64,000 nucleotides of DNA from Alphaproteobacteria bacterium (GTDB lineage Bacteria; Pseudomonadota; Alphaproteobacteria; Micavibrionales; UBA2020), in NCBI GenBank assembly GCA_016794125.1, contig JAEUKT010000003.1, forward strand, positions 248,001 to 312,000, written 5' to 3'. A program made the translations under genes and the position numbers. The first letter of the stretch is position 1. Every line of letters starts with the position of its first letter. Shown here piece after piece: positions 1 to 64,000 of this stretch. The notes under the pieces were generated by a model that saw nothing but the letters and a program-made list of their open reading frames with translations, was not told where the DNA came from and did not search any database.

Positions 1-691
1 CGCGCATCGCGCCATCCGGCATTTCAATTTCTAGAGCACCTCCGTCGTCGATGCCGAGGAACTTGCCCGAAAATGTCTCGTTTGGCATGCGCACCTGAAT
101 CGTCATGCCCAGATTGTGCGCGTGGTGCAGCCATTGTTCGCGGATCGGGGCAAAGCCGTTTTTGCCCCACAAATCGAATAGGTCTTTCACGCGAATGATC
201 AATTTTTCCAGTACCTGCCCAGCTTCCGTTTCGGTACCGAAATCCCCTAAACTCGCTGCGCCGTCGGGCGCGCCTGCAACATTGACGCCAATGCCCATCA
301 CGACCCAGTCCTCCTCCGCCTCCAGCAAAATGCCTGCGGCTTTCTTGCCGTTCAGCAACAGATCGTTCGGCCATTTCAACGCAATGATGCCCGGTTTCGC
401 CATGAATTCTTTTACCGTGTCGGCAAGCGCAACGGCGGCAAGAAATGACAGCTGGCCGTTTTGCGCGGCGGTCGCGGCGGGACGCAACAGGATGCTAAGG
501 TAAAGATTGCCGGGCACGGATGTCCAGCTATTGCCCTGACGCCCCTTCCCCGCGGTCTGTTCATGCGCCCAAACCGCCGTGAACGCGGGATAGCCGCTGC
601 GTGCCAACTGTTTTGCGTGATCGTTTGTGCTGCCAACGCTCGGCAGCTCGATTAGGTTAAAGGCAGGCGGCAATTTCGGCGTATAGGTCAT
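1..691 (-). CDS. birA: Biotin--[acetyl-CoA-carboxylase] ligase, 3' end outside window
   Basis: Attaches biotin, via biotinyl-AMP, to the biotin carboxyl carrier protein of acetyl-CoA carboxylase in the cytoplasm. The frame stays open from the ATG at 691 to the window edge, about 230 residues. Visible family motifs are STNDHA near the start, the biotinyl-AMP loop AGKGRQG, and KWPNDLLLNGKKAAGIL. There is no N-terminal DNA-binding helix-turn-helix, so this is the short, non-repressor type of BirA. Its ATG overlaps the nuoN stop codon (ATGA), so it is translationally coupled to the end of the complex I operon, a common alphaproteobacterial arrangement. The C-terminal domain is cut by the window boundary. 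Confidence 0.92.
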   Translation of the reverse strand, partial: MTYTPKLPPAFNLIELPSVGSTNDHAKQLARSGYPAFTAVWAHEQTAGKGRQGNSWTSVPGNLYLSILLRPAATAAQNGQLSFLAAVALADTVKEFMAKPGIIALKWPNDLLLNGKKAAGILLEAEEDWVVMGIGVNVAGAPDGAASLGDFGTETEAGQVLEKLIIRVKDLFDLWGKNGFAPIREQWLHHAHNLGMTIQVRMPNETFSGKFLGIDDGGALEIEMPDGAMR

Positions 692-2151
692 TTAGGCTTG
701 AAAATCGCAATCGACTTCGCCGCCGCATCCGCCGTTGCCAGCAACGGTCCGGGCATGGCGATGAACAGCAACATCGCGGCGGTCGAAACGCCTGCCAGCA
801 CGTTCAGGCGTACATCGACGGCGGGGTCGAGGCCTTCATCGCCTGCTTCCTCGAAATACATGACCTTGATAATACGCAGGTAATAATAAGCGGCGATGAC
901 CGAAGCGATAACGCCGATCACGGCAAGCCAGTAAAGCCCCTGCGCAACCGCCGCCTGAAACACGAACAGCTTTCCGAAGAAACCGGCGAGCGGCGGAATA
1001 CCCGCCATCGAGAACATCATGACCGTCATCGCCAGCGCCAGCATCGGCTGGCGTTGACCAAGGCCGGAGAGGTCGGAAATTTCCTCCAGCATACGCTCGC
1101 GCTGCTTCATCATCAGGACGATCGCGAAAGTGCCGATGGTCATGACCATATAAATTGCCGAGAAGATCATGACAGATTTCACGCCTTCCGCACTGGCGGC
1201 AGCAAGACCGACGAGCGCATAGCCCATGTTGCCGATGGAACTGTAAGCCAGCAGGCGCTTGATATTCGTCTGCCCGATCGCGGCGACCGAGCCCAGCACC
1301 ATAGACGCAATCGCCAGCACGACGACAATCTGCTGCCATTCCGCAACCATGCTGCCGAACGGCCCCATGAAAACGCGGGTGAGCAGCGCGAGCGCGGCGA
1401 TTTTCGGCGCAATCGCGAAGAATGCGGTGACCGAAGTCGGCGCGCCTTCATATACGTCAGGTGTCCACATATGGAACGGCACGGCGGAGATTTTGAAGGC
1501 AAGCCCGGAAATCAGCATAACCATGCCGACGATCACGCCGAGACTGAGCGGTGCGGAAGCAGCAAGGATCGCCCCCATTTTGTCGAAATTCGTGACGCCC
1601 GTGTAACCATACAGCAGCGACGCGCCGTACAGCAGCATGCCCGATGACAGCGCTCCCAGAACAAAATATTTCAGCCCGCCTTCCGTCGACTTGACGCTGT
1701 CACGCTGGATGGCCGCCAGCACGTAAAGCGGCAAGCTCTGCATTTCAAGGCCCATGTAAAGCGAGATCAGGTCGTTCGCCGAAATCATCAGCAGCATGCC
1801 CAATGTCGCGAACAGCATCAGGATCGGGTATTCGAAACGCATAATGCGCTGGCGTTCGGCATATTTCGCCGCCATCAGAATCGACACGGCGGAGCCTGCA
1901 ATGACCAGCATCTTCATGAAACCCCCGAAGCTGTCGGCAATAAACATGCCGTTGAAGGTCGTGACGGTCTCGCCGCAATAACGGCAGATCATCGCGCCGA
2001 CCGCCAGCAAGGCGAGGATCGACAGGTTGGAAACCGCATGAAACGGCTCGCCTTTGCGGGACACGCCGAACATCAGCAGCATGAGCGCGAGGATCGCGAG
2101 AGAAATCTCCGGGAAAGCCGGCATCAAATCCGGGGCGATGAACGGTATCAT
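688..2151 (-). CDS. nuoN: NADH-quinone oxidoreductase subunit N
   Basis: Membrane-arm, antiporter-like subunit of complex I that takes part in proton pumping. It has 487 residues and about 14 hydrophobic segments, the usual size. The antiporter-family core shows as a loop with KRLLAYSSIGNMGYAL and a preceding TPDVYEGAP loop. It is the last nuo gene. Its ATG overlaps the nuoM stop (ATGA) and its own stop overlaps the birA start, so translation is coupled on both sides. Nothing is odd in length or motifs. Confidence 0.97.
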   Translation of the reverse strand: MIPFIAPDLMPAFPEISLAILALMLLMFGVSRKGEPFHAVSNLSILALLAVGAMICRYCGETVTTFNGMFIADSFGGFMKMLVIAGSAVSILMAAKYAERQRIMRFEYPILMLFATLGMLLMISANDLISLYMGLEMQSLPLYVLAAIQRDSVKSTEGGLKYFVLGALSSGMLLYGASLLYGYTGVTNFDKMGAILAASAPLSLGVIVGMVMLISGLAFKISAVPFHMWTPDVYEGAPTSVTAFFAIAPKIAALALLTRVFMGPFGSMVAEWQQIVVVLAIASMVLGSVAAIGQTNIKRLLAYSSIGNMGYALVGLAAASAEGVKSVMIFSAIYMVMTIGTFAIVLMMKQRERMLEEISDLSGLGQRQPMLALAMTVMMFSMAGIPPLAGFFGKLFVFQAAVAQGLYWLAVIGVIASVIAAYYYLRIIKVMYFEEAGDEGLDPAVDVRLNVLAGVSTAAMLLFIAMPGPLLATADAAAKSIAIFKPK

Positions 2152-3815
2152 TTCTTTTTCTTTCCCTTTTTATGCTTGGGCGCTTCTTCCGTCTTTTCCG
2201 GCTCCTTGGCGGGCTCCGCTTCGGCGGGGGTCGCTTCGGGCTCGGTCATTACGGCGGGTTGTTCTCCAGCTGCTTTCGCAGCCTCTTCAGCTTTCTTTTC
2301 GGCGGCAGCCGGGGCGCGCGCCTCCAACAATGCCTGACGCGCCGGTGCGACGCGTTCCAGCACTTTTCCAAGTGCCGGCGCCATCGGCGCGGTGAAGCTG
2401 GACGGATAAATACCCATCCAGAACACAAGGCCGACCATGGGCAGGAAAATCGCAACCTCGCGGCCATCGGCATCCTTCATCGCCTTCACGTCGGATTTGA
2501 CGAGCTCGCCAAAAACGACGCGTTTGTAAAGGTACAGCATATAGGCAGCGCCCAAAACGACACCTGTCGCGGCAAACGCAGTCACAGTCGTGCTGACCTG
2601 ATAGGAACCGACAAGGACAAGGAATTCGCCGATAAATCCACTGGTGCCCGGCAGGCCGACGGAGGCCAGCATAAACACCATGAAGATCGTCGCGTATTTC
2701 GGCATGTTCTTGATCAGCCCGCCGTAACGCGCAATTTCCCGCGTATGCAGGCGGTCATAAATGACGCCCACGCACAGGAACAGCGCGGCAGACACCACGC
2801 CATGCGACAGCATCTGGAACATTGCGCCGTCGAAACCGTTTTGGTTCATGGCGAAAATGCCGATGGTGACAAAGCCCATATGCGCGACGGATGAATAAGC
2901 GATCAGCTTCTTCATGTCTTCCTGCGCAAGCGCGACGAGCGATGTATAGATGACCGCAATCACGCTGAAGCCGAAAATCCACGGCGCGTAATAAACCGAC
3001 GCATCCGGGAACACCGGCAGAGACAGCCGCAGGAAGCCGTAGCCGCCCATTTTCAGCAGAACGCCCGCCAGAATGACGGAACCCGCTGTCGGCGCTTCCA
3101 CGTGCGCATCGGGCAACCATGTATGCACCGGCCACATCGGCACCTTCACCGCGAAGGATGCAAGGAAGGCCAGCCAGAGCCATTTCTGCACATTCGCAGG
3201 GATCGCGAGTTTCGACAGCTCCGGAATATCGGTCGTGCCGTAGGTATTATACAGGTACAGGATCGCCAGCAGCATCAGCACCGATCCAAGCAGCGTGTAG
3301 AGGAAGAATTTGAAAGCCGAGTAAACGCGACGTTTGCCGCCCCATACGCCGATGATGACGAACATCGGGATCAGCACGCCTTCAAAGAAGATGTAGAACA
3401 GCATGAGGTCGATGGCGCAGAACATGCCGAGCATCATGGTTTCCAGCAGCAGGAAGGAAATCATGTATTCCTTCACGCGATGCTCGATAGATTCCCAGCT
3501 GGCAAGAATGCAAATCGGGGTCAGGAAAGTGGACAGCAGGACGAAGAAGATCGAGATGCCATCGACACCCAGCTTGTAATTGATATTGAGGCCGGGCAGC
3601 CAGGGCAGTTTCTCGACAAATTGCAGTTCCGCCGATGTGCCGTCGAAGCCCATATACATATATATAGACAGGCCGAAGGTGAACAACGAGGTCAGCAGCG
3701 CCGTATTCCGTGCGTTACGCGCCACCGTTTCGGCATCGCCGCGCACGAAGAGCAGGAACAACACACCCGCCAAAGGCAGGAATACAAGCAAGGAAAGAAT
3801 GGGGAAGGAAATCAT
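2148..3815 (-). CDS. nuoM: NADH-quinone oxidoreductase subunit M with charged C-terminal tail
   Basis: Antiporter-like, proton-pumping subunit of the complex I membrane arm. The 555 residues comprise a normal NuoM body of about 14 membrane segments with conserved TWLPDAHVEAPT and KKLIAYSSVAHMGFV loops. The last 55-60 residues are an Ala/Glu/Lys/Pro-rich tail ending in a basic run (KHKKGKKKK). NuoM proteins normally stop soon after the last membrane helix, so this tail is an addition; NuoH in the same operon has one too. There is a 3-nt gap to nuoL upstream and a 4-nt overlap with nuoN downstream. Confidence 0.97.
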   Translation of the reverse strand: MISFPILSLLVFLPLAGVLFLLFVRGDAETVARNARNTALLTSLFTFGLSIYMYMGFDGTSAELQFVEKLPWLPGLNINYKLGVDGISIFFVLLSTFLTPICILASWESIEHRVKEYMISFLLLETMMLGMFCAIDLMLFYIFFEGVLIPMFVIIGVWGGKRRVYSAFKFFLYTLLGSVLMLLAILYLYNTYGTTDIPELSKLAIPANVQKWLWLAFLASFAVKVPMWPVHTWLPDAHVEAPTAGSVILAGVLLKMGGYGFLRLSLPVFPDASVYYAPWIFGFSVIAVIYTSLVALAQEDMKKLIAYSSVAHMGFVTIGIFAMNQNGFDGAMFQMLSHGVVSAALFLCVGVIYDRLHTREIARYGGLIKNMPKYATIFMVFMLASVGLPGTSGFIGEFLVLVGSYQVSTTVTAFAATGVVLGAAYMLYLYKRVVFGELVKSDVKAMKDADGREVAIFLPMVGLVFWMGIYPSSFTAPMAPALGKVLERVAPARQALLEARAPAAAEKKAEEAAKAAGEQPAVMTEPEATPAEAEPAKEPEKTEEAPKHKKGKKKK

Positions 3816-3818
3816 CGG

Positions 3819-5771
3819 TTAGAACCCCTGCCTGTGAGCATAGAAGACGTAAGCGGTTATGATGGCGACAACGCCGATAATCATGGCGAAGGCGTAGTGG
3901 AAGATATATCCGCTTTGCAGGCCATGCGCCTTGTCGGAACCCGACTTGATCGTTGCGGCGACGCCGTCAGGACCGAATCCGTCGATGATCGCGCCATCGC
4001 CCGTTTTCCACAGCTTGTTGCCGAGGAAGAAGGACGGGATCACGGCGATGCAGTTATACAGCTCGTCGAAATACCATTTGCGGAAGAAGAAGTTGTGGAT
4101 GCCGCTGAACATGCCCGCCATCATCGCCGGCATATGGCGCTTGCGGACATAGAACAGGAATGCCAGCAGGATACCCGCGATGCCAACCCCGGTCGGCAGC
4201 AGCTTCGCCCATTCGGGAATGTGATGAATGTGTTCCAGAACATCATTTTGTTCCAGCACGAAAATAGAGCTACCCCAGAACGAACCGCGGGATTCACCGA
4301 CAAAGAACACCGTCAGCGCGCCCGCCGCCAATGCGCCAATCGCAAGGAAAGCAAGCGGAATAGTCATGATCTTGGGCGATTCATGGACATGTGCCATGAC
4401 TTTTTCATCCGCGCGCGGCGTGCCGTGGAACGTCATGAAAATCAGGCGCCACGAATAGAACGCCGTCAGGAACGCAGCCGTGATACCGCACCAATAGGCA
4501 AACGTGCCCACCTGGCTATGCGCCGCGAAGTTCGCCTCAAGGATAGTATCTTTCGAGAAGAAACCGGCGAAGGGCGGAACACCCGCCAACGCAAGGCTGC
4601 CGATCCACATCACCGCATAAGTGAACGGGATCAGTTTATAAATGCCGCCCATGCGGCGCATATCCTGTTCGTCCGACATTGCATGGATAACCGAACCTGC
4701 GCCCAAGAACAGCAACGCCTTGAAGAATGCGTGCGTGAACAGGTGGAACATCGCCGCACTGTATGCAGAAACGCCCGCCGCAAAGAACATGTAACCCAGC
4801 TGGCTCATGGTCGAATAGGCGATGACACGTTTGATGTCGAATTGCGTGATGGCGATGGTCGCCGCCACAAGCGCGGTCAGTGCGCCAAGGACGGTGATGA
4901 ACTCACGCGCTGCAGGCGCATATTCGTAAATCGGCGACATACGGCATACAAGGAATACCCCCGCCGTCACCATCGTTGCCGCATGGATCAGCGCGGAAAC
5001 TGGAGTCGGGCCTTCCATCGCGTCGGGCAGCCAGGTATGCAGGCCCAGCTGTGCGGATTTACCCATCGCCCCGACAAACAGCAGGAAGCCGATCAGCGTA
5101 ACAGCATTGAATTGCTGGCCGAGGAATTCGACCATAACATCTTTCGTCGCGGGAACAGCCGCAAAAACTTTGTCGAAATCAAGCGAACCAAACACCATGA
5201 ACACGGCAAATATGCCAAGAGCGAGACCGAAATCGCCGATACGGTTGACGACGAAGGCCTTAATAGCGGCTCGGTTGGCACTATCCTTGTGGTGCCAGAA
5301 ACCGATCAGCAGATAGGACGCGACGCCCACCCCCTCCCAGCCGAAGAACAGCTGGACGAAGTTAGCCGATGTCACAAGCATCAGCATCGCAAAGGTGAAC
5401 AGGCTGAGATAGCACTGGAACAGCGCGCGGCGCTTGTCATGGTGCATATAGCCGACAGAATATATATGAACGGCGCAGGAAACAAAGTTAACCACCAGCA
5501 CCATCGTCGCCGACAGCTGGTCGAATTTCAGCGACCAGTTAAGGTTCAGCGTACCCGACGAAATCCAGTTGAACAGCACGATCGTGCTGGGAGCCATCGT
5601 GGCTGCGAAGTTTATTTTGTAAAACAACGTGGCCGAAATGATGGCGGCAAGGATCATCAACCCGCAGGTCAGCACCTGTGCGGGTCCGTGGCCTTCTTCG
5701 TCCTCTTTCCAGGCGAACAGGGCGGCGGCGAGACAGCCGATCAGCGGCGCGAATACAGCAATGAATTCCAT
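3819..5771 (-). CDS. nuoL: NADH-quinone oxidoreductase subunit L
   Basis: Largest antiporter-like subunit, at the distal end of the complex I membrane arm, with the long lateral helix near its C terminus. Its 650 residues are the normal length. Conserved elements include LFFGWEGVGVASYLLIGFW, the LHTWLPDAMEGPTPVSALIHAATMV stretch around residues 235-260 and the IKRVIAYSTMSQLGYM loop. It lies 6 nt after nuoK and 3 nt before nuoM. Confidence 0.97.
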   Translation of the reverse strand: MEFIAVFAPLIGCLAAALFAWKEDEEGHGPAQVLTCGLMILAAIISATLFYKINFAATMAPSTIVLFNWISSGTLNLNWSLKFDQLSATMVLVVNFVSCAVHIYSVGYMHHDKRRALFQCYLSLFTFAMLMLVTSANFVQLFFGWEGVGVASYLLIGFWHHKDSANRAAIKAFVVNRIGDFGLALGIFAVFMVFGSLDFDKVFAAVPATKDVMVEFLGQQFNAVTLIGFLLFVGAMGKSAQLGLHTWLPDAMEGPTPVSALIHAATMVTAGVFLVCRMSPIYEYAPAAREFITVLGALTALVAATIAITQFDIKRVIAYSTMSQLGYMFFAAGVSAYSAAMFHLFTHAFFKALLFLGAGSVIHAMSDEQDMRRMGGIYKLIPFTYAVMWIGSLALAGVPPFAGFFSKDTILEANFAAHSQVGTFAYWCGITAAFLTAFYSWRLIFMTFHGTPRADEKVMAHVHESPKIMTIPLAFLAIGALAAGALTVFFVGESRGSFWGSSIFVLEQNDVLEHIHHIPEWAKLLPTGVGIAGILLAFLFYVRKRHMPAMMAGMFSGIHNFFFRKWYFDELYNCIAVIPSFFLGNKLWKTGDGAIIDGFGPDGVAATIKSGSDKAHGLQSGYIFHYAFAMIIGVVAIITAYVFYAHRQGF

Positions 5772-5777
5772 GGAAAA

Positions 5778-6092
5778 TTATCCCTTCAGCGCGCTGATGT
5801 CTTCGACCGCAATCGATGCCTTGTTGCGGAAGAATACGACGAGGATGGCAAGGCCGATGGCGGCTTCAGCCGCCGCGACCGTAAGAATGAACATCGAGAA
5901 CACCTGGCCCGTCAGGTCATGCAGATGGACGGAAAACGCGACAAGGTTGATGCTGACCGACAGGAGGATCAGTTCGATCGACATCAGAATGATGATGACG
6001 TTGCGGCGGTTCAGGAAAATGCCGAACACGCCCAGCGTGAACAGGATGCCCGATACGATCAGGAAATTGTGGATACCAATGACTGTTGGCAT
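5778..6092 (-). CDS. nuoK: NADH-quinone oxidoreductase subunit K
   Basis: Small three-helix membrane subunit of complex I, 104 residues against about 101 in most species. The two conserved membrane glutamates of the family are visible in [13 protein letters not shown] (second helix) and [13 protein letters not shown] (third helix). It is separated by one base from nuoJ and six from nuoL within the operon. Confidence 0.97.
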
Positions 6093-6093
6093 A

Positions 6094-6702
6094 TCAGGAC
6101 ACTCCCGTACCGGATTGGATTTTTTCTATTTTCAGCACGGCCTTGGGATCGCGCGCGATCTGGCTGGCGATGCTCTGGCGGCGGACGCCTGCGCGGCTGC
6201 GCAGAGTCAGCGTGATCGCGCCGATCATCGACACCAGCAGGATCAGGCCCGAAATCTGGAACAGGTAAACATATTCTGTGTACAGCAGGTAACCGAGGGC
6301 ATGGGTGTTGCTGAGCGTATCAGGAATGGGCGCGAAGGCATGCAGATCCGCATCTTTCGCGCTATGCCAGTTCAGGTACATCCACGCGAATTCGACGATC
6401 AGGACAAGACCGACCAGACCGCCGACCGGCGCGTGCTTCAGCATCCCTTCCCGCATCTGCGCGAAATTGATGTCGAGCATCATGACGACGAAAAGGAACA
6501 GCACGGCGACCGCGCCCACATAGACGATCACCATGATCATCGCAATGAATTCCGCACCCAGCATCACGAACAGCCCGGCGGCGTTGAAAAACGCCAAAAT
6601 CAGGAACAGCACCGAATGCACCGGGTTCCTGGCCGATATGACCATGACACCGCTCGCCAGCAGCACGGCGGAGAAAGCGTAAAAGAAAAATGCCTCGATC
6701 AT
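6094..6702 (-). CDS. nuoJ: NADH-quinone oxidoreductase subunit J
   Basis: Membrane subunit J of complex I, 202 residues with five hydrophobic segments. The start is set at the ATG at 6702 ([10 protein letters not shown]), although the frame stays open further upstream into nuoI; the longer version would add a non-conserved basic stretch. The conserved glycine-rich third helix region shows as [18 protein letters not shown]. The C-terminal 30 residues are polar and Ser/Arg-rich. It starts 16 nt after nuoI. Confidence 0.96.
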
Positions 6703-6718
6703 CACTCGGTTCCTTGTC

Positions 6719-7207
6719 TTATCTGTAGGGCGCGTCGGCTTCGATATTCGCGGCAAGCTGTGCTTCCCAACGGTCGCCGTTCGCCAGCAGCTTTTCCTTG
6801 TTGTAGTAAAGCTCCTCGCGCGTTTCGGTCGCGTATTCGAAATTCGGGCCTTCGACGATCGCATCGACGGGGCATGCTTCCTGGCACAAGCCGCAATAAA
6901 TGCATTTCGTCATGTCGATGTCATAGCGCGTTGTGCGGCGGCTGCCGTCATCGCGCGGTTCGGCCTCGATGGTGATCGCAAGCGCAGGGCAGATTGCTTC
7001 GCACAGTTTGCAGGCGATGCAGCGCTCTTCCCCGTTCGGATAGCGGCGCAGAGCATGTTCCCCGCGGAAACGCGGGCTGATCGGGCCCTTTTCAAAGGGA
7101 TAGTTCAGCGTCACCTTCGGGCGGAAGATATAGCTGAAGGTCAGCGCAAAACCCTTGACGATCTCGGTCAGCAGGAACGCGTTTGTTGTCTTGGAAATAA
7201 ACGACAT
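6719..7207 (-). CDS. nuoI: NADH-quinone oxidoreductase subunit I (8Fe-8S ferredoxin)
   Basis: Peripheral-arm subunit carrying clusters N6a and N6b that pass electrons toward NuoB. The 162 residues contain the two expected ferredoxin motifs, [12 protein letters not shown] and [12 protein letters not shown], about 40 residues apart. An amphipathic N-terminal helix docks this subunit to the membrane arm in the family. Its start overlaps the nuoH stop by one base (TAATG). Confidence 0.98.
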
Positions 7208-8433
7208 TATTCTTTCTCCTCCGCCTTCGGCGCTTCTGCGGGAGCGACGGGCGCAGCCTCCGGCGCGGCGGTTTCGGTCGTTACGGTTTCAGCAGGCGCA
7301 GTTTGCGGTGCCGCAGGCGCGCTGACGGCAGCCGGTGCAGCAGCGGTCGCGGCGACGGCTGCATTTTCCATGCCGGGCAGCGCCTTGTTATAGAGCAGCA
7401 CACCCGCAATCAGCACGACCCAGAGCAGCGTGAAGGGCAGGAAGATTTTCCAGCCCAGGCGCATCAGCTGGTCATAGCGGAAACGCGGCAGGGTCGCGCG
7501 CGTCCAGATGAACACGAACAACACGAACGACACCTTCAGCGCGAACCAGATAAAGCCCGGAATAACGCTCAGGAATTCGATGCCGAACGGCGGATGCCAG
7601 CCACCAAGGAAAAGCACTGTCGTCATCCCGCTCATCAGGATCATGTTCATGTATTCGCCCAGGAAGAACAGTGCGAAGGTCATGGACGAATATTCGACGT
7701 TGTAACCGCCCACCAGCTCGGACTCGCCTTCCGGCAGGTCAAAGGGCGCGCGGTTGGTTTCGGCAAGTGCCGAAATGACGAAAATGACAAACATCGGGAA
7801 CAGCAGCAGCGTCACCCAGAACGGGCGCTGCGCCTCCACAAGCGCTGTCAGGTTCAGCGAACCGGTCGTCAGCAGCACGGCCACAATCACAAAACCCATC
7901 GAAACTTCGTAGGAAACCATCTGCGCGGCGGAGCGTAGGCCGCCCAAGAACGCATAACGCGAGTTCGACGCCCAGCCCGCCATCAGGATGCCATAGACAC
8001 CCAGCGACGAAATGGCGAACAGGTACAGCACGCCCACGTTGATATCGGCAATCACCCAGCCCGCATTCACGGGAATGACCGCCCATGCCACAAGGCTGAG
8101 CATGAAGGTCAGCATCGGTGCCATGACGAAAACGCCGCGGTTCGCGCCGGAGGGGATGATCGTTTCCTTGCCCAGCAGTTTAATACCATCGGCCAGCGGC
8201 TGCAGCAGGCCGAACGGGCCAACCATCATCGGTCCCTGACGCATCTGCATGACGGCCAGAATTTTACGCTCGGCATAGGTCAGGTATGCCATCGCAATAA
8301 TCAGCGGGCCGACGAATGACAGGATCCAAAGGGTAATATTCGCAACCGGCTGCACATAAGCAACGCATAGCTCGGCTTTGCAGATTGTCTGCGTCCAGAT
8401 ATCGGTTTTAAAAACGCTGAAAAGATTATCCAT
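7207..8433 (-). CDS. nuoH: NADH-quinone oxidoreductase subunit H with Ala/Pro-rich tail
   Basis: Membrane subunit H of complex I, which forms part of the quinone chamber with NuoB and NuoD. The conserved body of about 350 residues includes [50 protein letters not shown] and [13 protein letters not shown]. After the last helix come about 57 residues made almost only of Ala, Pro, Glu, Thr and Val, ending KAEEKE. That low-complexity tail is not part of standard NuoH, making this protein 408 residues long against about 325-350. It overlaps nuoG by 8 nt and nuoI by 1 nt. Confidence 0.97.
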
Positions 8434-10462
8434 GGCTGCCCGTCTTTTCTTTAGTGCCGTTCAGGAACGCCTCGGTGCATTCCTCCATCACGCGGGACGC
8501 GCGGGAGATGACGTCGGTCATGTAGAAGTTGTTGATGACAAGCGAGAACGGCGCAGCATCATGCTTGCCCTCCTTGCCAAAAGGTTTCCATGCTGCCGGC
8601 TGAACGCTGTCGATATTGGCAAAAACCGGGTTTGCCTTCGCCATACGTGCGCGCAGCTGGGCAATATCGTCATAAGGCAGCGTCTTGCCGAGCGCTTCCG
8701 ACAATGCGCGGATGATTTTCCAGTCTTCGCGCGCCTCGCCGGGCGGGAAGATCGCCTGTTTTGCCTGTTGTGCGCGGCCTTCTATGTTCACATAGGTCGC
8801 GTTTTTCTCGGTATATGCAGCGCCGGGCAGGATTACATCGGCGCGGGCCGCTGCCGCATCGCCGTGGTGGCCCTGATAAATGACGAAGGTGTCTTTGTCG
8901 ATGCTGCCGACGGGGATTTCATCCGCGCCCAGCAGGTACAGCACATCGCCCTTCAGCATTTTGTCGAGGTCGCCGCCGACAAAGCCGAGTTCAAGCGCGC
9001 CGACGCGGCTTGCCTGCGTATGCAGCACGTTAAAGCCATTCCAGCCGTCCTTGACCATGTTGAATTTCGTCGCGACGGCGCGGGCGAGCGCCTGAATTTC
9101 CATGCCGTCATCACGGCTGAGCGCGCCCTGCCCCACGATAATCATCGGGTTTTGCGCCTTACTCAGGACTTCGGCGAATGCACCCTTGCCGCTGGCGAGT
9201 TCAGCCAGAGTTTCAGGGCCGGCGCCCAGGAATTTAGTCGGGTAGTTCAAATCGACCTGCTGGCCGATCACGCCGATCTTGATGCGCTTGGCGAGCCATG
9301 TCTTGCGTATGCGCGCGTTGACAAGCGCCGCTTCGTGGCGCGGGTTGGTGCCGACCAGCAGGATGACATCCGCCTGTTCAATGCCCGCGATAGTCGTGTT
9401 GAAGCGCCAGCCACAAGCCTGCGACACATCATATTGTGCGCCATCCTGGCGGCATTCGAGGTTTTTGGAACCGTAAGCGGCCAGCAGATCTTTCAACGCC
9501 GCCATGGACTCGCAATCGGCAAGGTCACCGGCAATCGCGCCGAATTTCTTGCCATCAACGCCGGACATTTTTTCTGAGATTGCGGCAAATGCCTGATTCC
9601 AGCTTGCCGGTTCCAGCCTGCCGTTCACGCGCACATAGGGGCGGTCGAGACGCTGGTTTTTCAACCCGTCAATACTGAAACGCGCTTTGTCGGAAATCCA
9701 TTCCTCGTTCACGCCTTCATGCAGGCGGGGCAGCACGCGCAGCACGGCACCGCCGCGGGTATCGATGCGGATGTTCGATCCGACTGCGTCCGATACGTCG
9801 ATGCTTTCGACCTTGCGCAGTTCCCACGGGCGGGCGGTGAATTCATAGGGTTTCGAGGTCAGCGCGCCGACGGGGCAGATGTCGATGATGTTGCCGGACA
9901 GTTCCGATGTCACCATCTGCTGCACATATGTGCCGATTTCAAGATGTTCGCCGCGGTTCAGCACGCCCATTTCGTCAACGCCTGCGATTTCGTCGCCAAA
10001 GCGGACGCAGCGCGTGCAATGGATGCAGCGGGTCATGGTGGTCTTGATCAGCGGGCCGAGGTCTTTGTCCTTCACCGCGCGTTTTTCTTCGCGGTAGCGC
10101 GAACGGTCGAAACCGAACGCAACGGTCTGGTCCTGCAAATCGCACTCGCCGCCCTGGTCGCAGATCGGGCAGTCCAGCGGGTGGTTGATCAGCAGCATTT
10201 CGATCACGCCCTTGCGCGCCTTTTGCGCCTGCGGCGAATTGGTATGCACTTTCATGTCTTCCGCGCAGGGCATCGCGCAGGATGCAACAGGCTTCGGCGA
10301 TTTTTCGACCTCGACAAGGCACATGCGGCAGTTGGCCGGCACGGACAGCTTGTCGTGATAGCAGAAACGCGGGATTTCGATGCCCAGCTGCTCTGCCGCC
10401 TGAATGATGGATGTGCCGGGTTCGACCGTGACTTCCATACCGTCGATGGTGAGTTTAGGCAT
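8426..10462 (-). CDS. nuoG: NADH-quinone oxidoreductase subunit G
   Basis: Large iron-sulfur subunit of the peripheral arm. The N-terminal part holds a 2Fe-2S domain ([15 protein letters not shown]), the cluster N4/N5 region ([15 protein letters not shown] and CIHCTRC) and then a molybdopterin-oxidoreductase-like domain that carries no cofactor in this family. The ATG at 10462 is preferred because AGGGGG lies at proper spacing; an ATG two codons earlier (10468) is possible. The start lies inside the 3' end of the SRPBCC gene, a coupling overlap. 678 residues is normal for alphaproteobacteria. Confidence 0.96.
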
Positions 10463-10898
10463 TGGCATCCCCCTTGCCTGCGGTTTGCTCCAGCAGGTCT
10501 TTCAAAGCATCCAGATCGCGCTCGACCCAGCCGATATCTTCCTTGAAACGGCTTTCGGGCATATCGTTGCGGTAAAGCGTCAGCAGCACTTCACAGCCCT
10601 TCTTGTTCGGCAATACACGCATGGGCACATAAATCTTGTAGCGACCCAAGGTGACAGTATGGTCGAGAATGCCGAATGTGTTTTTCTTGGTGAATTCGAT
10701 TTTGGCCGGCCCCTGCGGTGTGACCGCAACCCATTTGCCGTCTTTTTTCTTGATTTCCGTGCACAGGCCGCTTGCCCATTGCGGGAAATTCGCCGGCGCG
10801 GAAAGGAATTTATAGACCTTGTCCATCGGACACGAAATCGCAACGCTGACGGTGCAGGTTTCGTCGAGTTTCTTCATTTTGGCAGTACGCTTTTTCAT
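10455..10898 (-). CDS. SRPBCC (START-like) fold protein inside the nuo operon
   Basis: A 147-residue cytosolic protein whose pattern (polar N terminus, [20 protein letters not shown] early, a long C-terminal helix after residue 115) fits the SRPBCC/polyketide-cyclase-like superfamily, a hydrophobic-ligand-binding fold that includes Coq10 and CoxG relatives. Its ATG overlaps the nuoF stop (ATGA) and nuoG begins within its last codons, so it is expressed with complex I. A role as a lipid or quinone carrier or an assembly factor is only inference from fold and place. It is not a complex I core subunit. The fold assignment is by eye and moderately sure. Confidence 0.7.
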
Positions 10899-12178
10899 GC
10901 CGCGATCTTCTTCCGGTATTCAAGGATGCGGCGTTCCATTTCGGGGCGGAAATGCTTGATGAGGCCCTGGATGGGCCATGCCGACGCATCTCCATGCGCG
11001 CAAATCGTATGGCCTTCGATTTCCGAGCCGATATCGAGGAGCATGTCGATTTCCTCGATATTCGCCTCGCCCTTCACCATGCGCTGCATGATGCGGTACA
11101 TCCAGCCCGTGCCTTCGCGGCAGGGCGTGCATTGACCGCAGGATTCATGCCAGTAGAACCGTGCAAGACGCGCGATCGCATAAACGATGTCGGTCGATTT
11201 ATCCATCACGATAACCGCCGCCGTGCCAAGGCTGGAGTTGACGGCGCGCAGGCTGTCAAAATCCATCAGCACGGTTTCGCAAAGGTCTTTGGGCAGCAGG
11301 CGGGTGGATGATCCGCCGGGGATCACAGCCAGCAGGTTGTCCCAGCCACCGCGTACGCCGCCGCCATGCTTTTCGATCAGTTCCTTGAGCGGGATGCTCA
11401 TGGCTTCTTCGACGTTGCAGGGGTTGTTGACGTGACCGGAAATGCAGAACACTTTCGTGCCGCGGTTTTTCTCGTTGCCGATGCCCGCGAACCACGACGC
11501 ACCGCGGCGCAGGATTTCAGGGACGACGGCGATGGTTTCGATGTTGTTGACGGTCGTCGGGCAGGCGTAAAGACCCGCACCCGCCGGAAAGGGCGGCTTG
11601 TTGCGAGGGAAGCCTTTTTTACCCTCGAGGCTGTTCAGCAGCGCGGTTTCTTCGCCGCAGATGTAAGCCCCTGCCCCGCGATGCACGTAAATGTCGAAAT
11701 CCCAGCCGGAGCCGCAGGCGTTTTTGCCGACCAAACCAGCGTCATAAGCTTCGTCGATCGCTTTTTGCAGCGCGACGGCCTCGTGATAGAACTCGCCTCG
11801 TATATAAATGTAGCAGGCCTTCGCGCACATGGCGAAAGACGCGATCAGCGCGCCTTCGATGATGGTATGCGGCTCATGGCGGATGATATCCCGGTCCTTG
11901 CAGGTGCCGGGTTCGGATTCATCGGCGTTGATAACCAGATAGCTGGGGCGGCCGTCTTTGCTTTCTTTGGGCATGAAAGACCATTTCATGCCGGTCGGGA
12001 AGCCCGCGCCGCCACGGCCGCGCAGTTCAGATTTCTTCACTTCCTCGATGATCCAGTCGCGGCCTTTGGCAAGCAAATCTTTAGTGCCCGACCAGTTGCC
12101 GCGCGCCTGCGCGGATTTCAGGTCAGCGCCAAGCCAGCCGTAAAGGTTCGTGAAGATGCGGTCTTTGTCCTGAAGCAT
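10895..12178 (-). CDS. nuoF: NADH-quinone oxidoreductase subunit F
   Basis: NADH-oxidising subunit with FMN and cluster N3. Visible motifs in the 427 residues are [13 protein letters not shown] (FMN/NADH binding), [19 protein letters not shown] (nucleotide site) and [12 protein letters not shown] near residue 350 (4Fe-4S ligands). It overlaps nuoE by one base and the SRPBCC gene by four. Length and motifs are typical. Confidence 0.98.
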
Positions 12179-12825
12179 TACTTCTTGCCCTCGCCTGCGA
12201 CTTTGTTGCCGGTTTTCTTGGCGATATCGGTCAGGCAGGTCGCGCCCTGCGCGCCGAGCGACGTCAGGCGGCCGGTATGCGAGCCTTTCGGCACTTCCTT
12301 GCCCGCCTTCAGCCCGTCCAGCACGCCGATCACGTTCTGCGGATTGAGGTCTTCGTAAAAATCATCGCCGTTGCGCTGAATGACCGGCGCATTGACACAA
12401 GCGCCAAGGCATTCGACTTCGGTGATGGTGAACATGTTATCAGGGGTCGTTTCGCCCAATTTGATGCCCAGATGTTTTTCGCAAGCCTTGACGACTTCCC
12501 CCGAACCGGCGAGCCAGCACGGCGTTGTCGTACAGAATTGCAGGTGGTGTTTGCCCTTGGGCGCAAGGTTATACATCGTATAAAACGTCGCGACTTCGAA
12601 CACCTTGATGCGCGGCATGTCCAGGAGGCGCGCGATTTCTTCCATCGCCGCCTCGGGGATCCAGTTGTCGTGCTGCTTTTGCACAAGGTCAAGAAGCGCC
12701 ATAACAGCGCTCTGCTGGCGGCCCTTCGGGTATTTGGCAATATGCTGCTCGACCAGTTTCATGTTTTCAGGCGAAAACTTGAATTCCTTGGGCTGCTCGA
12801 ATTTTACTTTTTGTGCGTGTGCCAT
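12178..12825 (-). CDS. nuoE: NADH-quinone oxidoreductase subunit E
   Basis: Thioredoxin-fold subunit holding the 2Fe-2S cluster N1a beside NuoF. The four cysteine ligands appear in CTTTPC and CLGACVNAP. Of its 215 residues, the last 40-45 form a Lys/Gly-rich tail of the sort found in several alphaproteobacterial NuoE proteins. Its start and stop each overlap a neighbour by a single base (TAATG). Confidence 0.97.
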
Positions 12826-14012
12826 TAGCGGTCAATCTCCCCGAACACGATATCCATCGAACCGATGATAGCCACCGCATCGGCCAGCATATGGCCTTTC
12901 GCCATGAAATCCATGCCCTGCAGGTGCGCAAATCCCGGCGCGCGGATGTGGCAGCGATACGGCTTGTTGCTGCCGTCGGCCACAAGATATACGCCGAATT
13001 CGCCCTTGGGCGCTTCGACGGCGGTATAGGTTTCACCGGCGGGCACGTGGTAACCCTCGGTATAAAGCTTGAAGTGGTGGATCAGCGCTTCCATCGAGTT
13101 TTTCATGTCGGCGCGGCTGGGCGGCGTGACTTTGCCGTCGTCGGACGACACGGGGCCGCGCGGCATTTTCTCGATCGCCTGTTTCATGATCTTGCAGGAC
13201 TGGCGCATTTCCTCGACGCGGACCAGATAGCGGGCATAGCAGTCGCCCGTCGTGCCGGTCGGAATGTCGAAATTCATGTCGGCATAAACGTCATAGGGCT
13301 GCGACTTGCGCAGATCCCACGGCACGCCGGAAGCGCGCAGCATCGGACCGCTAAAGCCCCAATCGAGCGCTTCTTTCTTGGTCACGATACCGATATCGAC
13401 GGTGCGCTGCTTGAAGATGCGGTTATTCGTCAGCAGGCCTTCCATGTCATCGATGAATTTCTGGACACTGTCGGCCCAGGCATACATATCTTCGGCAAGG
13501 CCGGCCGGCATATCCTGCGCGACACCGCCCGGACGGAAATAATTTGCGTGCAGGCGCGCGCCGCAGACGCGTTCATAGAACTCCATCCCGATTTCGCGTT
13601 CCTCGAAGCCCCAGAGCGCGGGTGTCAGCGCGCCAACGTCGAGCGCATAGGTCGTGATGTTCAGGATGTGGTTGATGATGCGCGTCATTTCGGCGAACAG
13701 CACGCGGATGTGCTGCGCGCGGGGCGGAGCCTTGATCTTCAGCAGCTTCTCAACCGCCAGCGCGAAAGCATGTTCCTGGTTCATCGGCGCGACGTAATCG
13801 AGGCGGTCGAAATACGGCACGGCCTGCATGTATGTTTTATATTCGATCAGCTTTTCGGTGCCGCGATGCAGCAGGCCGATATGCGGGTCGGCGCGCTCCA
13901 CAATCTCCCCGTCCATTTCCAGCACGAGGCGCAACACGCCGTGTGCGGCCGGGTGCTGCGGGCCGAAGTTCATCGTATAGGGGCGGATCTTGTTTTCGTT
14001 GCTGTCGCTCAT
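12825..14012 (-). CDS. nuoD: NADH-quinone oxidoreductase subunit D
   Basis: 49-kDa-type subunit that lines the quinone-binding pocket with NuoB. The start is placed at the ATG at 14012 (MSDSNENK), which overlaps the nuoC stop by four bases; an upstream in-frame extension would read through the nuoC 3' end and is not conserved. Motifs include [13 protein letters not shown] with the quinone-site histidine, [14 protein letters not shown] and [15 protein letters not shown]. 395 residues is the usual length. Confidence 0.98.
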
Positions 14013-14671
14013 CCGATTTTCTTCTCTTTCTCGTCCAGCGCAGGAAGGTCGGCGCCGATTTTCGGCTTGCGGGCTTTTTCGTCGCCCGGGAGCTGCATGG
14101 TCGTCATGCCTTCCCACGGTGAAACGAAGTCAAAATTGCGGAAGTCCTGCTGCAACTTCACGGGTTCATACACCACGCGCTTCTGCGTTTCGTCGTAGCG
14201 CAGTTCGACGAAGCCGGTCAGCGGGAAGTCCTTGCGCAGCGGGTGTCCTTCGAAACCGTAATCTGTCAGGATGCGGCGCAGGTCGGGATGGTCGTTGAAG
14301 AAAATGCCGTACATGTCCCAGACTTCGCGCTCGAACCAGTTGGCGGCGCTGTAAAGGCTGGTGATGGAATCAACAGGCGTGTTTTCCGACGTATGCAGCT
14401 TCACGCGGATGCGGAAGTTGTGCTTCAGGCTGAGCAGGTTATAAACCACATCGAAACGCTCGTCGCGGTCGGGATAGTCCGCCCCGCAAATGTCCGACAA
14501 CTGCTTGAATTCGCAATTCGCGTCATTCAGCAGGAACGAGATAAAACGCTTCAGGGATTCACGCTTGATCGTGAACATCAGCTCGCCATGCGCGATTTCC
14601 TTTTTCAGGATCGCGGGCTGCATCGTGATTTCGATGTAATCGCCGAGGGCGTCGAGGTTTTCTACGGACAT
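14009..14671 (-). CDS. nuoC: NADH-quinone oxidoreductase subunit C
   Basis: 30-kDa-type peripheral-arm subunit. The family signature is seen as [23 protein letters not shown] followed by [15 protein letters not shown]. The 220 residues include about 30 polar residues after the conserved core ([20 protein letters not shown]), a modest extension. It is a separate gene from nuoD, unlike the fused NuoCD of enterobacteria. Confidence 0.97.
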
Positions 14672-15207
14672 CAGCGCACCAGCCTTGTGTCTTCGCGGGC
14701 AATTTTTTTCTGCAGCTGCAGGATGCCGTAAACCAGCGCCTCTGCGGTCGGCGGGCAGCCCGGAATGTAAATATCGACCGGCACGATGCGGTCGCAGCCA
14801 CGCACGACGGAATAAGAATAATGGTAATACCCGCCGCCGTTGGCGCAGGAACCCATCGAGATCACCCAGCGCGGCTCCGCCATCTGGTCATAGACCTTGC
14901 GCAGCGCGGGCGCCATTTTATTGCACAGCGTGCCGGCCACGATCATCACGTCCGACTGGCGCGGACTGGGGCGCGGAATGACACCGAAACGGTCGAGGTC
15001 ATAGCGGCTCATATAGCTGTGAATCATTTCAACGCCGCAGCAGGCCAGACCGAAGGTCATAGGCCACAGCGATCCGCGGCGCGCCCAATCCAGCAGGTTA
15101 TCGACATTGGAAAGCAGGAAGCCTTTATCGTTCAGTTCCTGCGTCGCCGCGTTGATGATCGCGTCCTGCGCGGGTCCGGGCGGTATGGGCTGCATGTTGT
15201 TTGCCAA
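14671..15207 (-). CDS. nuoB: NADH-quinone oxidoreductase subunit B
   Basis: Carries cluster N2, the final electron donor to quinone. The four cysteine ligands show as the adjacent pair in [10 protein letters not shown], the cysteine in [10 protein letters not shown] and that in [11 protein letters not shown]. The N-terminal 30 residues are variable; 178 residues fits the family. It lies 3 nt after nuoA and overlaps nuoC by one base. Confidence 0.98.
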
Positions 15208-15210
15208 AGC

Positions 15211-15588
15211 TTACTCCCAATCCAGGGCGCCTTTGCGCCACTCGTAAATGAAACCGATCGTCAGCACGCCGAGGAATGCCATCATCGACCAGAAGCCGTA
15301 AACGCCGATCTTTCCAAGCGTAATCGCCCAGGGAAACAGGAACGCCACTTCAAGGTCGAAGATGATGAACAGGATAGACACGAGATAAAAACGCACGTCG
15401 AATTTGGAGCGCGCATCGTCGAAAGCCTCGAAGCCGCATTCATAGGGCGAAAGTTTCTCGCTATCGGGCTTTTGCTTCGACACGATAAATGACGCGAGAA
15501 CGATGACGCAGGCAAGGCCCGTCGCGATGCCGAGAAAGATGACAATCGGCAAGTAGTTCTGGAGCAATTCTGACGCGAGTATGTTCAC
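15211..15588 (-). CDS. nuoA: NADH-quinone oxidoreductase subunit A
   Basis: First gene of the complex I operon: a three-helix membrane subunit with the conserved loop [22 protein letters not shown] after the first helix. The GTG at 15588 is chosen as start because AGAGGA sits eight bases upstream and because it gives 125 residues, close to the family norm. Another GTG at 15624 would add 12 non-conserved residues without a well-spaced ribosome site. The operon promoter should lie between here and tRNA-Asp, but I could not fix one. Confidence 0.95.
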
Positions 15589-15737
15589 GGAATTATCCTC
15601 TGAGAGTCTGGATGCGGGAATCACCGCGCAACAATGTTACTCCTGAGTCGAACAGGATAAAAGAGCTTAAAGTTTGAATATGAAGGGTTTTTTGGTGATA
15701 TTTGAACGCAGAAAATGCGTCACAAAAAAAGATTAAC

Positions 15738-15814
15738 TGGCGCGAGAGACGGGACTTGAACCCGCGGCCTTCGCCGTGACAGGGCGACGCTCTAACCAGC
15801 TGAGCTACTCCCGC
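15738..15814 (-). tRNA. tRNA-Asp (anticodon GTC)
   Basis: The complement folds as a full 77-nt cloverleaf including encoded CCA. The acceptor stem is GCGGGAG/CTCTCGC with one G-T pair, the D-arm has AGCTCAGCTGGTTAGAG, the anticodon loop is CTGTCAC, and the T-arm has GGGTTCAAGTCCC. A run of seven T follows on the minus strand. It marks one edge of the accessory block that extends to tRNA-Val at 28.9 kb. Confidence 0.96.
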
Positions 15815-15946
15815 TTACCAGTGGTCATCTTAATGAAGGTTTTTGGACGTAATGTCAACGAAGAAAACGGTCTATATGTAATTTTCTCTAAAATACATAA
15901 ATATGGCTAATATTCGGCCAGTTCTTTGAAATATTTGAGGATTTTT

Positions 15947-16987
15947 TTAGACGACCTCGTTGGGTGCCAGCATGCAATCGTCTTTGGCGTTGCCCGCCTC
16001 GACCTGAATCGTCACATGGCCGATCTGGAAACGCTCGCGCAGGTCACGGGCGACTTTATGGAGAAATACGTCGTCCAACGCCGCGCCGGGACGCATCAAA
16101 TGGACTGTCAGTGCCACCTCGGTCGTGCTCATCGCCCAGATATGCAGGTCATGAACACCGGTCACGCCCGGCAGTTCGTGCAGGTAAACAAGAACGCCCC
16201 GACGGTTAATGTGCTTCGGCACGCCGTCCAGCGACAAATGCAGCGCTTCCTTCGCCAGATCCCAGCAACCGATCAGGATGATGACCGAAACGATCAGGCT
16301 TATGGCGGGATCGATCCAGATCCAGCCTTTGAACATGATGATCAGGCCGGCCAGAACGACACCCGCAGAAATCGCGGCATCCGCAATCATGTGCATGAAT
16401 GCCGCGCGCAGGTTCAGGTCGTCTTTCTGGCCCTTCCAGAACAGCATGGCGGTGCCGAAGTTGATGGCGATGCCGAGACCCGCCACCCAGATCATCGTCG
16501 GCGCATTCAGCGGCGCGGGCGATGCGAAACGCTGCAAAGCCTCGATAATAATAGCGCCAATCGCCAAGAACAGCGTGCAGGCATTCGCAAGCGCCGCAAG
16601 GATGGACGCGCGGCGATAACCGAATGTGCGTTCATCTGTCGGTGCGCGGCGGGCAAGCCATGCCGCGCCCCAGGCCAGCAGCAGGCCGACGACATCGGCG
16701 AAATTGTGGACGGCATCGGCAATCAGCGCGAGCGATTTGGCCAGATAGCCATAGGTCAGCTCCGCCCCCACAAAGGACAGGTTCAGGAACGCGCCAATCG
16801 CAAAGGCACGGTCGAAATTCTTGGGAACGTGATGGTGATGACCGCCGATGCCGTGGCTGTGCCCTGCATGACCGTGACCGGCATGATCATGCTTGTGGTC
16901 GTGTTTGTGATCATGCGCATGATGATGCCCGCCACCACCGCCGTGGTTACAGTCTTCGCCATGTTTATGATCGTGGCCCTGATGCAT
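15947..16987 (-). CDS. Cation diffusion facilitator, His-rich N terminus (zinc-type)
   Basis: Inner-membrane metal/proton antiporter that exports divalent metal, 346 residues. Residues 1-53 are a His/Asp/Gly-rich metal-binding segment with about 20 histidines. Six membrane helices follow from residue 60. The second helix has DAVHNFAD and the fifth HMIADAAIS, an HxxxD/HxxxD site that in this family goes with Zn/Cd selectivity rather than the DD/HD site of iron exporter FieF. A cytoplasmic C-terminal ferredoxin-like domain follows (RGVLVYLHELPGVTGVHDLHIW). A Fur-family box lies 43 bases upstream of the ATG. A general CzcD/ZitB/DmeF-like name is as far as I can go. Confidence 0.88.
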   Translation of the reverse strand: MHQGHDHKHGEDCNHGGGGGHHHAHDHKHDHKHDHAGHGHAGHSHGIGGHHHHVPKNFDRAFAIGAFLNLSFVGAELTYGYLAKSLALIADAVHNFADVVGLLLAWGAAWLARRAPTDERTFGYRRASILAALANACTLFLAIGAIIIEALQRFASPAPLNAPTMIWVAGLGIAINFGTAMLFWKGQKDDLNLRAAFMHMIADAAISAGVVLAGLIIMFKGWIWIDPAISLIVSVIILIGCWDLAKEALHLSLDGVPKHINRRGVLVYLHELPGVTGVHDLHIWAMSTTEVALTVHLMRPGAALDDVFLHKVARDLRERFQIGHVTIQVEAGNAKDDCMLAPNEVV

Positions 16988-17029
16988 TTGGCAAATTTAC
17001 CTGAAAGCCAAAGGCAGGCACAACCCTTA

Positions 17030-17049
17030 TTAATGAGAATCGTTCTTAA
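17030..17049. promoter_or_regulatory. Fur-family operator-like box upstream of the CDF gene
   Basis: TTAATGAGAATCGTTCTTAA is a near-palindrome around TGAGAA-TCG-TTCTTA. It matches 11 of 15 positions of the 7-1-7 Fur core TGATAATCATTATCA, and is closer still to the GAGAATCATTCTC variant seen in many proteobacteria. It sits in the only intergenic space upstream of the metal exporter. Which Fur-family member (Fur, Zur, Mur) would bind is not decided by sequence alone; the zinc-type exporter favours Zur. Confidence 0.5.
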
Positions 17050-17082
17050 ACTGCTGTTCTCAGCGCATAATATATAGATAAT

Positions 17083-17114
17083 AAAAAGGCCGCCCTGTTC
17101 CGGAGCGGCCTTTT
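17083..17114 (-). terminator. Rho-independent terminator of the membrane-protein gene
   Basis: A 10-bp perfect stem (AAAAGGCCGC with GCGGCCTTTT) and an 11-base loop, followed on the minus strand by TTTTTATT. It lies 22 bases after the stop at 17137 and closes the four-gene cluster before the CDF promoter region. Confidence 0.85.
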
Positions 17115-17136
17115 CGTCCAGTCGTCTTCGCTAAAC

Positions 17137-18030
17137 TTATCTGCCGGGGGCACGCGCGGGCTGCGGTGCGGTTGTTTGCGCGCCGGGTTGAGCCACTTGC
17201 TGTGCCTGTGCTGCGGCCTGAACCTGGCGGGCGGCGGCAGCGTTGAAATCGGCCGCTTCCTGCGCGTTCAGTTTTTCCACATGCACGATCTGCGGGAAAG
17301 CCTGCAGCCAGTCAGCCACGCGCCAGCGGACGCCATAAGTCGTAATTCGGTAAAGGTCATTTGCACCCGGAGCAACCGGTGCCGTGACATCATCGGGATA
17401 AAATACCGGATTGCCGGTATGCGTCAGGCTCCACAAATCGTTGGGGATGCTGGTCTTGACCTTCCAGATCATCGGGGTTTCCGCGCCATTGTGGAAACGG
17501 TTGCCGGTGATGGTCCAGACGTTGTCGTTATCGGACGAGTTTTTGGTGTCGTTCAGGCGCACCACTTCGGTATGCAGCGTCGTGCCCATGCGGAAACCAT
17601 CAACGCCCATTTCCGCGACGTTGCGGGCGGGTACACCAATCATGCCGGGGATCATGGCGGAAAGCATAAATGCAGTCGCAAGGCGCATGCCAAGGCGCAT
17701 TTTGGGGCGCGTCACGCGACGCTCCCCTGTTTCTTTGTCTTTTTTGGTAGTCAGTTTTTGTTCAAGCCATTTGTAGGCACGAACCGGCCACAGCTTGTTC
17801 ACAAAATCCCAGGCGGCGATAGCAACCTGTTTCACCAGCGTGAATGCGCCCTTTGCCTCGTCTGCGGTCGCCTTGACTGCCTTGATGTTTTCGACGCCTT
17901 CCTTGACGTCCTTCAGCGTATTGCCGATCACCGAACCGGGCGCTTCACCCACCGGGCCGCTGCGGCCAACTGCGGCGCGTGCCCTGCGAATAATCTCGTC
18001 TGTCCTGTCGCTATCGTAACCGTCAGCCAT
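17137..18030 (-). CDS. Single-span membrane protein, possible DUF1523-like C-terminal domain
   Basis: No confident family. The start at 18030 (MADGYDSDRT) is backed by AAGGAA eight bases before the ATG; a GTG nine codons earlier lacks a site. The 297 residues run as follows: a soluble N-terminal helical region (1-105), one membrane helix about 114-133, a folded region about 145-265 containing TTLHTEVVRL and YRITTYGVRWRVADWLQAFP, and an Ala/Gln-rich tail. The last motif recalls the YG-W ... FPNA end of DUF1523 membrane proteins, a weak visual match. It is the last gene of the cluster, with its own terminator. It may anchor the cluster's products at the membrane (inference). Confidence 0.6.
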   Translation of the reverse strand: MADGYDSDRTDEIIRRARAAVGRSGPVGEAPGSVIGNTLKDVKEGVENIKAVKATADEAKGAFTLVKQVAIAAWDFVNKLWPVRAYKWLEQKLTTKKDKETGERRVTRPKMRLGMRLATAFMLSAMIPGMIGVPARNVAEMGVDGFRMGTTLHTEVVRLNDTKNSSDNDNVWTITGNRFHNGAETPMIWKVKTSIPNDLWSLTHTGNPVFYPDDVTAPVAPGANDLYRITTYGVRWRVADWLQAFPQIVHVEKLNAQEAADFNAAAARQVQAAAQAQQVAQPGAQTTAPQPARAPGR

Positions 18031-18137
18031 TCTGTGCCATTCCTTTTTTGTCTTCACCCGTTTTCGGGCTTTGTATCATATCCAAGTACCTCTACTTGTA
18101 CATGATATGTAAAATTAAATCAAGGGATTTCACCCTG

Positions 18138-18174
18138 AGGCGGCTTGTTACAAGTCATTGATAACAAACCGCCT
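18138..18174 (-). repeat. Intergenic hairpin after the ClpB-like gene, no U-tract
   Basis: Inverted repeat of 13 positions with one mismatch (AGGCGGCTTGTTA and TAACAAACCGCCT) around an 11-base loop. It lies 15 bases after the ClpB-like stop on the minus strand. No T-run follows, so it is more likely a processing or 3'-end-stabilising hairpin than a full terminator. Confidence 0.6.
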
Positions 18175-18188
18175 CTTGGCTAATTTCC

Positions 18189-20552
18189 TTACCCTTTCCT
18201 GAACGCTGCGGCAGCAGGTACGGTGATGCCGGTTTTGTTCTCGTTCGCGGGCGGAGCAGCCACCTTCGGCTCTTCCGATTCATGCACCACTTTGCTGGTG
18301 CGCGTATCGGGGTCGTAGGTCGCGTGCAGGTTGCCCGGACGGTCGGGGTTGGTCAGGATTTCCTTGGTCACGCCCGAGGTGATGTTCGCTTCGATGAATT
18401 TCTGCACCGAACGAGCGCCACCGCGCGGGATGTATTCCTTCTTGACCATTTCCTTCATGTGTTCGGCATCCATCGTCACCTTGATGCCTTTTTCGGCCAG
18501 CCAGCTGTTGATCTCCTTCAGGTTTTTGTCGGCGATCATGATCAGCTCGGGTTCGCCCAGGCGGTTGAAGCAGAAGATGCCCGTGAAGCGGTTCAGGAAT
18601 TCGGGGCGGTAGCCGGAGCCGCCGTTTTCCTTGTCCGGGTTCCACAGAACCGCCAGCGCGCGTTTCTTGGCTTCCTCGAAATCGATGGTTTCATCGAGGA
18701 AGTGTTCCGCGCCGATGTTAGACGTCATGATGTTGATCGAGTTGGCAAAAGATGCCGTCATGCCGCGACGGTCCGCCAGCTTGCCCTCGTCCAGAATCTG
18801 CAGGAAGAGGTCATAAACGTCCTTGTGGCCTTTCTCGATCTCGTCGAACACGTTCACCACATAAGGCTGGCGGCGCATGTTGTTGGTGAGCAAGCCGCCA
18901 TCCGCATAGCCTTCGTAGCCGGGAGGTGCGCCGATCAGCGTCGAGACCGAATGCTTCTCCTGGTATTCAGACATGTTGTAGGTCTTGAGCGAGCCTTCAT
19001 CACCGAACAGGGCTTCGGCCAAAGCCTTCGCCAATTCGGTTTTGCCGACGCCGGACGGGCCAAGGAAGAGGAACGAGCCGATGGGCTTGTTCGCCTTTTT
19101 CAGGCCGATACGACCACGCTGGACCGCTTCGGCAACCGCCTTGACGGGTTCTTTCTGGCCGAACACGCGCTTGCCGAGGGTAGCTTCGAGGTTCAGCAGC
19201 TTCGTGGTTTCGTCTTGGCCCAGACGCGCGACGGGAACGCCCGACAGGCGGCTGAATTCGGCAAGGACATGTTCCGGCTTCAGTTCAATCTTGGCATTGA
19301 TCTCGTCGGACAGCGCCTTGAACTGCGCCTTGTTATCGGCGACCAGACGCACCCAGGCGGCGCGCTGTTCGTTCAGCTCGTTCTCAGCCGTGCCCTTGAA
19401 GCCGCTTTTCGACAGCTTGAACTGCAGGCCGCGGGTTGCAGTTTCGCCTTCGGAGTCAACGCCCGCTTTCTCGTTCGTCTCCAGCTGCTTGCCGGCTTCG
19501 ATCTGCTTCAGGCGTTCTTCCTCGATCTTGCGGTCGATAGCGCGGATCTCCTCCTCGCCTTTGCGCTGGTCTTTATACAGCTTGCGCAGTTTCGACTGGC
19601 GGGCCTCCCACGATGCTTCGATATCGGCGATCTCACTTGCCGTTTCGTGCTTCATGGTCGACAATTCGTCGGCCGATTTACCGGCCAGTTCCGGCACGGG
19701 CTTGCCGCCCATGGCCGCATCGATCGCGGTCATCATGGCGTTCAGGCCGTCCAGTTCCATCGGGGCGGAATGTGCCTTGTGGCGCAGCGCGGTCAGTGCG
19801 CCTTCCAGCAGCATGAAGGTACGCTTCGGCTGGCCGGCTTCCAATTCGCGGATGACGTATTTGTTGGTCAGGTCGATCGCGGATTTCAGCGCTTCGTCGG
19901 AGATGGTCACTCCGTGATAATTCTGCAGGCCTTGCGCACCGCCCTTGACGATGTCCATCAGAACCGCACGTTCCGGTTCCTTGATTTCCTTCAGCGTGAA
20001 CTGGTCGCGCAGGTCGGCATGGGCCTTCAGGACTTCAGCCAGGTCGGTGTCGCGGGTCTCGAAAATCGCCTGCAGATCCGGGCTGCGCAGTTCGCGCATC
20101 AGCGAGTTGATCAGGTTGGTGTTGCCGTTGTTGCGCGCGCCGTCGATAAAGCCGCGCGAGTCTTCGATGACCAGCACCGTATCAGGGTCACGCTTCAGGG
20201 TCGCAAGGGTCTTCTGGAAGGCTTCGCTGATTTTAGTGCTATCGCCGAGCGCGAACAGCGCATCGGTGTCGAGCCAGTAGAAACGCTTGCCCACGATGTC
20301 AAAGGGCGTGTTGGTGTCTTCTTTGGAAGCCTGCAGGCCCATCACGATCGCCGAGACACCCACCCCCGGCATGCCGGTCAGGATCAGGTTGTTGGCGTCT
20401 TTGCGCATCAGGACGTTGGAGACTTCTTTCATTTCCTGGTCGCGACCGACCAGCTTGAATTCGGGATGCTTGGCGAGGTAGTCGGTGCCACGGATCAGGT
20501 AGTCGGAGCTGGGCCCCAGGTCGATGTTGGATTTCTTGGTTTCGTCAGCCAT
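18189..20552 (-). CDS. ClpB-like double AAA+ ATPase with degenerate first ATPase site and no N-domain
   Basis: A 787-residue Hsp100-type unfoldase relative. It starts directly at the first AAA+ domain (LVGRDQEM near residue 35), so the Clp N-domain is missing. The first Walker A reads GMPGVGVSA at 60-68, with the essential Lys-Thr replaced by Val-Ser, and the Walker B is altered to VLVIED. A ClpB-type coiled-coil region spans about 295-425. The second AAA+ domain is intact: GPSGVGKTELAK at 498-509, pore loop GYEGYADGG (Glu where most have Val), FDEIEKGHKDV, sensor TSNIG and arginine finger RPEFLNR. The C terminus adds about 45 disordered residues. Only the second ring should hydrolyse ATP (inference). 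It sits in the accessory cluster, not with dnaK or clpP. Confidence 0.85.
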   Translation of the reverse strand: MADETKKSNIDLGPSSDYLIRGTDYLAKHPEFKLVGRDQEMKEVSNVLMRKDANNLILTGMPGVGVSAIVMGLQASKEDTNTPFDIVGKRFYWLDTDALFALGDSTKISEAFQKTLATLKRDPDTVLVIEDSRGFIDGARNNGNTNLINSLMRELRSPDLQAIFETRDTDLAEVLKAHADLRDQFTLKEIKEPERAVLMDIVKGGAQGLQNYHGVTISDEALKSAIDLTNKYVIRELEAGQPKRTFMLLEGALTALRHKAHSAPMELDGLNAMMTAIDAAMGGKPVPELAGKSADELSTMKHETASEIADIEASWEARQSKLRKLYKDQRKGEEEIRAIDRKIEEERLKQIEAGKQLETNEKAGVDSEGETATRGLQFKLSKSGFKGTAENELNEQRAAWVRLVADNKAQFKALSDEINAKIELKPEHVLAEFSRLSGVPVARLGQDETTKLLNLEATLGKRVFGQKEPVKAVAEAVQRGRIGLKKANKPIGSFLFLGPSGVGKTELAKALAEALFGDEGSLKTYNMSEYQEKHSVSTLIGAPPGYEGYADGGLLTNNMRRQPYVVNVFDEIEKGHKDVYDLFLQILDEGKLADRRGMTASFANSINIMTSNIGAEHFLDETIDFEEAKKRALAVLWNPDKENGGSGYRPEFLNRFTGIFCFNRLGEPELIMIADKNLKEINSWLAEKGIKVTMDAEHMKEMVKKEYIPRGGARSVQKFIEANITSGVTKEILTNPDRPGNLHATYDPDTRTSKVVHESEEPKVAAPPANENKTGITVPAAAAFRKG

Positions 20553-20631
20553 TCTTCGTCTGTTCCTTTTGTTGATCCGGTTCCTCCCGGATCGGTTAAT
20601 CCTTGTGCGTAGTCAGTAGACCCCGTCGGTG

Positions 20632-20661
20632 CTGGGTGGGGACTTTAATGCCCCCACCCAG
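20632..20661 (-). repeat. Intergenic hairpin after the TelA-like gene
   Basis: Perfect 10-bp inverted repeat CTGGGTGGGG/CCCCACCCAG around a 10-base loop, 11 bases after the stop at 20672 on the minus strand. There is no T-run. A second smaller stem (GATCCGG/CCGGATC, about 20574-20592) encloses GGGAGGA ahead of the ClpB-like gene. Confidence 0.6.
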
Positions 20662-20671
20662 GCTGACGAAG

Positions 20672-22411
20672 TTACTGGTTGAACTGGGAGAAGTTTGCGC
20701 CGAGGCCCGACTTCTTGGGAGCGGCAGCTTTCTTCTCGACAGGTTTGTCGTCGTTGGAGGCCGCGACGGGAGCACCGCCCGCAACTTCCGCGTTGACAGC
20801 GTAAGCATCCTGAAGGTCCTTCTTGGTCTTCTTGATGCTGTCTTCGAGCGACGACAGGCCTTCCTTGATCTCCTTGACACCTTCGCGGGTAATCTCGGAG
20901 GACGTGCGGAGGACTTCGCCGTAGGCAGCCAGGTCATCGACAGCCTTGGCGAGGCCGGTCGCTGCGTCCTTGATGCCCATCGCCGTGCGGATCGACTCCT
21001 TCATGGCGACTGCGTTGGTCTTGTCGTTCATCGTATTGATCGACATCTTGGCAGCTTCCGAGCTTTCGTTCAGCGCCGCAGCGGAGACCGCCTGCAGAAC
21101 CGTAGAAAGCCTGTCGGCGACGCCGGCGATACCGGACGAGTGCAGTTCGCGGGTTTTCGCAACCTGGTCGCGGTTCGCATCTTTCATCTGCTTGATGCGG
21201 ATAGCTTGCGAGGTCAGGTCCTGATACGTTTTCATGGTATCGACCGTCGAGGCATCCAGCGAGGTGATGTATTCTTCCGCTGCCTGCTTCTTGTTCTCGC
21301 GCTGCATCTGCTCGATCGGGCTCTCGCCGCCGTCTTTCGGGGGCAGGAAGCCGTCGCGGATCGCCTGGTTTTTATCGGAAGCGTCTTTGGACGCCTCGGA
21401 GACGATCGCGTAGATGCTCTGCATGCCGTTGTTGACGTTGGAAAGACCTTCGATCTGGCCCGTCATCTGGTCAAGATGCACCACGACGTTGCCGACGCGG
21501 GTATCAGACTTGTTGACGAAGTCCTGAGCCGAAGCCACGAGGCCTTTCTGGCGGGCCTTGTGCTGTTCCGAGGTCAGGTCCAGCAGCTCGCGCAGCTTCG
21601 CTTTTTCCGCCGCGAATTCGGCATACTGGCTGTCGCGCGCGGTGTTGGGGTCTTTCAGCGTCTCGACCTGCTTGACGGTCGCTTCCACGTCGCCGCCGAG
21701 AGCGGTCAGTTCGCCCTCTTTCGCTGCGATTTCGCGGATCGCCTCGTCTTTCAGGCCGCCAAGGCCGAACCACTTGCGGTGCGAGCGGCTGTTTTTCAGG
21801 ACTGAAAGGTCGCCGTTCACGCCTTCACTGCGGCGCTGCAGGTCCTGCAGCTTCTGCTCGCTTTCGGCAAGCTTGCGCAGGCGCTCCTGTTCGGCCGCCT
21901 GGTCTTCCTTGATCTCGCGGAATACGCCAAGAACGGTCTCGCCGCCCTGAAGTCGTAGTTTATAGACAGCGTCGATGATCTCGGTCAGCGGGGTCATCTG
22001 CTTGTCGAATTCAAGGATGCCGCCGTTCAGTTCCTCGATGACGCCCTGAAGTTCGGAGAACGCGCCGGTATCGGTCAGCTTGATGATTTCCTGCGCGAGG
22101 CGCTTGCGTTCGTTCTGGAGGTATTCCTTGAACGTAACGAATTCCTTGAGGGTTTCCTGGCTCTTGGTCTTGTCGTCGGGATCAAAGGAAAGCGCCTTTG
22201 CGATCTCTTCCTTCTTCTGGATTGCGTCAAGGCGCTCGTTGAACACGATCTTGTAGAACGTATTCGTGTCGATATCAGAGTATTTTTCGTCAACGGTAGT
22301 TTTCTCGACAACGCTGGTCGTGGTGGTTGCCGCAGTCTTCTTCTTCGTCGCGCCCTGAACGTCCCCGATAATCTCCTGGGCCTTTTTCATTGCGGTTGAT
22401 GCTTCAGCCAT
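20672..22411 (-). CDS. Long helical coiled-coil protein with TelA-like C-terminal half
   Basis: 579 residues, almost all predicted helical and highly charged, with no signal peptide or membrane helix. The N-terminal 30 residues are Thr/Ala/Lys-rich. Residues about 30-330 hold long coiled coils broken by a short SRSHRKWFGLGG loop. Residues about 430-560 show the pattern of the toxic-anion-resistance (TelA) family: INTMNDKTNAV, like the INALNxTT segment, then a helical hairpin (VLRTSSEITREGVKEIKEGL). The C-terminal tail is Ala/Lys-rich. The TelA link is by eye and weak; a plain coiled-coil scaffold is the alternative. It lies 119 bases upstream of the ClpB-like gene and has a long leader of its own. 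Confidence 0.65.
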   Translation of the reverse strand: MAEASTAMKKAQEIIGDVQGATKKKTAATTTTSVVEKTTVDEKYSDIDTNTFYKIVFNERLDAIQKKEEIAKALSFDPDDKTKSQETLKEFVTFKEYLQNERKRLAQEIIKLTDTGAFSELQGVIEELNGGILEFDKQMTPLTEIIDAVYKLRLQGGETVLGVFREIKEDQAAEQERLRKLAESEQKLQDLQRRSEGVNGDLSVLKNSRSHRKWFGLGGLKDEAIREIAAKEGELTALGGDVEATVKQVETLKDPNTARDSQYAEFAAEKAKLRELLDLTSEQHKARQKGLVASAQDFVNKSDTRVGNVVVHLDQMTGQIEGLSNVNNGMQSIYAIVSEASKDASDKNQAIRDGFLPPKDGGESPIEQMQRENKKQAAEEYITSLDASTVDTMKTYQDLTSQAIRIKQMKDANRDQVAKTRELHSSGIAGVADRLSTVLQAVSAAALNESSEAAKMSINTMNDKTNAVAMKESIRTAMGIKDAATGLAKAVDDLAAYGEVLRTSSEITREGVKEIKEGLSSLEDSIKKTKKDLQDAYAVNAEVAGGAPVAASNDDKPVEKKAAAPKKSGLGANFSQFNQ

Positions 22412-22851
22412 TCGTCTTGTGCTCCTATGTTGTTTCTTCGTCAGTTGTTGTTTGTTGCTTCGTCAGTTTCTTCGTCGGTTCCGTAGGCTTTTGTCTGGTG
22501 TCCGGTTTGCTTCCTGTTTCTCTCCTCAGGCTTGTTACGGGCAAAGTTCGGGCATCACGCATTCATGCGTTTTCGTTTCGCTCCTTGGTTTGGTCGGTAA
22601 AAAAAGTCAAAGCAGTGGCGTTACGCGCTGAAGCGTTTCAGGGCGGGGCGCCGTTTTCGGTCAATTTAGAAGATGGTCAACCTCCGGGTGCAAACCATCC
22701 CCTTGCCGCCAGTTGCCTGGCTGCGCTTGCCTTGCGGGAAGCTGGGGGAATGGAGGGCAGGAATTGAAAATGCGTGGACGCTGTAAAGACCGGTCATCTC
22801 TCCGTTCTTCAGTCCTCGCTTCACCACCTGCGCACCTCACTTTGTTGCCTC

Positions 22852-22872
22852 GAGAAAAGAGTTACTTTTCTC
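22852..22872. repeat. Perfect inverted repeat in the leader
   Basis: GAGAAAAG and CTTTTCTC form an 8-bp stem with loop AGTTA. It lies 10 bases downstream of the candidate -10 on the minus strand, so it is near the transcript 5' end if that promoter is used. A 5'-end stability hairpin or a regulator site are both possible. Confidence 0.5.
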
Positions 22873-22881
22873 TTAATCAAA

Positions 22882-22909
22882 TCCTTACACGCGTAAGATA
22901 GGCTGTCAA
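22882..22909 (-). promoter_or_regulatory. Candidate sigma-70 promoter for the TelA-like gene
   Basis: On the minus strand a consensus TTGACA is followed, after 16 bases, by TAAGGA(T). The -35 is perfect, the -10 only fair. It is the best promoter in the gap and would separate the three downstream genes from the vWA-like gene as a transcription unit. Confidence 0.4.
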
Positions 22910-23069
22910 AGGGAGTTGGAATAATCATTTAATATCAATTAGTTAAAATATACTCAATTTGTGATTTTGCGTCCTATAGTACCGCAGCCAGATTCGAGAA
23001 AACGGGCATTGCCGTGAATATCCCAGCAATATCAATGTGGTCTTATAATACCGCATACACGAATCACTA

Positions 23070-23092
23070 CGGCGCGTTACAAGAACGCGCCG
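23070..23092 (-). repeat. Perfect hairpin after the vWA-like gene
   Basis: CGGCGCGTT and AACGCGCCG pair without mismatch around ACAAG, 23 bases past the vWA-like stop on the minus strand. No T-run follows in that direction. It probably marks or protects the 3' end of that transcript. Confidence 0.6.
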
Positions 23093-23114
23093 CAGGAATA
23101 AAAATCCGCAAAAA

Positions 23115-23939
23115 TCAGGGCGTGGGCTGCGCAGTCGGCGTGGGTGCGGGCGCAACCGGCGCAGGCTTCACAAACGGAGACGCGGCGATGCGTTCGCGCA
23201 GCACATTGTTGAACGTGCCCCACACTTCATCGGCCTTTGCAATGTTGTGGATGCGCGGGCGCTGCGCTTCGTCGGCGACATTCACTTTCGCGACGAGTTC
23301 GTTGATGTTGCCGTTATCCGCGCCGACATTGATGAAATCGAACGTCGCTTTGGGGTTGCCGCGCAGCGTGCCTTCGATCAGTTTCGCAGCGGCCTCGATG
23401 CTGTCGGTCGTGTTGCCGTCGCTGACGATCACGTAATGGCGGCTGCGGGTGTATTCCTTGTCCGGCGTATTGGCGATCATGATATCGCGCAGCGCAGGCA
23501 CAATTTCCTTGGCATTTGCCTCGGTTTTCGCGCGCGCCTTTTCCATGCGGTCATAGTCGCTGATATTGACGGATTTCGCGGCGCCTGCCTCGAAGGTCGA
23601 TGCGCTGACGGAAAGATCGTAATTACCCTGCGCGGCAAAGCGCAGCTTCGCGGCGGCATCGATCCCCTGCCCCACGATGCTGTCGAGGCCGTAGCCGGTG
23701 TCTTTCGACTTGCCGACCAGCACGCTCACATCGCGGTTGCCGACGGATTCCAGAACGCCCTGATGCGCGAATTTGGCGACGGTCTTGTCCTGCTCCTGGC
23801 GCATCTCCAGCAGTTCCTGCTTGAAGATGGCAGAGTTAAGGTGCGCAACGGCTGCCTTGGATTTTTCAGCCACTTCGGCAAATTCGGCGCGCAGCGCTTT
23901 CAGCTCGTCGGAAAATTTCTTGGGTTCGTCATTCGCCAT
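23115..23939 (-). CDS. vWA-like domain protein with incomplete MIDAS
   Basis: A 274-residue cytosolic protein: an N-terminal coiled coil (1-60), then an alpha/beta region of vWA type. The first strand reads RDVSVLVGKSKD (Asp70 and Ser72 in place for DxSxS, but the third position is Leu), and the later metal-site strand reads HYVIVSDGNTTD (about 169-179), the usual ISDG pattern. The Pro/Ala-rich C-terminal tail is disordered. vWA proteins of this kind often act as adaptors for AAA+ ATPases, which fits the ClpB-like gene downstream. It has a strong promoter with a palindrome at 23980-24008 and is divergent from an ankyrin gene. The domain call is by eye; metal binding is uncertain. Confidence 0.7.
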   Translation of the reverse strand: MANDEPKKFSDELKALRAEFAEVAEKSKAAVAHLNSAIFKQELLEMRQEQDKTVAKFAHQGVLESVGNRDVSVLVGKSKDTGYGLDSIVGQGIDAAAKLRFAAQGNYDLSVSASTFEAGAAKSVNISDYDRMEKARAKTEANAKEIVPALRDIMIANTPDKEYTRSRHYVIVSDGNTTDSIEAAAKLIEGTLRGNPKATFDFINVGADNGNINELVAKVNVADEAQRPRIHNIAKADEVWGTFNNVLRERIAASPFVKPAPVAPAPTPTAQPTP

Positions 23940-23979
23940 GGCGGAGAAATCCCTTCAAAAAAATGTAATTGGATGGTTT

Positions 23980-24008
23980 TTCATAGGCCTATGAGGTCCC
24001 TCTGTCAA
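23980..24008 (-). promoter_or_regulatory. Strong sigma-70 promoter of the vWA-like gene
   Basis: Minus-strand TTGACA (24008 to 24003), exactly 17 bases, then TATGAA (23985 to 23980). It lies about 40 bases upstream of the start codon at 23939, in the divergent space with the ankyrin gene. Confidence 0.75.
23981..23994. promoter_or_regulatory. Perfect palindrome over the -10: candidate operator
   Basis: TCATAGGCCTATGA is a 14-bp perfect palindrome that covers five of the six -10 bases and half of the spacer. That is a classic place for a repressor site. No second copy was noticed elsewhere in the window, and no obvious repressor gene is adjacent. Confidence 0.5.
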
Positions 24009-24097
24009 TCCTGCACACCTTATATACAGGCTTGACCCTCTTTTCTGGATTATGGTATTTCTAGTCCTCCGCTAAACCCTTGAATGACTGCGCGCAT

Positions 24098-25474
24098 ATG
24101 GCCCTGTTTCGTTCGGAAAAAGAATTCCTCACCGCTGCAGCCGCCGGCGATACCGAAACCGTGTCCGCCTACCTGGCGAAAAGCAAAAAATGGCTGAAGG
24201 CGGAGAATGACGAGGGCTATCGCGCCATCCACCTTGCCGCGCGCCATGGTCATACAGGCATCCTGACCCTGCTGCTCAAGGCGGGCGCCTCCTTGCAGGA
24301 TTATAACCAGCAAAACTGGGCGACGCCGCTGCTGGAGGCTGTCATTGGCGGGCATACCGGCCTCGTCAAATTCATGCTGGAAAAAGAAACCACACGCACC
24401 GTCAGCACCTCGCCCCATGGAGTGACACCGTTGCAGGCGGCGATCATCCACGAGCGTTACGACATCCTGCAAATGTTCATAGATACCAAGAAAGCCGACC
24501 TGACCGCCGGCGACCCGCCCGCGGTGTATTGCGCTGTAGCGAACAACAAAGCGGAGGCGCTATCCATCCTGCTTTCCGTCGGCGCAGATCCAAGCGTCGT
24601 ACGCACCCGTGAAGTGCCGGACCGTTCGGAAGAATATTTCGGTTACCGCTACAGCACCCGAACCAAAACAGTCCATGATAGCCCCCTTCAGGCAGCCGCC
24701 ACGCTGAACAGCGTCGAAATGATGAAGATGCTGCTGGATCACGGTGCGAGCAAAACGCCGGATGAACATCCGCTGCACAGCGTAGCCGCCCACGGCAATG
24801 TAGAGGCCGCAACGCTGCTGTTGCAGCATGGCGTTATCAAAATCGGCGACCGTAACACCGCCAGCCAGACCGCGCTGCATTACGCCGCGCAGAAAAACCA
24901 GCCGGAGATGGCGCGTTTCTTGCTGGCACAGGGCATCGACAAGAACATGCAGGACAAGGACAAGCGCACAGCACTTTCCTACGCCCAGCAATTCGCCATG
25001 AAGGAAATGATCGAGTTGCTGCAAGGCCCGCTGCCCAAGCGTGAACCGCTGCCCGTGAAGCCGGTCGAGGCACTGCCGCCTGCGACTGATGTCGAACAAA
25101 AACCCGTAGCTGCCGCCGTCGTTCCTGTCGCGCAGCCCATCGTCATCGCAACACCGCCCGGATCGGCGAACGATGCTGAAACATGGACGCTGGCGGGATC
25201 GCATAGCGTCGCGCATATCACCGTGATGCCCGCATTGAACAAGAAACTGACCGAACTGTTCAATTTTGAAAGCCGCGAGCGTGTGACGTTCTCCGAGAAC
25301 CTCGCCACCAAGGCCGAACTGATGGGGCCGCACCAGAATTTCGACACCATCAGCGACGATGCGCTGCTGAAGGCCTTCAGCGAATACAAACGCTTGGGCG
25401 GCAAGGCGGATGAAGACAAGGTTTTCAGGCATAACCTGACCAAAAACCAGTTGAAAAAACCAACAGGAATATAA
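24098..25474 (+). CDS. Ankyrin-repeat protein
   Basis: 458 residues without signal peptide. Ankyrin repeats fill about residues 10-320, with clear units such as GYRAIHLAARHGHTGILTLLLKAG, GVTPLQAAIIHERYDILQMFI and TALHYAAQKNQPEMARFLLAQG. A Pro/Val-rich linker and a C-terminal helical part (about 360-458) with no known match follow. The ATG at 24098 is preferred over a TTG six codons earlier. Four bases separate its stop from the iminopeptidase gene, so the two form an operon. Such proteins bind other proteins; whether the partner is internal, prey or host is not visible. Confidence 0.85.
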   Translation: MALFRSEKEFLTAAAAGDTETVSAYLAKSKKWLKAENDEGYRAIHLAARHGHTGILTLLLKAGASLQDYNQQNWATPLLEAVIGGHTGLVKFMLEKETTRTVSTSPHGVTPLQAAIIHERYDILQMFIDTKKADLTAGDPPAVYCAVANNKAEALSILLSVGADPSVVRTREVPDRSEEYFGYRYSTRTKTVHDSPLQAAATLNSVEMMKMLLDHGASKTPDEHPLHSVAAHGNVEAATLLLQHGVIKIGDRNTASQTALHYAAQKNQPEMARFLLAQGIDKNMQDKDKRTALSYAQQFAMKEMIELLQGPLPKREPLPVKPVEALPPATDVEQKPVAAAVVPVAQPIVIATPPGSANDAETWTLAGSHSVAHITVMPALNKKLTELFNFESRERVTFSENLATKAELMGPHQNFDTISDDALLKAFSEYKRLGGKADEDKVFRHNLTKNQLKKPTGI

Positions 25475-25478
25475 GCAA

Positions 25479-26492
25479 ATGGCCGACGACAAAGACGCAA
25501 TCCTTTATCCCGCAAGCAAGCCGTTCAACGAAGGCGACCTTGATGTAGGCGACGGGCACAAGCTGCATTACCAGCAATTCGGCAACCCCGACGGTATTCC
25601 GGTCGTGTACCTGCATGGCGGCCCCGGCGCGGGTTCCGCGCCCTATTTCCACCGCTTCTTTGATCCCGCCGTTTTTAACATCGTGATTTACGACCAGCGT
25701 GGCGCACCGGCATCGAACCCGCCCGGCGAGATCAACGCCAATTCGCCCGCACATCTGGTGGAGGATAACGAAAAGCTCCGCCAGCACCTTGGCATCGACA
25801 AATGGCATTTGTTCGGCGGATCGTGGGGTTCCACGCTCGCCCTGATGTATGCGGAAAAATATCCGGAGAATACCCTCAGCATGACCCTGCGCGGCGTGTT
25901 CATGATGCGCGACAAGGAGCTTGACTGGTATATCAACCGCATCGGCACATTCTTTCCCGAGGTTTATAAAGAATTCGTGGAATTCCTGCCGCCGAACGAG
26001 CGCGGCGACGTGCTGGAAAACTATTATCAGCGCCTGACCAACCCCGATCCCGCCATCCACCTGCCGGCCGCCTTCGCTTGGACGCGGTTTGAAAACGGCA
26101 GTGCCTTCCTTGAAGTACCGCCGGATGAAATCCGTAACGACACACCGCAACGCGCCCTGCCCTTCGCCCGCATCGAGGCGCATTTCATGCGCAACCACAT
26201 GCCCGATGACAGCATCATGCAGAACATCGCCATCATCAAGGACATCCCGACCGCGATCGTGCAGGGTCGCCATGACATCGTCTGTCCGCCGATGTCCGCC
26301 TTTGATTTGTCCGAAAAACTGACGAATGTGAGCCTTGAATTCGTGCAGTCCGGCCATTCAGGCGCATCGCCCGAAACCATGAAGTCTTTGGTGGCCGCGA
26401 CAGACCGCATCCGCGACACCGGTTCGCCCGTCTTGCCGAAGAAAGCGCCGGCAAGGCCCGCACCGGCAGGAAATCCGCCGAAGCCGCTATAA
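25479..26492 (+). CDS. pip: Proline iminopeptidase, alpha/beta hydrolase
   Basis: Releases N-terminal proline from peptides in the cytoplasm. The 337 residues carry the family layout: oxyanion HGGPG near residue 45, nucleophile GGSWGS near 110, aspartate in QGRHD near 265 and histidine in SGHSG near 290. The usual DQRGxGxS segment is altered to DQRGAPAS, so substrate range may differ. The C terminus has about 30 Pro/Ala/Lys residues beyond the fold. It is co-transcribed with the ankyrin gene upstream. Confidence 0.85.
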   Translation: MADDKDAILYPASKPFNEGDLDVGDGHKLHYQQFGNPDGIPVVYLHGGPGAGSAPYFHRFFDPAVFNIVIYDQRGAPASNPPGEINANSPAHLVEDNEKLRQHLGIDKWHLFGGSWGSTLALMYAEKYPENTLSMTLRGVFMMRDKELDWYINRIGTFFPEVYKEFVEFLPPNERGDVLENYYQRLTNPDPAIHLPAAFAWTRFENGSAFLEVPPDEIRNDTPQRALPFARIEAHFMRNHMPDDSIMQNIAIIKDIPTAIVQGRHDIVCPPMSAFDLSEKLTNVSLEFVQSGHSGASPETMKSLVAATDRIRDTGSPVLPKKAPARPAPAGNPPKPL

Positions 26493-26520
26493 TAATATTG
26501 CTTTCGGTTGCGGTACTATG

Positions 26521-26536
26521 ATACAGTAATCTGTAT
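26521..26536. repeat. Short inverted repeat upstream of the antiporter gene
   Basis: ATACAG-TAAT-CTGTAT, 66 bases before the antiporter ATG and in the only gap between it and the iminopeptidase. It could be an operator. A ribosome site (GAGAG) lies near 26588. No clear -35/-10 pair was fixed. Confidence 0.35.
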
Positions 26537-26601
26537 AAGCATGCAGGCGCTTTCCGCGCACGGCGGGCTGGTTATCGCACCGTTATAAGAGAGCACCCCC
26601 G

Positions 26602-28290
26602 ATGTCCGCATTGCACGACATACCCCTGATTTCAACAGTTGCTGTCGGTCTGTCATCGGCCTTCGTCTTTGGGCTGGTAGCATCTAAATTGCGCATTTCC
26701 CCCATCGTGGGGTATTTGCTGGCGGGCATTATGGTCGGCCCGCATACGCCCGGATTCCATGCAGACCTGAAAATTGCCGAACAGCTATCCGAAATCGGCG
26801 TTGTGCTTCTGATGTTCGGTGTGGGCCTGCATTTCTCGATCCAGGATTTCATGGAGGTGCGCAAGATCGCCCTTGCCGGCGCAATAGGCCGCATCATTAT
26901 CGGCACCGGGCTTGGCATTGGCCTTGCCTGGCTTTGGGGATGGTCGGCGCAATCGGGCGTTATTCTCGGCCTTGCGCTTTCCGTCGCATCGACCGTCGTC
27001 CTGCTGCGCGCGCTCGAAGAGCGCAACATGGTGCAGAGCATGGAGGGCAAGATCGCCATCGGATGGCTGATCGTCGAAGACCTCGTCATGATTTTGGCGA
27101 TGGTACTGATCCCCGCCCTCGCCGCCGCCGGAAAAACGGCAAATGCCGATTTCATGGCGACCGCCAAGGAGCTTGGCATCGCGATTGGCAAGGTATTGCT
27201 GTTTATCCTCATCATGTTCGTCGGCGGAAAACGTGTGCTGCCGTGGCTGCTGTCGGTCGTCAGCAAAACAGGATCGCGTGAATTGTTCACCCTCGCCGTT
27301 TTCGCCATGGCGATGGGCGTTGCATTCGGCGCACAAATCCTGTTTGGCGTGTCCTTTGCGCTCGGCGCATTTTTTGCCGGCATGATGATCCGTGAATCCG
27401 ACCTCAACCACGAAGTAGCCGACCATGCGCTGCCGTTTCAGGATGCCTTCGCCGTCCTTTTCTTTGTATCCGTCGGCATGATCTTTAACCCCAATATCCT
27501 GCTCGAACAACCGCTGAACGTGCTGGCCGTCATCGCGATTATTACCGTCGGTAAATCACTGATCAGCTTCATGATCGTGTCGTTCTTCGGCTACCCCCTG
27601 AAAACAAGCCTGATTGTTTCGGCAGGCCTTGCGCAGATAGGCGAATTTTCGTTCATCCTGATCGGCCTTGGCATGACGCTGGGCATGCTGCCAGATGCGG
27701 GCCGCGATATGATATTGGCGGGCGCGATGGTATCGATCGCCATCAACCCGGTTCTGTTCTATTTCGGCAAAAAGATTTATACGATTGTGGGCGCAACGCC
27801 GAAACTCAGCCGCATGTTCAACCTGCGCGACGACGACCTTGCCCACCTGCGCACCGATGAAAAACGCGCGCTGAAGGATCTGGTCATCTTGGTCGGTGTC
27901 GGCCGCGTGGGAAAATTCATCACCCAGCATATCCATGAACGCCACGTCGATCTGGTCATCATCGACCGCAACCGCGAAAAGGTCGAATACCTGCGCGGCA
28001 AGGGCTTCCATGCGATTTACGGCGATGCCATCAGCCCCGAAGTGCTGGCAGAAGCCGCCATACAGAAGGCGTTGGCGATTATCGTCACCGTCCCCGACCC
28101 ATTCGAGGCGCGAAACATCGTCGAAAGCGCGCGCGCGATCAAGCCGTATATCCGCGTCATCGTGAAAGCGCAGAACGAGGAAGAGATCGAATACTTCGCG
28201 CAGAAAAACGTGCGCCTGACGGTCAATTCGTCTCAGGAAGTCAGCCGCCGGATGCTGGAGCATCTCGACGGGCTGCAATCGCCGCAATAA
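26602..28290 (+). CDS. ybaL: YbaL-type CPA2 cation/proton antiporter with TrkA-N domain
   Basis: Inner-membrane monovalent cation:proton antiporter, 562 residues, close to E. coli YbaL (558). About 12 membrane helices cover residues 10-390, with RISPIVGYLLAGIMVGPHTPGF, LMFGVGLHFSIQD and FALGAFFAGMMIRES. The C-terminal part has a Rossmann TrkA-N/RCK domain (VGVGRVGKFITQHI near 430) ending in a conserved helix. NAD(H) or a related ligand would gate transport in this family. It converges with an ankyrin gene, one base apart. Confidence 0.92.
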   Translation: MSALHDIPLISTVAVGLSSAFVFGLVASKLRISPIVGYLLAGIMVGPHTPGFHADLKIAEQLSEIGVVLLMFGVGLHFSIQDFMEVRKIALAGAIGRIIIGTGLGIGLAWLWGWSAQSGVILGLALSVASTVVLLRALEERNMVQSMEGKIAIGWLIVEDLVMILAMVLIPALAAAGKTANADFMATAKELGIAIGKVLLFILIMFVGGKRVLPWLLSVVSKTGSRELFTLAVFAMAMGVAFGAQILFGVSFALGAFFAGMMIRESDLNHEVADHALPFQDAFAVLFFVSVGMIFNPNILLEQPLNVLAVIAIITVGKSLISFMIVSFFGYPLKTSLIVSAGLAQIGEFSFILIGLGMTLGMLPDAGRDMILAGAMVSIAINPVLFYFGKKIYTIVGATPKLSRMFNLRDDDLAHLRTDEKRALKDLVILVGVGRVGKFITQHIHERHVDLVIIDRNREKVEYLRGKGFHAIYGDAISPEVLAEAAIQKALAIIVTVPDPFEARNIVESARAIKPYIRVIVKAQNEEEIEYFAQKNVRLTVNSSQEVSRRMLEHLDGLQSPQ

Positions 28291-28291
28291 T

Positions 28292-28831
28292 TCAGGGTTT
28301 CAGCTTCGGCGGCACGCGCTTGCGCAGTTCGGCCTGACGTTTTGCCGTCAGCGCGATGCCTTCTTCGCGCTCGCGCTTCAGCCGCGCCTTTTCGATCCGC
28401 TGCTCGGTTTCCCTGGCCATCAGTTCCGCAAGGTCGGTGCGCCCTGCATCCTGCGCGATTTTCAGGGGGCTGCGGCCTTCGGCATCGGGCTGGTTCATAT
28501 CGGCACCCGCCGCCAGCAGCACTTTCGCACATTCCGTACGCCCGCCCTGCGCCGCCCAGCCGAGCGCGTTGCGGTCGGTCATGCCCTTGGCGTTCACGGC
28601 AGCACCGCGTTCGATCAGGTATGCGCACATTTCCGCATGCCCCATCCACGCCGCCCAGGTCAGCGCGTTATCGCGCATGTTGTCGCGCTCATCGATGATA
28701 TTCGCACCGAACTGGTCGAGGTATTTATCGACCGTCGCGCGGTCGTTCATTTTTCCCGCATTGCAGAAGGCATAAATGTCTTCCGTTGTCGGAACAGGCG
28801 GTGGATTGAATTTTTTTGAGAGAGCAGCCAT
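28292..28831 (-). CDS. Small ankyrin-repeat protein
   Basis: 179 residues, no signal peptide. About three ankyrin units cover residues 45-145 (DNALTWAAWMGHAEMCAYLIERGA, DRNALGWAAQGGRTECAKVLLAAGA), followed by a basic Arg/Lys-rich helix to the end. It faces the antiporter gene and lies just downstream of tRNA-Val on the same strand. It is the second ankyrin protein of the accessory block. Confidence 0.85.
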   Translation of the reverse strand: MAALSKKFNPPPVPTTEDIYAFCNAGKMNDRATVDKYLDQFGANIIDERDNMRDNALTWAAWMGHAEMCAYLIERGAAVNAKGMTDRNALGWAAQGGRTECAKVLLAAGADMNQPDAEGRSPLKIAQDAGRTDLAELMARETEQRIEKARLKREREEGIALTAKRQAELRKRVPPKLKP

Positions 28832-28895
28832 GAGATTAGACTATCAAATGGCTCAACCGGCTGCCAAGGCAGTCGAAGTAGATATGGAAGGCGGG

Positions 28896-28970
28896 TGGTG
28901 GGTGCTGAGAGGATTGAACTCCCGACATTCTCGGTGTAAACGAGACGCTCTACCGCTGAGCTAAGCACCC
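28896..28970 (-). tRNA. tRNA-Val (anticodon TAC)
   Basis: The complement gives a 75-nt cloverleaf with encoded CCA: acceptor GGGTGCT/AGCACCC, D-arm AGCTCAGCGGTAGAG, anticodon loop TTTACAC between CTCG/CGAG pairs, and T-arm GGAGTTCAATCC. Its 3' end faces the accessory block. In many alphaproteobacteria a tRNA-Val sits between hup and nuoA. Confidence 0.96.
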
Positions 28971-28983
28971 TTCCCCTTTGTCA

Positions 28984-29029
28984 GGGACGAAATATTGATA
29001 ATCCATATGGAATATCAAGTCAACGTCCC
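28984..29029 (-). repeat. Nested hairpin between hup and tRNA-Val
   Basis: The outer stem GGGACG/CGTCCC encloses an inner stem (TTGATAATCC/GGAATATCAA with one A-A mismatch) around ATAT. It lies just after the hup stop on the minus strand. There is no T-run, so 3'-end protection or processing is as likely as termination. Confidence 0.5.
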
Positions 29030-29039
29030 GTTTGCTGTC

Positions 29040-29318
29040 TTACTTGTTAACAGCTTCTTTCAGCTCTTTACCGGGCGTGAATTTCACGCGGTTCGAAGCT
29101 TCGATCTTGATGTTTTCGCCGGTGCGGGGGTTGCGGCCGGTGGTGGCTTCGCGGCGGGCGACCTTGAAGGTGCCAAAGCCGGCAAAGCGGGCTTCGCCGC
29201 CCTTTTGCAGCTCGGTTTCGATGCCTTCGAAAGCGAGGTCGATAATTTCGGTGATCAGGGATTTGGACAGCTCGGATTTGTTCTGAGCGATGAAATCCAC
29301 GAGTTCGTTCTTGTTCAC
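29040..29318 (-). CDS. hup: DNA-binding protein HU
   Basis: Histone-like dimeric DNA-bending protein, 92 residues. The GTG at 29318 is the start because AGAGGT lies six bases upstream and it gives the standard HU N terminus (MNKNELVDFIA). The family signature GFGTFKVARREATTGRNPRTGE is present, with the beta-arm proline. Upstream is lon on the same strand, the usual lon-hup pairing. Confidence 0.97.
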   Translation of the reverse strand: MNKNELVDFIAQNKSELSKSLITEIIDLAFEGIETELQKGGEARFAGFGTFKVARREATTGRNPRTGENIKIEASNRVKFTPGKELKEAVNK

Positions 29319-29382
29319 GGTGATACCTCTTTGCAAGTTTAAACCGGATGGAGCGATTTGAAGAAAACAGCCCCATCAATGG

Positions 29383-29420
29383 ACGAAGCGGCTACCTCTA
29401 TTCTGACGCAGCCGCTTCGT
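29383..29420 (-). terminator. Hairpin after lon, weak terminator
   Basis: A perfect 11-bp stem (ACGAAGCGGCT/AGCCGCTTCGT) with a 16-base loop lies 36 bases after the lon stop. On the minus strand a TTTTCTTC run follows only about 15 bases later, so termination may be partial, with read-through into hup. Confidence 0.5.
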
Positions 29421-29456
29421 TTGATATGTGCAGTTTGCTAGGATTCAGGCCGGATT

Positions 29457-31859
29457 TCAATGGTGGATCAGGTCTTTTTCCTTGCCGTCAGCGGCCCTTG
29501 CCGTAACGCTGGGCTTGTCCTCCACCGGCTCCGGCATCGACACAAGAGCATGCGCCAGCACCTCGGTGATTGCGGTCACGGGAACGATTTCAAGTCCTTT
29601 CTTAACATTATCCGGTATCTCCGCCAAATCCTTGACGTTTTCTTTCGGGATCAACACCTTGGTAATACCACCGCGGAGCGCCGCGAGCAGCTTTTCCTTG
29701 AGGCCGCCGATGGGCATAACCTGCCCCACCAGATCTACCTCGCCCGTCATCGCGACGTTCTTGCGAACCGCAATACCGGTCAGGCAGGACACGATAGAAG
29801 TTACCATAGCAATACCGGCAGACGGGCCGTCCTTGGGCGTAGCGCCCTCCGGCACGTGCACGTGGACCCCCAGCGATTCGAGCACGTCGGCCTTGATGCC
29901 GAGCGACGAAGCACGGGATTTGACCAGCATCTCGGCCACCTGGATCGACTCCTTCATCACCTCGCCCAGCTTGCCGGTCATGCTGACCTTGCCTTTGCCG
30001 TTCGGGAAAGTGACGGATTCAATCGACAGCAGCTCGCCGCCGACTTCGGTCCAGGCAAGACCCGTGACGCAGCCGATACGGTCGTTTTCGTCCGCCATGC
30101 CATAACGGTAGCGTGGCACGCCGGCGTATTTTTCGAGGTTCTTGGGCGTGACATTGATCTCGGTCTTCTTGCCCATCATAATTTCCTTGATGGCCTTGCG
30201 GGCAAGGTTCGACAGTTCACGCTCGAGGTTACGCACGCCGGCTTCACGCGTGTAAAGGCGTATCAGCTGGCGCATCGCGGGATCTGTAATGCTGAATTCG
30301 TTCTTCTTCAGCCCGTTCGCCTCTTTCTGTTTTTCCAGCAGGTGACGTTTCGCGATTTCGACCTTTTCGTCTTCGGTGTAGCCGGAAACGCGGATGATCT
30401 CCATCCGGTCGAGCAGCGGACGCGGCAGGTCCAGCGTGTTGGCCGTGCAAATGAACATCACATCCGAAAGATCGTAATCGATCTCCATGTAGTGGTCGTT
30501 GAACGTGCTGTTCTGCGCGGGGTCAAGCACCTCCAGCAGCGCTGCCGCAGGGTCGCCGCGCCAGTCATGCGCCAGCTTGTCGATCTCGTCGAGCAGGAAA
30601 AGCGGGTTCGACGATTTCGCTTTTTTCATGCCTTGGATAATGCGGCCTGGCATGGATCCGATATAGGTGCGGCGGTGACCGCGGATTTCCGATTCATCAC
30701 GCACACCGCCCAGCGACATGCGGACGAAGTTGCGGTTAGTCGCCTGCGCGATCGATTTGCCAAGCGATGTTTTACCAACGCCGGGCGGGCCGACGAGGCA
30801 CAGGATCGGCCCCTTCACCTTGTTCGCGCGGTGCTGCACGGCGAGGTATTCAAGGATGCGTTCCTTCACTTTCTCGAGACCGTAATGATCTTTGTCGAGA
30901 ACGGATTCAGCGAATTTCAGGTCCTTCAGAACCTTGCTGCGCTTGTTCCACGGAATATTCAGCATCCAGTCGAGGTAGTTGCGCACGACGGTCGCTTCGG
31001 CAGACATCGGGCTCATCTGGCGCAGCTTTTTCAGCTCCGAATTCGCCTTGGTCTTCGCCTCTTTCGTCATACGCGCTTTTTTGATTTTTTCTTCCAGTTC
31101 GGTCAGCTCGTCGACGCCGTCTTCGCCTTCGTTGAGTTCCTTCTGGATCGCCTTCATTTGTTCGTTGAGGTAATATTCGCGCTGCGTCTTTTCCATCTGG
31201 CGCTTGACGCGGCCGCGGATGCGCTTTTCGACTTCAAGCACCGAAATCTCGCCTTCCATGAAGGAGAAGATTTGCTCGAGCCGTTCGGCAACGCCCGTCA
31301 GCTCCAGCAGCTTTTGACGGTCTGCAATTTTCAGCGACAGATGCGATGCGACGGTATCCGCGAGCTTGTTCGCGTTGTCGATCTGGCCGATGGAGGTAAT
31401 GATCTCCGGCGGGATTTTCTTGTTCAGTTTCACGTACTGGTCGAATTGCGACACGCAGGCGCGCATCAAGCCGTCGATCGCCTCGCCGGAGACAGCGCGC
31501 TCCTCGATGATTTCGGCATGCGCCTCGAAATATTCGGGCTTGTCGGTGTATTTCAGGACCTTCACTCGTTTAGTGCCTTCGACCAGCACTTTCACGGTGC
31601 CATCGGGCAGTTTCAGCAGCTGTAAAACGGTGCCAAGCGTGCCGATAGAATAAAGGTCGCCTGCCCCCGGATCGTCCTGCTGGGCTGATTTCTGGGTCAC
31701 AAGCAGCACCTGCTTGTTATCGGACATGGCGCTTTCCAGCGCCTTAACTGACTTTTCACGGCCCACGAACAGGGGCACGATCATATGAGGGAATACGACA
31801 ATATCGCGGAGGGGTAGGACGGGATGTTTCGGGCCGGCGCCGGGAGTAGTTTCGTTCAT
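29457..31859 (-). CDS. lon: ATP-dependent protease Lon
   Basis: Cytosolic hexameric AAA+ serine protease that degrades misfolded and regulatory proteins. 800 residues: an N-terminal substrate domain (1-300 with LPLRDIVVFPHMIVPLFVGR), an AAA+ module (GPPGVGKTSLGKS near 355, FLLDEIDKL Walker B) and a C-terminal Ser-Lys protease (PKDGPSAGIAM with catalytic Ser near 680, and GLKEKLLAALR lysine). The ribosome site is AAGGA, seven bases before ATG. A heat-shock-like promoter is proposed at 31984-32011. All key residues are present. Confidence 0.98.
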   Translation of the reverse strand: MNETTPGAGPKHPVLPLRDIVVFPHMIVPLFVGREKSVKALESAMSDNKQVLLVTQKSAQQDDPGAGDLYSIGTLGTVLQLLKLPDGTVKVLVEGTKRVKVLKYTDKPEYFEAHAEIIEERAVSGEAIDGLMRACVSQFDQYVKLNKKIPPEIITSIGQIDNANKLADTVASHLSLKIADRQKLLELTGVAERLEQIFSFMEGEISVLEVEKRIRGRVKRQMEKTQREYYLNEQMKAIQKELNEGEDGVDELTELEEKIKKARMTKEAKTKANSELKKLRQMSPMSAEATVVRNYLDWMLNIPWNKRSKVLKDLKFAESVLDKDHYGLEKVKERILEYLAVQHRANKVKGPILCLVGPPGVGKTSLGKSIAQATNRNFVRMSLGGVRDESEIRGHRRTYIGSMPGRIIQGMKKAKSSNPLFLLDEIDKLAHDWRGDPAAALLEVLDPAQNSTFNDHYMEIDYDLSDVMFICTANTLDLPRPLLDRMEIIRVSGYTEDEKVEIAKRHLLEKQKEANGLKKNEFSITDPAMRQLIRLYTREAGVRNLERELSNLARKAIKEIMMGKKTEINVTPKNLEKYAGVPRYRYGMADENDRIGCVTGLAWTEVGGELLSIESVTFPNGKGKVSMTGKLGEVMKESIQVAEMLVKSRASSLGIKADVLESLGVHVHVPEGATPKDGPSAGIAMVTSIVSCLTGIAVRKNVAMTGEVDLVGQVMPIGGLKEKLLAALRGGITKVLIPKENVKDLAEIPDNVKKGLEIVPVTAITEVLAHALVSMPEPVEDKPSVTARAADGKEKDLIHH

Positions 31860-31983
31860 TTTTTTTCCTTTTTTACACTCTCTTCCCGGATTATGCCCTT
31901 AATTGGTTTATTTTTGGCAAAATTCGGTCGTTTTTTGGCTTTTTCGGGCTGTTTATTCGCCTGTTGGTGCCTCATAACAGGTG

Positions 31984-32011
31984 AAATAGATGGTTGTTAA
32001 CTTTTGGCAAG
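31984..32011 (-). promoter_or_regulatory. Candidate heat-shock (sigma-32) promoter of lon
   Basis: The minus strand reads CTTG, 17 bases, TCTATTT. This fits the alphaproteobacterial RpoH pattern CTTG-N17/18-CYTATNT with one mismatch. It lies about 125 bases upstream of lon, a known heat-shock gene. The rest of the 31860-32104 gap is AT-rich, with two TTGTTAAC-like words and no gene. Confidence 0.45.
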
Positions 32012-32104
32012 CTTTTAACAGGCTTGTTACAAAAGTAAATTTTTAGCTGACATGGCCTTGTTAACAATTCAAAAGCGCGATATCGAGCCGGCTCTTGAGC
32101 GGAC

Positions 32105-32767
32105 TTACTTGGCGGGGGTGCCTAAAGTTCCGCTTTTGAGGCTATCGGATGCCTTTTGGTGGGCAATTTCGAGGGTTTTTTGCACTTCGACGCAATCGGT
32201 ACCCGCATAACCGCCTGCTTTGCCTGTCTGCACGACCATTTGCTCGGCTGCGGCCTTCTGGACAGCCTGAATATAGCTGTAATGGCTGTCCATCAGGGGA
32301 TGCTGGATATAGGTAACCTTGCCGGCATCAAGGCGGTGCTTTTTCCACATTTCTTCCTGTTCGTCGGATTTGACCTTCTGGAAGGCCTTAAACGACTGCA
32401 CATAGGCGGCATTGTTGTTATCCGGGAACTTTTCGTTGTTGAGGCAATACATCAGGCGTCCGCCAAGTTCATAGATATCCATGATGGGGCGCATGCTGGC
32501 AAAGAACTGTTTATCGAGCGCCTGCTGCTCGGATTTCTGCTCCGGCGTCAGGGTTTCAAAAACCGCGACATAGGCATCTTCGCCTTCGAGCGTTTTCTGA
32601 TCGACTTCGATGCGCATGGGCGGAGCTGACGGCGCAGCTGCTTGCGCAGGGGTTGGCGATGCCTGTTGCACGGGTGATGCGCCCTGCCCTGCTTCACCGC
32701 CCTGGGCTGCCGCTGGCGTAGTAACGGCGAGGAGAAGCAAAGCGGCAAGGACGGCTGGAAAAGACAT
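32105..32767 (-). CDS. Exported protein of unknown function
   Basis: 220 residues with a Sec signal peptide (hydrophobic to about residue 18, then AAAQ, likely cut after residue 22) and an Ala/Pro/Gln-rich stretch before a helical mature domain. Two cysteines (in MYCLNNEK and TDCVEVQ) could form a disulfide in the periplasm. No family was recognised. The ribosome site GGAG is eight bases before the ATG. It fills the position between clpP and lon where clpX is usually found, but has no resemblance to ClpX. Strong terminator upstream, so probably its own unit. Confidence 0.7.
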   Translation of the reverse strand: MSFPAVLAALLLLAVTTPAAAQGGEAGQGASPVQQASPTPAQAAAPSAPPMRIEVDQKTLEGEDAYVAVFETLTPEQKSEQQALDKQFFASMRPIMDIYELGGRLMYCLNNEKFPDNNNAAYVQSFKAFQKVKSDEQEEMWKKHRLDAGKVTYIQHPLMDSHYSYIQAVQKAAAEQMVVQTGKAGGYAGTDCVEVQKTLEIAHQKASDSLKSGTLGTPAK

Positions 32768-32783
32768 GGATCATGCTCCGGTT

Positions 32784-32820
32784 TGAAAAATAAAAGGGGG
32801 CGCCCAGAAAAGGCGCCCCC
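32784..32820 (-). terminator. Strong rho-independent terminator of clpP
   Basis: A perfect 9-bp GC stem (GGGGGCGCC/GGCGCCCCC) with loop CAGAAAA, followed on the minus strand by TTTTATTTTT. It lies 46 bases after the clpP stop. Confidence 0.92.
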
Positions 32821-32866
32821 GAATATGTCGTATCATGGCCCGTCGGTTAAAGCGGGCCGGTATTTA

Positions 32867-33502
32867 TTAAGCGGTTTTTTTCTCGTCGGTCGCGAAGGGC
32901 TGCTTTTCGACGATATGGTCGATCAGACCGAACGCTTTCGCTTCTTCGGGCGACATGAAGCGGTCGCGCTCCAGCGCTTCCTCGATCTGGTTGATCTTCT
33001 TGCCGGTGTGTTTGACGTAGATTTCGTTGAGGCGCTTGCGCAGGCTCAGGATTTCTTTTGCATGGATCTCGATATCGGTCGCCTGGCCCTGTGCGCCGCC
33101 GGAGGGCTGGTGCACCATGATGCGGGAATTGGGCAGCGAGTAACGCTTGCCGGCCGCGCCCGCGCAGAGCAGCAGAGAGCCCATGGAGCAAGCCTGGCCG
33201 AGGCAGACGGTCGCCACTTGCGGCTTGATGTACTGCATCGTGTCGTACATCGCGAGACCGGAGGTGACGATACCACCCGGCGAGTTGATGTAGAGGAAGA
33301 TGTCTTTTTTCGGGTTTTCCGATTCAAGGAACAGCAGCTGCGCGCAGATCAGCGTCGAGACATGGTCGTTCACGGGGCCGGAGATGAAGATGATGCGCTC
33401 TTTCAGCAGGCGCGAATAGATGTCGTAGGAACGTTCGCCGCGCGCGGTCTGTTCGATGACCATCGGCACCAGCGTGCTCATTTGTTCAGGAATGTAAGTC
33501 AT
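32867..33502 (-). CDS. clpP: ATP-dependent Clp protease proteolytic subunit
   Basis: Canonical ClpP of 211 residues, the tetradecameric peptidase that works with ClpX or ClpA. The start at 33502 (MTYIPEQMS) has an AAGGGGG site; the frame is open upstream but not conserved. The catalytic triad is visible: Ser106 in ACSMGS, His131 in MVHQPSGG, Asp180 in LERDRFMS. The handle helix region IYVKHTGKK is normal. It has its own terminator, and the preceding terminator of the large paralogue implies separate transcription. Confidence 0.97.
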
Positions 33503-33550
33503 TAGCGGTAGCCCCCTTGCTGTTTTTTTTATATATAGCCCACCCGGGGC

Positions 33551-33588
33551 AAATAAAAAGAGACGACCGGCGGTGAAACCGGTCGTCT
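33551..33588 (-). terminator. Rho-independent terminator of the large ClpP paralogue
   Basis: Perfect 10-bp stem AGACGACCGG/CCGGTCGTCT with an 8-base loop, followed on the minus strand by CTTTTTATTT. A second stem without T-run (AACGCCC/GGGCGTT, 33619-33638) lies between it and the stop at 33644. Confidence 0.9.
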
Positions 33589-33643
33589 CAATCATAGCAA
33601 GGTTATTTACTCAACTCAAACGCCCTTTTCGGGGCGTTCCCTA

Positions 33644-34942
33644 TTACAGGGTCGGCGTCGCCTTGGTCTTTGCGGGCTTCGCTTTTTGGTCGTCGTTGGA
33701 AGCCGTCTTGGCCGTTGCCGCCTGCTTGGCGTCGTATTCGGCTTTGCGCGAGGGCGTCCAGTATTCTTCGAACTTCGACAGAGCAACGACCAGCTCGGGG
33801 CGGATTGCCGCGCCGTCTGCGGTGTTGATCACGGCGCGAATGCCTTCCGCGGTTTTCGGAATTTGCGCTTCGCGGCGGTCGTCTTTTTCAGAACGGTGCG
33901 AGAATTCTTCGTGGATGGTTTTCTTCGCGGTACCCACGATGATTTCCTGAATCACGCCCATATCGAGTGCGTTCTGTGCGGTCAGCCAGGTGTCGCGCTC
34001 CAGGACGATATCCCAGAATGCGTGTTTCAGGCCGGTGTGGCGGACGTAGATGTCCGTCAGCTGTTCGCGCAGGCGGCTAGTGAAATCGGTGCCGATCACG
34101 AGATCCGTTTGCTGGGTCGAACGCTCGTTGCCCGACAGCGGCTGGTGGATCATGTAGTAGGAGTTGCGGGTCATCATGCGCTCGTCGCCTGCGACCAGCA
34201 GGATGGAGCCCATGGATGCCTGCATGCCCATGCCGATCGTGCGGATGGGAGCGGGAATGGAACGCATGGTGTCATAGATCGACAGACCAGCGAGAACCGA
34301 ACCGCCCGGCGAGTTCACATAGACTTTGATCGGCTTTTTCTTGCCGTCTTCGCCAGCGTGATCTTCGGGGTTTTCGCCGACGCCCGATGCGAGGTACAGG
34401 AGCGATGCGTTGGCGATCGATGCCATCGTGTCGTCAACCTGGCCTTCCAGCAGGACGATGCGCTTTTTCATGAGCAGGGAGTACAGATCGTAACCGCGCT
34501 CGCGGCCGTTTTCCAGTTCGGTAACGGTCGGGACCATACGGCCGACGGGGCCTTCAGCCGATGCCACGAACTTGTTCAGGGCAGCAAGGCCCGGAGCGTC
34601 CATGATGTCTTCCAGTTTCGCGCCGGTTTTGCCAGCGGTTTCCAGCAGGCCCAGATAGCGCTGGGTTTCAGCCTGGATGTTTTTCATGCTCGCCTGGCCT
34701 TCAGGCGACTGGAAAGACGCGATAGCGCCTTTTGCTTCAGCCGCGTCCATGCCGGTCGCTTGCATCAGGGCGAAATAGCGCGCCGCATCTGCGCTCATGT
34801 ATTGGAGGTCGCCAGCGTTCGATTTCAGCTCGGGCGCCTTCACCGTGTCATTCAGCGAAACTTCCGCGCCTTTGCCAAGCTTGTTGGCAGAGGTTTCGTA
34901 GGAAGGAGATTTCGCGGTGTCGTTAAAATCGTAAGAAGCCAT
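33644..34942 (-). CDS. Enlarged ClpP-family protease with long N- and C-terminal extensions
   Basis: 432 residues, twice a normal ClpP. The protease fold spans about 136-335 and keeps a complete triad: Ser243 in QASMGS, His266 in MIHQPLSG, Asp317 in LERDTWL. Canonical helix and oxyanion elements (NSPGGSVLAGLSIYDTM) are present. Unlike ClpP it has about 135 extra N-terminal residues (mostly polar helices), a charged insert at about 188-203, and about 97 extra C-terminal residues ending in a Lys/Ala/Thr-rich tail. It is transcribed with tig and clpP orientation but has its own terminator. It is probably active; whether it stacks with canonical ClpP or binds a different unfoldase is unknown. Confidence 0.88.
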   Translation of the reverse strand: MASYDFNDTAKSPSYETSANKLGKGAEVSLNDTVKAPELKSNAGDLQYMSADAARYFALMQATGMDAAEAKGAIASFQSPEGQASMKNIQAETQRYLGLLETAGKTGAKLEDIMDAPGLAALNKFVASAEGPVGRMVPTVTELENGRERGYDLYSLLMKKRIVLLEGQVDDTMASIANASLLYLASGVGENPEDHAGEDGKKKPIKVYVNSPGGSVLAGLSIYDTMRSIPAPIRTIGMGMQASMGSILLVAGDERMMTRNSYYMIHQPLSGNERSTQQTDLVIGTDFTSRLREQLTDIYVRHTGLKHAFWDIVLERDTWLTAQNALDMGVIQEIIVGTAKKTIHEEFSHRSEKDDRREAQIPKTAEGIRAVINTADGAAIRPELVVALSKFEEYWTPSRKAEYDAKQAATAKTASNDDQKAKPAKTKATPTL

Positions 34943-35095
34943 TTTGGAGTGCCTTTCCTTGCTATGCGTAAATCGTTTTTTATTTCGTTGTTTTCACCGT
35001 CCGGGCCGATTCTTATTTTTTCCCGGTTTCTTTTGTAGCTTTCTTATCGTTCCAGCCCCTCGCAGAGTTACTTTATTCCACGAGAAAACTGAGTT

Positions 35096-36481
35096 TTACT
35101 TGGCTTTGGAAGCGGGCTTTGCCTTCTTGGCGGGTTCCGATTCCGATGCCTTGGTCAGTTCTTCAATGTCTACTTGACGTGAGGATATATTAGACCTTTC
35201 CAGAATAAAGTCAACCACTTTGTCTTCGTAAATCGGCGCTTTCACAGCATCCAGCGCCTGCGGATTTTGTTGATAGTATTCAAACACTTGGCGCTCCTTG
35301 CCCGGATACTTGCGCGCTTCGTTGATAACCGCTTGCTGCAGTTCCTGGTTCGTCACTTCAACCTTGTTGATTCTGCCGATTTCAGCGAGCACCAGACCCA
35401 GCTTCACGCGGCGCTGCGCGATGCCTTGATATTCTTCGCGCTCCTCGGGCGTGCCTTCGTCGCCGTGGTTGCAATCGGGGCCGTGCACGTGGCCTTCTTC
35501 TGCATGGTCATGGCCGCCTTTCAGCTGTTGCCAGATGCCCTGGAATTCCGCATCCACCATGCCCTGCGGCACGTTGAAGGTGTGATCAGCATCGAGCTGG
35601 TCGAGCAGCGCGCGCTTGATGTTCATGCGTGCCAGCTGGTCGTAATCGCCCTGGATCTGCTGTTCGATCACTTCTTCGACTTTCGCGAGATTTTCGAAAC
35701 CGAGCTTCTTCGCGAATTCATCGTCGATCTTCGGCGTCGTCGAGGTGCGGAGTTCTTTCACATCGACTTTGAATTCTGCCTTCACGCCTTGCAGCTTGTC
35801 ATGTGCGTAGTCTTTCGGGAACGTGACCTTCACGACTTTGTGGTCGCCGACTTTCGTGCCGACGAGCTGGTCTTCGAAGCCTTCGATGAAGCTCTTGGAG
35901 CCGAGCTCGAGGGGGAAATCGTCGCCCTTCATGCCGGGGAACGGTTTGCCGTCAACGGTGCCGTCGAAGTTGATGACAACGGTGTCGCCCAGTTTCGCGG
36001 CGCGGTTTTCTTCAACCTTCTCGCTCGTCTTGTTGGCTTTCGCGATGCGCTCCAGCGCTTCGGTGATTTCTTTTTTCGCGGGTTTCGCGGTCAGTTTTTC
36101 CAGCTTGATCTTGGTGAAGTCGGCCAGCTTGATTTCCGGCAGCACTTCGATCGCCATCGTGTATTCGAGGCCTTTTGCTTCGTCGAAGGTTTTCACTTCG
36201 ATCTTCGGGCGCATCGCGGGGCGCAGGTTGTTTTCGTTGATCGCCTTCATGGTCGAGTCATTGACGGCGTGTTCCAGCACTTCGCCCATCACGGACTTGC
36301 CGTATTTGGATTTCAGCAGGTTCATGGGGATTTTGCCCGGACGGAAACCCGGCATCTTCACGGTCTTGCCCAGTTCGGTCAGGCGTTCATTGACGCGCTG
36401 GTCAATTTCGTCTGCCGTCATGGTGACGGTGAATTCGCGTGTGAGGTCTTCGTTCTTGGTCTGTGTGATCTGCATGGTCAT
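35096..36481 (-). CDS. tig: Trigger factor with His-rich insert
   Basis: Ribosome-bound chaperone and peptidyl-prolyl isomerase. 461 residues: ribosome-binding N domain (GFRPGKIPMNLLKSKYG near 45-60 is the signature loop), FKBP-type domain at about 150-245, and helical chaperone C domain. Around residues 321-341 the C domain contains a His/Asp/Glu/Cys-rich insert (GGHDHAEEGHVHGPDCNHGDE) not found in standard trigger factors and able to bind metal. A start at 36475 (MQITQ) is equally likely, as homologues begin there. The C terminus is Ala/Lys-rich. Confidence 0.96.
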   Translation of the reverse strand: MTMQITQTKNEDLTREFTVTMTADEIDQRVNERLTELGKTVKMPGFRPGKIPMNLLKSKYGKSVMGEVLEHAVNDSTMKAINENNLRPAMRPKIEVKTFDEAKGLEYTMAIEVLPEIKLADFTKIKLEKLTAKPAKKEITEALERIAKANKTSEKVEENRAAKLGDTVVINFDGTVDGKPFPGMKGDDFPLELGSKSFIEGFEDQLVGTKVGDHKVVKVTFPKDYAHDKLQGVKAEFKVDVKELRTSTTPKIDDEFAKKLGFENLAKVEEVIEQQIQGDYDQLARMNIKRALLDQLDADHTFNVPQGMVDAEFQGIWQQLKGGHDHAEEGHVHGPDCNHGDEGTPEEREEYQGIAQRRVKLGLVLAEIGRINKVEVTNQELQQAVINEARKYPGKERQVFEYYQQNPQALDAVKAPIYEDKVVDFILERSNISSRQVDIEELTKASESEPAKKAKPASKAK

Positions 36482-36562
36482 GAACTTTCTGCTTCTGCTT
36501 TCTTTTGTGTTTGGTCTCGAAATCTTGTTTTACGCCAGCCGCTTTCGCGGGTTTCAAAAGTA

Positions 36563-36647
<85 letters not shown>

Positions 36648-36748
36648 ATTCTGGCCGTTAAGTCTTACATAAATAGGAAAAATGTATGGGTGGCGCAAGC
36701 CTTATAAGGCCGCAAAACCGCCCTACCCCAAAAAAACCGTTCAAATAA

Positions 36749-36779
36749 GCAAAAACCCCCAGATACCGAGGGTTTTTGC
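36749..36779 (-). terminator. Rho-independent terminator of msrA
   Basis: Stem GCAAAAACCC with GGGTTTTTGC and an 11-base loop, 25 bases after the msrA stop. The T-rich stem arm runs into TTATTTG on the minus strand. Confidence 0.8.
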
Positions 36780-36803
36780 CGCAGAAATTATGCATTAGGG
36801 AAA

Positions 36804-37415
36804 TTATTGAGCGACCGGTTTTTCAAGCCACAGCTCGTCCAACCGGTCATCCCTGCCGCAGCCCATGCGGTAGAATTTATAGCCCGTCGGGTTGTTCTTT
36901 TTGTAATCCTGATGGTGTTCCTCGGCCGGCCAGAAATGGCTGGCGGGCTTGAGCAGCGTCGCGACTGGCTTGCCGAATTTAGCCTCCACCGCTTTCACCG
37001 AAGATTTAGCCAGAGCCTCCTCCTTGTCATCGCCGTAGAAAATAGCGGCGCGGTACTGGCTGCCTTTGTCGCAGAACTGGCCTTGCGCATCGAAGGGATC
37101 AACATTCTGCCAGAAAATCTGCAGCAGTTCCTTGTACGAGATCATGTTCGGATCATACGTCACCTGCACGGTTTCAAGATGGCCGGATGCGCCGCGCGAC
37201 ACGCGCTCGTAAGTCGGGTTTTCCGCCTCGCCGCCGGCATAGCCGGATACGACGCCGATCACGCCAGTCTTGTCCTCGAAATCGCTTTCCATGCACCAAA
37301 AGCATCCGCCGGCGAACATCGCGGTTTTATAGGCGACGGGTTTCGCGGGCTCGTCGGCGCGCGCGGGCGCGGCCAGAAGGCTGAGGGCGATAAGTGCGGC
37401 GAAAACAGTTTTCAT
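36804..37415 (-). CDS. msrA: Exported peptide-methionine (S)-S-oxide reductase MsrA
   Basis: Repairs oxidised methionine. 203 residues from the ATG at 37415 (AGGAAA ribosome site); the longer frame is not conserved. A Sec signal peptide ends near ARADEP (residue 22), so it acts in the periplasm. The catalytic motif GGCFWCMESDFE follows near residue 35, with the family GYAGG, HxExVxVxYDP (HLETVQVTYDP) and QYR elements. It is paired with exported MsrB at 38.1 kb, across an M23-like gene on the opposite strand. Confidence 0.95.
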   Translation of the reverse strand: MKTVFAALIALSLLAAPARADEPAKPVAYKTAMFAGGCFWCMESDFEDKTGVIGVVSGYAGGEAENPTYERVSRGASGHLETVQVTYDPNMISYKELLQIFWQNVDPFDAQGQFCDKGSQYRAAIFYGDDKEEALAKSSVKAVEAKFGKPVATLLKPASHFWPAEEHHQDYKKNNPTGYKFYRMGCGRDDRLDELWLEKPVAQ

Positions 37416-37516
37416 GATTTTTCCTTTTCTAACTCGAAGCGTAATCACTCCGCAACCTTGCGGCAATATGGTTGTTTTAATATACTACACACAGGTATCT
37501 GGAGACTTTGACCGCC

Positions 37517-38083
37517 ATGCCATGGCTTTCCCCCTTCCCGCTTGAACTTGTCGCCTGCGCCAGCCCGGACGACTGGGCCAAGCTCGGCCCGCATCAGGCG
37601 ATGGTGCCGCTGCCTCCTCATTCCGGCGCGTTCGGCGATGCGCGCGACAGGCATTTTCACGAAGGCATCGACCTTTACGCACCCGCCGAGACCCCTGTTC
37701 TGGCGGTGGAGGACGGCACGGTGATTGGTGTCACGCCCTTTTCCGGCAGTTCGACCCGCAGAGATTACTGGCGCGACATGGAGGCGGTGCTGATACAAGG
37801 AGCCAGCGGATTGATCGCCTATTGCGAATTCACCCCCCTCGCCACGCTGCGTCCCGCAATGACGGTGAGGGCCGGCGAGCCTGTCGGCAAAATTTATGCC
37901 GCCGGTTACACATTCCGCAAGGCCGCCGACAAACACGAGGATCACACGCATCACGCCTTTCTGCATCTGGAACTGCACGCCGCCGATGTAAGAACGCCGA
38001 CAAAATGGGATGCCGACAAACCAAAGCCCGCGACGCTGTTCGATCCAACGCCGCTCTTGCTGTTCAGGACAAGCAAACGCTAG
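37517..38083 (+). CDS. M23-family metallopeptidase-like protein
   Basis: 188 residues, no clear signal peptide. The fold signature is HFHEGIDLYAPAETPVLAVEDGTV (first His and Asp metal ligands of M23) and, near residue 155, HHAFLHLELH, resembling the HxH end motif. GEPVGKIYAAG is the family's middle strand. Between these lies a loop of 20 residues longer than in NlpD-type domains. The ATG at 37517 has GGAG 12 bases upstream; a TTG at 37508 is the alternative. The gene is convergent with msrB, two bases apart. Likely cell-wall related or a metal-dependent peptidase; no lysostaphin-type wall-binding domain. Confidence 0.7.
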   Translation: MPWLSPFPLELVACASPDDWAKLGPHQAMVPLPPHSGAFGDARDRHFHEGIDLYAPAETPVLAVEDGTVIGVTPFSGSSTRRDYWRDMEAVLIQGASGLIAYCEFTPLATLRPAMTVRAGEPVGKIYAAGYTFRKAADKHEDHTHHAFLHLELHAADVRTPTKWDADKPKPATLFDPTPLLLFRTSKR

Positions 38084-38085
38084 GC

Positions 38086-38568
38086 TCAGCTTTTCTTTTC
38101 AGGCTCGAATGTCAGCGCAACCCCGTTGTTGCAGTAACGCAAGCCTGTCGGGTTGGGGCCGTCATCGAATACGTGGCCCTGATGCCCGCCGCATTTCGCG
38201 CAATGGTATTCTGTCCGGGTCATGAACAGCTTGTTGTCGGTCTTCGTTTTGATATGGCCGGGTATGGCATCAAAAAAACTGGGCCAGCCCGTGCCGCTGT
38301 CGAATTTGGTGTCTGATTTGAACAGTTCGAGACCGCAGCCGGCGCATTTGAAAACGCCCGCGCGGTGTTCCTCCAGAAGCGGGCTGGTGCCGGCGCGTTC
38401 CGTGCCTTCGCAGCGCAGCACGTTGTATTGCTGGGGGTCGAGTTTCTTTTTCCACTCATCGTCGCTCATGACCAGTTCCTTTATTTCCTCGTGATCGCCA
38501 AAGGCGGGTTTCAGCGCCAACGCGCAAACCGCCATGACCGTTGCCGTGATAAATTCGCGTCTTTTCAT
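38086..38568 (-). CDS. msrB: Exported peptide-methionine (R)-S-oxide reductase MsrB
   Basis: 160 residues from the ATG at 38568. The N terminus MKRREFITATVMAV fits a twin-arginine (Tat) signal, so a folded, zinc-bearing MsrB could be exported to the periplasm. Two CxxC zinc pairs (CAGCG and CAKCGG) and the catalytic region RYCNNGVALTF (Cys near residue 148) are present; the usual Ile-Asn-Ser after the catalytic Cys is Asn-Asn-Gly. The GWPSFFDA substrate loop is conserved. With MsrA next door it forms a periplasmic methionine-repair pair; tatABC is at 55-56 kb. Confidence 0.94.
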   Translation of the reverse strand: MKRREFITATVMAVCALALKPAFGDHEEIKELVMSDDEWKKKLDPQQYNVLRCEGTERAGTSPLLEEHRAGVFKCAGCGLELFKSDTKFDSGTGWPSFFDAIPGHIKTKTDNKLFMTRTEYHCAKCGGHQGHVFDDGPNPTGLRYCNNGVALTFEPEKKS

Positions 38569-38651
38569 GCCTGTAACCTTTCCTACAGCATTATTCGCTG
38601 CCGGATCCGGAAAGGTTACCGCGACAGGAAGCAAATAAACAGGGCGCAAAT

Positions 38652-38683
38652 AAAAAGCCCCCCGGGTTTCGGAGGGCTTTTTA
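38652..38683 (-). terminator. Rho-independent terminator of the Gln-rich gene
   Basis: AAAAAGCCC and GGGCTTTTT with some extra pairing in between (loop around CCCGGGTTTCGG), 20 bases after the stop at 38704. The minus strand runs into GCTTTTTATTT. Confidence 0.85.
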
Positions 38684-38703
38684 TTGTCGATCGGCGAGCC
38701 TTA

Positions 38704-39471
38704 TTATCTTTGGCTTGGGCCGGTCGGGATCTTGATAGCGGGATCATCTTTGTCGAGATGGAAACGCTCGGGGTTCGGCGCAGGTTTGCCGGCTTTCGCC
38801 GCTGCGATGACCGCGTTCTGGTAGTCCTTGATCATTTGCGCGCGCATTTCTTCGGGCGATTTGTAGATTTCGGACTGGGATTGCTGGGTCGTGACGGCAC
38901 GCTGAACAACCGGTGCCTGCACAACTTTGTATTCGGGCATACGCGCATATCTGGCGTCGATTGCATCAATCTGGCGCTGGACAAGCTGCTGCTCGTTCAG
39001 GGCGCGCTGCTCAAGCTGGTTGCGCAGAATGGCGATCTGTGACTGGTGCTGCTGGCCGGCTGCACCGGCGTTGCCGACAGTCGTCAGAACCTCGCCGACA
39101 TTCCAGCCGCCACGCGCGTTGCGCTGGCCCTGCTGGATCTGGCGTTGGACTGTCTGCATGTGACGCTGGTTGACCTGCGCTTCACGCTGGCGTTCCTGCG
39201 CGATATAGGTGCGCATGCGGAGCTCGCTCTGGCGTTCGATGTTTTCAACCTGCTGGCGATAGACGGGATCGTTCGCCCAGGGTTTTTGCTGCTGGTATTG
39301 CTGGTCGTATTGCTGGGTTTGCGTAACCTGTACGCCTTGTTGGCCGTAGGTTGTTTGCGCTTGTGCCGCAAGCGGGGAAAGGCCTGCCATAAGGGTCGCA
39401 CCGACAAGAACCGCCGTATTGAAAGCTTTGCGCGCTTTGCCCATCAATGAATTTTTCTTGTCGTTGTCCAT
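38704..39471 (-). CDS. Gln-rich exported coiled-coil protein
   Basis: 255 residues; family not recognised. The signal peptide runs to about ALAAQAQ (residue 38). The mature part is about 20% Gln, with a long predicted coiled coil (about 65-180: QQVENIERQSELRMRTYIAQERQREAQ) broken by a Gly/Ala-rich stretch (GGWNVGEVLTTVGNAGAAG). The C-terminal 40 residues are Pro/Lys-rich. The ATG at 39471 is preferred to a GTG two codons earlier. A strong promoter lies at 39558-39586 and a terminator follows, so it is a single-gene unit. Envelope or VirB5-like roles can be imagined but are not supported. Confidence 0.7.
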   Translation of the reverse strand: MDNDKKNSLMGKARKAFNTAVLVGATLMAGLSPLAAQAQTTYGQQGVQVTQTQQYDQQYQQQKPWANDPVYRQQVENIERQSELRMRTYIAQERQREAQVNQRHMQTVQRQIQQGQRNARGGWNVGEVLTTVGNAGAAGQQHQSQIAILRNQLEQRALNEQQLVQRQIDAIDARYARMPEYKVVQAPVVQRAVTTQQSQSEIYKSPEEMRAQMIKDYQNAVIAAAKAGKPAPNPERFHLDKDDPAIKIPTGPSQR

Positions 39472-39557
39472 GACCACACCCGTATGAATGTTAAACGTCG
39501 AAACCGCCCGGCATATCCCGAACCCCGTCGCCAGACGTAATTTTGTACTTAGAGATC

Positions 39558-39586
39558 ATGATACTTGCAACCATGCTATCTGTCAA
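39558..39586 (-). promoter_or_regulatory. Strong sigma-70 promoter of the Gln-rich gene
   Basis: Minus-strand TTGACA (39586 to 39581), 17-base spacer, TATCAT (39563 to 39558), about 87 bases upstream of the ATG and 53 bases past the parE stop. Confidence 0.75.
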
Positions 39587-39638
39587 ATCAGTTTGCATAA
39601 CCGATAGGTACAAACATGCCACAAATCACAGAATATCC

Positions 39639-41636
39639 TTAAATATCAATATCCTGAACGAATTTCGCGTTTTCCTGGATAAATTCGAAGCGCGCTTCCG
39701 GATTCTTGCCCATCAGGCGGTCGATCAGCATGGCCGTGCCGCCCTCTGCCTTCTTGAAGGCATCGGTGCTTTTCTCGGCATCCGGCAGCGTCACACGGAC
39801 CAGCGTGCGCTTGGACATGTCCATGGTGGTTTCCTTCAGCTGGGCAGCCGGCATTTCGCCAAGACCCTTAAAGCGGCTGATATCGACTTTCTTCTTGTTC
39901 TTGAAGGTCGTCTTGAGCAGCTGGTCTTTATGCTCGTCGTCGCGCGCATAGACGGACTCCCCGCCCGCCGCAAGGCGGTAAAGCGGCGGCAGCGCAAGGT
40001 AAAGGGCGCCGCTTTCGATCATGCCGCGCATTTCCTGATAGAACAGGGTAATCAGCAGCGATGCGATATGCGCGCCGTCGACATCCGCGTCAGTCATGAT
40101 GATGACGCGTTCATAGCGCAGCTTGTCGATATTGAAATCCTTGCCGGTGCCGCAGCCCAGCGCCTGGATCAGGTCGGAAATTTCCTGGTTCTGGCGGATT
40201 TTGTCGGAGGTGGCGGAGGCGACGTTCAAAACCTTGCCGCGCAGGGGCAGGATCGCCTGCGTTTCGCGGTTGCGCGCCTGTTTGGCCGAGCCGCCTGCCG
40301 AGTCACCCTCGACGATGAAAATCTCGGTGCCTTCGGATGTCTTGCGCGAGCAATCGGCAAGCTTGCCGGGCAGGCGCAGCTTGCGCGTCGCAGATTTGCG
40401 CGACATTTCGTGCTGGTCCTTGGCGCGGCGGCGGTCTTCCGCCACCTGGATCAGGTAATCCAGCAGGTATTTGGACGCGTTATTGTCGCCGGTCAGCCAA
40501 TGCTCGAAATGGTCCTTCACCGCGTTTTCGATCAGGCGCGTGGCACTCGCCGTGACCAGCTTTTCCTTGGTCTGGCCCTGGAATTGCGGGTCGCGGATGA
40601 AGATCGACAGCAGGATGGTCGCCGAGCCGAAAATATCGTCGGGCGTCAGGATGCCTGCTTTTTTGTTGTTAATCAGGTCGGCATAGTTCTTCAGCCCCTT
40701 CGACAGCGCCGAGCGCAGGCCCTGCACATGCGTGCCGCCTTCCGGTGTCGGGACGGTATTGCAATAGGAGGTCAGGAAGCCGTTTTCTTCTTCCTCCGTC
40801 CATGCAATCGCGAATTCTGCGCGGCCTTCGCTGTCGGGGAATTCGACGGAGCCATAGAAGGGTTTCGGTGTCAGCGATGTCTTGCCTTCGACGAGGGTAT
40901 AGAGGTAATCGAGGATACCGTTCGGGAACTTGATGATTTCTTCCAGCGGAACGCCGGCCGTGCCTTTCAATACCGACTCTTCGCAAGACCACGCCATTTC
41001 GACGCCGCGATAGAGATACGCCTTGGAGCGCGCCATTTTATAGATATAGGCGGGGTTATAGGCCGCATCCTTGCCGAAAATTTCGGTGTCGGGAATAAAG
41101 GTAATGGTCGTGCCGCGTTCTTTCGTCGGGCCCAGCTTCTTCAGCTTGCTGGTCGTTTTTCCGCGGCTGTAGGTTTGTTCATAAAGTGTCTTGTCGCGCG
41201 CGACCTGCACGGTCAGCTCGCTGGACAGCGCGTTGACGACGGACGCGCCCACGCCATGAAGGCCGCCGGAGGTCGCATAGACCTTGCCGGAGAACTTGCC
41301 GCCCGAATGGAGCATCGAGAAAATGACTTCGAGGGCCGATTTACCCGGAAACTTGGGATGGTTATCCACGGGAATACCGCGGCCATTATCCCTAATAATA
41401 ACCTTATTGCCCGCTTCAAGGCGGATTTCGATACGGGTCGCATGGCCGGCGACGGCTTCGTCCATCGAGTTGTCGAGGACTTCCGAGATCAGGTGGTGCA
41501 TGGCGCGCTCGTCCGAGCCGCCGATATACATGCCGGGGCGCTTGCGTACGGGCTCGAGGCCTTCGAGGACTTCAATGTCCTCGGCCGAGTATTCATCCTT
41601 GCGCGTCGGCGTTTTCTTGTTCAATTGTTCCCCCAT
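39639..41636 (-). CDS. parE: DNA topoisomerase IV subunit B
   Basis: ATPase subunit of the decatenating type II topoisomerase. About 665 residues: GHKL ATPase (EVLDNSMDEAVAGHA, DNGRGIPVDNH, GGLHGVGASVVNAL), then transducer and TOPRIM (EGDSAGGSAKQARNRETQAILPLRGK, MTDADVDGAHI). The LRLPGKLADC sequence marks ParE rather than GyrB. The start at 41636 (MGEQLNKK) is a choice; an ATG at 41657 is possible. Still longer starts would overlap the yciA promoter. The gene is divergent from yciA. Confidence 0.94.
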   Translation of the reverse strand: MGEQLNKKTPTRKDEYSAEDIEVLEGLEPVRKRPGMYIGGSDERAMHHLISEVLDNSMDEAVAGHATRIEIRLEAGNKVIIRDNGRGIPVDNHPKFPGKSALEVIFSMLHSGGKFSGKVYATSGGLHGVGASVVNALSSELTVQVARDKTLYEQTYSRGKTTSKLKKLGPTKERGTTITFIPDTEIFGKDAAYNPAYIYKMARSKAYLYRGVEMAWSCEESVLKGTAGVPLEEIIKFPNGILDYLYTLVEGKTSLTPKPFYGSVEFPDSEGRAEFAIAWTEEEENGFLTSYCNTVPTPEGGTHVQGLRSALSKGLKNYADLINNKKAGILTPDDIFGSATILLSIFIRDPQFQGQTKEKLVTASATRLIENAVKDHFEHWLTGDNNASKYLLDYLIQVAEDRRRAKDQHEMSRKSATRKLRLPGKLADCSRKTSEGTEIFIVEGDSAGGSAKQARNRETQAILPLRGKVLNVASATSDKIRQNQEISDLIQALGCGTGKDFNIDKLRYERVIIMTDADVDGAHIASLLITLFYQEMRGMIESGALYLALPPLYRLAAGGESVYARDDEHKDQLLKTTFKNKKKVDISRFKGLGEMPAAQLKETTMDMSKRTLVRVTLPDAEKSTDAFKKAEGGTAMLIDRLMGKNPEARFEFIQENAKFVQDIDI

Positions 41637-41677
41637 GATTTCGGGTAATTTACGCATTTCAGGCCGCAAACGCAACC

Positions 41678-41706
41678 TTGGACATACAGCCAATCTGCGT
41701 TATATA
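41678..41706 (+). promoter_or_regulatory. Sigma-70 promoter of yciA
   Basis: TTGGAC, exactly 17 bases, TATATA(AT), 41 bases before the yciA ATG. The ribosome site AGGGGG lies at 41738-41743. Confidence 0.6.
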
Positions 41707-41747
41707 ATGCCCGAGGGATAAAAAGGCCATAGATTTTAGGGGGTAAG

Positions 41748-42161
41748 ATGTCCCGCGAAGAGCCAGATTACGACACAAGCCCTGCCCTGCGCACCATGGC
41801 AATGCCCGCCCATGCCAATGCGAACGGCGATATTTTCGGCGGCTGGCTTTTATCCCAGATGGATCTGGCAGGTGCCGTGCTGGCGACGCAAAAGGCCGGA
41901 TCCCGCATCGCCACCATCGCCATCGATGCCATGAAATTCACCGCCCCCGTCCATGTGGGGGACGAGGTCAGCTGTTATTGCAAGGTGGAGCGCATCGGCA
42001 ACACCTCCATCACCATCCATGTCGAAACCTGGGCGCGGTCGCGCCTTGGCGGGCGTTCCGCCATCATGGTCACCGAAGGAAAATTCACCTACGTCGCGAT
42101 TGACGAAGACCGGAAGCCCATTCCCGTCATCCGCACCGTAAACAAGGAAGCGCAAAAATGA
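41748..42161 (+). CDS. yciA: Acyl-CoA thioesterase, YciA type
   Basis: Hot-dog-fold cytosolic enzyme that hydrolyses acyl-CoA to free acid and CoA, 137 residues. The catalytic helix region NANGDIFGGWLLSQMD holds the active-site Asp and Gly, and the middle strand DAMKFTAPVHVGDEV is typical of the YciA/BACH group. The stop overlaps the next gene's start by four bases (ATGA), so the unknown protein downstream is translationally coupled. Confidence 0.92.
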   Translation: MSREEPDYDTSPALRTMAMPAHANANGDIFGGWLLSQMDLAGAVLATQKAGSRIATIAIDAMKFTAPVHVGDEVSCYCKVERIGNTSITIHVETWARSRLGGRSAIMVTEGKFTYVAIDEDRKPIPVIRTVNKEAQK

Positions 42162-43291
42162 ACCAAAAACAGCTTTATATCGCCATCGGTGCCGTGGTCG
42201 CGCTTGTGGCCGGCGGGGCCTACATTGCCTTGAAGCCGAAAAACAACGCGCCCGTACAGGCCGCAGCTCCCAAAGTGCATCCCATCCACGACGATGCCGG
42301 CTTCCTCAAGGAAACCAAGGCCTATGGCATGATGCCCTATGCCAAGGCGGAACTTGAATACGAGATCATGATCCCCAAGGACTGGACCGAGATCGAGGCC
42401 TATGACACGCTGCAGGAAAACCAGGATGCCATCCTGTCCCGCATCGCGTATTACAAAAGCCCGATGGTCGGCACGCTGCAGATGGAACTGGAAATCAACG
42501 CGCTGAAGCTCAAACATGAAATTTCCGCCAGAAACTGGCTGCGCGATTACATCCTGACGCAGGGCTATTCGCCCGAAGGCAACGTGACAGAGGTTTCCGG
42601 CAAAAGCGCCAACGCCTATTACGTCGTCGCAGGATCGCCCGCCGCGCCGTCAAGCCTTGAATATGTCGCCGCGCGCATCAGCGGCGGCTGGGTGCTGCTG
42701 GCGACCTACCGCGCGCCCCTGCCCTTACGCAACTACGTGAAGTACCTCCAGAAAAAAACCGTCGATAGCTTCAAGATCCTTTATCCCAAAGACGAGCCGG
42801 TGGAGGACCAGAAGGTCTTCACGCTGGTTGACTCGATCAAGTTCAACTATCCCGTGTCATGGGAAGTCCTCTCGACCGATTTCCGCGACATGAACCGGCT
42901 GAGCGTCCACCTGCAGAACAAGGGCAAGGCCAAGAACATCGAAGGCTATATCCGCTTCCTCGCCGTGCGCCGTTCACGCTCCACCGATTTCCAGACGGAA
43001 CTGGACGACCAGCGCAAATATTTCGACAACGTGATGAACCTTAAAATCATGAAGCTGACATCGAGCGAGACCTCGGCCGCCTATAACCGCTTCCTGTTCA
43101 ACAGGATCGAGGTTTACGACGTAGAGCCGAAAAAGGGCAAGGCCAGCGCGCAGGAAATCCACTTCCTGGCGCTGGGCGACAAGGAATGGTACATCTTCGC
43201 CACGCTGTTTACCCCCAAGGAATCGACGCATCTTTACAACTGGGCGCGCAACACCCAGTCGTTCAAGGAAATCATCAAGTCGATCAAGTAA
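42158..43291 (+). CDS. Membrane-anchored protein of unknown function
   Basis: 377 residues; no family recognised. One N-terminal membrane helix (residues 5-25, YIAIGAVVALVAGGAYIAL) with a short cytoplasmic start suggests a periplasmic body. The body looks like two similar alpha/beta halves, each opening with a KxFxLVDSIKFNYPxSWE or AELEYEIMIPKDWTE strand, as in PsbP/DUF1795-like stress proteins; that resemblance is loose. It is coupled to yciA, so a lipid or envelope role is a guess. A bidirectional terminator follows. Confidence 0.7.
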   Translation: MNQKQLYIAIGAVVALVAGGAYIALKPKNNAPVQAAAPKVHPIHDDAGFLKETKAYGMMPYAKAELEYEIMIPKDWTEIEAYDTLQENQDAILSRIAYYKSPMVGTLQMELEINALKLKHEISARNWLRDYILTQGYSPEGNVTEVSGKSANAYYVVAGSPAAPSSLEYVAARISGGWVLLATYRAPLPLRNYVKYLQKKTVDSFKILYPKDEPVEDQKVFTLVDSIKFNYPVSWEVLSTDFRDMNRLSVHLQNKGKAKNIEGYIRFLAVRRSRSTDFQTELDDQRKYFDNVMNLKIMKLTSSETSAAYNRFLFNRIEVYDVEPKKGKASAQEIHFLALGDKEWYIFATLFTPKESTHLYNWARNTQSFKEIIKSIK

Positions 43292-43314
43292 CCGTCAGCT
43301 TCCGATACAAAGAC

Positions 43315-43352
43315 AAAAAAAATCCCCCGGACTTGCGTCCGGGGGATTTTTT
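43315..43352. terminator. Bidirectional rho-independent terminator
   Basis: A perfect 16-bp palindromic stem (AAAAAATCCCCCGGAC and its complement) with loop TTGC, with T-runs on both strands. It serves the plus-strand yciA unit and the minus-strand glnBA unit, which converge here. Confidence 0.95.
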
Positions 43353-43364
43353 CAGGAAGAAACC

Positions 43365-44831
43365 TTAGACCGAATAATACATCGCGTATTCGATCGGATG
43401 CGGCATGGTCTCGTATGCCTTGTTTTCCGCGTAGCGCAGTTCCAGATAGCTTTCGATGAAGTCCTTGGTGAACACGCCGCCCTTCAGCAGGAAGTCGTGG
43501 TCATCGCGGAGCGCGTCGAGCGCCTCGCGGAGCGAGCCGCAAACGGTCGGGATTTCCGCCAGTTCATCCGCGGGCAGGTCATACAGGTTCTTGTCCATCG
43601 CGTCGCCGGGGTGGATTTTCTTCTGGATACCGTCAAGGCCCGCCATCAGCATCGCCGCGAAGGCAAGATAGCTGTTGGCAGCGGGATCGGGGAAGCGCAC
43701 TTCGACGCGCTTGCCCTTCGGCGATGCCGAGAACGGGATGCGGCACGAAGCGGAACGGTTGCGCGCGGAGTATGCGAGCAGCACGGGCGCTTCATAACCC
43801 GGCACCAGTCGCTTGTAGCTGTTGGTGGTGGGGTTGGTGATCGCGTTCAGTGCCTTCGCATGCTTGATGATACCGCCGATGTAGTACAGGCAGCTTTCCG
43901 ACAGGTCCGCATAGCTGGAGCCTGCGAAGAGCGGCTTGCCCGCTTTCCACAGCGACTGGTGCACGTGCATGCCCGAGCCGTTGTCGCCGAAAACGGGCTT
44001 CGGCAGGAAGGTCGCTGTCTTGCCGTACGAATGCGCCACGTTGTGGACGACATATTTGTAAAGCTGCAGGTTGTCGGCCGAATTCACGAGGGTGGAGAAC
44101 TTGATGCCAAGCTCGACCTGAGCGGGCGCCACTTCATGGTGATGCTTTTCGACAGGCACGCCCATGTTCGCGAGGACGGAGACCATCTCCGCGCGCATGT
44201 CGTTCGAACTGTCGATCGGCTGCACGGGGAAATAGCCGCCCTTGATGCCCGGGCGGTGCGCCATGTTGCCGCCTTCATAGGCGCGGTTGGAGTTGTAGGG
44301 GCCTTCCATGCTGTCGATTTCATACGACACGCGGTTCATCGACACATCGATGCGCACATCGTCGAAGATGAAGAATTCAGCCTCGGGGCCGAAGAAACCG
44401 GTGTCGGCGATGCCGGTCGATTTCAGGTACTGCTCTGCCGCTTTCGCGATGGAGCGCGGGTCGCGGCTGTAAGGCTGGCCGGTCGAGGGTTCATAAACGT
44501 CGCAGAACACATCGAGCGTGGGCGCAGCCGCAAACGGGTCCAGCACGGCGGTCGTAAGATCCGGGCGCAGGATCATGTCGGATTCGTTGATCGCTTTCCA
44601 GCCGGCGATCGACGAGCCGTCGAACATGATGCCGTCTTCCAGCAGGTCTTCGTTGACCGTGGAGATGTGCTGCGCTGTGTGCTGCAGCTTGCCGCGCAGG
44701 TCGGTGAAGCGGAAGGCGACGTATTCGATGCCGTGTTCCTTTATGAGTTTGAAGAACGGCGCAAAGTTATGCGAGGACTTCGCTTTCGCGGGCGCCTTCG
44801 CCACTTTCAGTTTTGCAGTTGATTTAGCCAT
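43365..44831 (-). CDS. glnA: Glutamine synthetase, type I
   Basis: Makes glutamine from glutamate, ammonia and ATP as a cytosolic dodecamer. The 488 residues include about 18 extra Lys/Ala residues at the N terminus before the normal start of the fold. Metal and substrate motifs are [22 protein letters not shown], the [12 protein letters not shown] histidine loop and RSASCRIPF. The adenylylation Tyr is in [11 protein letters not shown] near residue 418, so activity should be GlnE-controlled. It follows glnB by 43 bases under the same sigma-54 promoter. Confidence 0.97.
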
Positions 44832-44874
44832 TTGGTCTCTCCTGTTTGACGTTCGTTAAATCGTAGTAATTCTG

Positions 44875-45264
<390 letters not shown>

Positions 45265-45400
45265 TTAAGCGCATATAAGATACTGAATTTAATAGTTATT
45301 TTAGTTCCGGGAATACATTTTCATGCCTTGTTTCCGGGCATTTGCCTATAATTTAGGCAGTTGTTTTGCTATACTGCACGATAGGGAAAACTTGACGCGC

Positions 45401-45406
45401 TATAAT
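45401..45406 (+). promoter_or_regulatory. -10 element of tRNA-His
   Basis: A consensus TATAAT lies 27 bases before the tRNA. The -35 is poor (about 45378-45383), so confidence is limited. Confidence 0.35.
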
Positions 45407-45432
45407 AAGGTCAGGTAAACCATTCCCCTGAT

Positions 45433-45508
45433 GGCGGTCGTAGTTCAGTGGTAGAACACTCGGTTGTGGTCCGAGATGTCGCGGGTTCAATCCCCGTCGA
45501 TCGCCCCA
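45433..45508 (+). tRNA. tRNA-His (anticodon GTG)
   Basis: 76-nt cloverleaf with encoded CCA and the extra 5' G of histidine tRNAs paired to C73: acceptor GGCGGTCG/CGATCGCC. The D-arm is AGTTCAGTGGTAGAA, the anticodon loop TTGTGGT, and the T-arm GGGTTCAATCCCC. Confidence 0.96.
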
Positions 45509-45561
45509 CTCTTTCCCTCCCACTCTTTCCCTTATGTGCGCAACCTGCAATACTGCGCCTT

Positions 45562-47028
45562 ATGTTTGAAATACTCACCCCCGCTGAAATGAAAAAGGCC
45601 GATGCCGCGACAATCGCGGCGGGCACGACCGGCATTCAACTGATGACGCAGGCAGGCCATGCCGTCGCAGCTGCGATCAAGGAGCGGGTCGAGCCCTGCC
45701 CCGTGCTGGTGCTGTGCGGCCCCGGCAACAACGGCGGCGACGGCTTTATCGTGGCCGCTAAACTGAAAGCCGACGGCTGGAACGTGCGCGTTGCCTGCCC
45801 CCTTAAGAAAACCGCTTTGAAAGGCGATGCGGCGCTTGCGGCGAAAGAATGGGACGGCGATGTCGAAAGCCTGAATTCCAACCTTGGCCTGAAAGATGCC
45901 GCACTGATCGTCGATGCCGTCTATGGCGCAAGCTTCGCCGGCGCGCTCGATCCCGAACTTGTCACCCTCTTCGACAAGATACGCACCAAGAAACTGCTGG
46001 TCGCCGCAATCGATGTACCCTCCGGCATGGATGCCGCCAGCGGCAGCATCGCCCCCGGCACGCTGAAGGCGAATTTCACCGTCACCTTCTGCCGAAAAAA
46101 AATCGCGCATGTGCTGATGCCGTCAAAGGCATATTGCGGAAAACTGGTCGTGTCGCTGATTGGAATCACCGACCAGACGGTCGCCGACCTGAAATCGAAT
46201 CTTTTTGAAAACGATTCTGCCCTCTGGCTGAAAAATTTCCCGCTGCCTTCGGCTGAATCCCATAAATATTCGCGCGGCCATGCGGTTATTTTTGGCGGCG
46301 CGCAACGCACGGGCGCGGCATGCCTTGCCGCCTATGCGGCACAGCGCGCGGGGGCCGGATTGGTGTCGATCACCAGCCAGCCGAAGACCGTTGCGACCTA
46401 TGCCCACTACCGCGCCAGCGTGATGGTAGATGAATGGGCAACGCTTGATGATCTGAAAACTATTTTGCGCGACGAACGCCGCAACGCCATCTGTATCGGC
46501 CCCGGCGCCGGCATCACAGATGACATGAAGGAAACGATGCAGGCTGTTTTATCTTTTGATAAATCTGCCGTCATTGATGCCGACGCATTCAGCATATTTA
46601 AAGAAACACCTAAAGACCTATTCGTAAAGCTTTCACCTTCCAAGCATATCCTGACGCCGCATGAGGGCGAGTTCGCGCGTGTGTTCGCCGGTATTGAAGG
46701 TAATAAGTTAGAATGCACCCGCAAGGCCGCGAAATTGGCTAATGCAATCGTGGTGCTGAAAGGCGCCGATACTGTCATCGCCGCACCCGACGGGACGGCC
46801 ATCATCAACAGCAACGCCCCCGCGACTCTGGCAACTGCAGGCTCGGGGGATGTGCTGGCAGGACTCATGACGGGACTCATGGCGCAGGGCATGCCCCCCT
46901 TCATGGCGGCGGCGGCCGGTGTCTGGTTGCAGGGGGAAACCGCCCAAATTTTTGGCCTCGGACTGACGGCTGAGGACATAATTCATCATTTACCGCAATC
47001 ACTTAACCGCCTGTTCGGCACGCGGTAA
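45562..47028 (+). CDS. nnr: Bifunctional NAD(P)HX epimerase / ADP-dependent dehydratase
   Basis: Repairs hydrated NADH and NADPH in the cytoplasm. 488 residues: an N-terminal YjeF epimerase (GPGNNGGDGFIVA near residue 52, DAVYGASFAG) and a C-terminal ribokinase-like dehydratase (HAVIFGGAQRTGAAC, LTPHEGEFARV, ATAGSGDVLAGLMTG). The start at 45562 (MFEILTPAEMKK) is the family start; the frame is open back through tRNA-His but that part is not a protein. No terminator is evident after it. Confidence 0.94.
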   Translation: MFEILTPAEMKKADAATIAAGTTGIQLMTQAGHAVAAAIKERVEPCPVLVLCGPGNNGGDGFIVAAKLKADGWNVRVACPLKKTALKGDAALAAKEWDGDVESLNSNLGLKDAALIVDAVYGASFAGALDPELVTLFDKIRTKKLLVAAIDVPSGMDAASGSIAPGTLKANFTVTFCRKKIAHVLMPSKAYCGKLVVSLIGITDQTVADLKSNLFENDSALWLKNFPLPSAESHKYSRGHAVIFGGAQRTGAACLAAYAAQRAGAGLVSITSQPKTVATYAHYRASVMVDEWATLDDLKTILRDERRNAICIGPGAGITDDMKETMQAVLSFDKSAVIDADAFSIFKETPKDLFVKLSPSKHILTPHEGEFARVFAGIEGNKLECTRKAAKLANAIVVLKGADTVIAAPDGTAIINSNAPATLATAGSGDVLAGLMTGLMAQGMPPFMAAAAGVWLQGETAQIFGLGLTAEDIIHHLPQSLNRLFGTR

Positions 47029-47133
47029 ATTATTAGTTAAAATTTTAAGTAATTCCCAAATACCTGAATTTTTGATAGAATTTAAGGATAGGTTTCTTAA
47101 GGCTTCTGTGTGCGCGTTTCTGTGGGGAGGGGC

Positions 47134-50070
47134 ATGACTAATCCCTGTCAAAAAAAATCTGGTATTTTCTCCAGAGCGGTTCAGTTCCTGATGGCGGTCG
47201 TGGTCGCAGGGTGTCTCTTGTCACCCCGCGATGCACAGGCGCAGTATTCAGGTGCTTCGGTCGATATGAACGTGCTGATCCTGGCGCTTCAGGATGATGC
47301 GGGAGCCCTTGCCACGGTTAACGCAGCACTCGGTAACCCTGCCGCACCATATGATGTGTATGCTTATCTGGATGGCGTGCGCGCCGCACTGGGCGATCCG
47401 CCCCGCATCAACGCCCTGCCCCCGCCCGCGATCAACCCGCCCACAAACTCGGTCGCCCAGCTGACTGGCGCGGCTGCGGGTACGATTGCGAACCTGAATA
47501 CAGTGCAGAACGCGCTTGGCGGCCCGTTCTTTTATAACTATTTCTCGTACCTCGATCCGTATCTTGGCATCGTCTATCCGCTTGCGCCGATCAACACCTA
47601 TGACGACCTGATCAACTGGACGATCGCAGGATCGGGCAACGTCGCGCTGCAAACGCTGGCGCAGGCGATGGCCGGTCAGGCGGGCGCGGTCAATACGCTC
47701 TCGATTGTTCTTTATAACAGCCCGACGCAGGGCACCTGGGCGCTGTTCAGGACGCTGCTTTGCTCGCAGTTCGGCTCCTGCGCGGCGGCACAATCGCTCA
47801 TCGCGCTGGCGGCAAGCGGCGACGCTGCAGCCCAGGCGCAGCTGAACACTTATCTGGGTTCGGTTATTCTTTCAAACAACACCTCCGGCATGTTCGATGC
47901 CGAAGGTATCAGCTGGATCATCTCGCTCGGTGCGGGCGCAGTCAGCGGCTCTAACTGTCTGCTCGACACCGATGCGGACGGCGTTCCGGATTGTACCGAC
48001 CCCGACATCGACGGCGACGGCACTCCGAACCAGCTTGACCTCGATATCGACGGCGACGGCGTTGCCGACAACCCCGATACTGACGGCGACGGCATTCCCG
48101 ACTCCGGCGACCCCACCCCCACCGGTGGCCCGCCTGTTGGCGGCGGCGGCGGCGGTGGCGGCGGTACGGGCGCTGGCGGCACCGGCGGCACGGGTACGGC
48201 TGGCGGCGGCGGCACGCCTCCGACGAACGACTGCGACAGCGGCGCGAGCGCGCCCCTGACAGGCAGCTTCGGTACCGATCCTTGCGAGCTGGCTGAAGAT
48301 ACGCTGGCAATGGTCGATGACACCTATTGGGATGTCGCCGGCGAGCAGTTCGTCGATCACCTGAACGAATTGTGGACCGAGCAGATGCTCCCCTCGCTCA
48401 AAAACATGACCGCCCAGTGGCATGCCAGCGTGGTCGACCAGACCCGCCAGTTCGGCTCCACCGTGGACAGCCATAACCTGACCAAGCAGATCAAGCAGAC
48501 TCAGGTCCGCGAGGTCGAGGCCAAGAAACGCGTGACGCCGAACGAGCGCGCCTGCGTTTCCGCCACCCCGGCATCGCCGATGGCCGTGACGCAAAGCACG
48601 TCGAACGCGCTGACCGCCGGTTTCCGCGAGGACACCGTGGCACGCTCCGGCGGCGCTCCCGGCACCCCAGCGGAACAGGGTAACCAGGCCGAGAAAAAAA
48701 GCAGGCTCGATACCTATTGCACGCAGTTCAACGACCCCGAAGCGAATGCGGGCGTGAACCCCTGCCCGAACCCGACGACGGCCGGCCCCTGGCCGAACGG
48801 CGACATCGACATCGAGGGTTTCCTGTTCAAGGACACGGTTGACCTGAGCAAGCCCGAACAATATGCCGCCGCACACGAGATCATGACCAACCTGATCGAG
48901 CCGAACACGCCCGACAAATTGACGCCGGATGTGATCGACACGCAAAGCGGTCAGGAATACATCCTGCGCCGCGAGCAGATCGAGGCATGGCGCGGGATTG
49001 CGTACAACATCGTCAGCTCGATGATCGCGCGCCGCACCAGTATTCCGCTGCCGCAGTCGGCAGGTGGCGCAACGCCGCCGCCGGTTCCGCCGCCCCCGCC
49101 ACCCCCGCCGGCGCCCGGCCCGATGGGCGCAAGCCGTGGTACATTCGCCGACTTCCTGGCAACGCTTGGCGCACGCGAAGCTTCCGGCAGGATCGGCGTT
49201 TGCAACAGCATCGGCTATTGTGGTCTTTACCAGATGGGCCGCGTGGCGCTGATCGAAGCGGGTTGTATTTCTTCCGGTTCCGGCTCGCAAAGCCGCGCAC
49301 CCAACAACTACACCCAGCCGAACTACAACTGGGTTAGCGGTGCGCAATGCCCTTGCGGTTCTTCGATGCGTAACTTCCTGGCGAACCAAGCCTGCCAGAC
49401 ATCGGCCGTTACGGAGTATCACAGAAAAACCTGGAGTTATATCAACGGTTCCTGCCGTGCGATGGCTTGCACGACCCAACGCGGCATATTGATTACGCCG
49501 TCGGGTCTGTTGGCTGCCGCCCACCTTCTGGGCGCGGGCGGTGTGCATTGCTTCCTTGGCTGCGGTGCCTGCCCGGGTTCCGTCCGCCATTGCGGCGGCA
49601 TCCCGTGCGACGGTTCCGGTACGCTGATCACCGAATATATGCAGAAGATGGGGGGCTATGACCTTCCCTTCGGCGGTGCGCAATGCGGCTCCGGCCTGCC
49701 CGGTTCTTCGGCTGCGACCGGCTCTCCGCCTCCGCCGCCCAAACCTGTCGGCCAGACGATCCGCGAGATCCGCGAGCGCGCGGGTGTCGATCCGGCGAAC
49801 ATCTCCGACAATCCCAGCTATAACGAGATTATGCTGGCGATGACCAAGGAACGCTTCCTCGACCCCGACTACTACACACGCATGCAGAACGAAATCGGTG
49901 CGTTGCAGCAGGAACGCGCGTCGGTGAAGGCTTACGTCACCATGCAGTTGCAGGATATCTACACCATGCAAGAGCATATCAACGTGCTGATGGCGGCCCG
50001 TGCCAGCATGAAGCTGAACGAAGGCGGCCAGGGTTCGCAGGATCGCAGCGAATTGATGCCTGTGAGATAA
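47134..50070 (+). CDS. Secreted modular protein: TSP3 repeats, Gly-rich linker, Cys-rich lysozyme-like domain
   Basis: 978 residues from the ATG at 47134 (GGGGAGG upstream). A signal peptide ends near AQAQ (about residue 37). An N-terminal domain (40-275) of unknown type is followed by thrombospondin type-3-like calcium repeats (about 278-330: DTDADGVPDCTDPDIDGDG and similar), a Gly-rich linker (335-365), a helical middle (390-640), a polyproline linker (about 648-660) and a lysozyme-like domain (about 665-850). The last has the catalytic-Glu segment GAREASGRIG, GLYQMGRVALIEAG, ITPSGLLAAAHLLGAGGV and EYMQKMGGYD, as in bacterial lysozyme-like wall hydrolases. It carries many cysteines in close pairs (CPC, CGAC). 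A coiled C-terminal end follows. A cell-wall-cutting envelope or secretion-linked role is inferred. Confidence 0.75.
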   Translation: MTNPCQKKSGIFSRAVQFLMAVVVAGCLLSPRDAQAQYSGASVDMNVLILALQDDAGALATVNAALGNPAAPYDVYAYLDGVRAALGDPPRINALPPPAINPPTNSVAQLTGAAAGTIANLNTVQNALGGPFFYNYFSYLDPYLGIVYPLAPINTYDDLINWTIAGSGNVALQTLAQAMAGQAGAVNTLSIVLYNSPTQGTWALFRTLLCSQFGSCAAAQSLIALAASGDAAAQAQLNTYLGSVILSNNTSGMFDAEGISWIISLGAGAVSGSNCLLDTDADGVPDCTDPDIDGDGTPNQLDLDIDGDGVADNPDTDGDGIPDSGDPTPTGGPPVGGGGGGGGGTGAGGTGGTGTAGGGGTPPTNDCDSGASAPLTGSFGTDPCELAEDTLAMVDDTYWDVAGEQFVDHLNELWTEQMLPSLKNMTAQWHASVVDQTRQFGSTVDSHNLTKQIKQTQVREVEAKKRVTPNERACVSATPASPMAVTQSTSNALTAGFREDTVARSGGAPGTPAEQGNQAEKKSRLDTYCTQFNDPEANAGVNPCPNPTTAGPWPNGDIDIEGFLFKDTVDLSKPEQYAAAHEIMTNLIEPNTPDKLTPDVIDTQSGQEYILRREQIEAWRGIAYNIVSSMIARRTSIPLPQSAGGATPPPVPPPPPPPPAPGPMGASRGTFADFLATLGAREASGRIGVCNSIGYCGLYQMGRVALIEAGCISSGSGSQSRAPNNYTQPNYNWVSGAQCPCGSSMRNFLANQACQTSAVTEYHRKTWSYINGSCRAMACTTQRGILITPSGLLAAAHLLGAGGVHCFLGCGACPGSVRHCGGIPCDGSGTLITEYMQKMGGYDLPFGGAQCGSGLPGSSAATGSPPPPPKPVGQTIREIRERAGVDPANISDNPSYNEIMLAMTKERFLDPDYYTRMQNEIGALQQERASVKAYVTMQLQDIYTMQEHINVLMAARASMKLNEGGQGSQDRSELMPVR

Positions 50071-50098
50071 TAAATCATCTGCTGCGTACAAGGTTTAT

Positions 50099-50135
50099 AA
50101 TGGCATTTCCCTTTCTTTTTCAGGGAAATGCCATT
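50099..50135. repeat. Perfect 14-bp hairpin between two secreted-protein genes
   Basis: AATGGCATTTCCCT and AGGGAAATGCCATT pair fully around TTCTTTTTC, 29 bases after the stop at 50070. No T-run follows on either side, so it may act as a transcript-stability or partial termination stem. Confidence 0.6.
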
Positions 50136-50217
50136 ACCTTGAGCAGGTCAAATTCACTTGTCACCGCCAAAGTTGCGTGTTATTATGGATATAATTAAAT
50201 TTCTCCTCCGGGTAGTC

Positions 50218-50886
50218 ATGCAAGCAAAAGACCTCATGAAATCGTTCCGCAAAGCAGCCGCACGCGCGACAATCGCAGCGATCGTGACGATTGGAGCCAT
50301 CACACCGATGATCCAGTCCTATGCGCAGACACAACAACCGGCACCGCCCGCCGCCGTTGTCACCCGCACCGCACCCGCCGCCGAGACTGATGCCGGCCGC
50401 GTGGCCATCGAAATGGAATTCTCGCGCGTCAAGGATGTCGAGGCGCTGGCAAAACAATATCCGGTTCTGGCCAAACTTCCGGCCGAGCTGAAGGAATACG
50501 ATGCGCAACAAGGCGGCGACAACCCGGCTTTTGTTGAAATCGCGAAATACAACGACAAGGCGACGGGCCGCGAAATGTTGTTCGTGCATGTGACAACCCC
50601 CGTGCTTTGCTCTTACGAAGGATGCCCGTTGTCTGTCTTCATGAAAGACGGCAAGGATTTCCGCAACGTGCTGCAGGTGAATGCGTCAGACCCCATCAGC
50701 GTGGTGACGAATGGCGGCACGACGTCTGTGCTGTTGCCGGGGGCTTATGGCGTAAACCCGTCGCTTGAATTCCGCTACGATGCAAAAGCCGACCAGTTCC
50801 TGCTGAACCGTCCTGCCGCCGCAGAACAACAGCCTGCACCTGAAAAGGCACCTGCACCGGTTCAGGCTCCTGCACCCAAGAAATAA
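50218..50886 (+). CDS. Exported protein of unknown function
   Basis: 222 residues if started at 50218 (MQAKDLMKS); ATGs at 50185 and 50236 are alternatives. A signal peptide runs to about QSYAQ. The mature part is a Pro/Ala-rich start, a compact alpha/beta domain (65-185) with a Cys pair (CSYEGC) likely in a disulfide, and a Pro/Ala/Lys/Gln-rich tail. It was not recognised. It follows the lysozyme-like gene on the same strand, past a hairpin; a joint envelope role is a guess. It converges with nlpD, ten bases apart. Confidence 0.65.
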   Translation: MQAKDLMKSFRKAAARATIAAIVTIGAITPMIQSYAQTQQPAPPAAVVTRTAPAAETDAGRVAIEMEFSRVKDVEALAKQYPVLAKLPAELKEYDAQQGGDNPAFVEIAKYNDKATGREMLFVHVTTPVLCSYEGCPLSVFMKDGKDFRNVLQVNASDPISVVTNGGTTSVLLPGAYGVNPSLEFRYDAKADQFLLNRPAAAEQQPAPEKAPAPVQAPAPKK

Positions 50887-50896
50887 ACTCAGCCGA

Positions 50897-51967
50897 TTAA
50901 CCCAGATATTGCTTGGGGTCGAGCGTGTTTTTGCCGCGTCGCACCTCGAAATGCAACTGCGCGTTCATGACCGTGCCGGTAGATCCCACCGCGCCGATCA
51001 CCTGCCCCTGCGAAACCTTCATGCCGGACTTCACCGCGACGTTGCTTAGATGCGCATAGGTTGTCACCATGCCGTTGGCGTGGCGGATCAGCACAAGATT
51101 GCCGTAGCTGCGCATTTCGCCCACATAAGCGACCGTACCCGATGACGCGGCCTTCACCGGTGTGCCGCGCGGGGCCGCGATATTGATGCCGTCGTTATAA
51201 AGCCCGCCCGTTTTCGGGCCGTAACTTGAAATCACCTGCCCCTTCACGGGCCAGATAAAACCCTGGCGGCTGGAACGGCCCACCATCTCTGCGCCCCGCG
51301 TTGCGGGCTCGGCGGTGGCGGCTGAAACCAGCGACACTTTTGGCACAGTTTCAACACCGGCATCATCCGCGGCAAGCTTGCCGATCAATGAATCAAAAGC
51401 CTTCGTGACCGGCGACGGCCCCGGCGTTTTCAGCATGCGTGCCGCAGTCGATGCGTTGGATGCATTCGACTGTGCGGCGGCGGGCTGCGGCGGTTCTTTT
51501 GCCGGTTGCAGCACGCGCACAGGCGGCGCAGACACAACCGCTGTTTTCGCACCCGACGGTATTTTCAGCACCTGCCCCGATTTCAGCCCGTAAGGGGGCC
51601 TGATGCCGTTTTCTTCGGCCAGTCTATCGACTGTCGTGCCGTACATGCGCGACAGGCTGAACATCGTGTCATTGGGCAAAACTTTGTGCGTGCGCGCGAC
51701 AGGCAGCACCAGACGGCGGCCGGGCCCGACCATCTCGTTCGGCAACATGCCGTTCAGGCTGGCAAGCGCGTCCAGCGGAACCTTGTAACGCCTGGCGATG
51801 GCCGAAAGCGTGTCGCCCTTTTGTACAGTCACTGTGCCATTGGCCGGCGGCGCGCTGGCGCCGTAATTCTGCACAGGCGCGGGCTGCGCGAAAGACGCCG
51901 GCGAATATACCATCCACGCTGTAAGCGCGGTTGTCAGCAGCAACAATTTAAATCGCCGCCCCTTCAT
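50897..51967 (-). CDS. nlpD: LysM/M23 murein hydrolase activator, NlpD-like
   Basis: Envelope protein of 356 residues with signal peptide (to about FAQ), two LysM peptidoglycan-binding motifs (VQKGDTLSAIARRYKVPLDA and HKVLPNDTMFSLSRMYG), a Pro/Ala-rich linker and a C-terminal M23 domain (about 240-355). The zinc-binding His and Asp of active M23 are replaced (NDGINIAAP) and the HxH motif reads QLHFE, so it is probably a non-catalytic amidase activator like NlpD/EnvC. It stands 11 bases after pcm at the end of the surE-pcm unit, the usual neighbourhood. Confidence 0.9.
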   Translation of the reverse strand: MKGRRFKLLLLTTALTAWMVYSPASFAQPAPVQNYGASAPPANGTVTVQKGDTLSAIARRYKVPLDALASLNGMLPNEMVGPGRRLVLPVARTHKVLPNDTMFSLSRMYGTTVDRLAEENGIRPPYGLKSGQVLKIPSGAKTAVVSAPPVRVLQPAKEPPQPAAAQSNASNASTAARMLKTPGPSPVTKAFDSLIGKLAADDAGVETVPKVSLVSAATAEPATRGAEMVGRSSRQGFIWPVKGQVISSYGPKTGGLYNDGINIAAPRGTPVKAASSGTVAYVGEMRSYGNLVLIRHANGMVTTYAHLSNVAVKSGMKVSQGQVIGAVGSTGTVMNAQLHFEVRRGKNTLDPKQYLG

Positions 51968-51978
51968 TCCATTCCCCG

Positions 51979-52689
51979 TTATGCGGGCATCAGCGAAGGC
52001 GTGCTGAAAAAGCTGCCCTCGTCTTCTTCTTCGACAACCACAACATCGTTGCGCGCCACATTCGGCAGCAGCGGCACGAAGCGCACGGGCATCAGGCGTT
52101 CGGTGTCGTACCCGGTTTCCGTGCGCGTGATGCGGTAGATAAACTGGCTGGATTTGTCGCGGCCCATCGGGATGATCAGGATGCCGCCGACAGAAAGCTG
52201 CTCCAGCAGCGCGGGCGGTGCGCCGCCGTCCCCTGCGGCTGCGGTCACGATGATGCGGTCGAACGGCGCCTGTTCGCGCCAGCCGAGCATGCCGTCGGCC
52301 GCCTTGCAGGTGATATTGCGGATGCGCAAATCGTTGAACATCTTTTCCGCGCCAGCCAGCAGAGGTTTATGACGCTCGATGCTATAGACGCGGCGGCAGA
52401 GACGCGACAGGATCGCGGCCTGATAGCCGGACCCCGTGCCGATCTCCAGCACCTTGTGGCGGTCGTTGACGCGCAGTTCCTGCGTCATGGATGCAACCAC
52501 CAGCGGCTGGCTGATCGTCTGCCCGCGCGCGATGGGCAGCGCGATGTCTTCATAGGCCTGATCGTGGAAAGTCGTGTCGATAAACGCCTCGCGCGGCACA
52601 CGCTCGATCGCGCCAAGCACGGCGGTATCTGTAATGCCGCATTTGCGCAACTTCATGACCAGCCGGATCTTGCGCGCGAGGAGGCTCAT
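51979..52689 (-). CDS. pcm: Protein-L-isoaspartate O-methyltransferase
   Basis: Repairs isoaspartyl residues using S-adenosylmethionine. 236 residues. The family motifs are ARGQTISQPLVVASMTQ, the SAM motif VLEIGTGSGYQAAIL, and DRIIVTAAA. The C terminus has an acidic stretch (VVVEEEDEG). The ATG overlaps the surE stop by four bases. Confidence 0.96.
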   Translation of the reverse strand: MSLLARKIRLVMKLRKCGITDTAVLGAIERVPREAFIDTTFHDQAYEDIALPIARGQTISQPLVVASMTQELRVNDRHKVLEIGTGSGYQAAILSRLCRRVYSIERHKPLLAGAEKMFNDLRIRNITCKAADGMLGWREQAPFDRIIVTAAAGDGGAPPALLEQLSVGGILIIPMGRDKSSQFIYRITRTETGYDTERLMPVRFVPLLPNVARNDVVVVEEEDEGSFFSTPSLMPA

Positions 52690-53474
52690 TTGAAAACCTT
52701 TCCTAATTCGACCAGCGTCGGATAATGCGTGAGGTTCAGCGACAGCGGCGTGACGGTCACATGCCCTGCGGCCAGCGCACCCATATCGAGCGTCTGGTCG
52801 TTTTCATCGCGCGCCGGCGGCGGGCCGATCCAGAAATACGGGCGGCCGCGCGGATCGATGCGGTAATCCATATCCTGCTTTTCCATGCTGTAATGGCCTT
52901 GCGCGACCGGACGTATCTCGGGCGTGACACCCGGAATGCGGATCGGGAAGTTCACGTTCATCAGCAGGTTGTGTTCCCAGCTTTTGCCTTCGAACGCCTT
53001 CAGGATGCGCGGCAGATATTCGCGGGCAATCGCCCAGTCGGGCTTGCCGCCTTCTTCGTCAAAATCCTGGCTGAAGGCGATCGCGGGGATCGCCATCAGC
53101 GTCGCCTCGATCGCGGCCGCAATCGTGCCGGAATAGGTCACGTCGTCCGCCGTGTTCTGGCCGTGGTTGATGCCGGACACGACCAGATGCGGGCGCACTT
53201 CCTTCATGATCTTTTGCACTCCGACCAGCACGGTATCGGTCGGCGTTCCATAGACGGAGAAATGGCGCGTGTCGTATTCCTTCATCCGCAGCGGGCTGTG
53301 GATGGTCAGCGAATGTCCCGCCGCCGACTGCTGCGTCTCGGGTGCCACGACCCAGACATTCGGCGTGATCGTCAGCATGATTTCCTCCAGCACCTTGATG
53401 CCTTCGGCATGGATGCTGTCGTCATTGGCGATCATGATACGCGCTTCGGAAAGTTTCTTCGGAAAATCAAGCAT
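52686..53474 (-). CDS. surE: 5'/3'-nucleotidase SurE
   Basis: Metal-dependent nucleoside monophosphatase, 262 residues. The metal site is [11 protein letters not shown] at the N terminus (Ser in place of the usual Gly), with [35 protein letters not shown] and the late GTPTDTV. It overlaps serS by eight bases and pcm by four. Confidence 0.96.
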
Positions 53475-54771
53475 TTGCAGATTTTCCTTGTTTTACTTTC
53501 GCAACAGGCTCCAGCTTCTTGATGCCGCCCATATAGGGCAGCAGCACATCGGGGATCACGACGCTGCCATCGGGCTGCTGGTAATTTTCCAGCACAGCCA
53601 CGAGGCAGCGGCCGACCGCCACGCCGGAACCATTCAGCGTATGGACATATTTCGTCGCCTTGTCGCCTTCGCGTTTGTAACGCGTCATCATCCGGCGCGC
53701 CTGGAAATCACCGCAGTTGGAGCAGCTGGAAATTTCGCGATACGCATTCTGCCCCGGCAAAAACACTTCGATATCAAAGGTTTTCTTGGCCGAGAAACCC
53801 ATATCGCCGGTGCAGAGCGCGAGCGTGCGGAACGGCAAATCCAGTTTCTTCAAAATCGATTCAGCGCAGCCCGTCATGCGATCCAGCTCCGCCATCGACT
53901 CTTCTTCGGATGTGATGCTGACCAGTTCAACCTTGTAGAACTGGTGCTGACGGATCATGCCGCGCGTATCCTTGCCCGCCGCGCCCGCTTCGGAGCGGAA
54001 GCATGGCGTGAGCGATGTGAGACGCAGCGGCAGTTCTTCCGCGTTCAAAATCGTGTCCAGTACGGTATTCGTCAGCGAAACTTCCGACGTAGGAATCATC
54101 CACAAGCCGTTGCCAGTCTTGAACAAATCTTCGGCAAATTTCGGCAGCTGGCCGGTGCCGTACAGCGCCTCGTCCTTCACCAGCAGAGGTACGGACAATT
54201 CAGTATAACCATGCTCCTGCGTATGCGTGTCGAGCATGAATTGCGCCAGCGCCCGTTCCAGCCGCGCAACGCCGCTGCGGAGCAAAACGAAACGCGCGCC
54301 TGACATTTTGGCGGCGGCTTCGAAATCCATGCCGCCCAGCTGGGCGCCGATATCGACATGGTCTTTCGGGTTGTTCATGCCGCGCGGCTGGCCGATGCGG
54401 CGGACTTCGACGTTGTCATCCGCGCTCTTGCCGTCGGGCACCGATTTGTCGGGGATGTTGGGCAGGATGGCCAGCACCTTGTCCAGTTCCGCTTGGGCGG
54501 ACTTGTCGCCCTCCTCGATCCTGGCGATTTGCTCTTTGTAACCAGCGACTTCCTTCATGATGGCGTCGGTGTTTTCACCCTTGGCCTTCATCGCGCCGAT
54601 CTTGGACGACGCTTCGTTGCGCTTGGCGAGGAGGTTCTGCACCTCGGTCATCACCGCACGGCGCTTCTCGTCCATTTCAAGGATCTTGGCGGATTGCGCC
54701 GGCAGACCGCGACGCGCCCAGCCGGAATCGAACATCTCGGGGTTTTCCCGAATTAACTTCAGATCAAACAT
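53467..54771 (-). CDS. serS: Seryl-tRNA synthetase
   Basis: Charges tRNA-Ser; class II synthetase of 434 residues. N-terminal tRNA-binding coiled coil (30-105), then motif 2 ([26 protein letters not shown]) and motif 3 ([20 protein letters not shown]). It is first in a serS-surE-pcm-nlpD unit. The 221-base gap before tatC (54772-54992) holds no gene I can support; only a small AGTGC/GCACT stem was noted. Confidence 0.97.
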
Positions 54772-54992
54772 ACCTGTCTCTCAATAATGTTGGATTTCCC
54801 CAAACCCATTAGCGCTTTCAATTGTATGATTTTTTTGGAATCCGGTCTAGTGCCGCTTCGCACTAAGTTCCTGACTCATCATGAAAAAATGCCGTTGATG
54901 CGCCACTTGAACAGGGATATGCCTGCATAACAAGGCGTTAGGAATCGGGGTTAAACCACGGATTTAGATTGTAGAAATTGCCATAAGAAAAT

Positions 54993-55787
54993 TTAAGGCG
55001 CGGGAATTTCGTTATCTGCCGCGTCATCGGCGATCTTCGGCTTCTTCTCCCCCATCCGCACAAGGATGACAGAGATTTCGTAGAGCGCCATCATCGGCAC
55101 CGCCAGCATAAACTGGCTGAGGATATCGGGCGGTGTCAGCACCGCTGCGACGATAAAGATCAGCACGATCATATAGCGGCGCTTGTCCGCCAGCCATGCG
55201 GAAGAAATAATCCCGACGCGCCCGAGCAGCGTCAACAGAACCGGCATCTGGAAACAGAAACCGAAGGCGAAAATCAATGTCATAATCAAACTGAGATATT
55301 CGCTCACCCGCGCCTCCAGCTGGATCGGCAGGCCGGTTGTCGGCGCGAGGCTTTCGAAGCCGGCGAAGAATTTCCATGCGACGGGAATGACAAGATAGTA
55401 AACGAAGGCCGCGCCGGTGAGGAAGAGGACGGGCGTGGCGATCAGGAACGGCAGGAAAACATGCTTCTCGCTTTTATACAGCCCCGGCGCGATAAACAGC
55501 CACAGCTGCGTTGCGATCACGGGGAAAGACAGGAAACCGCCCGCGAAACAGGCGAGTTTCAGGTAGGTGATGAACGCCTCGCCAAGGCCGGTATAAATCA
55601 GCCGGCGGTTTTCGCCCTCCAGCACATGGGCGAGCGGCTTGACGAGGAAGCCGTAAATATCCGCCGCGACGAAGTAGCAGGCGCAGGTGGCGGCCGCGAA
55701 GAACAGCATGCTGATCAACAGCCGGCGTCGCAGTTCCACCAGATGCGCGACAAGCGGCATGGTTTTTTCGTCAGGCGGGGTTGTCAT
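54993..55787 (-). CDS. tatC: Sec-independent translocase TatC
   Basis: Core receptor of the twin-arginine translocase, inner membrane, 264 residues with six helices. Family features include HLVELRRRLL at the N terminus and ETRVSEYLSL-like RVSEYLSLIM before the third helix region; FGFCFQMPV is the conserved later loop. The start overlaps tatB by 17 bases. It could export the Tat-signal MsrB of this window. Confidence 0.96.
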   Translation of the reverse strand: MTTPPDEKTMPLVAHLVELRRRLLISMLFFAAATCACYFVAADIYGFLVKPLAHVLEGENRRLIYTGLGEAFITYLKLACFAGGFLSFPVIATQLWLFIAPGLYKSEKHVFLPFLIATPVLFLTGAAFVYYLVIPVAWKFFAGFESLAPTTGLPIQLEARVSEYLSLIMTLIFAFGFCFQMPVLLTLLGRVGIISSAWLADKRRYMIVLIFIVAAVLTPPDILSQFMLAVPMMALYEISVILVRMGEKKPKIADDAADNEIPAP

Positions 55788-56079
55788 CGGGCCCCTTCGG
55801 GAGCATCGCGATCTTGCGCCGCTCCTCCTCCGCCAGCTGGCGTTCGATCTCGAACTGCAAATTTTCGCCGCCGGGCTTGTTGGCCTCGCGCGTGATTTCG
55901 TTCAGTTCTTCGTCATGGATAATATTGTCGATCGACCGCTGGATGTCGTTGGTGAATATTTTCACCTTGCGCATGAATTTCCCGGCGGCGTAGAGAACTT
56001 TCGGCAGGTCTTTGGGCCCGATCACCACCACGGCGACCGCGATGATCACCAGCATTTCTGACCAGGCGACGTCGAACAA
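55771..56079 (-). CDS. tatB: Sec-independent translocase TatB
   Basis: One N-terminal membrane helix (MFDVAWSEMLVIIAVAVVVIGPKDLP) followed by an amphipathic helix and a charged tail; 102 residues. The Glu in the membrane helix and the GPKDLP hinge mark TatB. It stands two bases after tatA. Confidence 0.95.
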   Translation of the reverse strand: MFDVAWSEMLVIIAVAVVVIGPKDLPKVLYAAGKFMRKVKIFTNDIQRSIDNIIHDEELNEITREANKPGGENLQFEIERQLAEEERRKIAMLPKGPDDNPA

Positions 56080-56081
56080 AG

Positions 56082-56276
56082 TTAGACGTCCTTTTTATCC
56101 GACGGCGGCAGCACTTCGGTTTTCGGTTTGTCGTCGCCGTCTTTCAGCCCGTCCTTGAAGCTGCGCAGACCCTTGCCAAGATCACCCATGATCTGCGGGA
56201 TCTTGCCCTTGCCCACGCCGAACAGCAGCACGATGACCAGAACGACAACCAGAATATGCCAGATGGAAAGTCCCAT
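56082..56276 (-). CDS. tatA: Sec-independent translocase TatA
   Basis: 64-residue pore-forming Tat subunit: membrane helix, then [22 protein letters not shown] (the FGxGK-P hinge and amphipathic helix). Its start overlaps the scpB stop by one base, in the typical scpAB-tatABC order. Confidence 0.95.
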
Positions 56277-57466
56277 TATTTGTCGTCCTCATCGTCTTCG
56301 TCTTCGTCGTCTTCTTCATCGTCCTCGTCGGACTCGTCTTCATCATCTTCGTCGTCGTAATCTTCGTCGTCGTAATCTTCGTCATCCGAGTCCTCGTCGT
56401 CCTCGTCGTCGGAATCTTCGTCGTCTTCTTCCTCGTAATCGTCGGAATCGTCTTCTTCGCTGTCGGATTCCTCTTCGTCATCTTCCTCGTCTTCGTCTTC
56501 GTCGCCGTCGGAATCTTCGTCATCCGACTCTTCGTCGTCGAAATCCTCTTCTTCGGACTCTTCGTCTTCAGACGCATCATCCGCGGATGCGACGGTATCG
56601 AGGTCGGTAATATCGCCCCCCTCTTCCGTCACTTTGCCGACAAGGTCTTCATCGGTCACTTCCTGCGGGTCATGTTCATGCTTGTCGTTTTCTTCAAACA
56701 GGTCTGCGGTGGGCATCGCTTCGACCGCGGGGCGTTTATCCAGCAGGCCGGCAGCTTTCAGTTCTTCCATACCCGGCAGGTCTTCCAGTTTCTCGAGGCC
56801 GAAATGGTCGAGGAATGCTTGCGTCGAAAGCCATGTGACGGGGCGGCCCGGCACTTCGCGGCGCTTGCCGGGCTTGATCCAGCCGGCTTCCATCAGCGCG
56901 TCGAGCGCGCCGGGCGAGGTTGCCACGCCGCGGATGTTTTCGATTTCCGCGCGGGTGACGGGCTGGTGGTATGCCACGATCGCCATGGTTTCCATGGCCG
57001 AGCGCGTGAATTTTTTCGGCTGTTCCTTTTCAAGGCGCAGGCGGTCGCCAAGGTCGGTCGCGGTGCGCAGCGCCCAGCGGTTGTCGCGCTGGACTAGGTT
57101 GATGCCGCGGTTGGCAAATTGCGCCTGCAGTTGTTCCAGGATCACGGGGATCAGCGCCTTGCGCTCCGCCGGGAAACGCTCGGCGATTTGCGACACGGAA
57201 ATGGCGGACGATGTGGCGAACAGGATCGCTTCGACCAAGCGCACATCTTCATGCGTCATTTCGGGCAACGGCGCGTCGGGATCGATCGTTTCTTCTTCGG
57301 CGGTCGCGCCTTCGGTTTCAACGGCTTCCGTCTCTACGGCTTCGTCCGCACCCGCGATCTCCTCGTTCGCTTCGAGGATTTCTTCCTGCGCGGTTTCAGC
57401 CTCGACGGTTTCAATCGTTTCGTCGGAAACGGTTTCGGCTTGCTGCTTTTTCTTCGCTCTTGCCAT
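56276..57466 (-). CDS. scpB: Condensin subunit ScpB with very acidic C-terminal tail
   Basis: Winged-helix partner of ScpA in the SMC chromosome-condensation complex. The core fold covers about residues 75-250 ([49 protein letters not shown]). An acidic 70-residue segment precedes it, and the last 100 or so residues are almost only Asp, Glu and Ser. The full length of 396 is about double the usual 190-230. The tail may mimic nucleic acid or bind basic proteins (inference). Confidence 0.93.
56279..56570 (-). repeat. Low-complexity GA(T/A/C)-rich codon repeat coding the ScpB tail
   Basis: About 290 bases made of repeated GAT/GAC/GAA/GAG/TCC codons, with near-exact 15-18-base units such as those at 56350-56385. 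It is an in-frame amino-acid repeat, prone to slippage, not a spacer array. Confidence 0.8.
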
Positions 57467-57468
57467 GA

Positions 57469-58536
57469 TCAGGCCCCTTCTTTCACTTCGGCGTCATCGG
57501 CCGAAATTTCTTCGCTGTCGAATTCTTGCTCTTCTTCGCCGTCTTCGGAAACAGCTTCTTCAGAAATCACTTCTTCGGAAACAAATTCTTCCGCTTCAGC
57601 GGTTACTTCAAATTCTTCTGTCGTTTCCGCAACGGCTTCTTCAGTTACTGCCGCCGTTTCCGCAACTTCTTCTTCCTCGTCGATCAGGTCGGCGGGGTCG
57701 ATGGAGGTTTCGGCAGGCATTTCTACATTTTCGTTCGATGCGTCTTTCGGCACCGGCTTGCGGATGTAAATCGGCGCGTAATTCTTTTCCTGCTGGATCT
57801 GGATCATGCCGCGCTTGCACATTTCGAGCGCGCCGCCGAAGGTGGAGGCGATGGCGGAGCGTTTCACGATGCGGTCTTTCAACCCGCCCGGCAGGAACAT
57901 GAACAGGGAAACCCATTCCTGCGGAATCTTGCCCATCATGTTTTCCATGCGGGAGATGGCTTCTTCCAGCGTGAACAGCTTCACGGGGTTCAGTTTATAA
58001 ACCGAATTCTGCTGGCGCTGTTTTACGTCGCCATACGCCTTCAGCAGGTCGTAATAGGTCATGTCGTATTTGGATATATATTGAATCGGCAGCCCGTCGG
58101 GTTCGCCGCGCGCGAAAATGTTGAAGCCAAGGCGCGGCAGGCGGAACAGCTTGTCGGCGGTTTCGCGCATCGCTTCCAAACGGCGCAGCTGGAATTGCAG
58201 CGCGTCGGCGATTTCCTGCGCGGTGGGTTCGGCCTGTTTCTGTTCCTCGACCGGGATCAGCAGGCGGGATTTCAGGTAGGCGAGCCATGCCGCCATCACA
58301 AGGTAATCGGCGGCCAGCTCAAGACGCAGGCTTTGCGCCTTTTCGACGAATTCAAGGTATTGGTTGGCGAGTGCCAGGATCGAGATTTTGGCAAGATCGA
58401 CCTTCTGGTCGCGCGCCAGCGCCAGCAGCATGTCGATGGGGCCGTCAAAGCCGCCGAGATACAGCAGCAGTTGCTCGCTCTCGAGCCGGTCCTTGAGGAG
58501 GTCTTCCTCGAATTTGGGGCTTTCCGCTTCGCTCAT
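57469..58536 (-). CDS. scpA: Condensin subunit ScpA with acidic C-terminal tail
   Basis: Kleisin of the SMC-ScpAB complex. 355 residues: N-terminal SMC-binding part (LYLGGFDGPIDMLLALARDQKVDLAKISI, typical), helical middle (LVMAAWLAYLKSRLLIP), C-terminal winged helix (about 225-265). The final 80 residues are Glu/Val/Ala-rich and strongly acidic, an addition like that of ScpB. It stands two bases before scpB and overlaps nagZ by four. Confidence 0.94.
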   Translation of the reverse strand: MSEAESPKFEEDLLKDRLESEQLLLYLGGFDGPIDMLLALARDQKVDLAKISILALANQYLEFVEKAQSLRLELAADYLVMAAWLAYLKSRLLIPVEEQKQAEPTAQEIADALQFQLRRLEAMRETADKLFRLPRLGFNIFARGEPDGLPIQYISKYDMTYYDLLKAYGDVKQRQQNSVYKLNPVKLFTLEEAISRMENMMGKIPQEWVSLFMFLPGGLKDRIVKRSAIASTFGGALEMCKRGMIQIQQEKNYAPIYIRKPVPKDASNENVEMPAETSIDPADLIDEEEEVAETAAVTEEAVAETTEEFEVTAEAEEFVSEEVISEEAVSEDGEEEQEFDSEEISADDAEVKEGA

Positions 58537-59591
58537 CCGATCCTTCGCTTTTCGATCAGTTGCTCCAGTTTGGCCTGGAGTTCTTGTCTGTTGTCATTAC
58601 CCTTTTTCAGCCATTCAGTGCGCTGTGCCTCGGCATCGGCCACCCTTTTTGCCGCCTGCGCGGTCAGTTTGGGGGTGAATGCCAGCGCCGTTTTTCTATC
58701 TTCGAACGTCGCGTTGCACAGCATCGTCAGGTCCATGCCCGACGCCATGCTTCCCTTCACACGGCTTTCCAGTGTTCCGCCCAAGGCCTTCATCGAAATA
58801 TCGTCGGCCAGCAGGACACCGTTAAAACCGATTTCACCACGGATCACATCACTCACGACACGGGCGGAAAGCGTAGCGGCAGAATCAGGATCTACGGAGG
58901 AGAATACCACATGCGCGGCCATCGCCCAAACAGCCGTTTTCATATCTGTCTGGCTGAGATATTTGAAGGGTTTAAAGTCCGTTTTTGATAGTTCGGATAA
59001 GGACGCATCGGTCGAGGGCAGTGCCAGATGACTATCAACCTTTGCACGACCATGTCCGGGGATGTGCTTGATAACAGGCGTAATCCCGCCGTCAAGCAGG
59101 CCGCGGCAGACCGCCTCGCCCAGCAACCCCACCATTTCCGGCGCATCGCTATAGGTGCGGCTGGCGGACAGGAATTCGTGGCAATCCGGCGCGGGCACAT
59201 CGACCACGGGCGCGCAATTCACGCTGATGCCAAGGTCGGCCAGATCAAGCGCCATCAGGTAGGAATTAATGCGCGCGGCATCCCTGCCCTCCTGCTCCGA
59301 CGCTCTCGCCAGTTCGCCGAAGATTTTGGCGGCAGGGTATTCTTTCCATTCCGGCTGCTTCAGGCGCGAGACGCTGCCGCCCTCCTGGTCGATCAAAACC
59401 GGCAAGCCGTCCCAGCCCACACATTCGCGGACGGAGGCGACAAGGTCTTTCACCTGTTGCTTGGATACGCAGTTGCGCTTGAACAGGATAAAACCGGCGG
59501 GACGTTCGGATTTCAGGAGGTCCTGTTCCTCGCGCGTCAGTTCCGTGCCGGTCGCGTCGATGATGATGGCTTTCAGGTCGGTCAGCTGCAT
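58533..59591 (-). CDS. nagZ: Beta-N-acetylhexosaminidase NagZ
   Basis: Family GH3 cytosolic enzyme that frees N-acetylglucosamine from recycled muropeptides. 352 residues. Substrate and catalytic segments are LIDQEGGSVSRL, the His loop KHIPGHGRAKVDSHL and the nucleophile Asp in LLADDISMKALGG. No signal peptide. It overlaps scpA by four bases and follows the MazG-like gene by 13. Confidence 0.95.
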   Translation of the reverse strand: MQLTDLKAIIIDATGTELTREEQDLLKSERPAGFILFKRNCVSKQQVKDLVASVRECVGWDGLPVLIDQEGGSVSRLKQPEWKEYPAAKIFGELARASEQEGRDAARINSYLMALDLADLGISVNCAPVVDVPAPDCHEFLSASRTYSDAPEMVGLLGEAVCRGLLDGGITPVIKHIPGHGRAKVDSHLALPSTDASLSELSKTDFKPFKYLSQTDMKTAVWAMAAHVVFSSVDPDSAATLSARVVSDVIRGEIGFNGVLLADDISMKALGGTLESRVKGSMASGMDLTMLCNATFEDRKTALAFTPKLTAQAAKRVADAEAQRTEWLKKGNDNRQELQAKLEQLIEKRRIG

Positions 59592-59604
59592 ATCGGTTTC
59601 CTTA

Positions 59605-59904
59605 TTATTTTACGTGACGGACAACGCCGTTTTGGTCCTTGTCGCCCCATTTGCGGGACTTGTTGATCTCCATCTTGCGCTGCACGGCGGCATAGAGGTC
59701 ATCGGTCGTGAATCCCGCCTTGCGCACCGCATCGAGCAGCAGAATGGTGCAATCCGCCCATTCAATAATATCGGACGGATCGGCCGCGGCCTCCATCGCT
59801 TCTTCGGCCAGATGATGCGCCTTGGATTGCGGGGTGCTTTCACCGAAGGTCTTGTCGGTGAACACGCCGATATCGTCCTGCAACTGCTGCCAGCGGTCGG
59901 CCAT
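59605..59904 (-). CDS. MazG-like nucleotide pyrophosphohydrolase
   Basis: A 99-residue all-helical protein of the MazG/DUF550 group, which hydrolyses (d)NTP to NMP. The metal-binding pattern is HHLAEEAMEAAADPSDIIEWADC (EExxE-type and ExxD). The start at 59904 shares a base with the SPOR-gene stop (TAATG). The small size fits a dimeric single-domain enzyme; dgt upstream acts in the same nucleotide-pool role. Confidence 0.8.
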   Translation of the reverse strand: MADRWQQLQDDIGVFTDKTFGESTPQSKAHHLAEEAMEAAADPSDIIEWADCTILLLDAVRKAGFTTDDLYAAVQRKMEINKSRKWGDKDQNGVVRHVK

Positions 59905-60776
59905 TAATGCACCACGATGCAGCTGGTGCCGCTGCCCTTTAGCAGCTTGCACACTTCAACCGCGCGCGCAGGCGACGATGCGCCCGCCTGCAAACGGTTG
60001 AACGTGCCCTTGCCGGGGATATCGACGCGCTGCGTGCGCATCTTCATCTTGCCGAGCGTCTGCGGGAATTTACGCTGCAGCAAAGCCCAGTCGGCCTTCG
60101 CCGCTGCGATGTCTTTGTATGATCCCAGCTGGATGAAATTGCCGCCGCCAGCTGCGGGTGCGGCGGTCGCCGCTGCGGCTGCGGATTTCTCGGCAGGCTT
60201 TGCTGCTGGTTTTACTTCCGCTTTCACCGTTTTGGTTTTTTCGGCGGGCTTTGTTTCCTTCGCCACGACAGGCTTTTCTTCCGTCACGGCGGGAGGTTCT
60301 TCCTCCGCCACCGGCGCGATGACTTTTTCGGTGTCTTCCGACACGGGTGTCGTCAGCTGGGATTCAAGGTTCAGCTTTTCCATTTTCTTGTCGATCGGCG
60401 CGGTGCTGATCGCGGCATCCTTGTCCACCGGCTCTTCGGGCGGCGCGCCCAGTTTTTCGACGCGCGCGGCATCGGCGGAGCGGTTGTCGATCGGGTCGAA
60501 CACCGTGCTGTCCTGATGCGGCACTTCCATGCCGCCCGGATTTTCGGGCTTGAATTTATAAACCGACTTATCCGCCGAAATGGTGGGGATATCGAGGCCG
60601 GAGAATTTTTCCTGCCCGCGCGGATAGGCGTACCAGATGATCGCGGTAAAGGCGAACAGCGTAATGCCCGTCAGCACGCCCTTCGGCAGCAAACGGCGCG
60701 GCTCCGGCGGCGTGCGCATGCGGCCCATATAGAATGAACCGAGGTTGTCTTCGTCTTTGGGGCTGATGTCACTCAT
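59904..60776 (-). CDS. SPOR-domain membrane protein
   Basis: 290 residues: a short cytoplasmic N terminus, one membrane helix (about 36-52, ITLFAFTAIIWYAYP), a long Pro/Ala/Glu/Lys-rich periplasmic linker, and a C-terminal SPOR domain (about 215-290, FIQLGSYKDIAAAKADWALLQ) that binds glycan strands stripped of peptides at division sites. It is the usual neighbour of argS in alphaproteobacteria. Its ATG overlaps the argS stop by four bases. Confidence 0.93.
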   Translation of the reverse strand: MSDISPKDEDNLGSFYMGRMRTPPEPRRLLPKGVLTGITLFAFTAIIWYAYPRGQEKFSGLDIPTISADKSVYKFKPENPGGMEVPHQDSTVFDPIDNRSADAARVEKLGAPPEEPVDKDAAISTAPIDKKMEKLNLESQLTTPVSEDTEKVIAPVAEEEPPAVTEEKPVVAKETKPAEKTKTVKAEVKPAAKPAEKSAAAAATAAPAAGGGNFIQLGSYKDIAAAKADWALLQRKFPQTLGKMKMRTQRVDIPGKGTFNRLQAGASSPARAVEVCKLLKGSGTSCIVVH

Positions 60777-62539
60777 CCGCGCATCTCCTCTTCCGGTTGA
60801 ACGCCCATGACGGCAAGACCCGATGCGATGACGGTTTTCACCGCCGACACCAGCGCAAGGCGCGCCATGCTGAGTTCCCTGTCATTCTCGTGCAAAAATC
60901 TCAAAGTGCCGTCGTCGCGGCCCTTGTTCCAGAAACCGTGGAATTCAGACGCAAGGTCGTGCAGGTAGAACGCGATGCGATGCGGCTCATGCGCTTCCGC
61001 CGCCGCCTCCACCGCGCGGGGCCAGCCCGCCATGAAACGCACCAGCTGCAATTCTTCGGGCGAAGAAATGCGCGCAAGGTTCGCCTTGCCAAGCGCCGCC
61101 GCCGACAAATCCACATCGGGGAACATTTCTTTCGCGTTGCGCAGCACCGACGCGCAGCGCGCATGGGCGTATTGTACGTAGAACACGGGGTTGTCTTTGG
61201 ACTGTTCCACGACCTTCGTGAAATCGAAATCAAGTTCACTGTCAGGCGTGCGCGTCATCATGAAGAAGCGCACGGAGCCCGCGCCCACTTCTTCCACCAG
61301 CTCGCGCAGAGTGATGATATTGCCGGAGCGTTTCGACAACTTCACCGGCTCCCCGTTCTTGAACAGCTTCACCATGCCGCAATAGACGACGTTCAGGCGA
61401 ATGTCTTTCGCGCCTTCGGCTAGCGCAGCCACAGCGGGACGGATTTTTTCTTCGTAGCCCTGATGGTCCTTACCCAGTACGTTAATCATCCACTTAAAGC
61501 CGCGCTGCAGCTTGTTATAGTGATACGCGATATCGGGCATGATATAGGCCCAGGATCCGTCGCGTTTTTTCAGCGGGCGGTCAGATGAATCGCCGAAATT
61601 GCTGGAGCGGAACAGCGTCAGTTCAACCGGCTCCCAGCCCTCCATCTCCTTGCCCTTGGGCGGCGGCAGCGTGCCCTGATAAATCAGCCCTTTGTCATGC
61701 AGGGTCTTGAAGGATTTTTCCAGCGTGCCGTCCTCGATCATCACGCGTTCGTTCGAAAACACGTCGTGATGGATGCCGATGAGGTCGAGGTCGTCGCGGA
61801 TCATCTTCATGATGTATTCGACCGCGAAATCGCGCATTGCGGGAGCCCATGCGGTTTCCGCCACGCCCAACCATTTTTTGCCGTCGCGCGCGACCATCGC
61901 CTGTGCGACGTCCTTCATGTATTCGCCGGGGTACAGGCCTTCGGGGATCGGGCCGATATCTTCGCCCAGCGCCTCGCGGTAACGCAAATACGCCGTCTGC
62001 GTCAGCACATCGATCTGGTTGCCCGCATCATTGAAGTAATATTCCTTTGTCACATCGTAACCGGCTTTTTTCAGCAGGTTGGCAAGCGTATCGCCGATCA
62101 CCGCGCCACGCACGTGTCCCGCATGCATCGGGCCGGTCGGGTTGGCGGAGACGTATTCGATCACGACCTTCTCGCGCTTGCCCATCTTGCTGTCGCCGTA
62201 ATAAATCCCGTCATTCAGGATATTGCGCAGCGTCGATGCCCATTCGGTATCCGCCAGACGGAAATTGACGAAGCCGGGGCCTGCCACCGTCACTTCGCGG
62301 ATTTCGGGAAGTTCTTTCAGTTTTCCGGCGAGCGCCTCGCCCAGCTGGCGCGGATTTTTGCCGGCGGCTTTCGACAGCACCATTGCGGCATTCGTCGCCA
62401 TATCGCCGTGGCTTGCGTCCTTCGGCGGCTCCACCGTCACGCGGGAAAGGTCAAGCCCCTGCGGAATGTCGCCATTCGCCGCCATCTTGCCCAGCAGGTC
62501 GCCGACTTTGTCTTTGTACGCATGGAAAATATTGCTCAT
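60773..62539 (-). CDS. argS: Arginyl-tRNA synthetase
   Basis: Class I synthetase for arginine, 588 residues. N-terminal tRNA-binding domain, the HIGH-like motif in SANPTGPMHAGHVRGAVIGD (near residue 120-140), the KMSKS-equivalent KLSKRSGN, and the C-terminal DALR anticodon domain. Overlaps dgt and the SPOR gene by four bases each. Confidence 0.97.
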   Translation of the reverse strand: MSNIFHAYKDKVGDLLGKMAANGDIPQGLDLSRVTVEPPKDASHGDMATNAAMVLSKAAGKNPRQLGEALAGKLKELPEIREVTVAGPGFVNFRLADTEWASTLRNILNDGIYYGDSKMGKREKVVIEYVSANPTGPMHAGHVRGAVIGDTLANLLKKAGYDVTKEYYFNDAGNQIDVLTQTAYLRYREALGEDIGPIPEGLYPGEYMKDVAQAMVARDGKKWLGVAETAWAPAMRDFAVEYIMKMIRDDLDLIGIHHDVFSNERVMIEDGTLEKSFKTLHDKGLIYQGTLPPPKGKEMEGWEPVELTLFRSSNFGDSSDRPLKKRDGSWAYIMPDIAYHYNKLQRGFKWMINVLGKDHQGYEEKIRPAVAALAEGAKDIRLNVVYCGMVKLFKNGEPVKLSKRSGNIITLRELVEEVGAGSVRFFMMTRTPDSELDFDFTKVVEQSKDNPVFYVQYAHARCASVLRNAKEMFPDVDLSAAALGKANLARISSPEELQLVRFMAGWPRAVEAAAEAHEPHRIAFYLHDLASEFHGFWNKGRDDGTLRFLHENDRELSMARLALVSAVKTVIASGLAVMGVQPEEEMRG

Positions 62540-63804
62540 CTCACCACCTGATAGGCATCAAACAGATCCTTGTGTTCCATCACCGCAAGGCGATCTGTCA
62601 TGCTTGCGATGTAATCGGCGACCGTGCGCGCCTGCCATGTTTTTTCGTCCCAGCCCTTGGGCACCGTCATCACCTGTTTCAGGTATTCCGGCGGCAGGCA
62701 GCGTTTGTGTTCCATGAACACGGCGAACAAATCCTGCACTACCGCAAACACCTTGCGGCGCACGCGGCTGACCTGATGATGGCGGTAGAAATTCGCCCAG
62801 AGGAAATCGCGCAGCGCGCGGTCTTTTTTCTTCATCGCATCCGACATACCGACAACCATATCCTTCGCCGCGCGCACATCATCGGCGGTTTTGGGGTTCA
62901 GGTCGAGAATGCGGCGCTTGCTTTCGGCCAGCACATCCATGACATACGTCCCCATCACATCGCGGATGGTTTCCTGCGCCAGCGTATAGGGCGCGATGCC
63001 GGGATATGATTTTTTCTTGGCATGAATGATCGCGCCGACCCATTCCACGTTTTCGACATCGGCCAGCGTGAACATGCCTGCCTGCAAACCGTCGTCAAGG
63101 TCATGGCTGTTATAGGCGATGTCATCCGCAATCCCCGCCGCCTGCGCCTCGACCGAGGCGTAAGTGCCCAGCAGCAGATCCATCTGCTTGCTGAGTTCCG
63201 CCAGCGTGATTTCCAGCTTCGGTTTCTTCTGGCCTTTTTTATACAGCGGGCCGTTATGCTTGCAGAGGCCTTCAAGAGACTCCCAAGTCAAATTCAGTCC
63301 GTCGAAATTCGGATATTTCTTTTCCAGCTTGGTGACCACGCGCAAAGTCTGGTCGTTATGGTCGAAGCCGCCATAGGGTTTCATGCATTCCGCCAACGCG
63401 TCTTCGCCCACATGCGCGAAGGGCGTGTGGCCGAGGTCATGGGCGAGTGCGCAGGTTTCGGCCAGATCCTCATCGACCTTCAGCAGCCGCGCCAGAGACC
63501 GCGCCACCTGCGCCACCTCGATCGAATGGCTCAACCGCGTGCGGTAATGGTCGCCCTCGTGATAGACGAAGACCTGCGTCTTGAATTTCAACCGGCGGAA
63601 GGCGGAGGAATGGATGATCCGGTCGCGGTCGCGCTCGAACGCGCCGCGCGTCTTGCTGGGGCTTTCTTCATACAGCCGTCCGCGGCTTTCCGATGGGCGC
63701 GAGGCAAATGACGACAGCCCGTCCGCTGCCACAAATTTGGCCAGCGGGTCTTTGGGGCCTGTTTCGGCCAAGGATTTCAACTTCTTAGCAGCAGCGCGCG
63801 CCAT
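62536..63804 (-). CDS. dgt: Deoxyguanosinetriphosphate triphosphohydrolase-like HD protein
   Basis: HD-domain enzyme that splits dNTP to nucleoside and triphosphate. The start at 63804 (MARAAAKKLK) has a GGGGGAT site six bases upstream; an ATG at 63828 is the other choice. 422 residues with SHSIEVAQVARSLA, HDLGHTPFAHVGEDAL (HD metal pair) and YNSHDLDDGLQ. It is first in the large dgt-argS unit and is divergent from erpA. Confidence 0.94.
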   Translation of the reverse strand: MARAAAKKLKSLAETGPKDPLAKFVAADGLSSFASRPSESRGRLYEESPSKTRGAFERDRDRIIHSSAFRRLKFKTQVFVYHEGDHYRTRLSHSIEVAQVARSLARLLKVDEDLAETCALAHDLGHTPFAHVGEDALAECMKPYGGFDHNDQTLRVVTKLEKKYPNFDGLNLTWESLEGLCKHNGPLYKKGQKKPKLEITLAELSKQMDLLLGTYASVEAQAAGIADDIAYNSHDLDDGLQAGMFTLADVENVEWVGAIIHAKKKSYPGIAPYTLAQETIRDVMGTYVMDVLAESKRRILDLNPKTADDVRAAKDMVVGMSDAMKKKDRALRDFLWANFYRHHQVSRVRRKVFAVVQDLFAVFMEHKRCLPPEYLKQVMTVPKGWDEKTWQARTVADYIASMTDRLAVMEHKDLFDAYQVVR

Positions 63805-63846
63805 GGCATCCCCCGCGAAATCCGGCATCAAAAATCCGGAATTCTG

Positions 63847-63876
63847 TTGATTTATAAGGCTTTTAAACCATATTAT
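63847..63876 (+). promoter_or_regulatory. Candidate sigma-70 promoter of erpA
   Basis: TTGATT, 18 bases, TATTAT, 73 bases before the erpA ATG, in the divergent space with dgt. Confidence 0.45.
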
Positions 63877-63948
63877 GCGGTAGAATTAAAGGATAATATG
63901 TCGCTTGGTTATGTTTAATATCGAAGCGAAAAACCGGAGGATTTGACC

Positions 63949-64000
63949 ATGCCCGATACCCCCCTGACCGCATCGCTCACCCTGACCGAAAGCGCCGTGA
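63949..64000 (+). CDS. erpA: Iron-sulfur cluster insertion protein, 5' end only
   Basis: Only 17 codons lie in the window, reading MPDTPLTASLTLTESAV, which fits the first strand of HesB/IscA/ErpA proteins. CGGAGG is eight bases before the ATG. The divergent neighbour dgt is the regular partner of erpA in alphaproteobacteria, which supports the call more than the short protein does. Confidence 0.6.
   Translation, partial: MPDTPLTASLTLTESAV

Follow-up and report, generated by a model that had tools for sequence, protein, structure and literature searches.

Layout and predicted transcription of the locus

In the window, by which we mean the whole stretch of 64,000 nucleotides that was analysed, four consecutive ORFs on the minus strand encode proteins of 274, 579, 787 and 306 aa. 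No other gene lies between them, and our ORF calls agree on this point with a preliminary description of the locus. We refer to these genes, in the order of transcription, as vwa, hel, clpB-like and mem. They are flanked by nuoA, tRNA-Asp and a gene for a CDF-type transporter on one side, and by a divergent ankyrin gene on the other. The CDF-type gene (15947-16987, minus strand), which sits between tRNA-Asp and the cluster, is marked by its sequence as coding for a cation efflux protein whose N-terminus is very rich in His (HDHKHDHKHDHAGHGHAGHSHG). The features of the cluster are as follows.

23980-24008, minus strand: promoter-like site upstream of vwa (TTGACA-17-TATGAA), unflagged by a consensus scan
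23115-23939, minus strand: vwa, 274 aa, a lineage-specific neighbour outside the conserved cassette
22882-22909, minus strand: promoter-like site of hel-clpB-mem (TTGACA-16-TAAGGA), a putative promoter
20672-22411, minus strand: hel, 579 aa, core gene of a three-gene cassette
18189-20552, minus strand: clpB-like, 787 aa, core gene
17137-18030, minus strand: mem, 297 aa, third core gene; the alternative GTG start at 18057 (17137-18057) gives 306 aa
17083-17115, minus strand: strong terminator-like hairpin after mem, a 13-pair stem followed by a T run

The cluster had been described as starting from a strong promoter and ending at a terminator. The hairpin at 17115-17083 bears out the end. As for the start, a promoter-like site does precede vwa, but the consensus scan is silent there and a second such site precedes hel. 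The gap between vwa and hel spans 703 bases without a gene and has no match to an RNA element in Rfam. When this gap, in which the TTGACA-16-TAAGGA site is located, was aligned across the window's genus, TTTGAC was invariant in all six genomes, with TA-starting hexamers at the -10 distance. The length of the gap, together with the invariant TTTGAC, makes it likely that the locus comprises two transcription units, and on this sequence evidence hel, clpB-like and mem very probably have a promoter of their own. For mem itself, the ATG at 18030 (MADG..., matching relatives) is a more likely start than the GTG at 18057.

hel, clpB-like and mem are conserved as a cassette

We found hel in 25 of 142 genomes of the window's order (26 with a wider profile). 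Outside the order, a sample of 386 genomes from the class contained one strong match, and 397 genomes of the phylum contained none apart from the window's own. When 84,980 species were scanned for motifs, 33 hel loci emerged, a number that is a lower bound because the scan requires exact short motifs. These loci lie in Alphaproteobacteria (Micavibrio-like bacteria and others, as well as Mameliella of the Rhodobacteraceae), in Gammaproteobacteria (Motilimonas, Vibrio, Pokkaliibacter, Pseudohongiella and Halopseudomonas) and in Deltaproteobacteria/Desulfuromonadales, and hel relatives outside the genus are ~36-47% identical.

Profile searches of the flanks revealed the order hel, clpB-like, mem, all in the same orientation, at every one of the 26 bacterial scan loci that no contig end truncates (this count leaves out the sister-genus locus L071, and some of the genomes overlap with those of the order search). 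Consistent with this arrangement, mem is present in 21 of the 142 genomes of the order, all 21 of which are hel-positive. hel occurs without mem in four genomes of a sister genus and in one genome where hel is truncated. In the sister genus an Ala/Gly-rich, Lys-tailed membrane protein of 69-78 aa follows clpB-like in place of mem (L030, L037 and L038), and is perhaps a minimal anchor. The truncated hel (L042:7595-9088) has no clpB beside it and has the appearance of a decaying copy. In one further genome, represented by L082 and L036, clpB-like is split into two ORFs (L036:5511-7843), reflecting either a broken gene or a sequencing error.

Clustering of the neighbours at about 40 loci uncovered no other family that recurs beside hel-clpB-mem, nor a conserved neighbour of the TerB, TerC or TerD type. 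Trees of hel and of clpB-like (quick trees with several long branches) give matching groups that cut across taxonomy, including a phage clade, a group of two Micavibrio-like genera with a deltaproteobacterium, a mixed alpha/gamma group, and a gamma/Desulfuromonadales group. That the two trees are concordant with each other and not with taxonomy, together with the lack of any other conserved neighbour, indicates that the cassette moves as a block. Judged by gene content and order, then, the conserved unit is hel, clpB-like and mem, and the four ORFs of the window are not one four-gene system. Of the earlier proposal that all four products make up a single system, the part concerning the AAA+, helical and membrane genes stands, in that these are found together in distant genomes; the part concerning vwa, which is lineage-specific, does not.

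Jumbo phages carry the cassette

A tblastn search identified hel in the Agrobacterium jumbo phage Atu_ph07 (36.5% identity over 86%), and scans of IMG/VR added further hel-bearing contigs of 20 to 518 kb, those assigned to jumbo phages measuring 150-518 kb; a viral scan queried with the Motilimonas hel found no relative. Each of the five viral records that we tested encodes a Gp23-type capsid protein (E 1e-90 or better), indicating that these contigs are phages. On two phage contigs (L053 and L054) the order hel-clpB-mem is that of the bacteria, and in Atu_ph07 three small genes separate clpB from the downstream mem. The Atu_ph07 record annotates hel and mem as hypothetical proteins, and in the accompanying paper the motor appears simply as ClpB gp492, one of seven Clp-like proteins (PMC6102473).

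Carriage by true jumbo phages, whose copies form one clade, and a patchy, horizontally moving distribution (25-26 of the 142 genomes of the order) would both be expected of a conflict system through which bacteria and jumbo phages block infection or superinfection at the envelope. There is also a parallel in Ter-type submembrane proteins, which have been discussed as phage-carried exclusion devices (PMC7824862). Several observations speak against a system of this kind, however. PADLOC 2.0 holds no family for the window's hel, mem or vwa, and clpB-like matches the AAA+ parts of candidates only. A search with three hel queries found no copy on a plasmid. When PADLOC and Pfam were applied to the neighbours of 18 non-Micavibrio loci (A10), most belonged to housekeeping families and the defence matches were isolated and mostly single members, which amounts to no defence-island signal. 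We therefore regard a conflict system as unlikely, although it is the foremost of the alternatives considered here. The single-member PADLOC matches that lie within a few genes of the cassette are to TerY, STK_OB and PP2C (the TerY-P set) and to AbiEi/AbiEii, and none recurs.

The clpB-like protein is an Hsp100 whose D1 module has lost its motor motifs

The clpB-like protein (787 aa) has the Hsp100 layout of a D1 module, a coiled linker and a D2 module. The Pfam families AAA_2 (E 3.6e-49) and ClpB_D2-small (E 2e-10) both match above their gathering scores, and these domains, along with intact D2 motor motifs, place the protein by sequence in the Hsp100 / Clp class I superfamily. It has no N-domain (Clp_N), as Pfam matches begin at residue 33 (AAA_16) and the ClpB profile is matched from position 175. 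Against that profile (TIGR03346) it scores 408.6 bits, or 404.1 in a search of its own genome, below the cut-off of 1232 that the true ClpB of the same genome exceeds with 1361 bits; against TIGR03345 (ClpV/TssH) it scores 368.5 bits (E 7.6e-110), again below the cut-off (884.95).

Motifs were tabulated for 36 clpB-like members, with the organism's own ClpB and ClpA serving as intact controls. In D1, 34 of the 36 have Cys, Val, Leu, Met, Ile, Ala or Ser in place of the Walker A lysine. The D1 Walker B motif has lost the catalytic glutamate, its second acidic residue, and has D or N there after an E, D or N. Neither the pore loop (KYRG) nor the arginine-finger segment (ERRF) is retained in D1. 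By comparison, the Walker A and Walker B motifs of D2 and its arginine finger are kept in all 36 members. The D2 pore loop is GYEG in most members, as opposed to GYVG in ClpB, suggesting that pore-threading may be altered or lost. In the window the two Walker A positions are these.

20352-20375, minus strand: D1 Walker A position, GMPGVGVS, with Lys replaced by Val (GEPGVGKT in the organism's own ClpB, GDPGVGKT in its ClpA)
19038-19061, minus strand: D2 Walker A, GPSGVGKT, intact

With its D1 motifs lost, the protein does not have the two competent AAA+ modules that characterise ClpB (TIGR03346). What it shares with ClpB/Hsp104 are the two-module plan, the coiled linker, the D2 Walker A and B motifs, the arginine finger and the D2-small domain; it differs in the missing N-domain, a D1 that is dead on four motifs, GYEG, the sub-cut-off score and its fixed operon partners. 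The profile scores and the loss of D1 motifs thus uphold the preliminary description of a degenerate, ClpB-like AAA+ protein. ClpV/TssH of type VI secretion, an Hsp100 that recycles a dedicated assembly, has an N-domain and acts on the sheath. Although clpB-like matches the profile of this family, its sub-cut-off score and the absence of a recurrent neighbour gene of any kind set the cassette apart.

An Hsp100 fold with an intact D2 could also belong to a general stress disaggregase, that is, a spare ClpB that rescues aggregates near the membrane with the aid of helpers, and the authors of the Atu_ph07 study suggested that ClpB and DnaJ help against infection stress (PMC6102473). We consider such a role improbable. 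The window's genome already encodes a full ClpB and a full ClpA, general disaggregation is disfavoured by the loss of the D1 motor, the pore loop and the N-domain, and the obligatory partners of the protein point to a dedicated client.

mem is predicted to present an OB-fold domain in the periplasm

The mem protein is predicted to consist of a cytoplasmic helical arm, a single transmembrane (TM) segment and an extracytoplasmic OB-fold, with an N-in/C-out topology.

17626-17682, minus strand: predicted TM segment of mem (LATAFMLSAMIPGMIGVPA), with 10 K/R before and 3 after, in keeping with the positive-inside rule
17266-17586, minus strand: predicted periplasmic OB-fold of mem, residues 158-264 of the 306-aa ORF

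In the AF2 model of mem (mean pLDDT 80), the OB-fold is closest to SSB proteins (VIA-align; best Z 8.5 over 88 residues at 2.9 A); on the strength of this model the likeness to SSB is one of shared fold and not of DNA binding. Most members of the family have four cysteines after the TM segment and none or one before it (alignment A9), a pattern that fits an oxidised periplasmic domain, and these cysteines have been lost in the window's genus. Independently, the best viral match in Foldseek is the Atu_ph07 protein (E 5.8e-12).

hel is a helical protein distinct from TelA in profile comparisons

The hel protein (579 aa) is modelled as all-helical, soluble and rod-like, with moderate confidence (AF2, mean pLDDT 73.8, pTM 0.52), and no TM segment is predicted in it. 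In the family alignment (A8, 41 rows) conservation is highest at residues 425-450 (SSGIAGVADRLSTVLQAVSAAALNES), and residues 427-446 within this stretch form a moderately hydrophobic patch. hel belongs to no Pfam, PHROGs or PADLOC family and passes no family cut-off: the sole NCBIfam match is to a coiled-coil entry and is sub-threshold, and a phage hel gave a single marginal match in PADLOC 2.0, to LmuB (E 0.003). Matches of hel, mem and vwa to PDB sequences were at chance level only.

The helical protein had been described as TelA-like, and the two do have in common that they are long, all-helical cytoplasmic proteins. At the level of fold a likeness to TelA may exist, weakly suggested by phage models labelled as tellurite resistance proteins, which occupy rows 31 and 43 of a Foldseek search of the hel model against BFVD (probability up to 1.00, E 0.03-0.06). 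The assignment nevertheless fails in profile comparisons. None of 20 hel proteins has a Pfam TelA match (PF05816), and hhalign comparison of two hel alignments with TelA proteins of the same order returned probabilities of 13% and 6%. TelA searches of hel-bearing genomes matched separate genes and never hel; in the window's genome these TelA-family genes, which are unrelated to hel, lie at G000:C1:389291-389977 and G000:C4:15707-16735 (PF05816, E ~1e-12 to 1e-13).

Comparison of the hel fold with the PDB gave generic helical matches with Z up to 12.4, values below about 13 being uninformative for helical bundles. Bundles of the ClyA/AhlB kind are among the best structural rows (Z 11-12), which, with the moderately hydrophobic patch, raises the idea that hel is a membrane-active helical bundle that the clpB-like protein loads or keeps soluble. 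Unrelated helical proteins score alike, however, and hel has no TM-grade segment, so that this is the least probable of the readings we weighed and one to which we assign very little credence.

vwa is a lineage-specific neighbour of the cassette

The vwa protein of the window has no match to the vWA family PF00092. Its relatives do, in 2 of 6 (best E 4.1e-4) and 2 of 11 (best E 1.5e-4) cases, so the earlier vWA assignment holds for the family and is weak for the window's copy. The DxSxS motif of the MIDAS site is absent, the corresponding residues being GKSKD in the window and GKSKD or NKSxxM in the genus, whereas distant paralogues have DGSGS or DHTGS at this position (DxSxS or DxTxS). Judged at the family level, vwa is a true but degenerate vWA protein.

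According to the preliminary description, the vWA protein would act as an adaptor for the AAA+ ring in a four-part, Ter-like system. Such pairings have precedent in MoxR-vWA pairs, known for example from jumbo phages (PMC7824862), and in each of the six genomes of the window's genus vwa is indeed the gene before hel. Elsewhere the association breaks down: in the sister genus vwa is unlinked and found on other contigs (with unrelated surroundings at the two loci inspected), and no other copy of the cassette, bacterial or phage, has it as a neighbour. A four-gene operon that includes vwa is accordingly rejected by the distribution of the genes across relatives. Further points against the adaptor reading are that hel is not TelA by profile, that the MIDAS site is degenerate and that vwa and hel-clpB-mem have separate promoter-like sites. 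The likeness to MoxR-vWA pairs is also confined to an AAA+ gene beside a vWA gene in the window's genus, for the AAA+ protein is an Hsp100 and not MoxR, and the vWA gene is not conserved with the cassette. We thus think it very improbable that vwa is the adaptor of a four-part system; it is at most an accessory of the cassette.

On its other side vwa adjoins a divergent gene for an ankyrin-repeat protein of 464 aa (24080-25474, plus strand). Two other genomes of the genus (L027 and L028) have ankyrin-family ORFs (443 aa) in the same divergent position beside vwa, suggesting that the ankyrin-vWA pair may be a separate unit.

A proposed membrane-tethered remodelling machine

We favour, as the probable explanation of these findings, that hel, clpB-like and mem, which are inherited and transferred together, encode a single machine in which an Hsp100 driven by D2 remodels its target while tethered to the membrane. 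As is usual in its family, the clpB-like protein would assemble into a double ring. ATP would be consumed by D2 only, leaving the D1 ring, on the evidence of its motifs, as a silent docking platform. mem would anchor the ring to the inner membrane by means of its cytoplasmic arm, which is helical and basic, and, given the predicted topology, would display the OB-fold in the periplasm as a sensor or binding domain. hel may be an elongated coiled-coil protein, possibly self-assembling, that serves either as a dedicated substrate stripped and recycled by the motor or as an adaptor that delivers substrates to it. Most likely, the machine would use ATP to remodel an assembly associated with the membrane when the envelope is challenged in some way. 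The window's genus would have gained vwa as a neighbour of this set, and the degenerate vWA protein may act as an accessory recruiter.

A more specific version of this proposal, which we put forward tentatively and at somewhat less than even chances, is that of a mobile bacterial and phage machine whose D1-silenced, tethered Hsp100 builds or strips a coiled-coil assembly of hel at the inner membrane when signalled by the periplasmic OB-fold sensor, for example in the control of the envelope during phage conflict. A role in phage conflict is possible because the cassette is mobile and phage-carried.

The nearest mechanical analogue of the tethered machine that we propose is eukaryotic Pex1/Pex6, a type II AAA+ protein with an inactive D1 and an active D2 that is tethered to the membrane by the single-TM anchor Pex15/Pex26 (PMC10518020). 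The parallel is one of mechanism and implies no kinship, as Pex1/Pex6 is a heterohexamer and not an Hsp100. If confirmed, the cassette would provide a prokaryotic counterpart of tethered motors with a dead D1 and an active D2, as well as a new functional gene set in jumbo phages, whose accessory genes largely lack explanation. Two of the three core proteins fall outside all Pfam and PHROGs families, and the third forms a separate branch of Hsp100 proteins in which D1 is dead throughout. In agreement with the statement in the preliminary description that no system with this set had been described, our search of open-licence literature found no description of a hel-clpB-mem operon. Knowledge of its function may yet show the cassette to be a system of a categorically new kind.

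Cultured hosts exist in Halopseudomonas, Motilimonas, Vibrio and Mameliella, making the cassette directly testable. In Motilimonas eburnea a second, diverged hel (539 aa, L069:4933-6549) lies ~1.4 kb upstream of a complete cassette.
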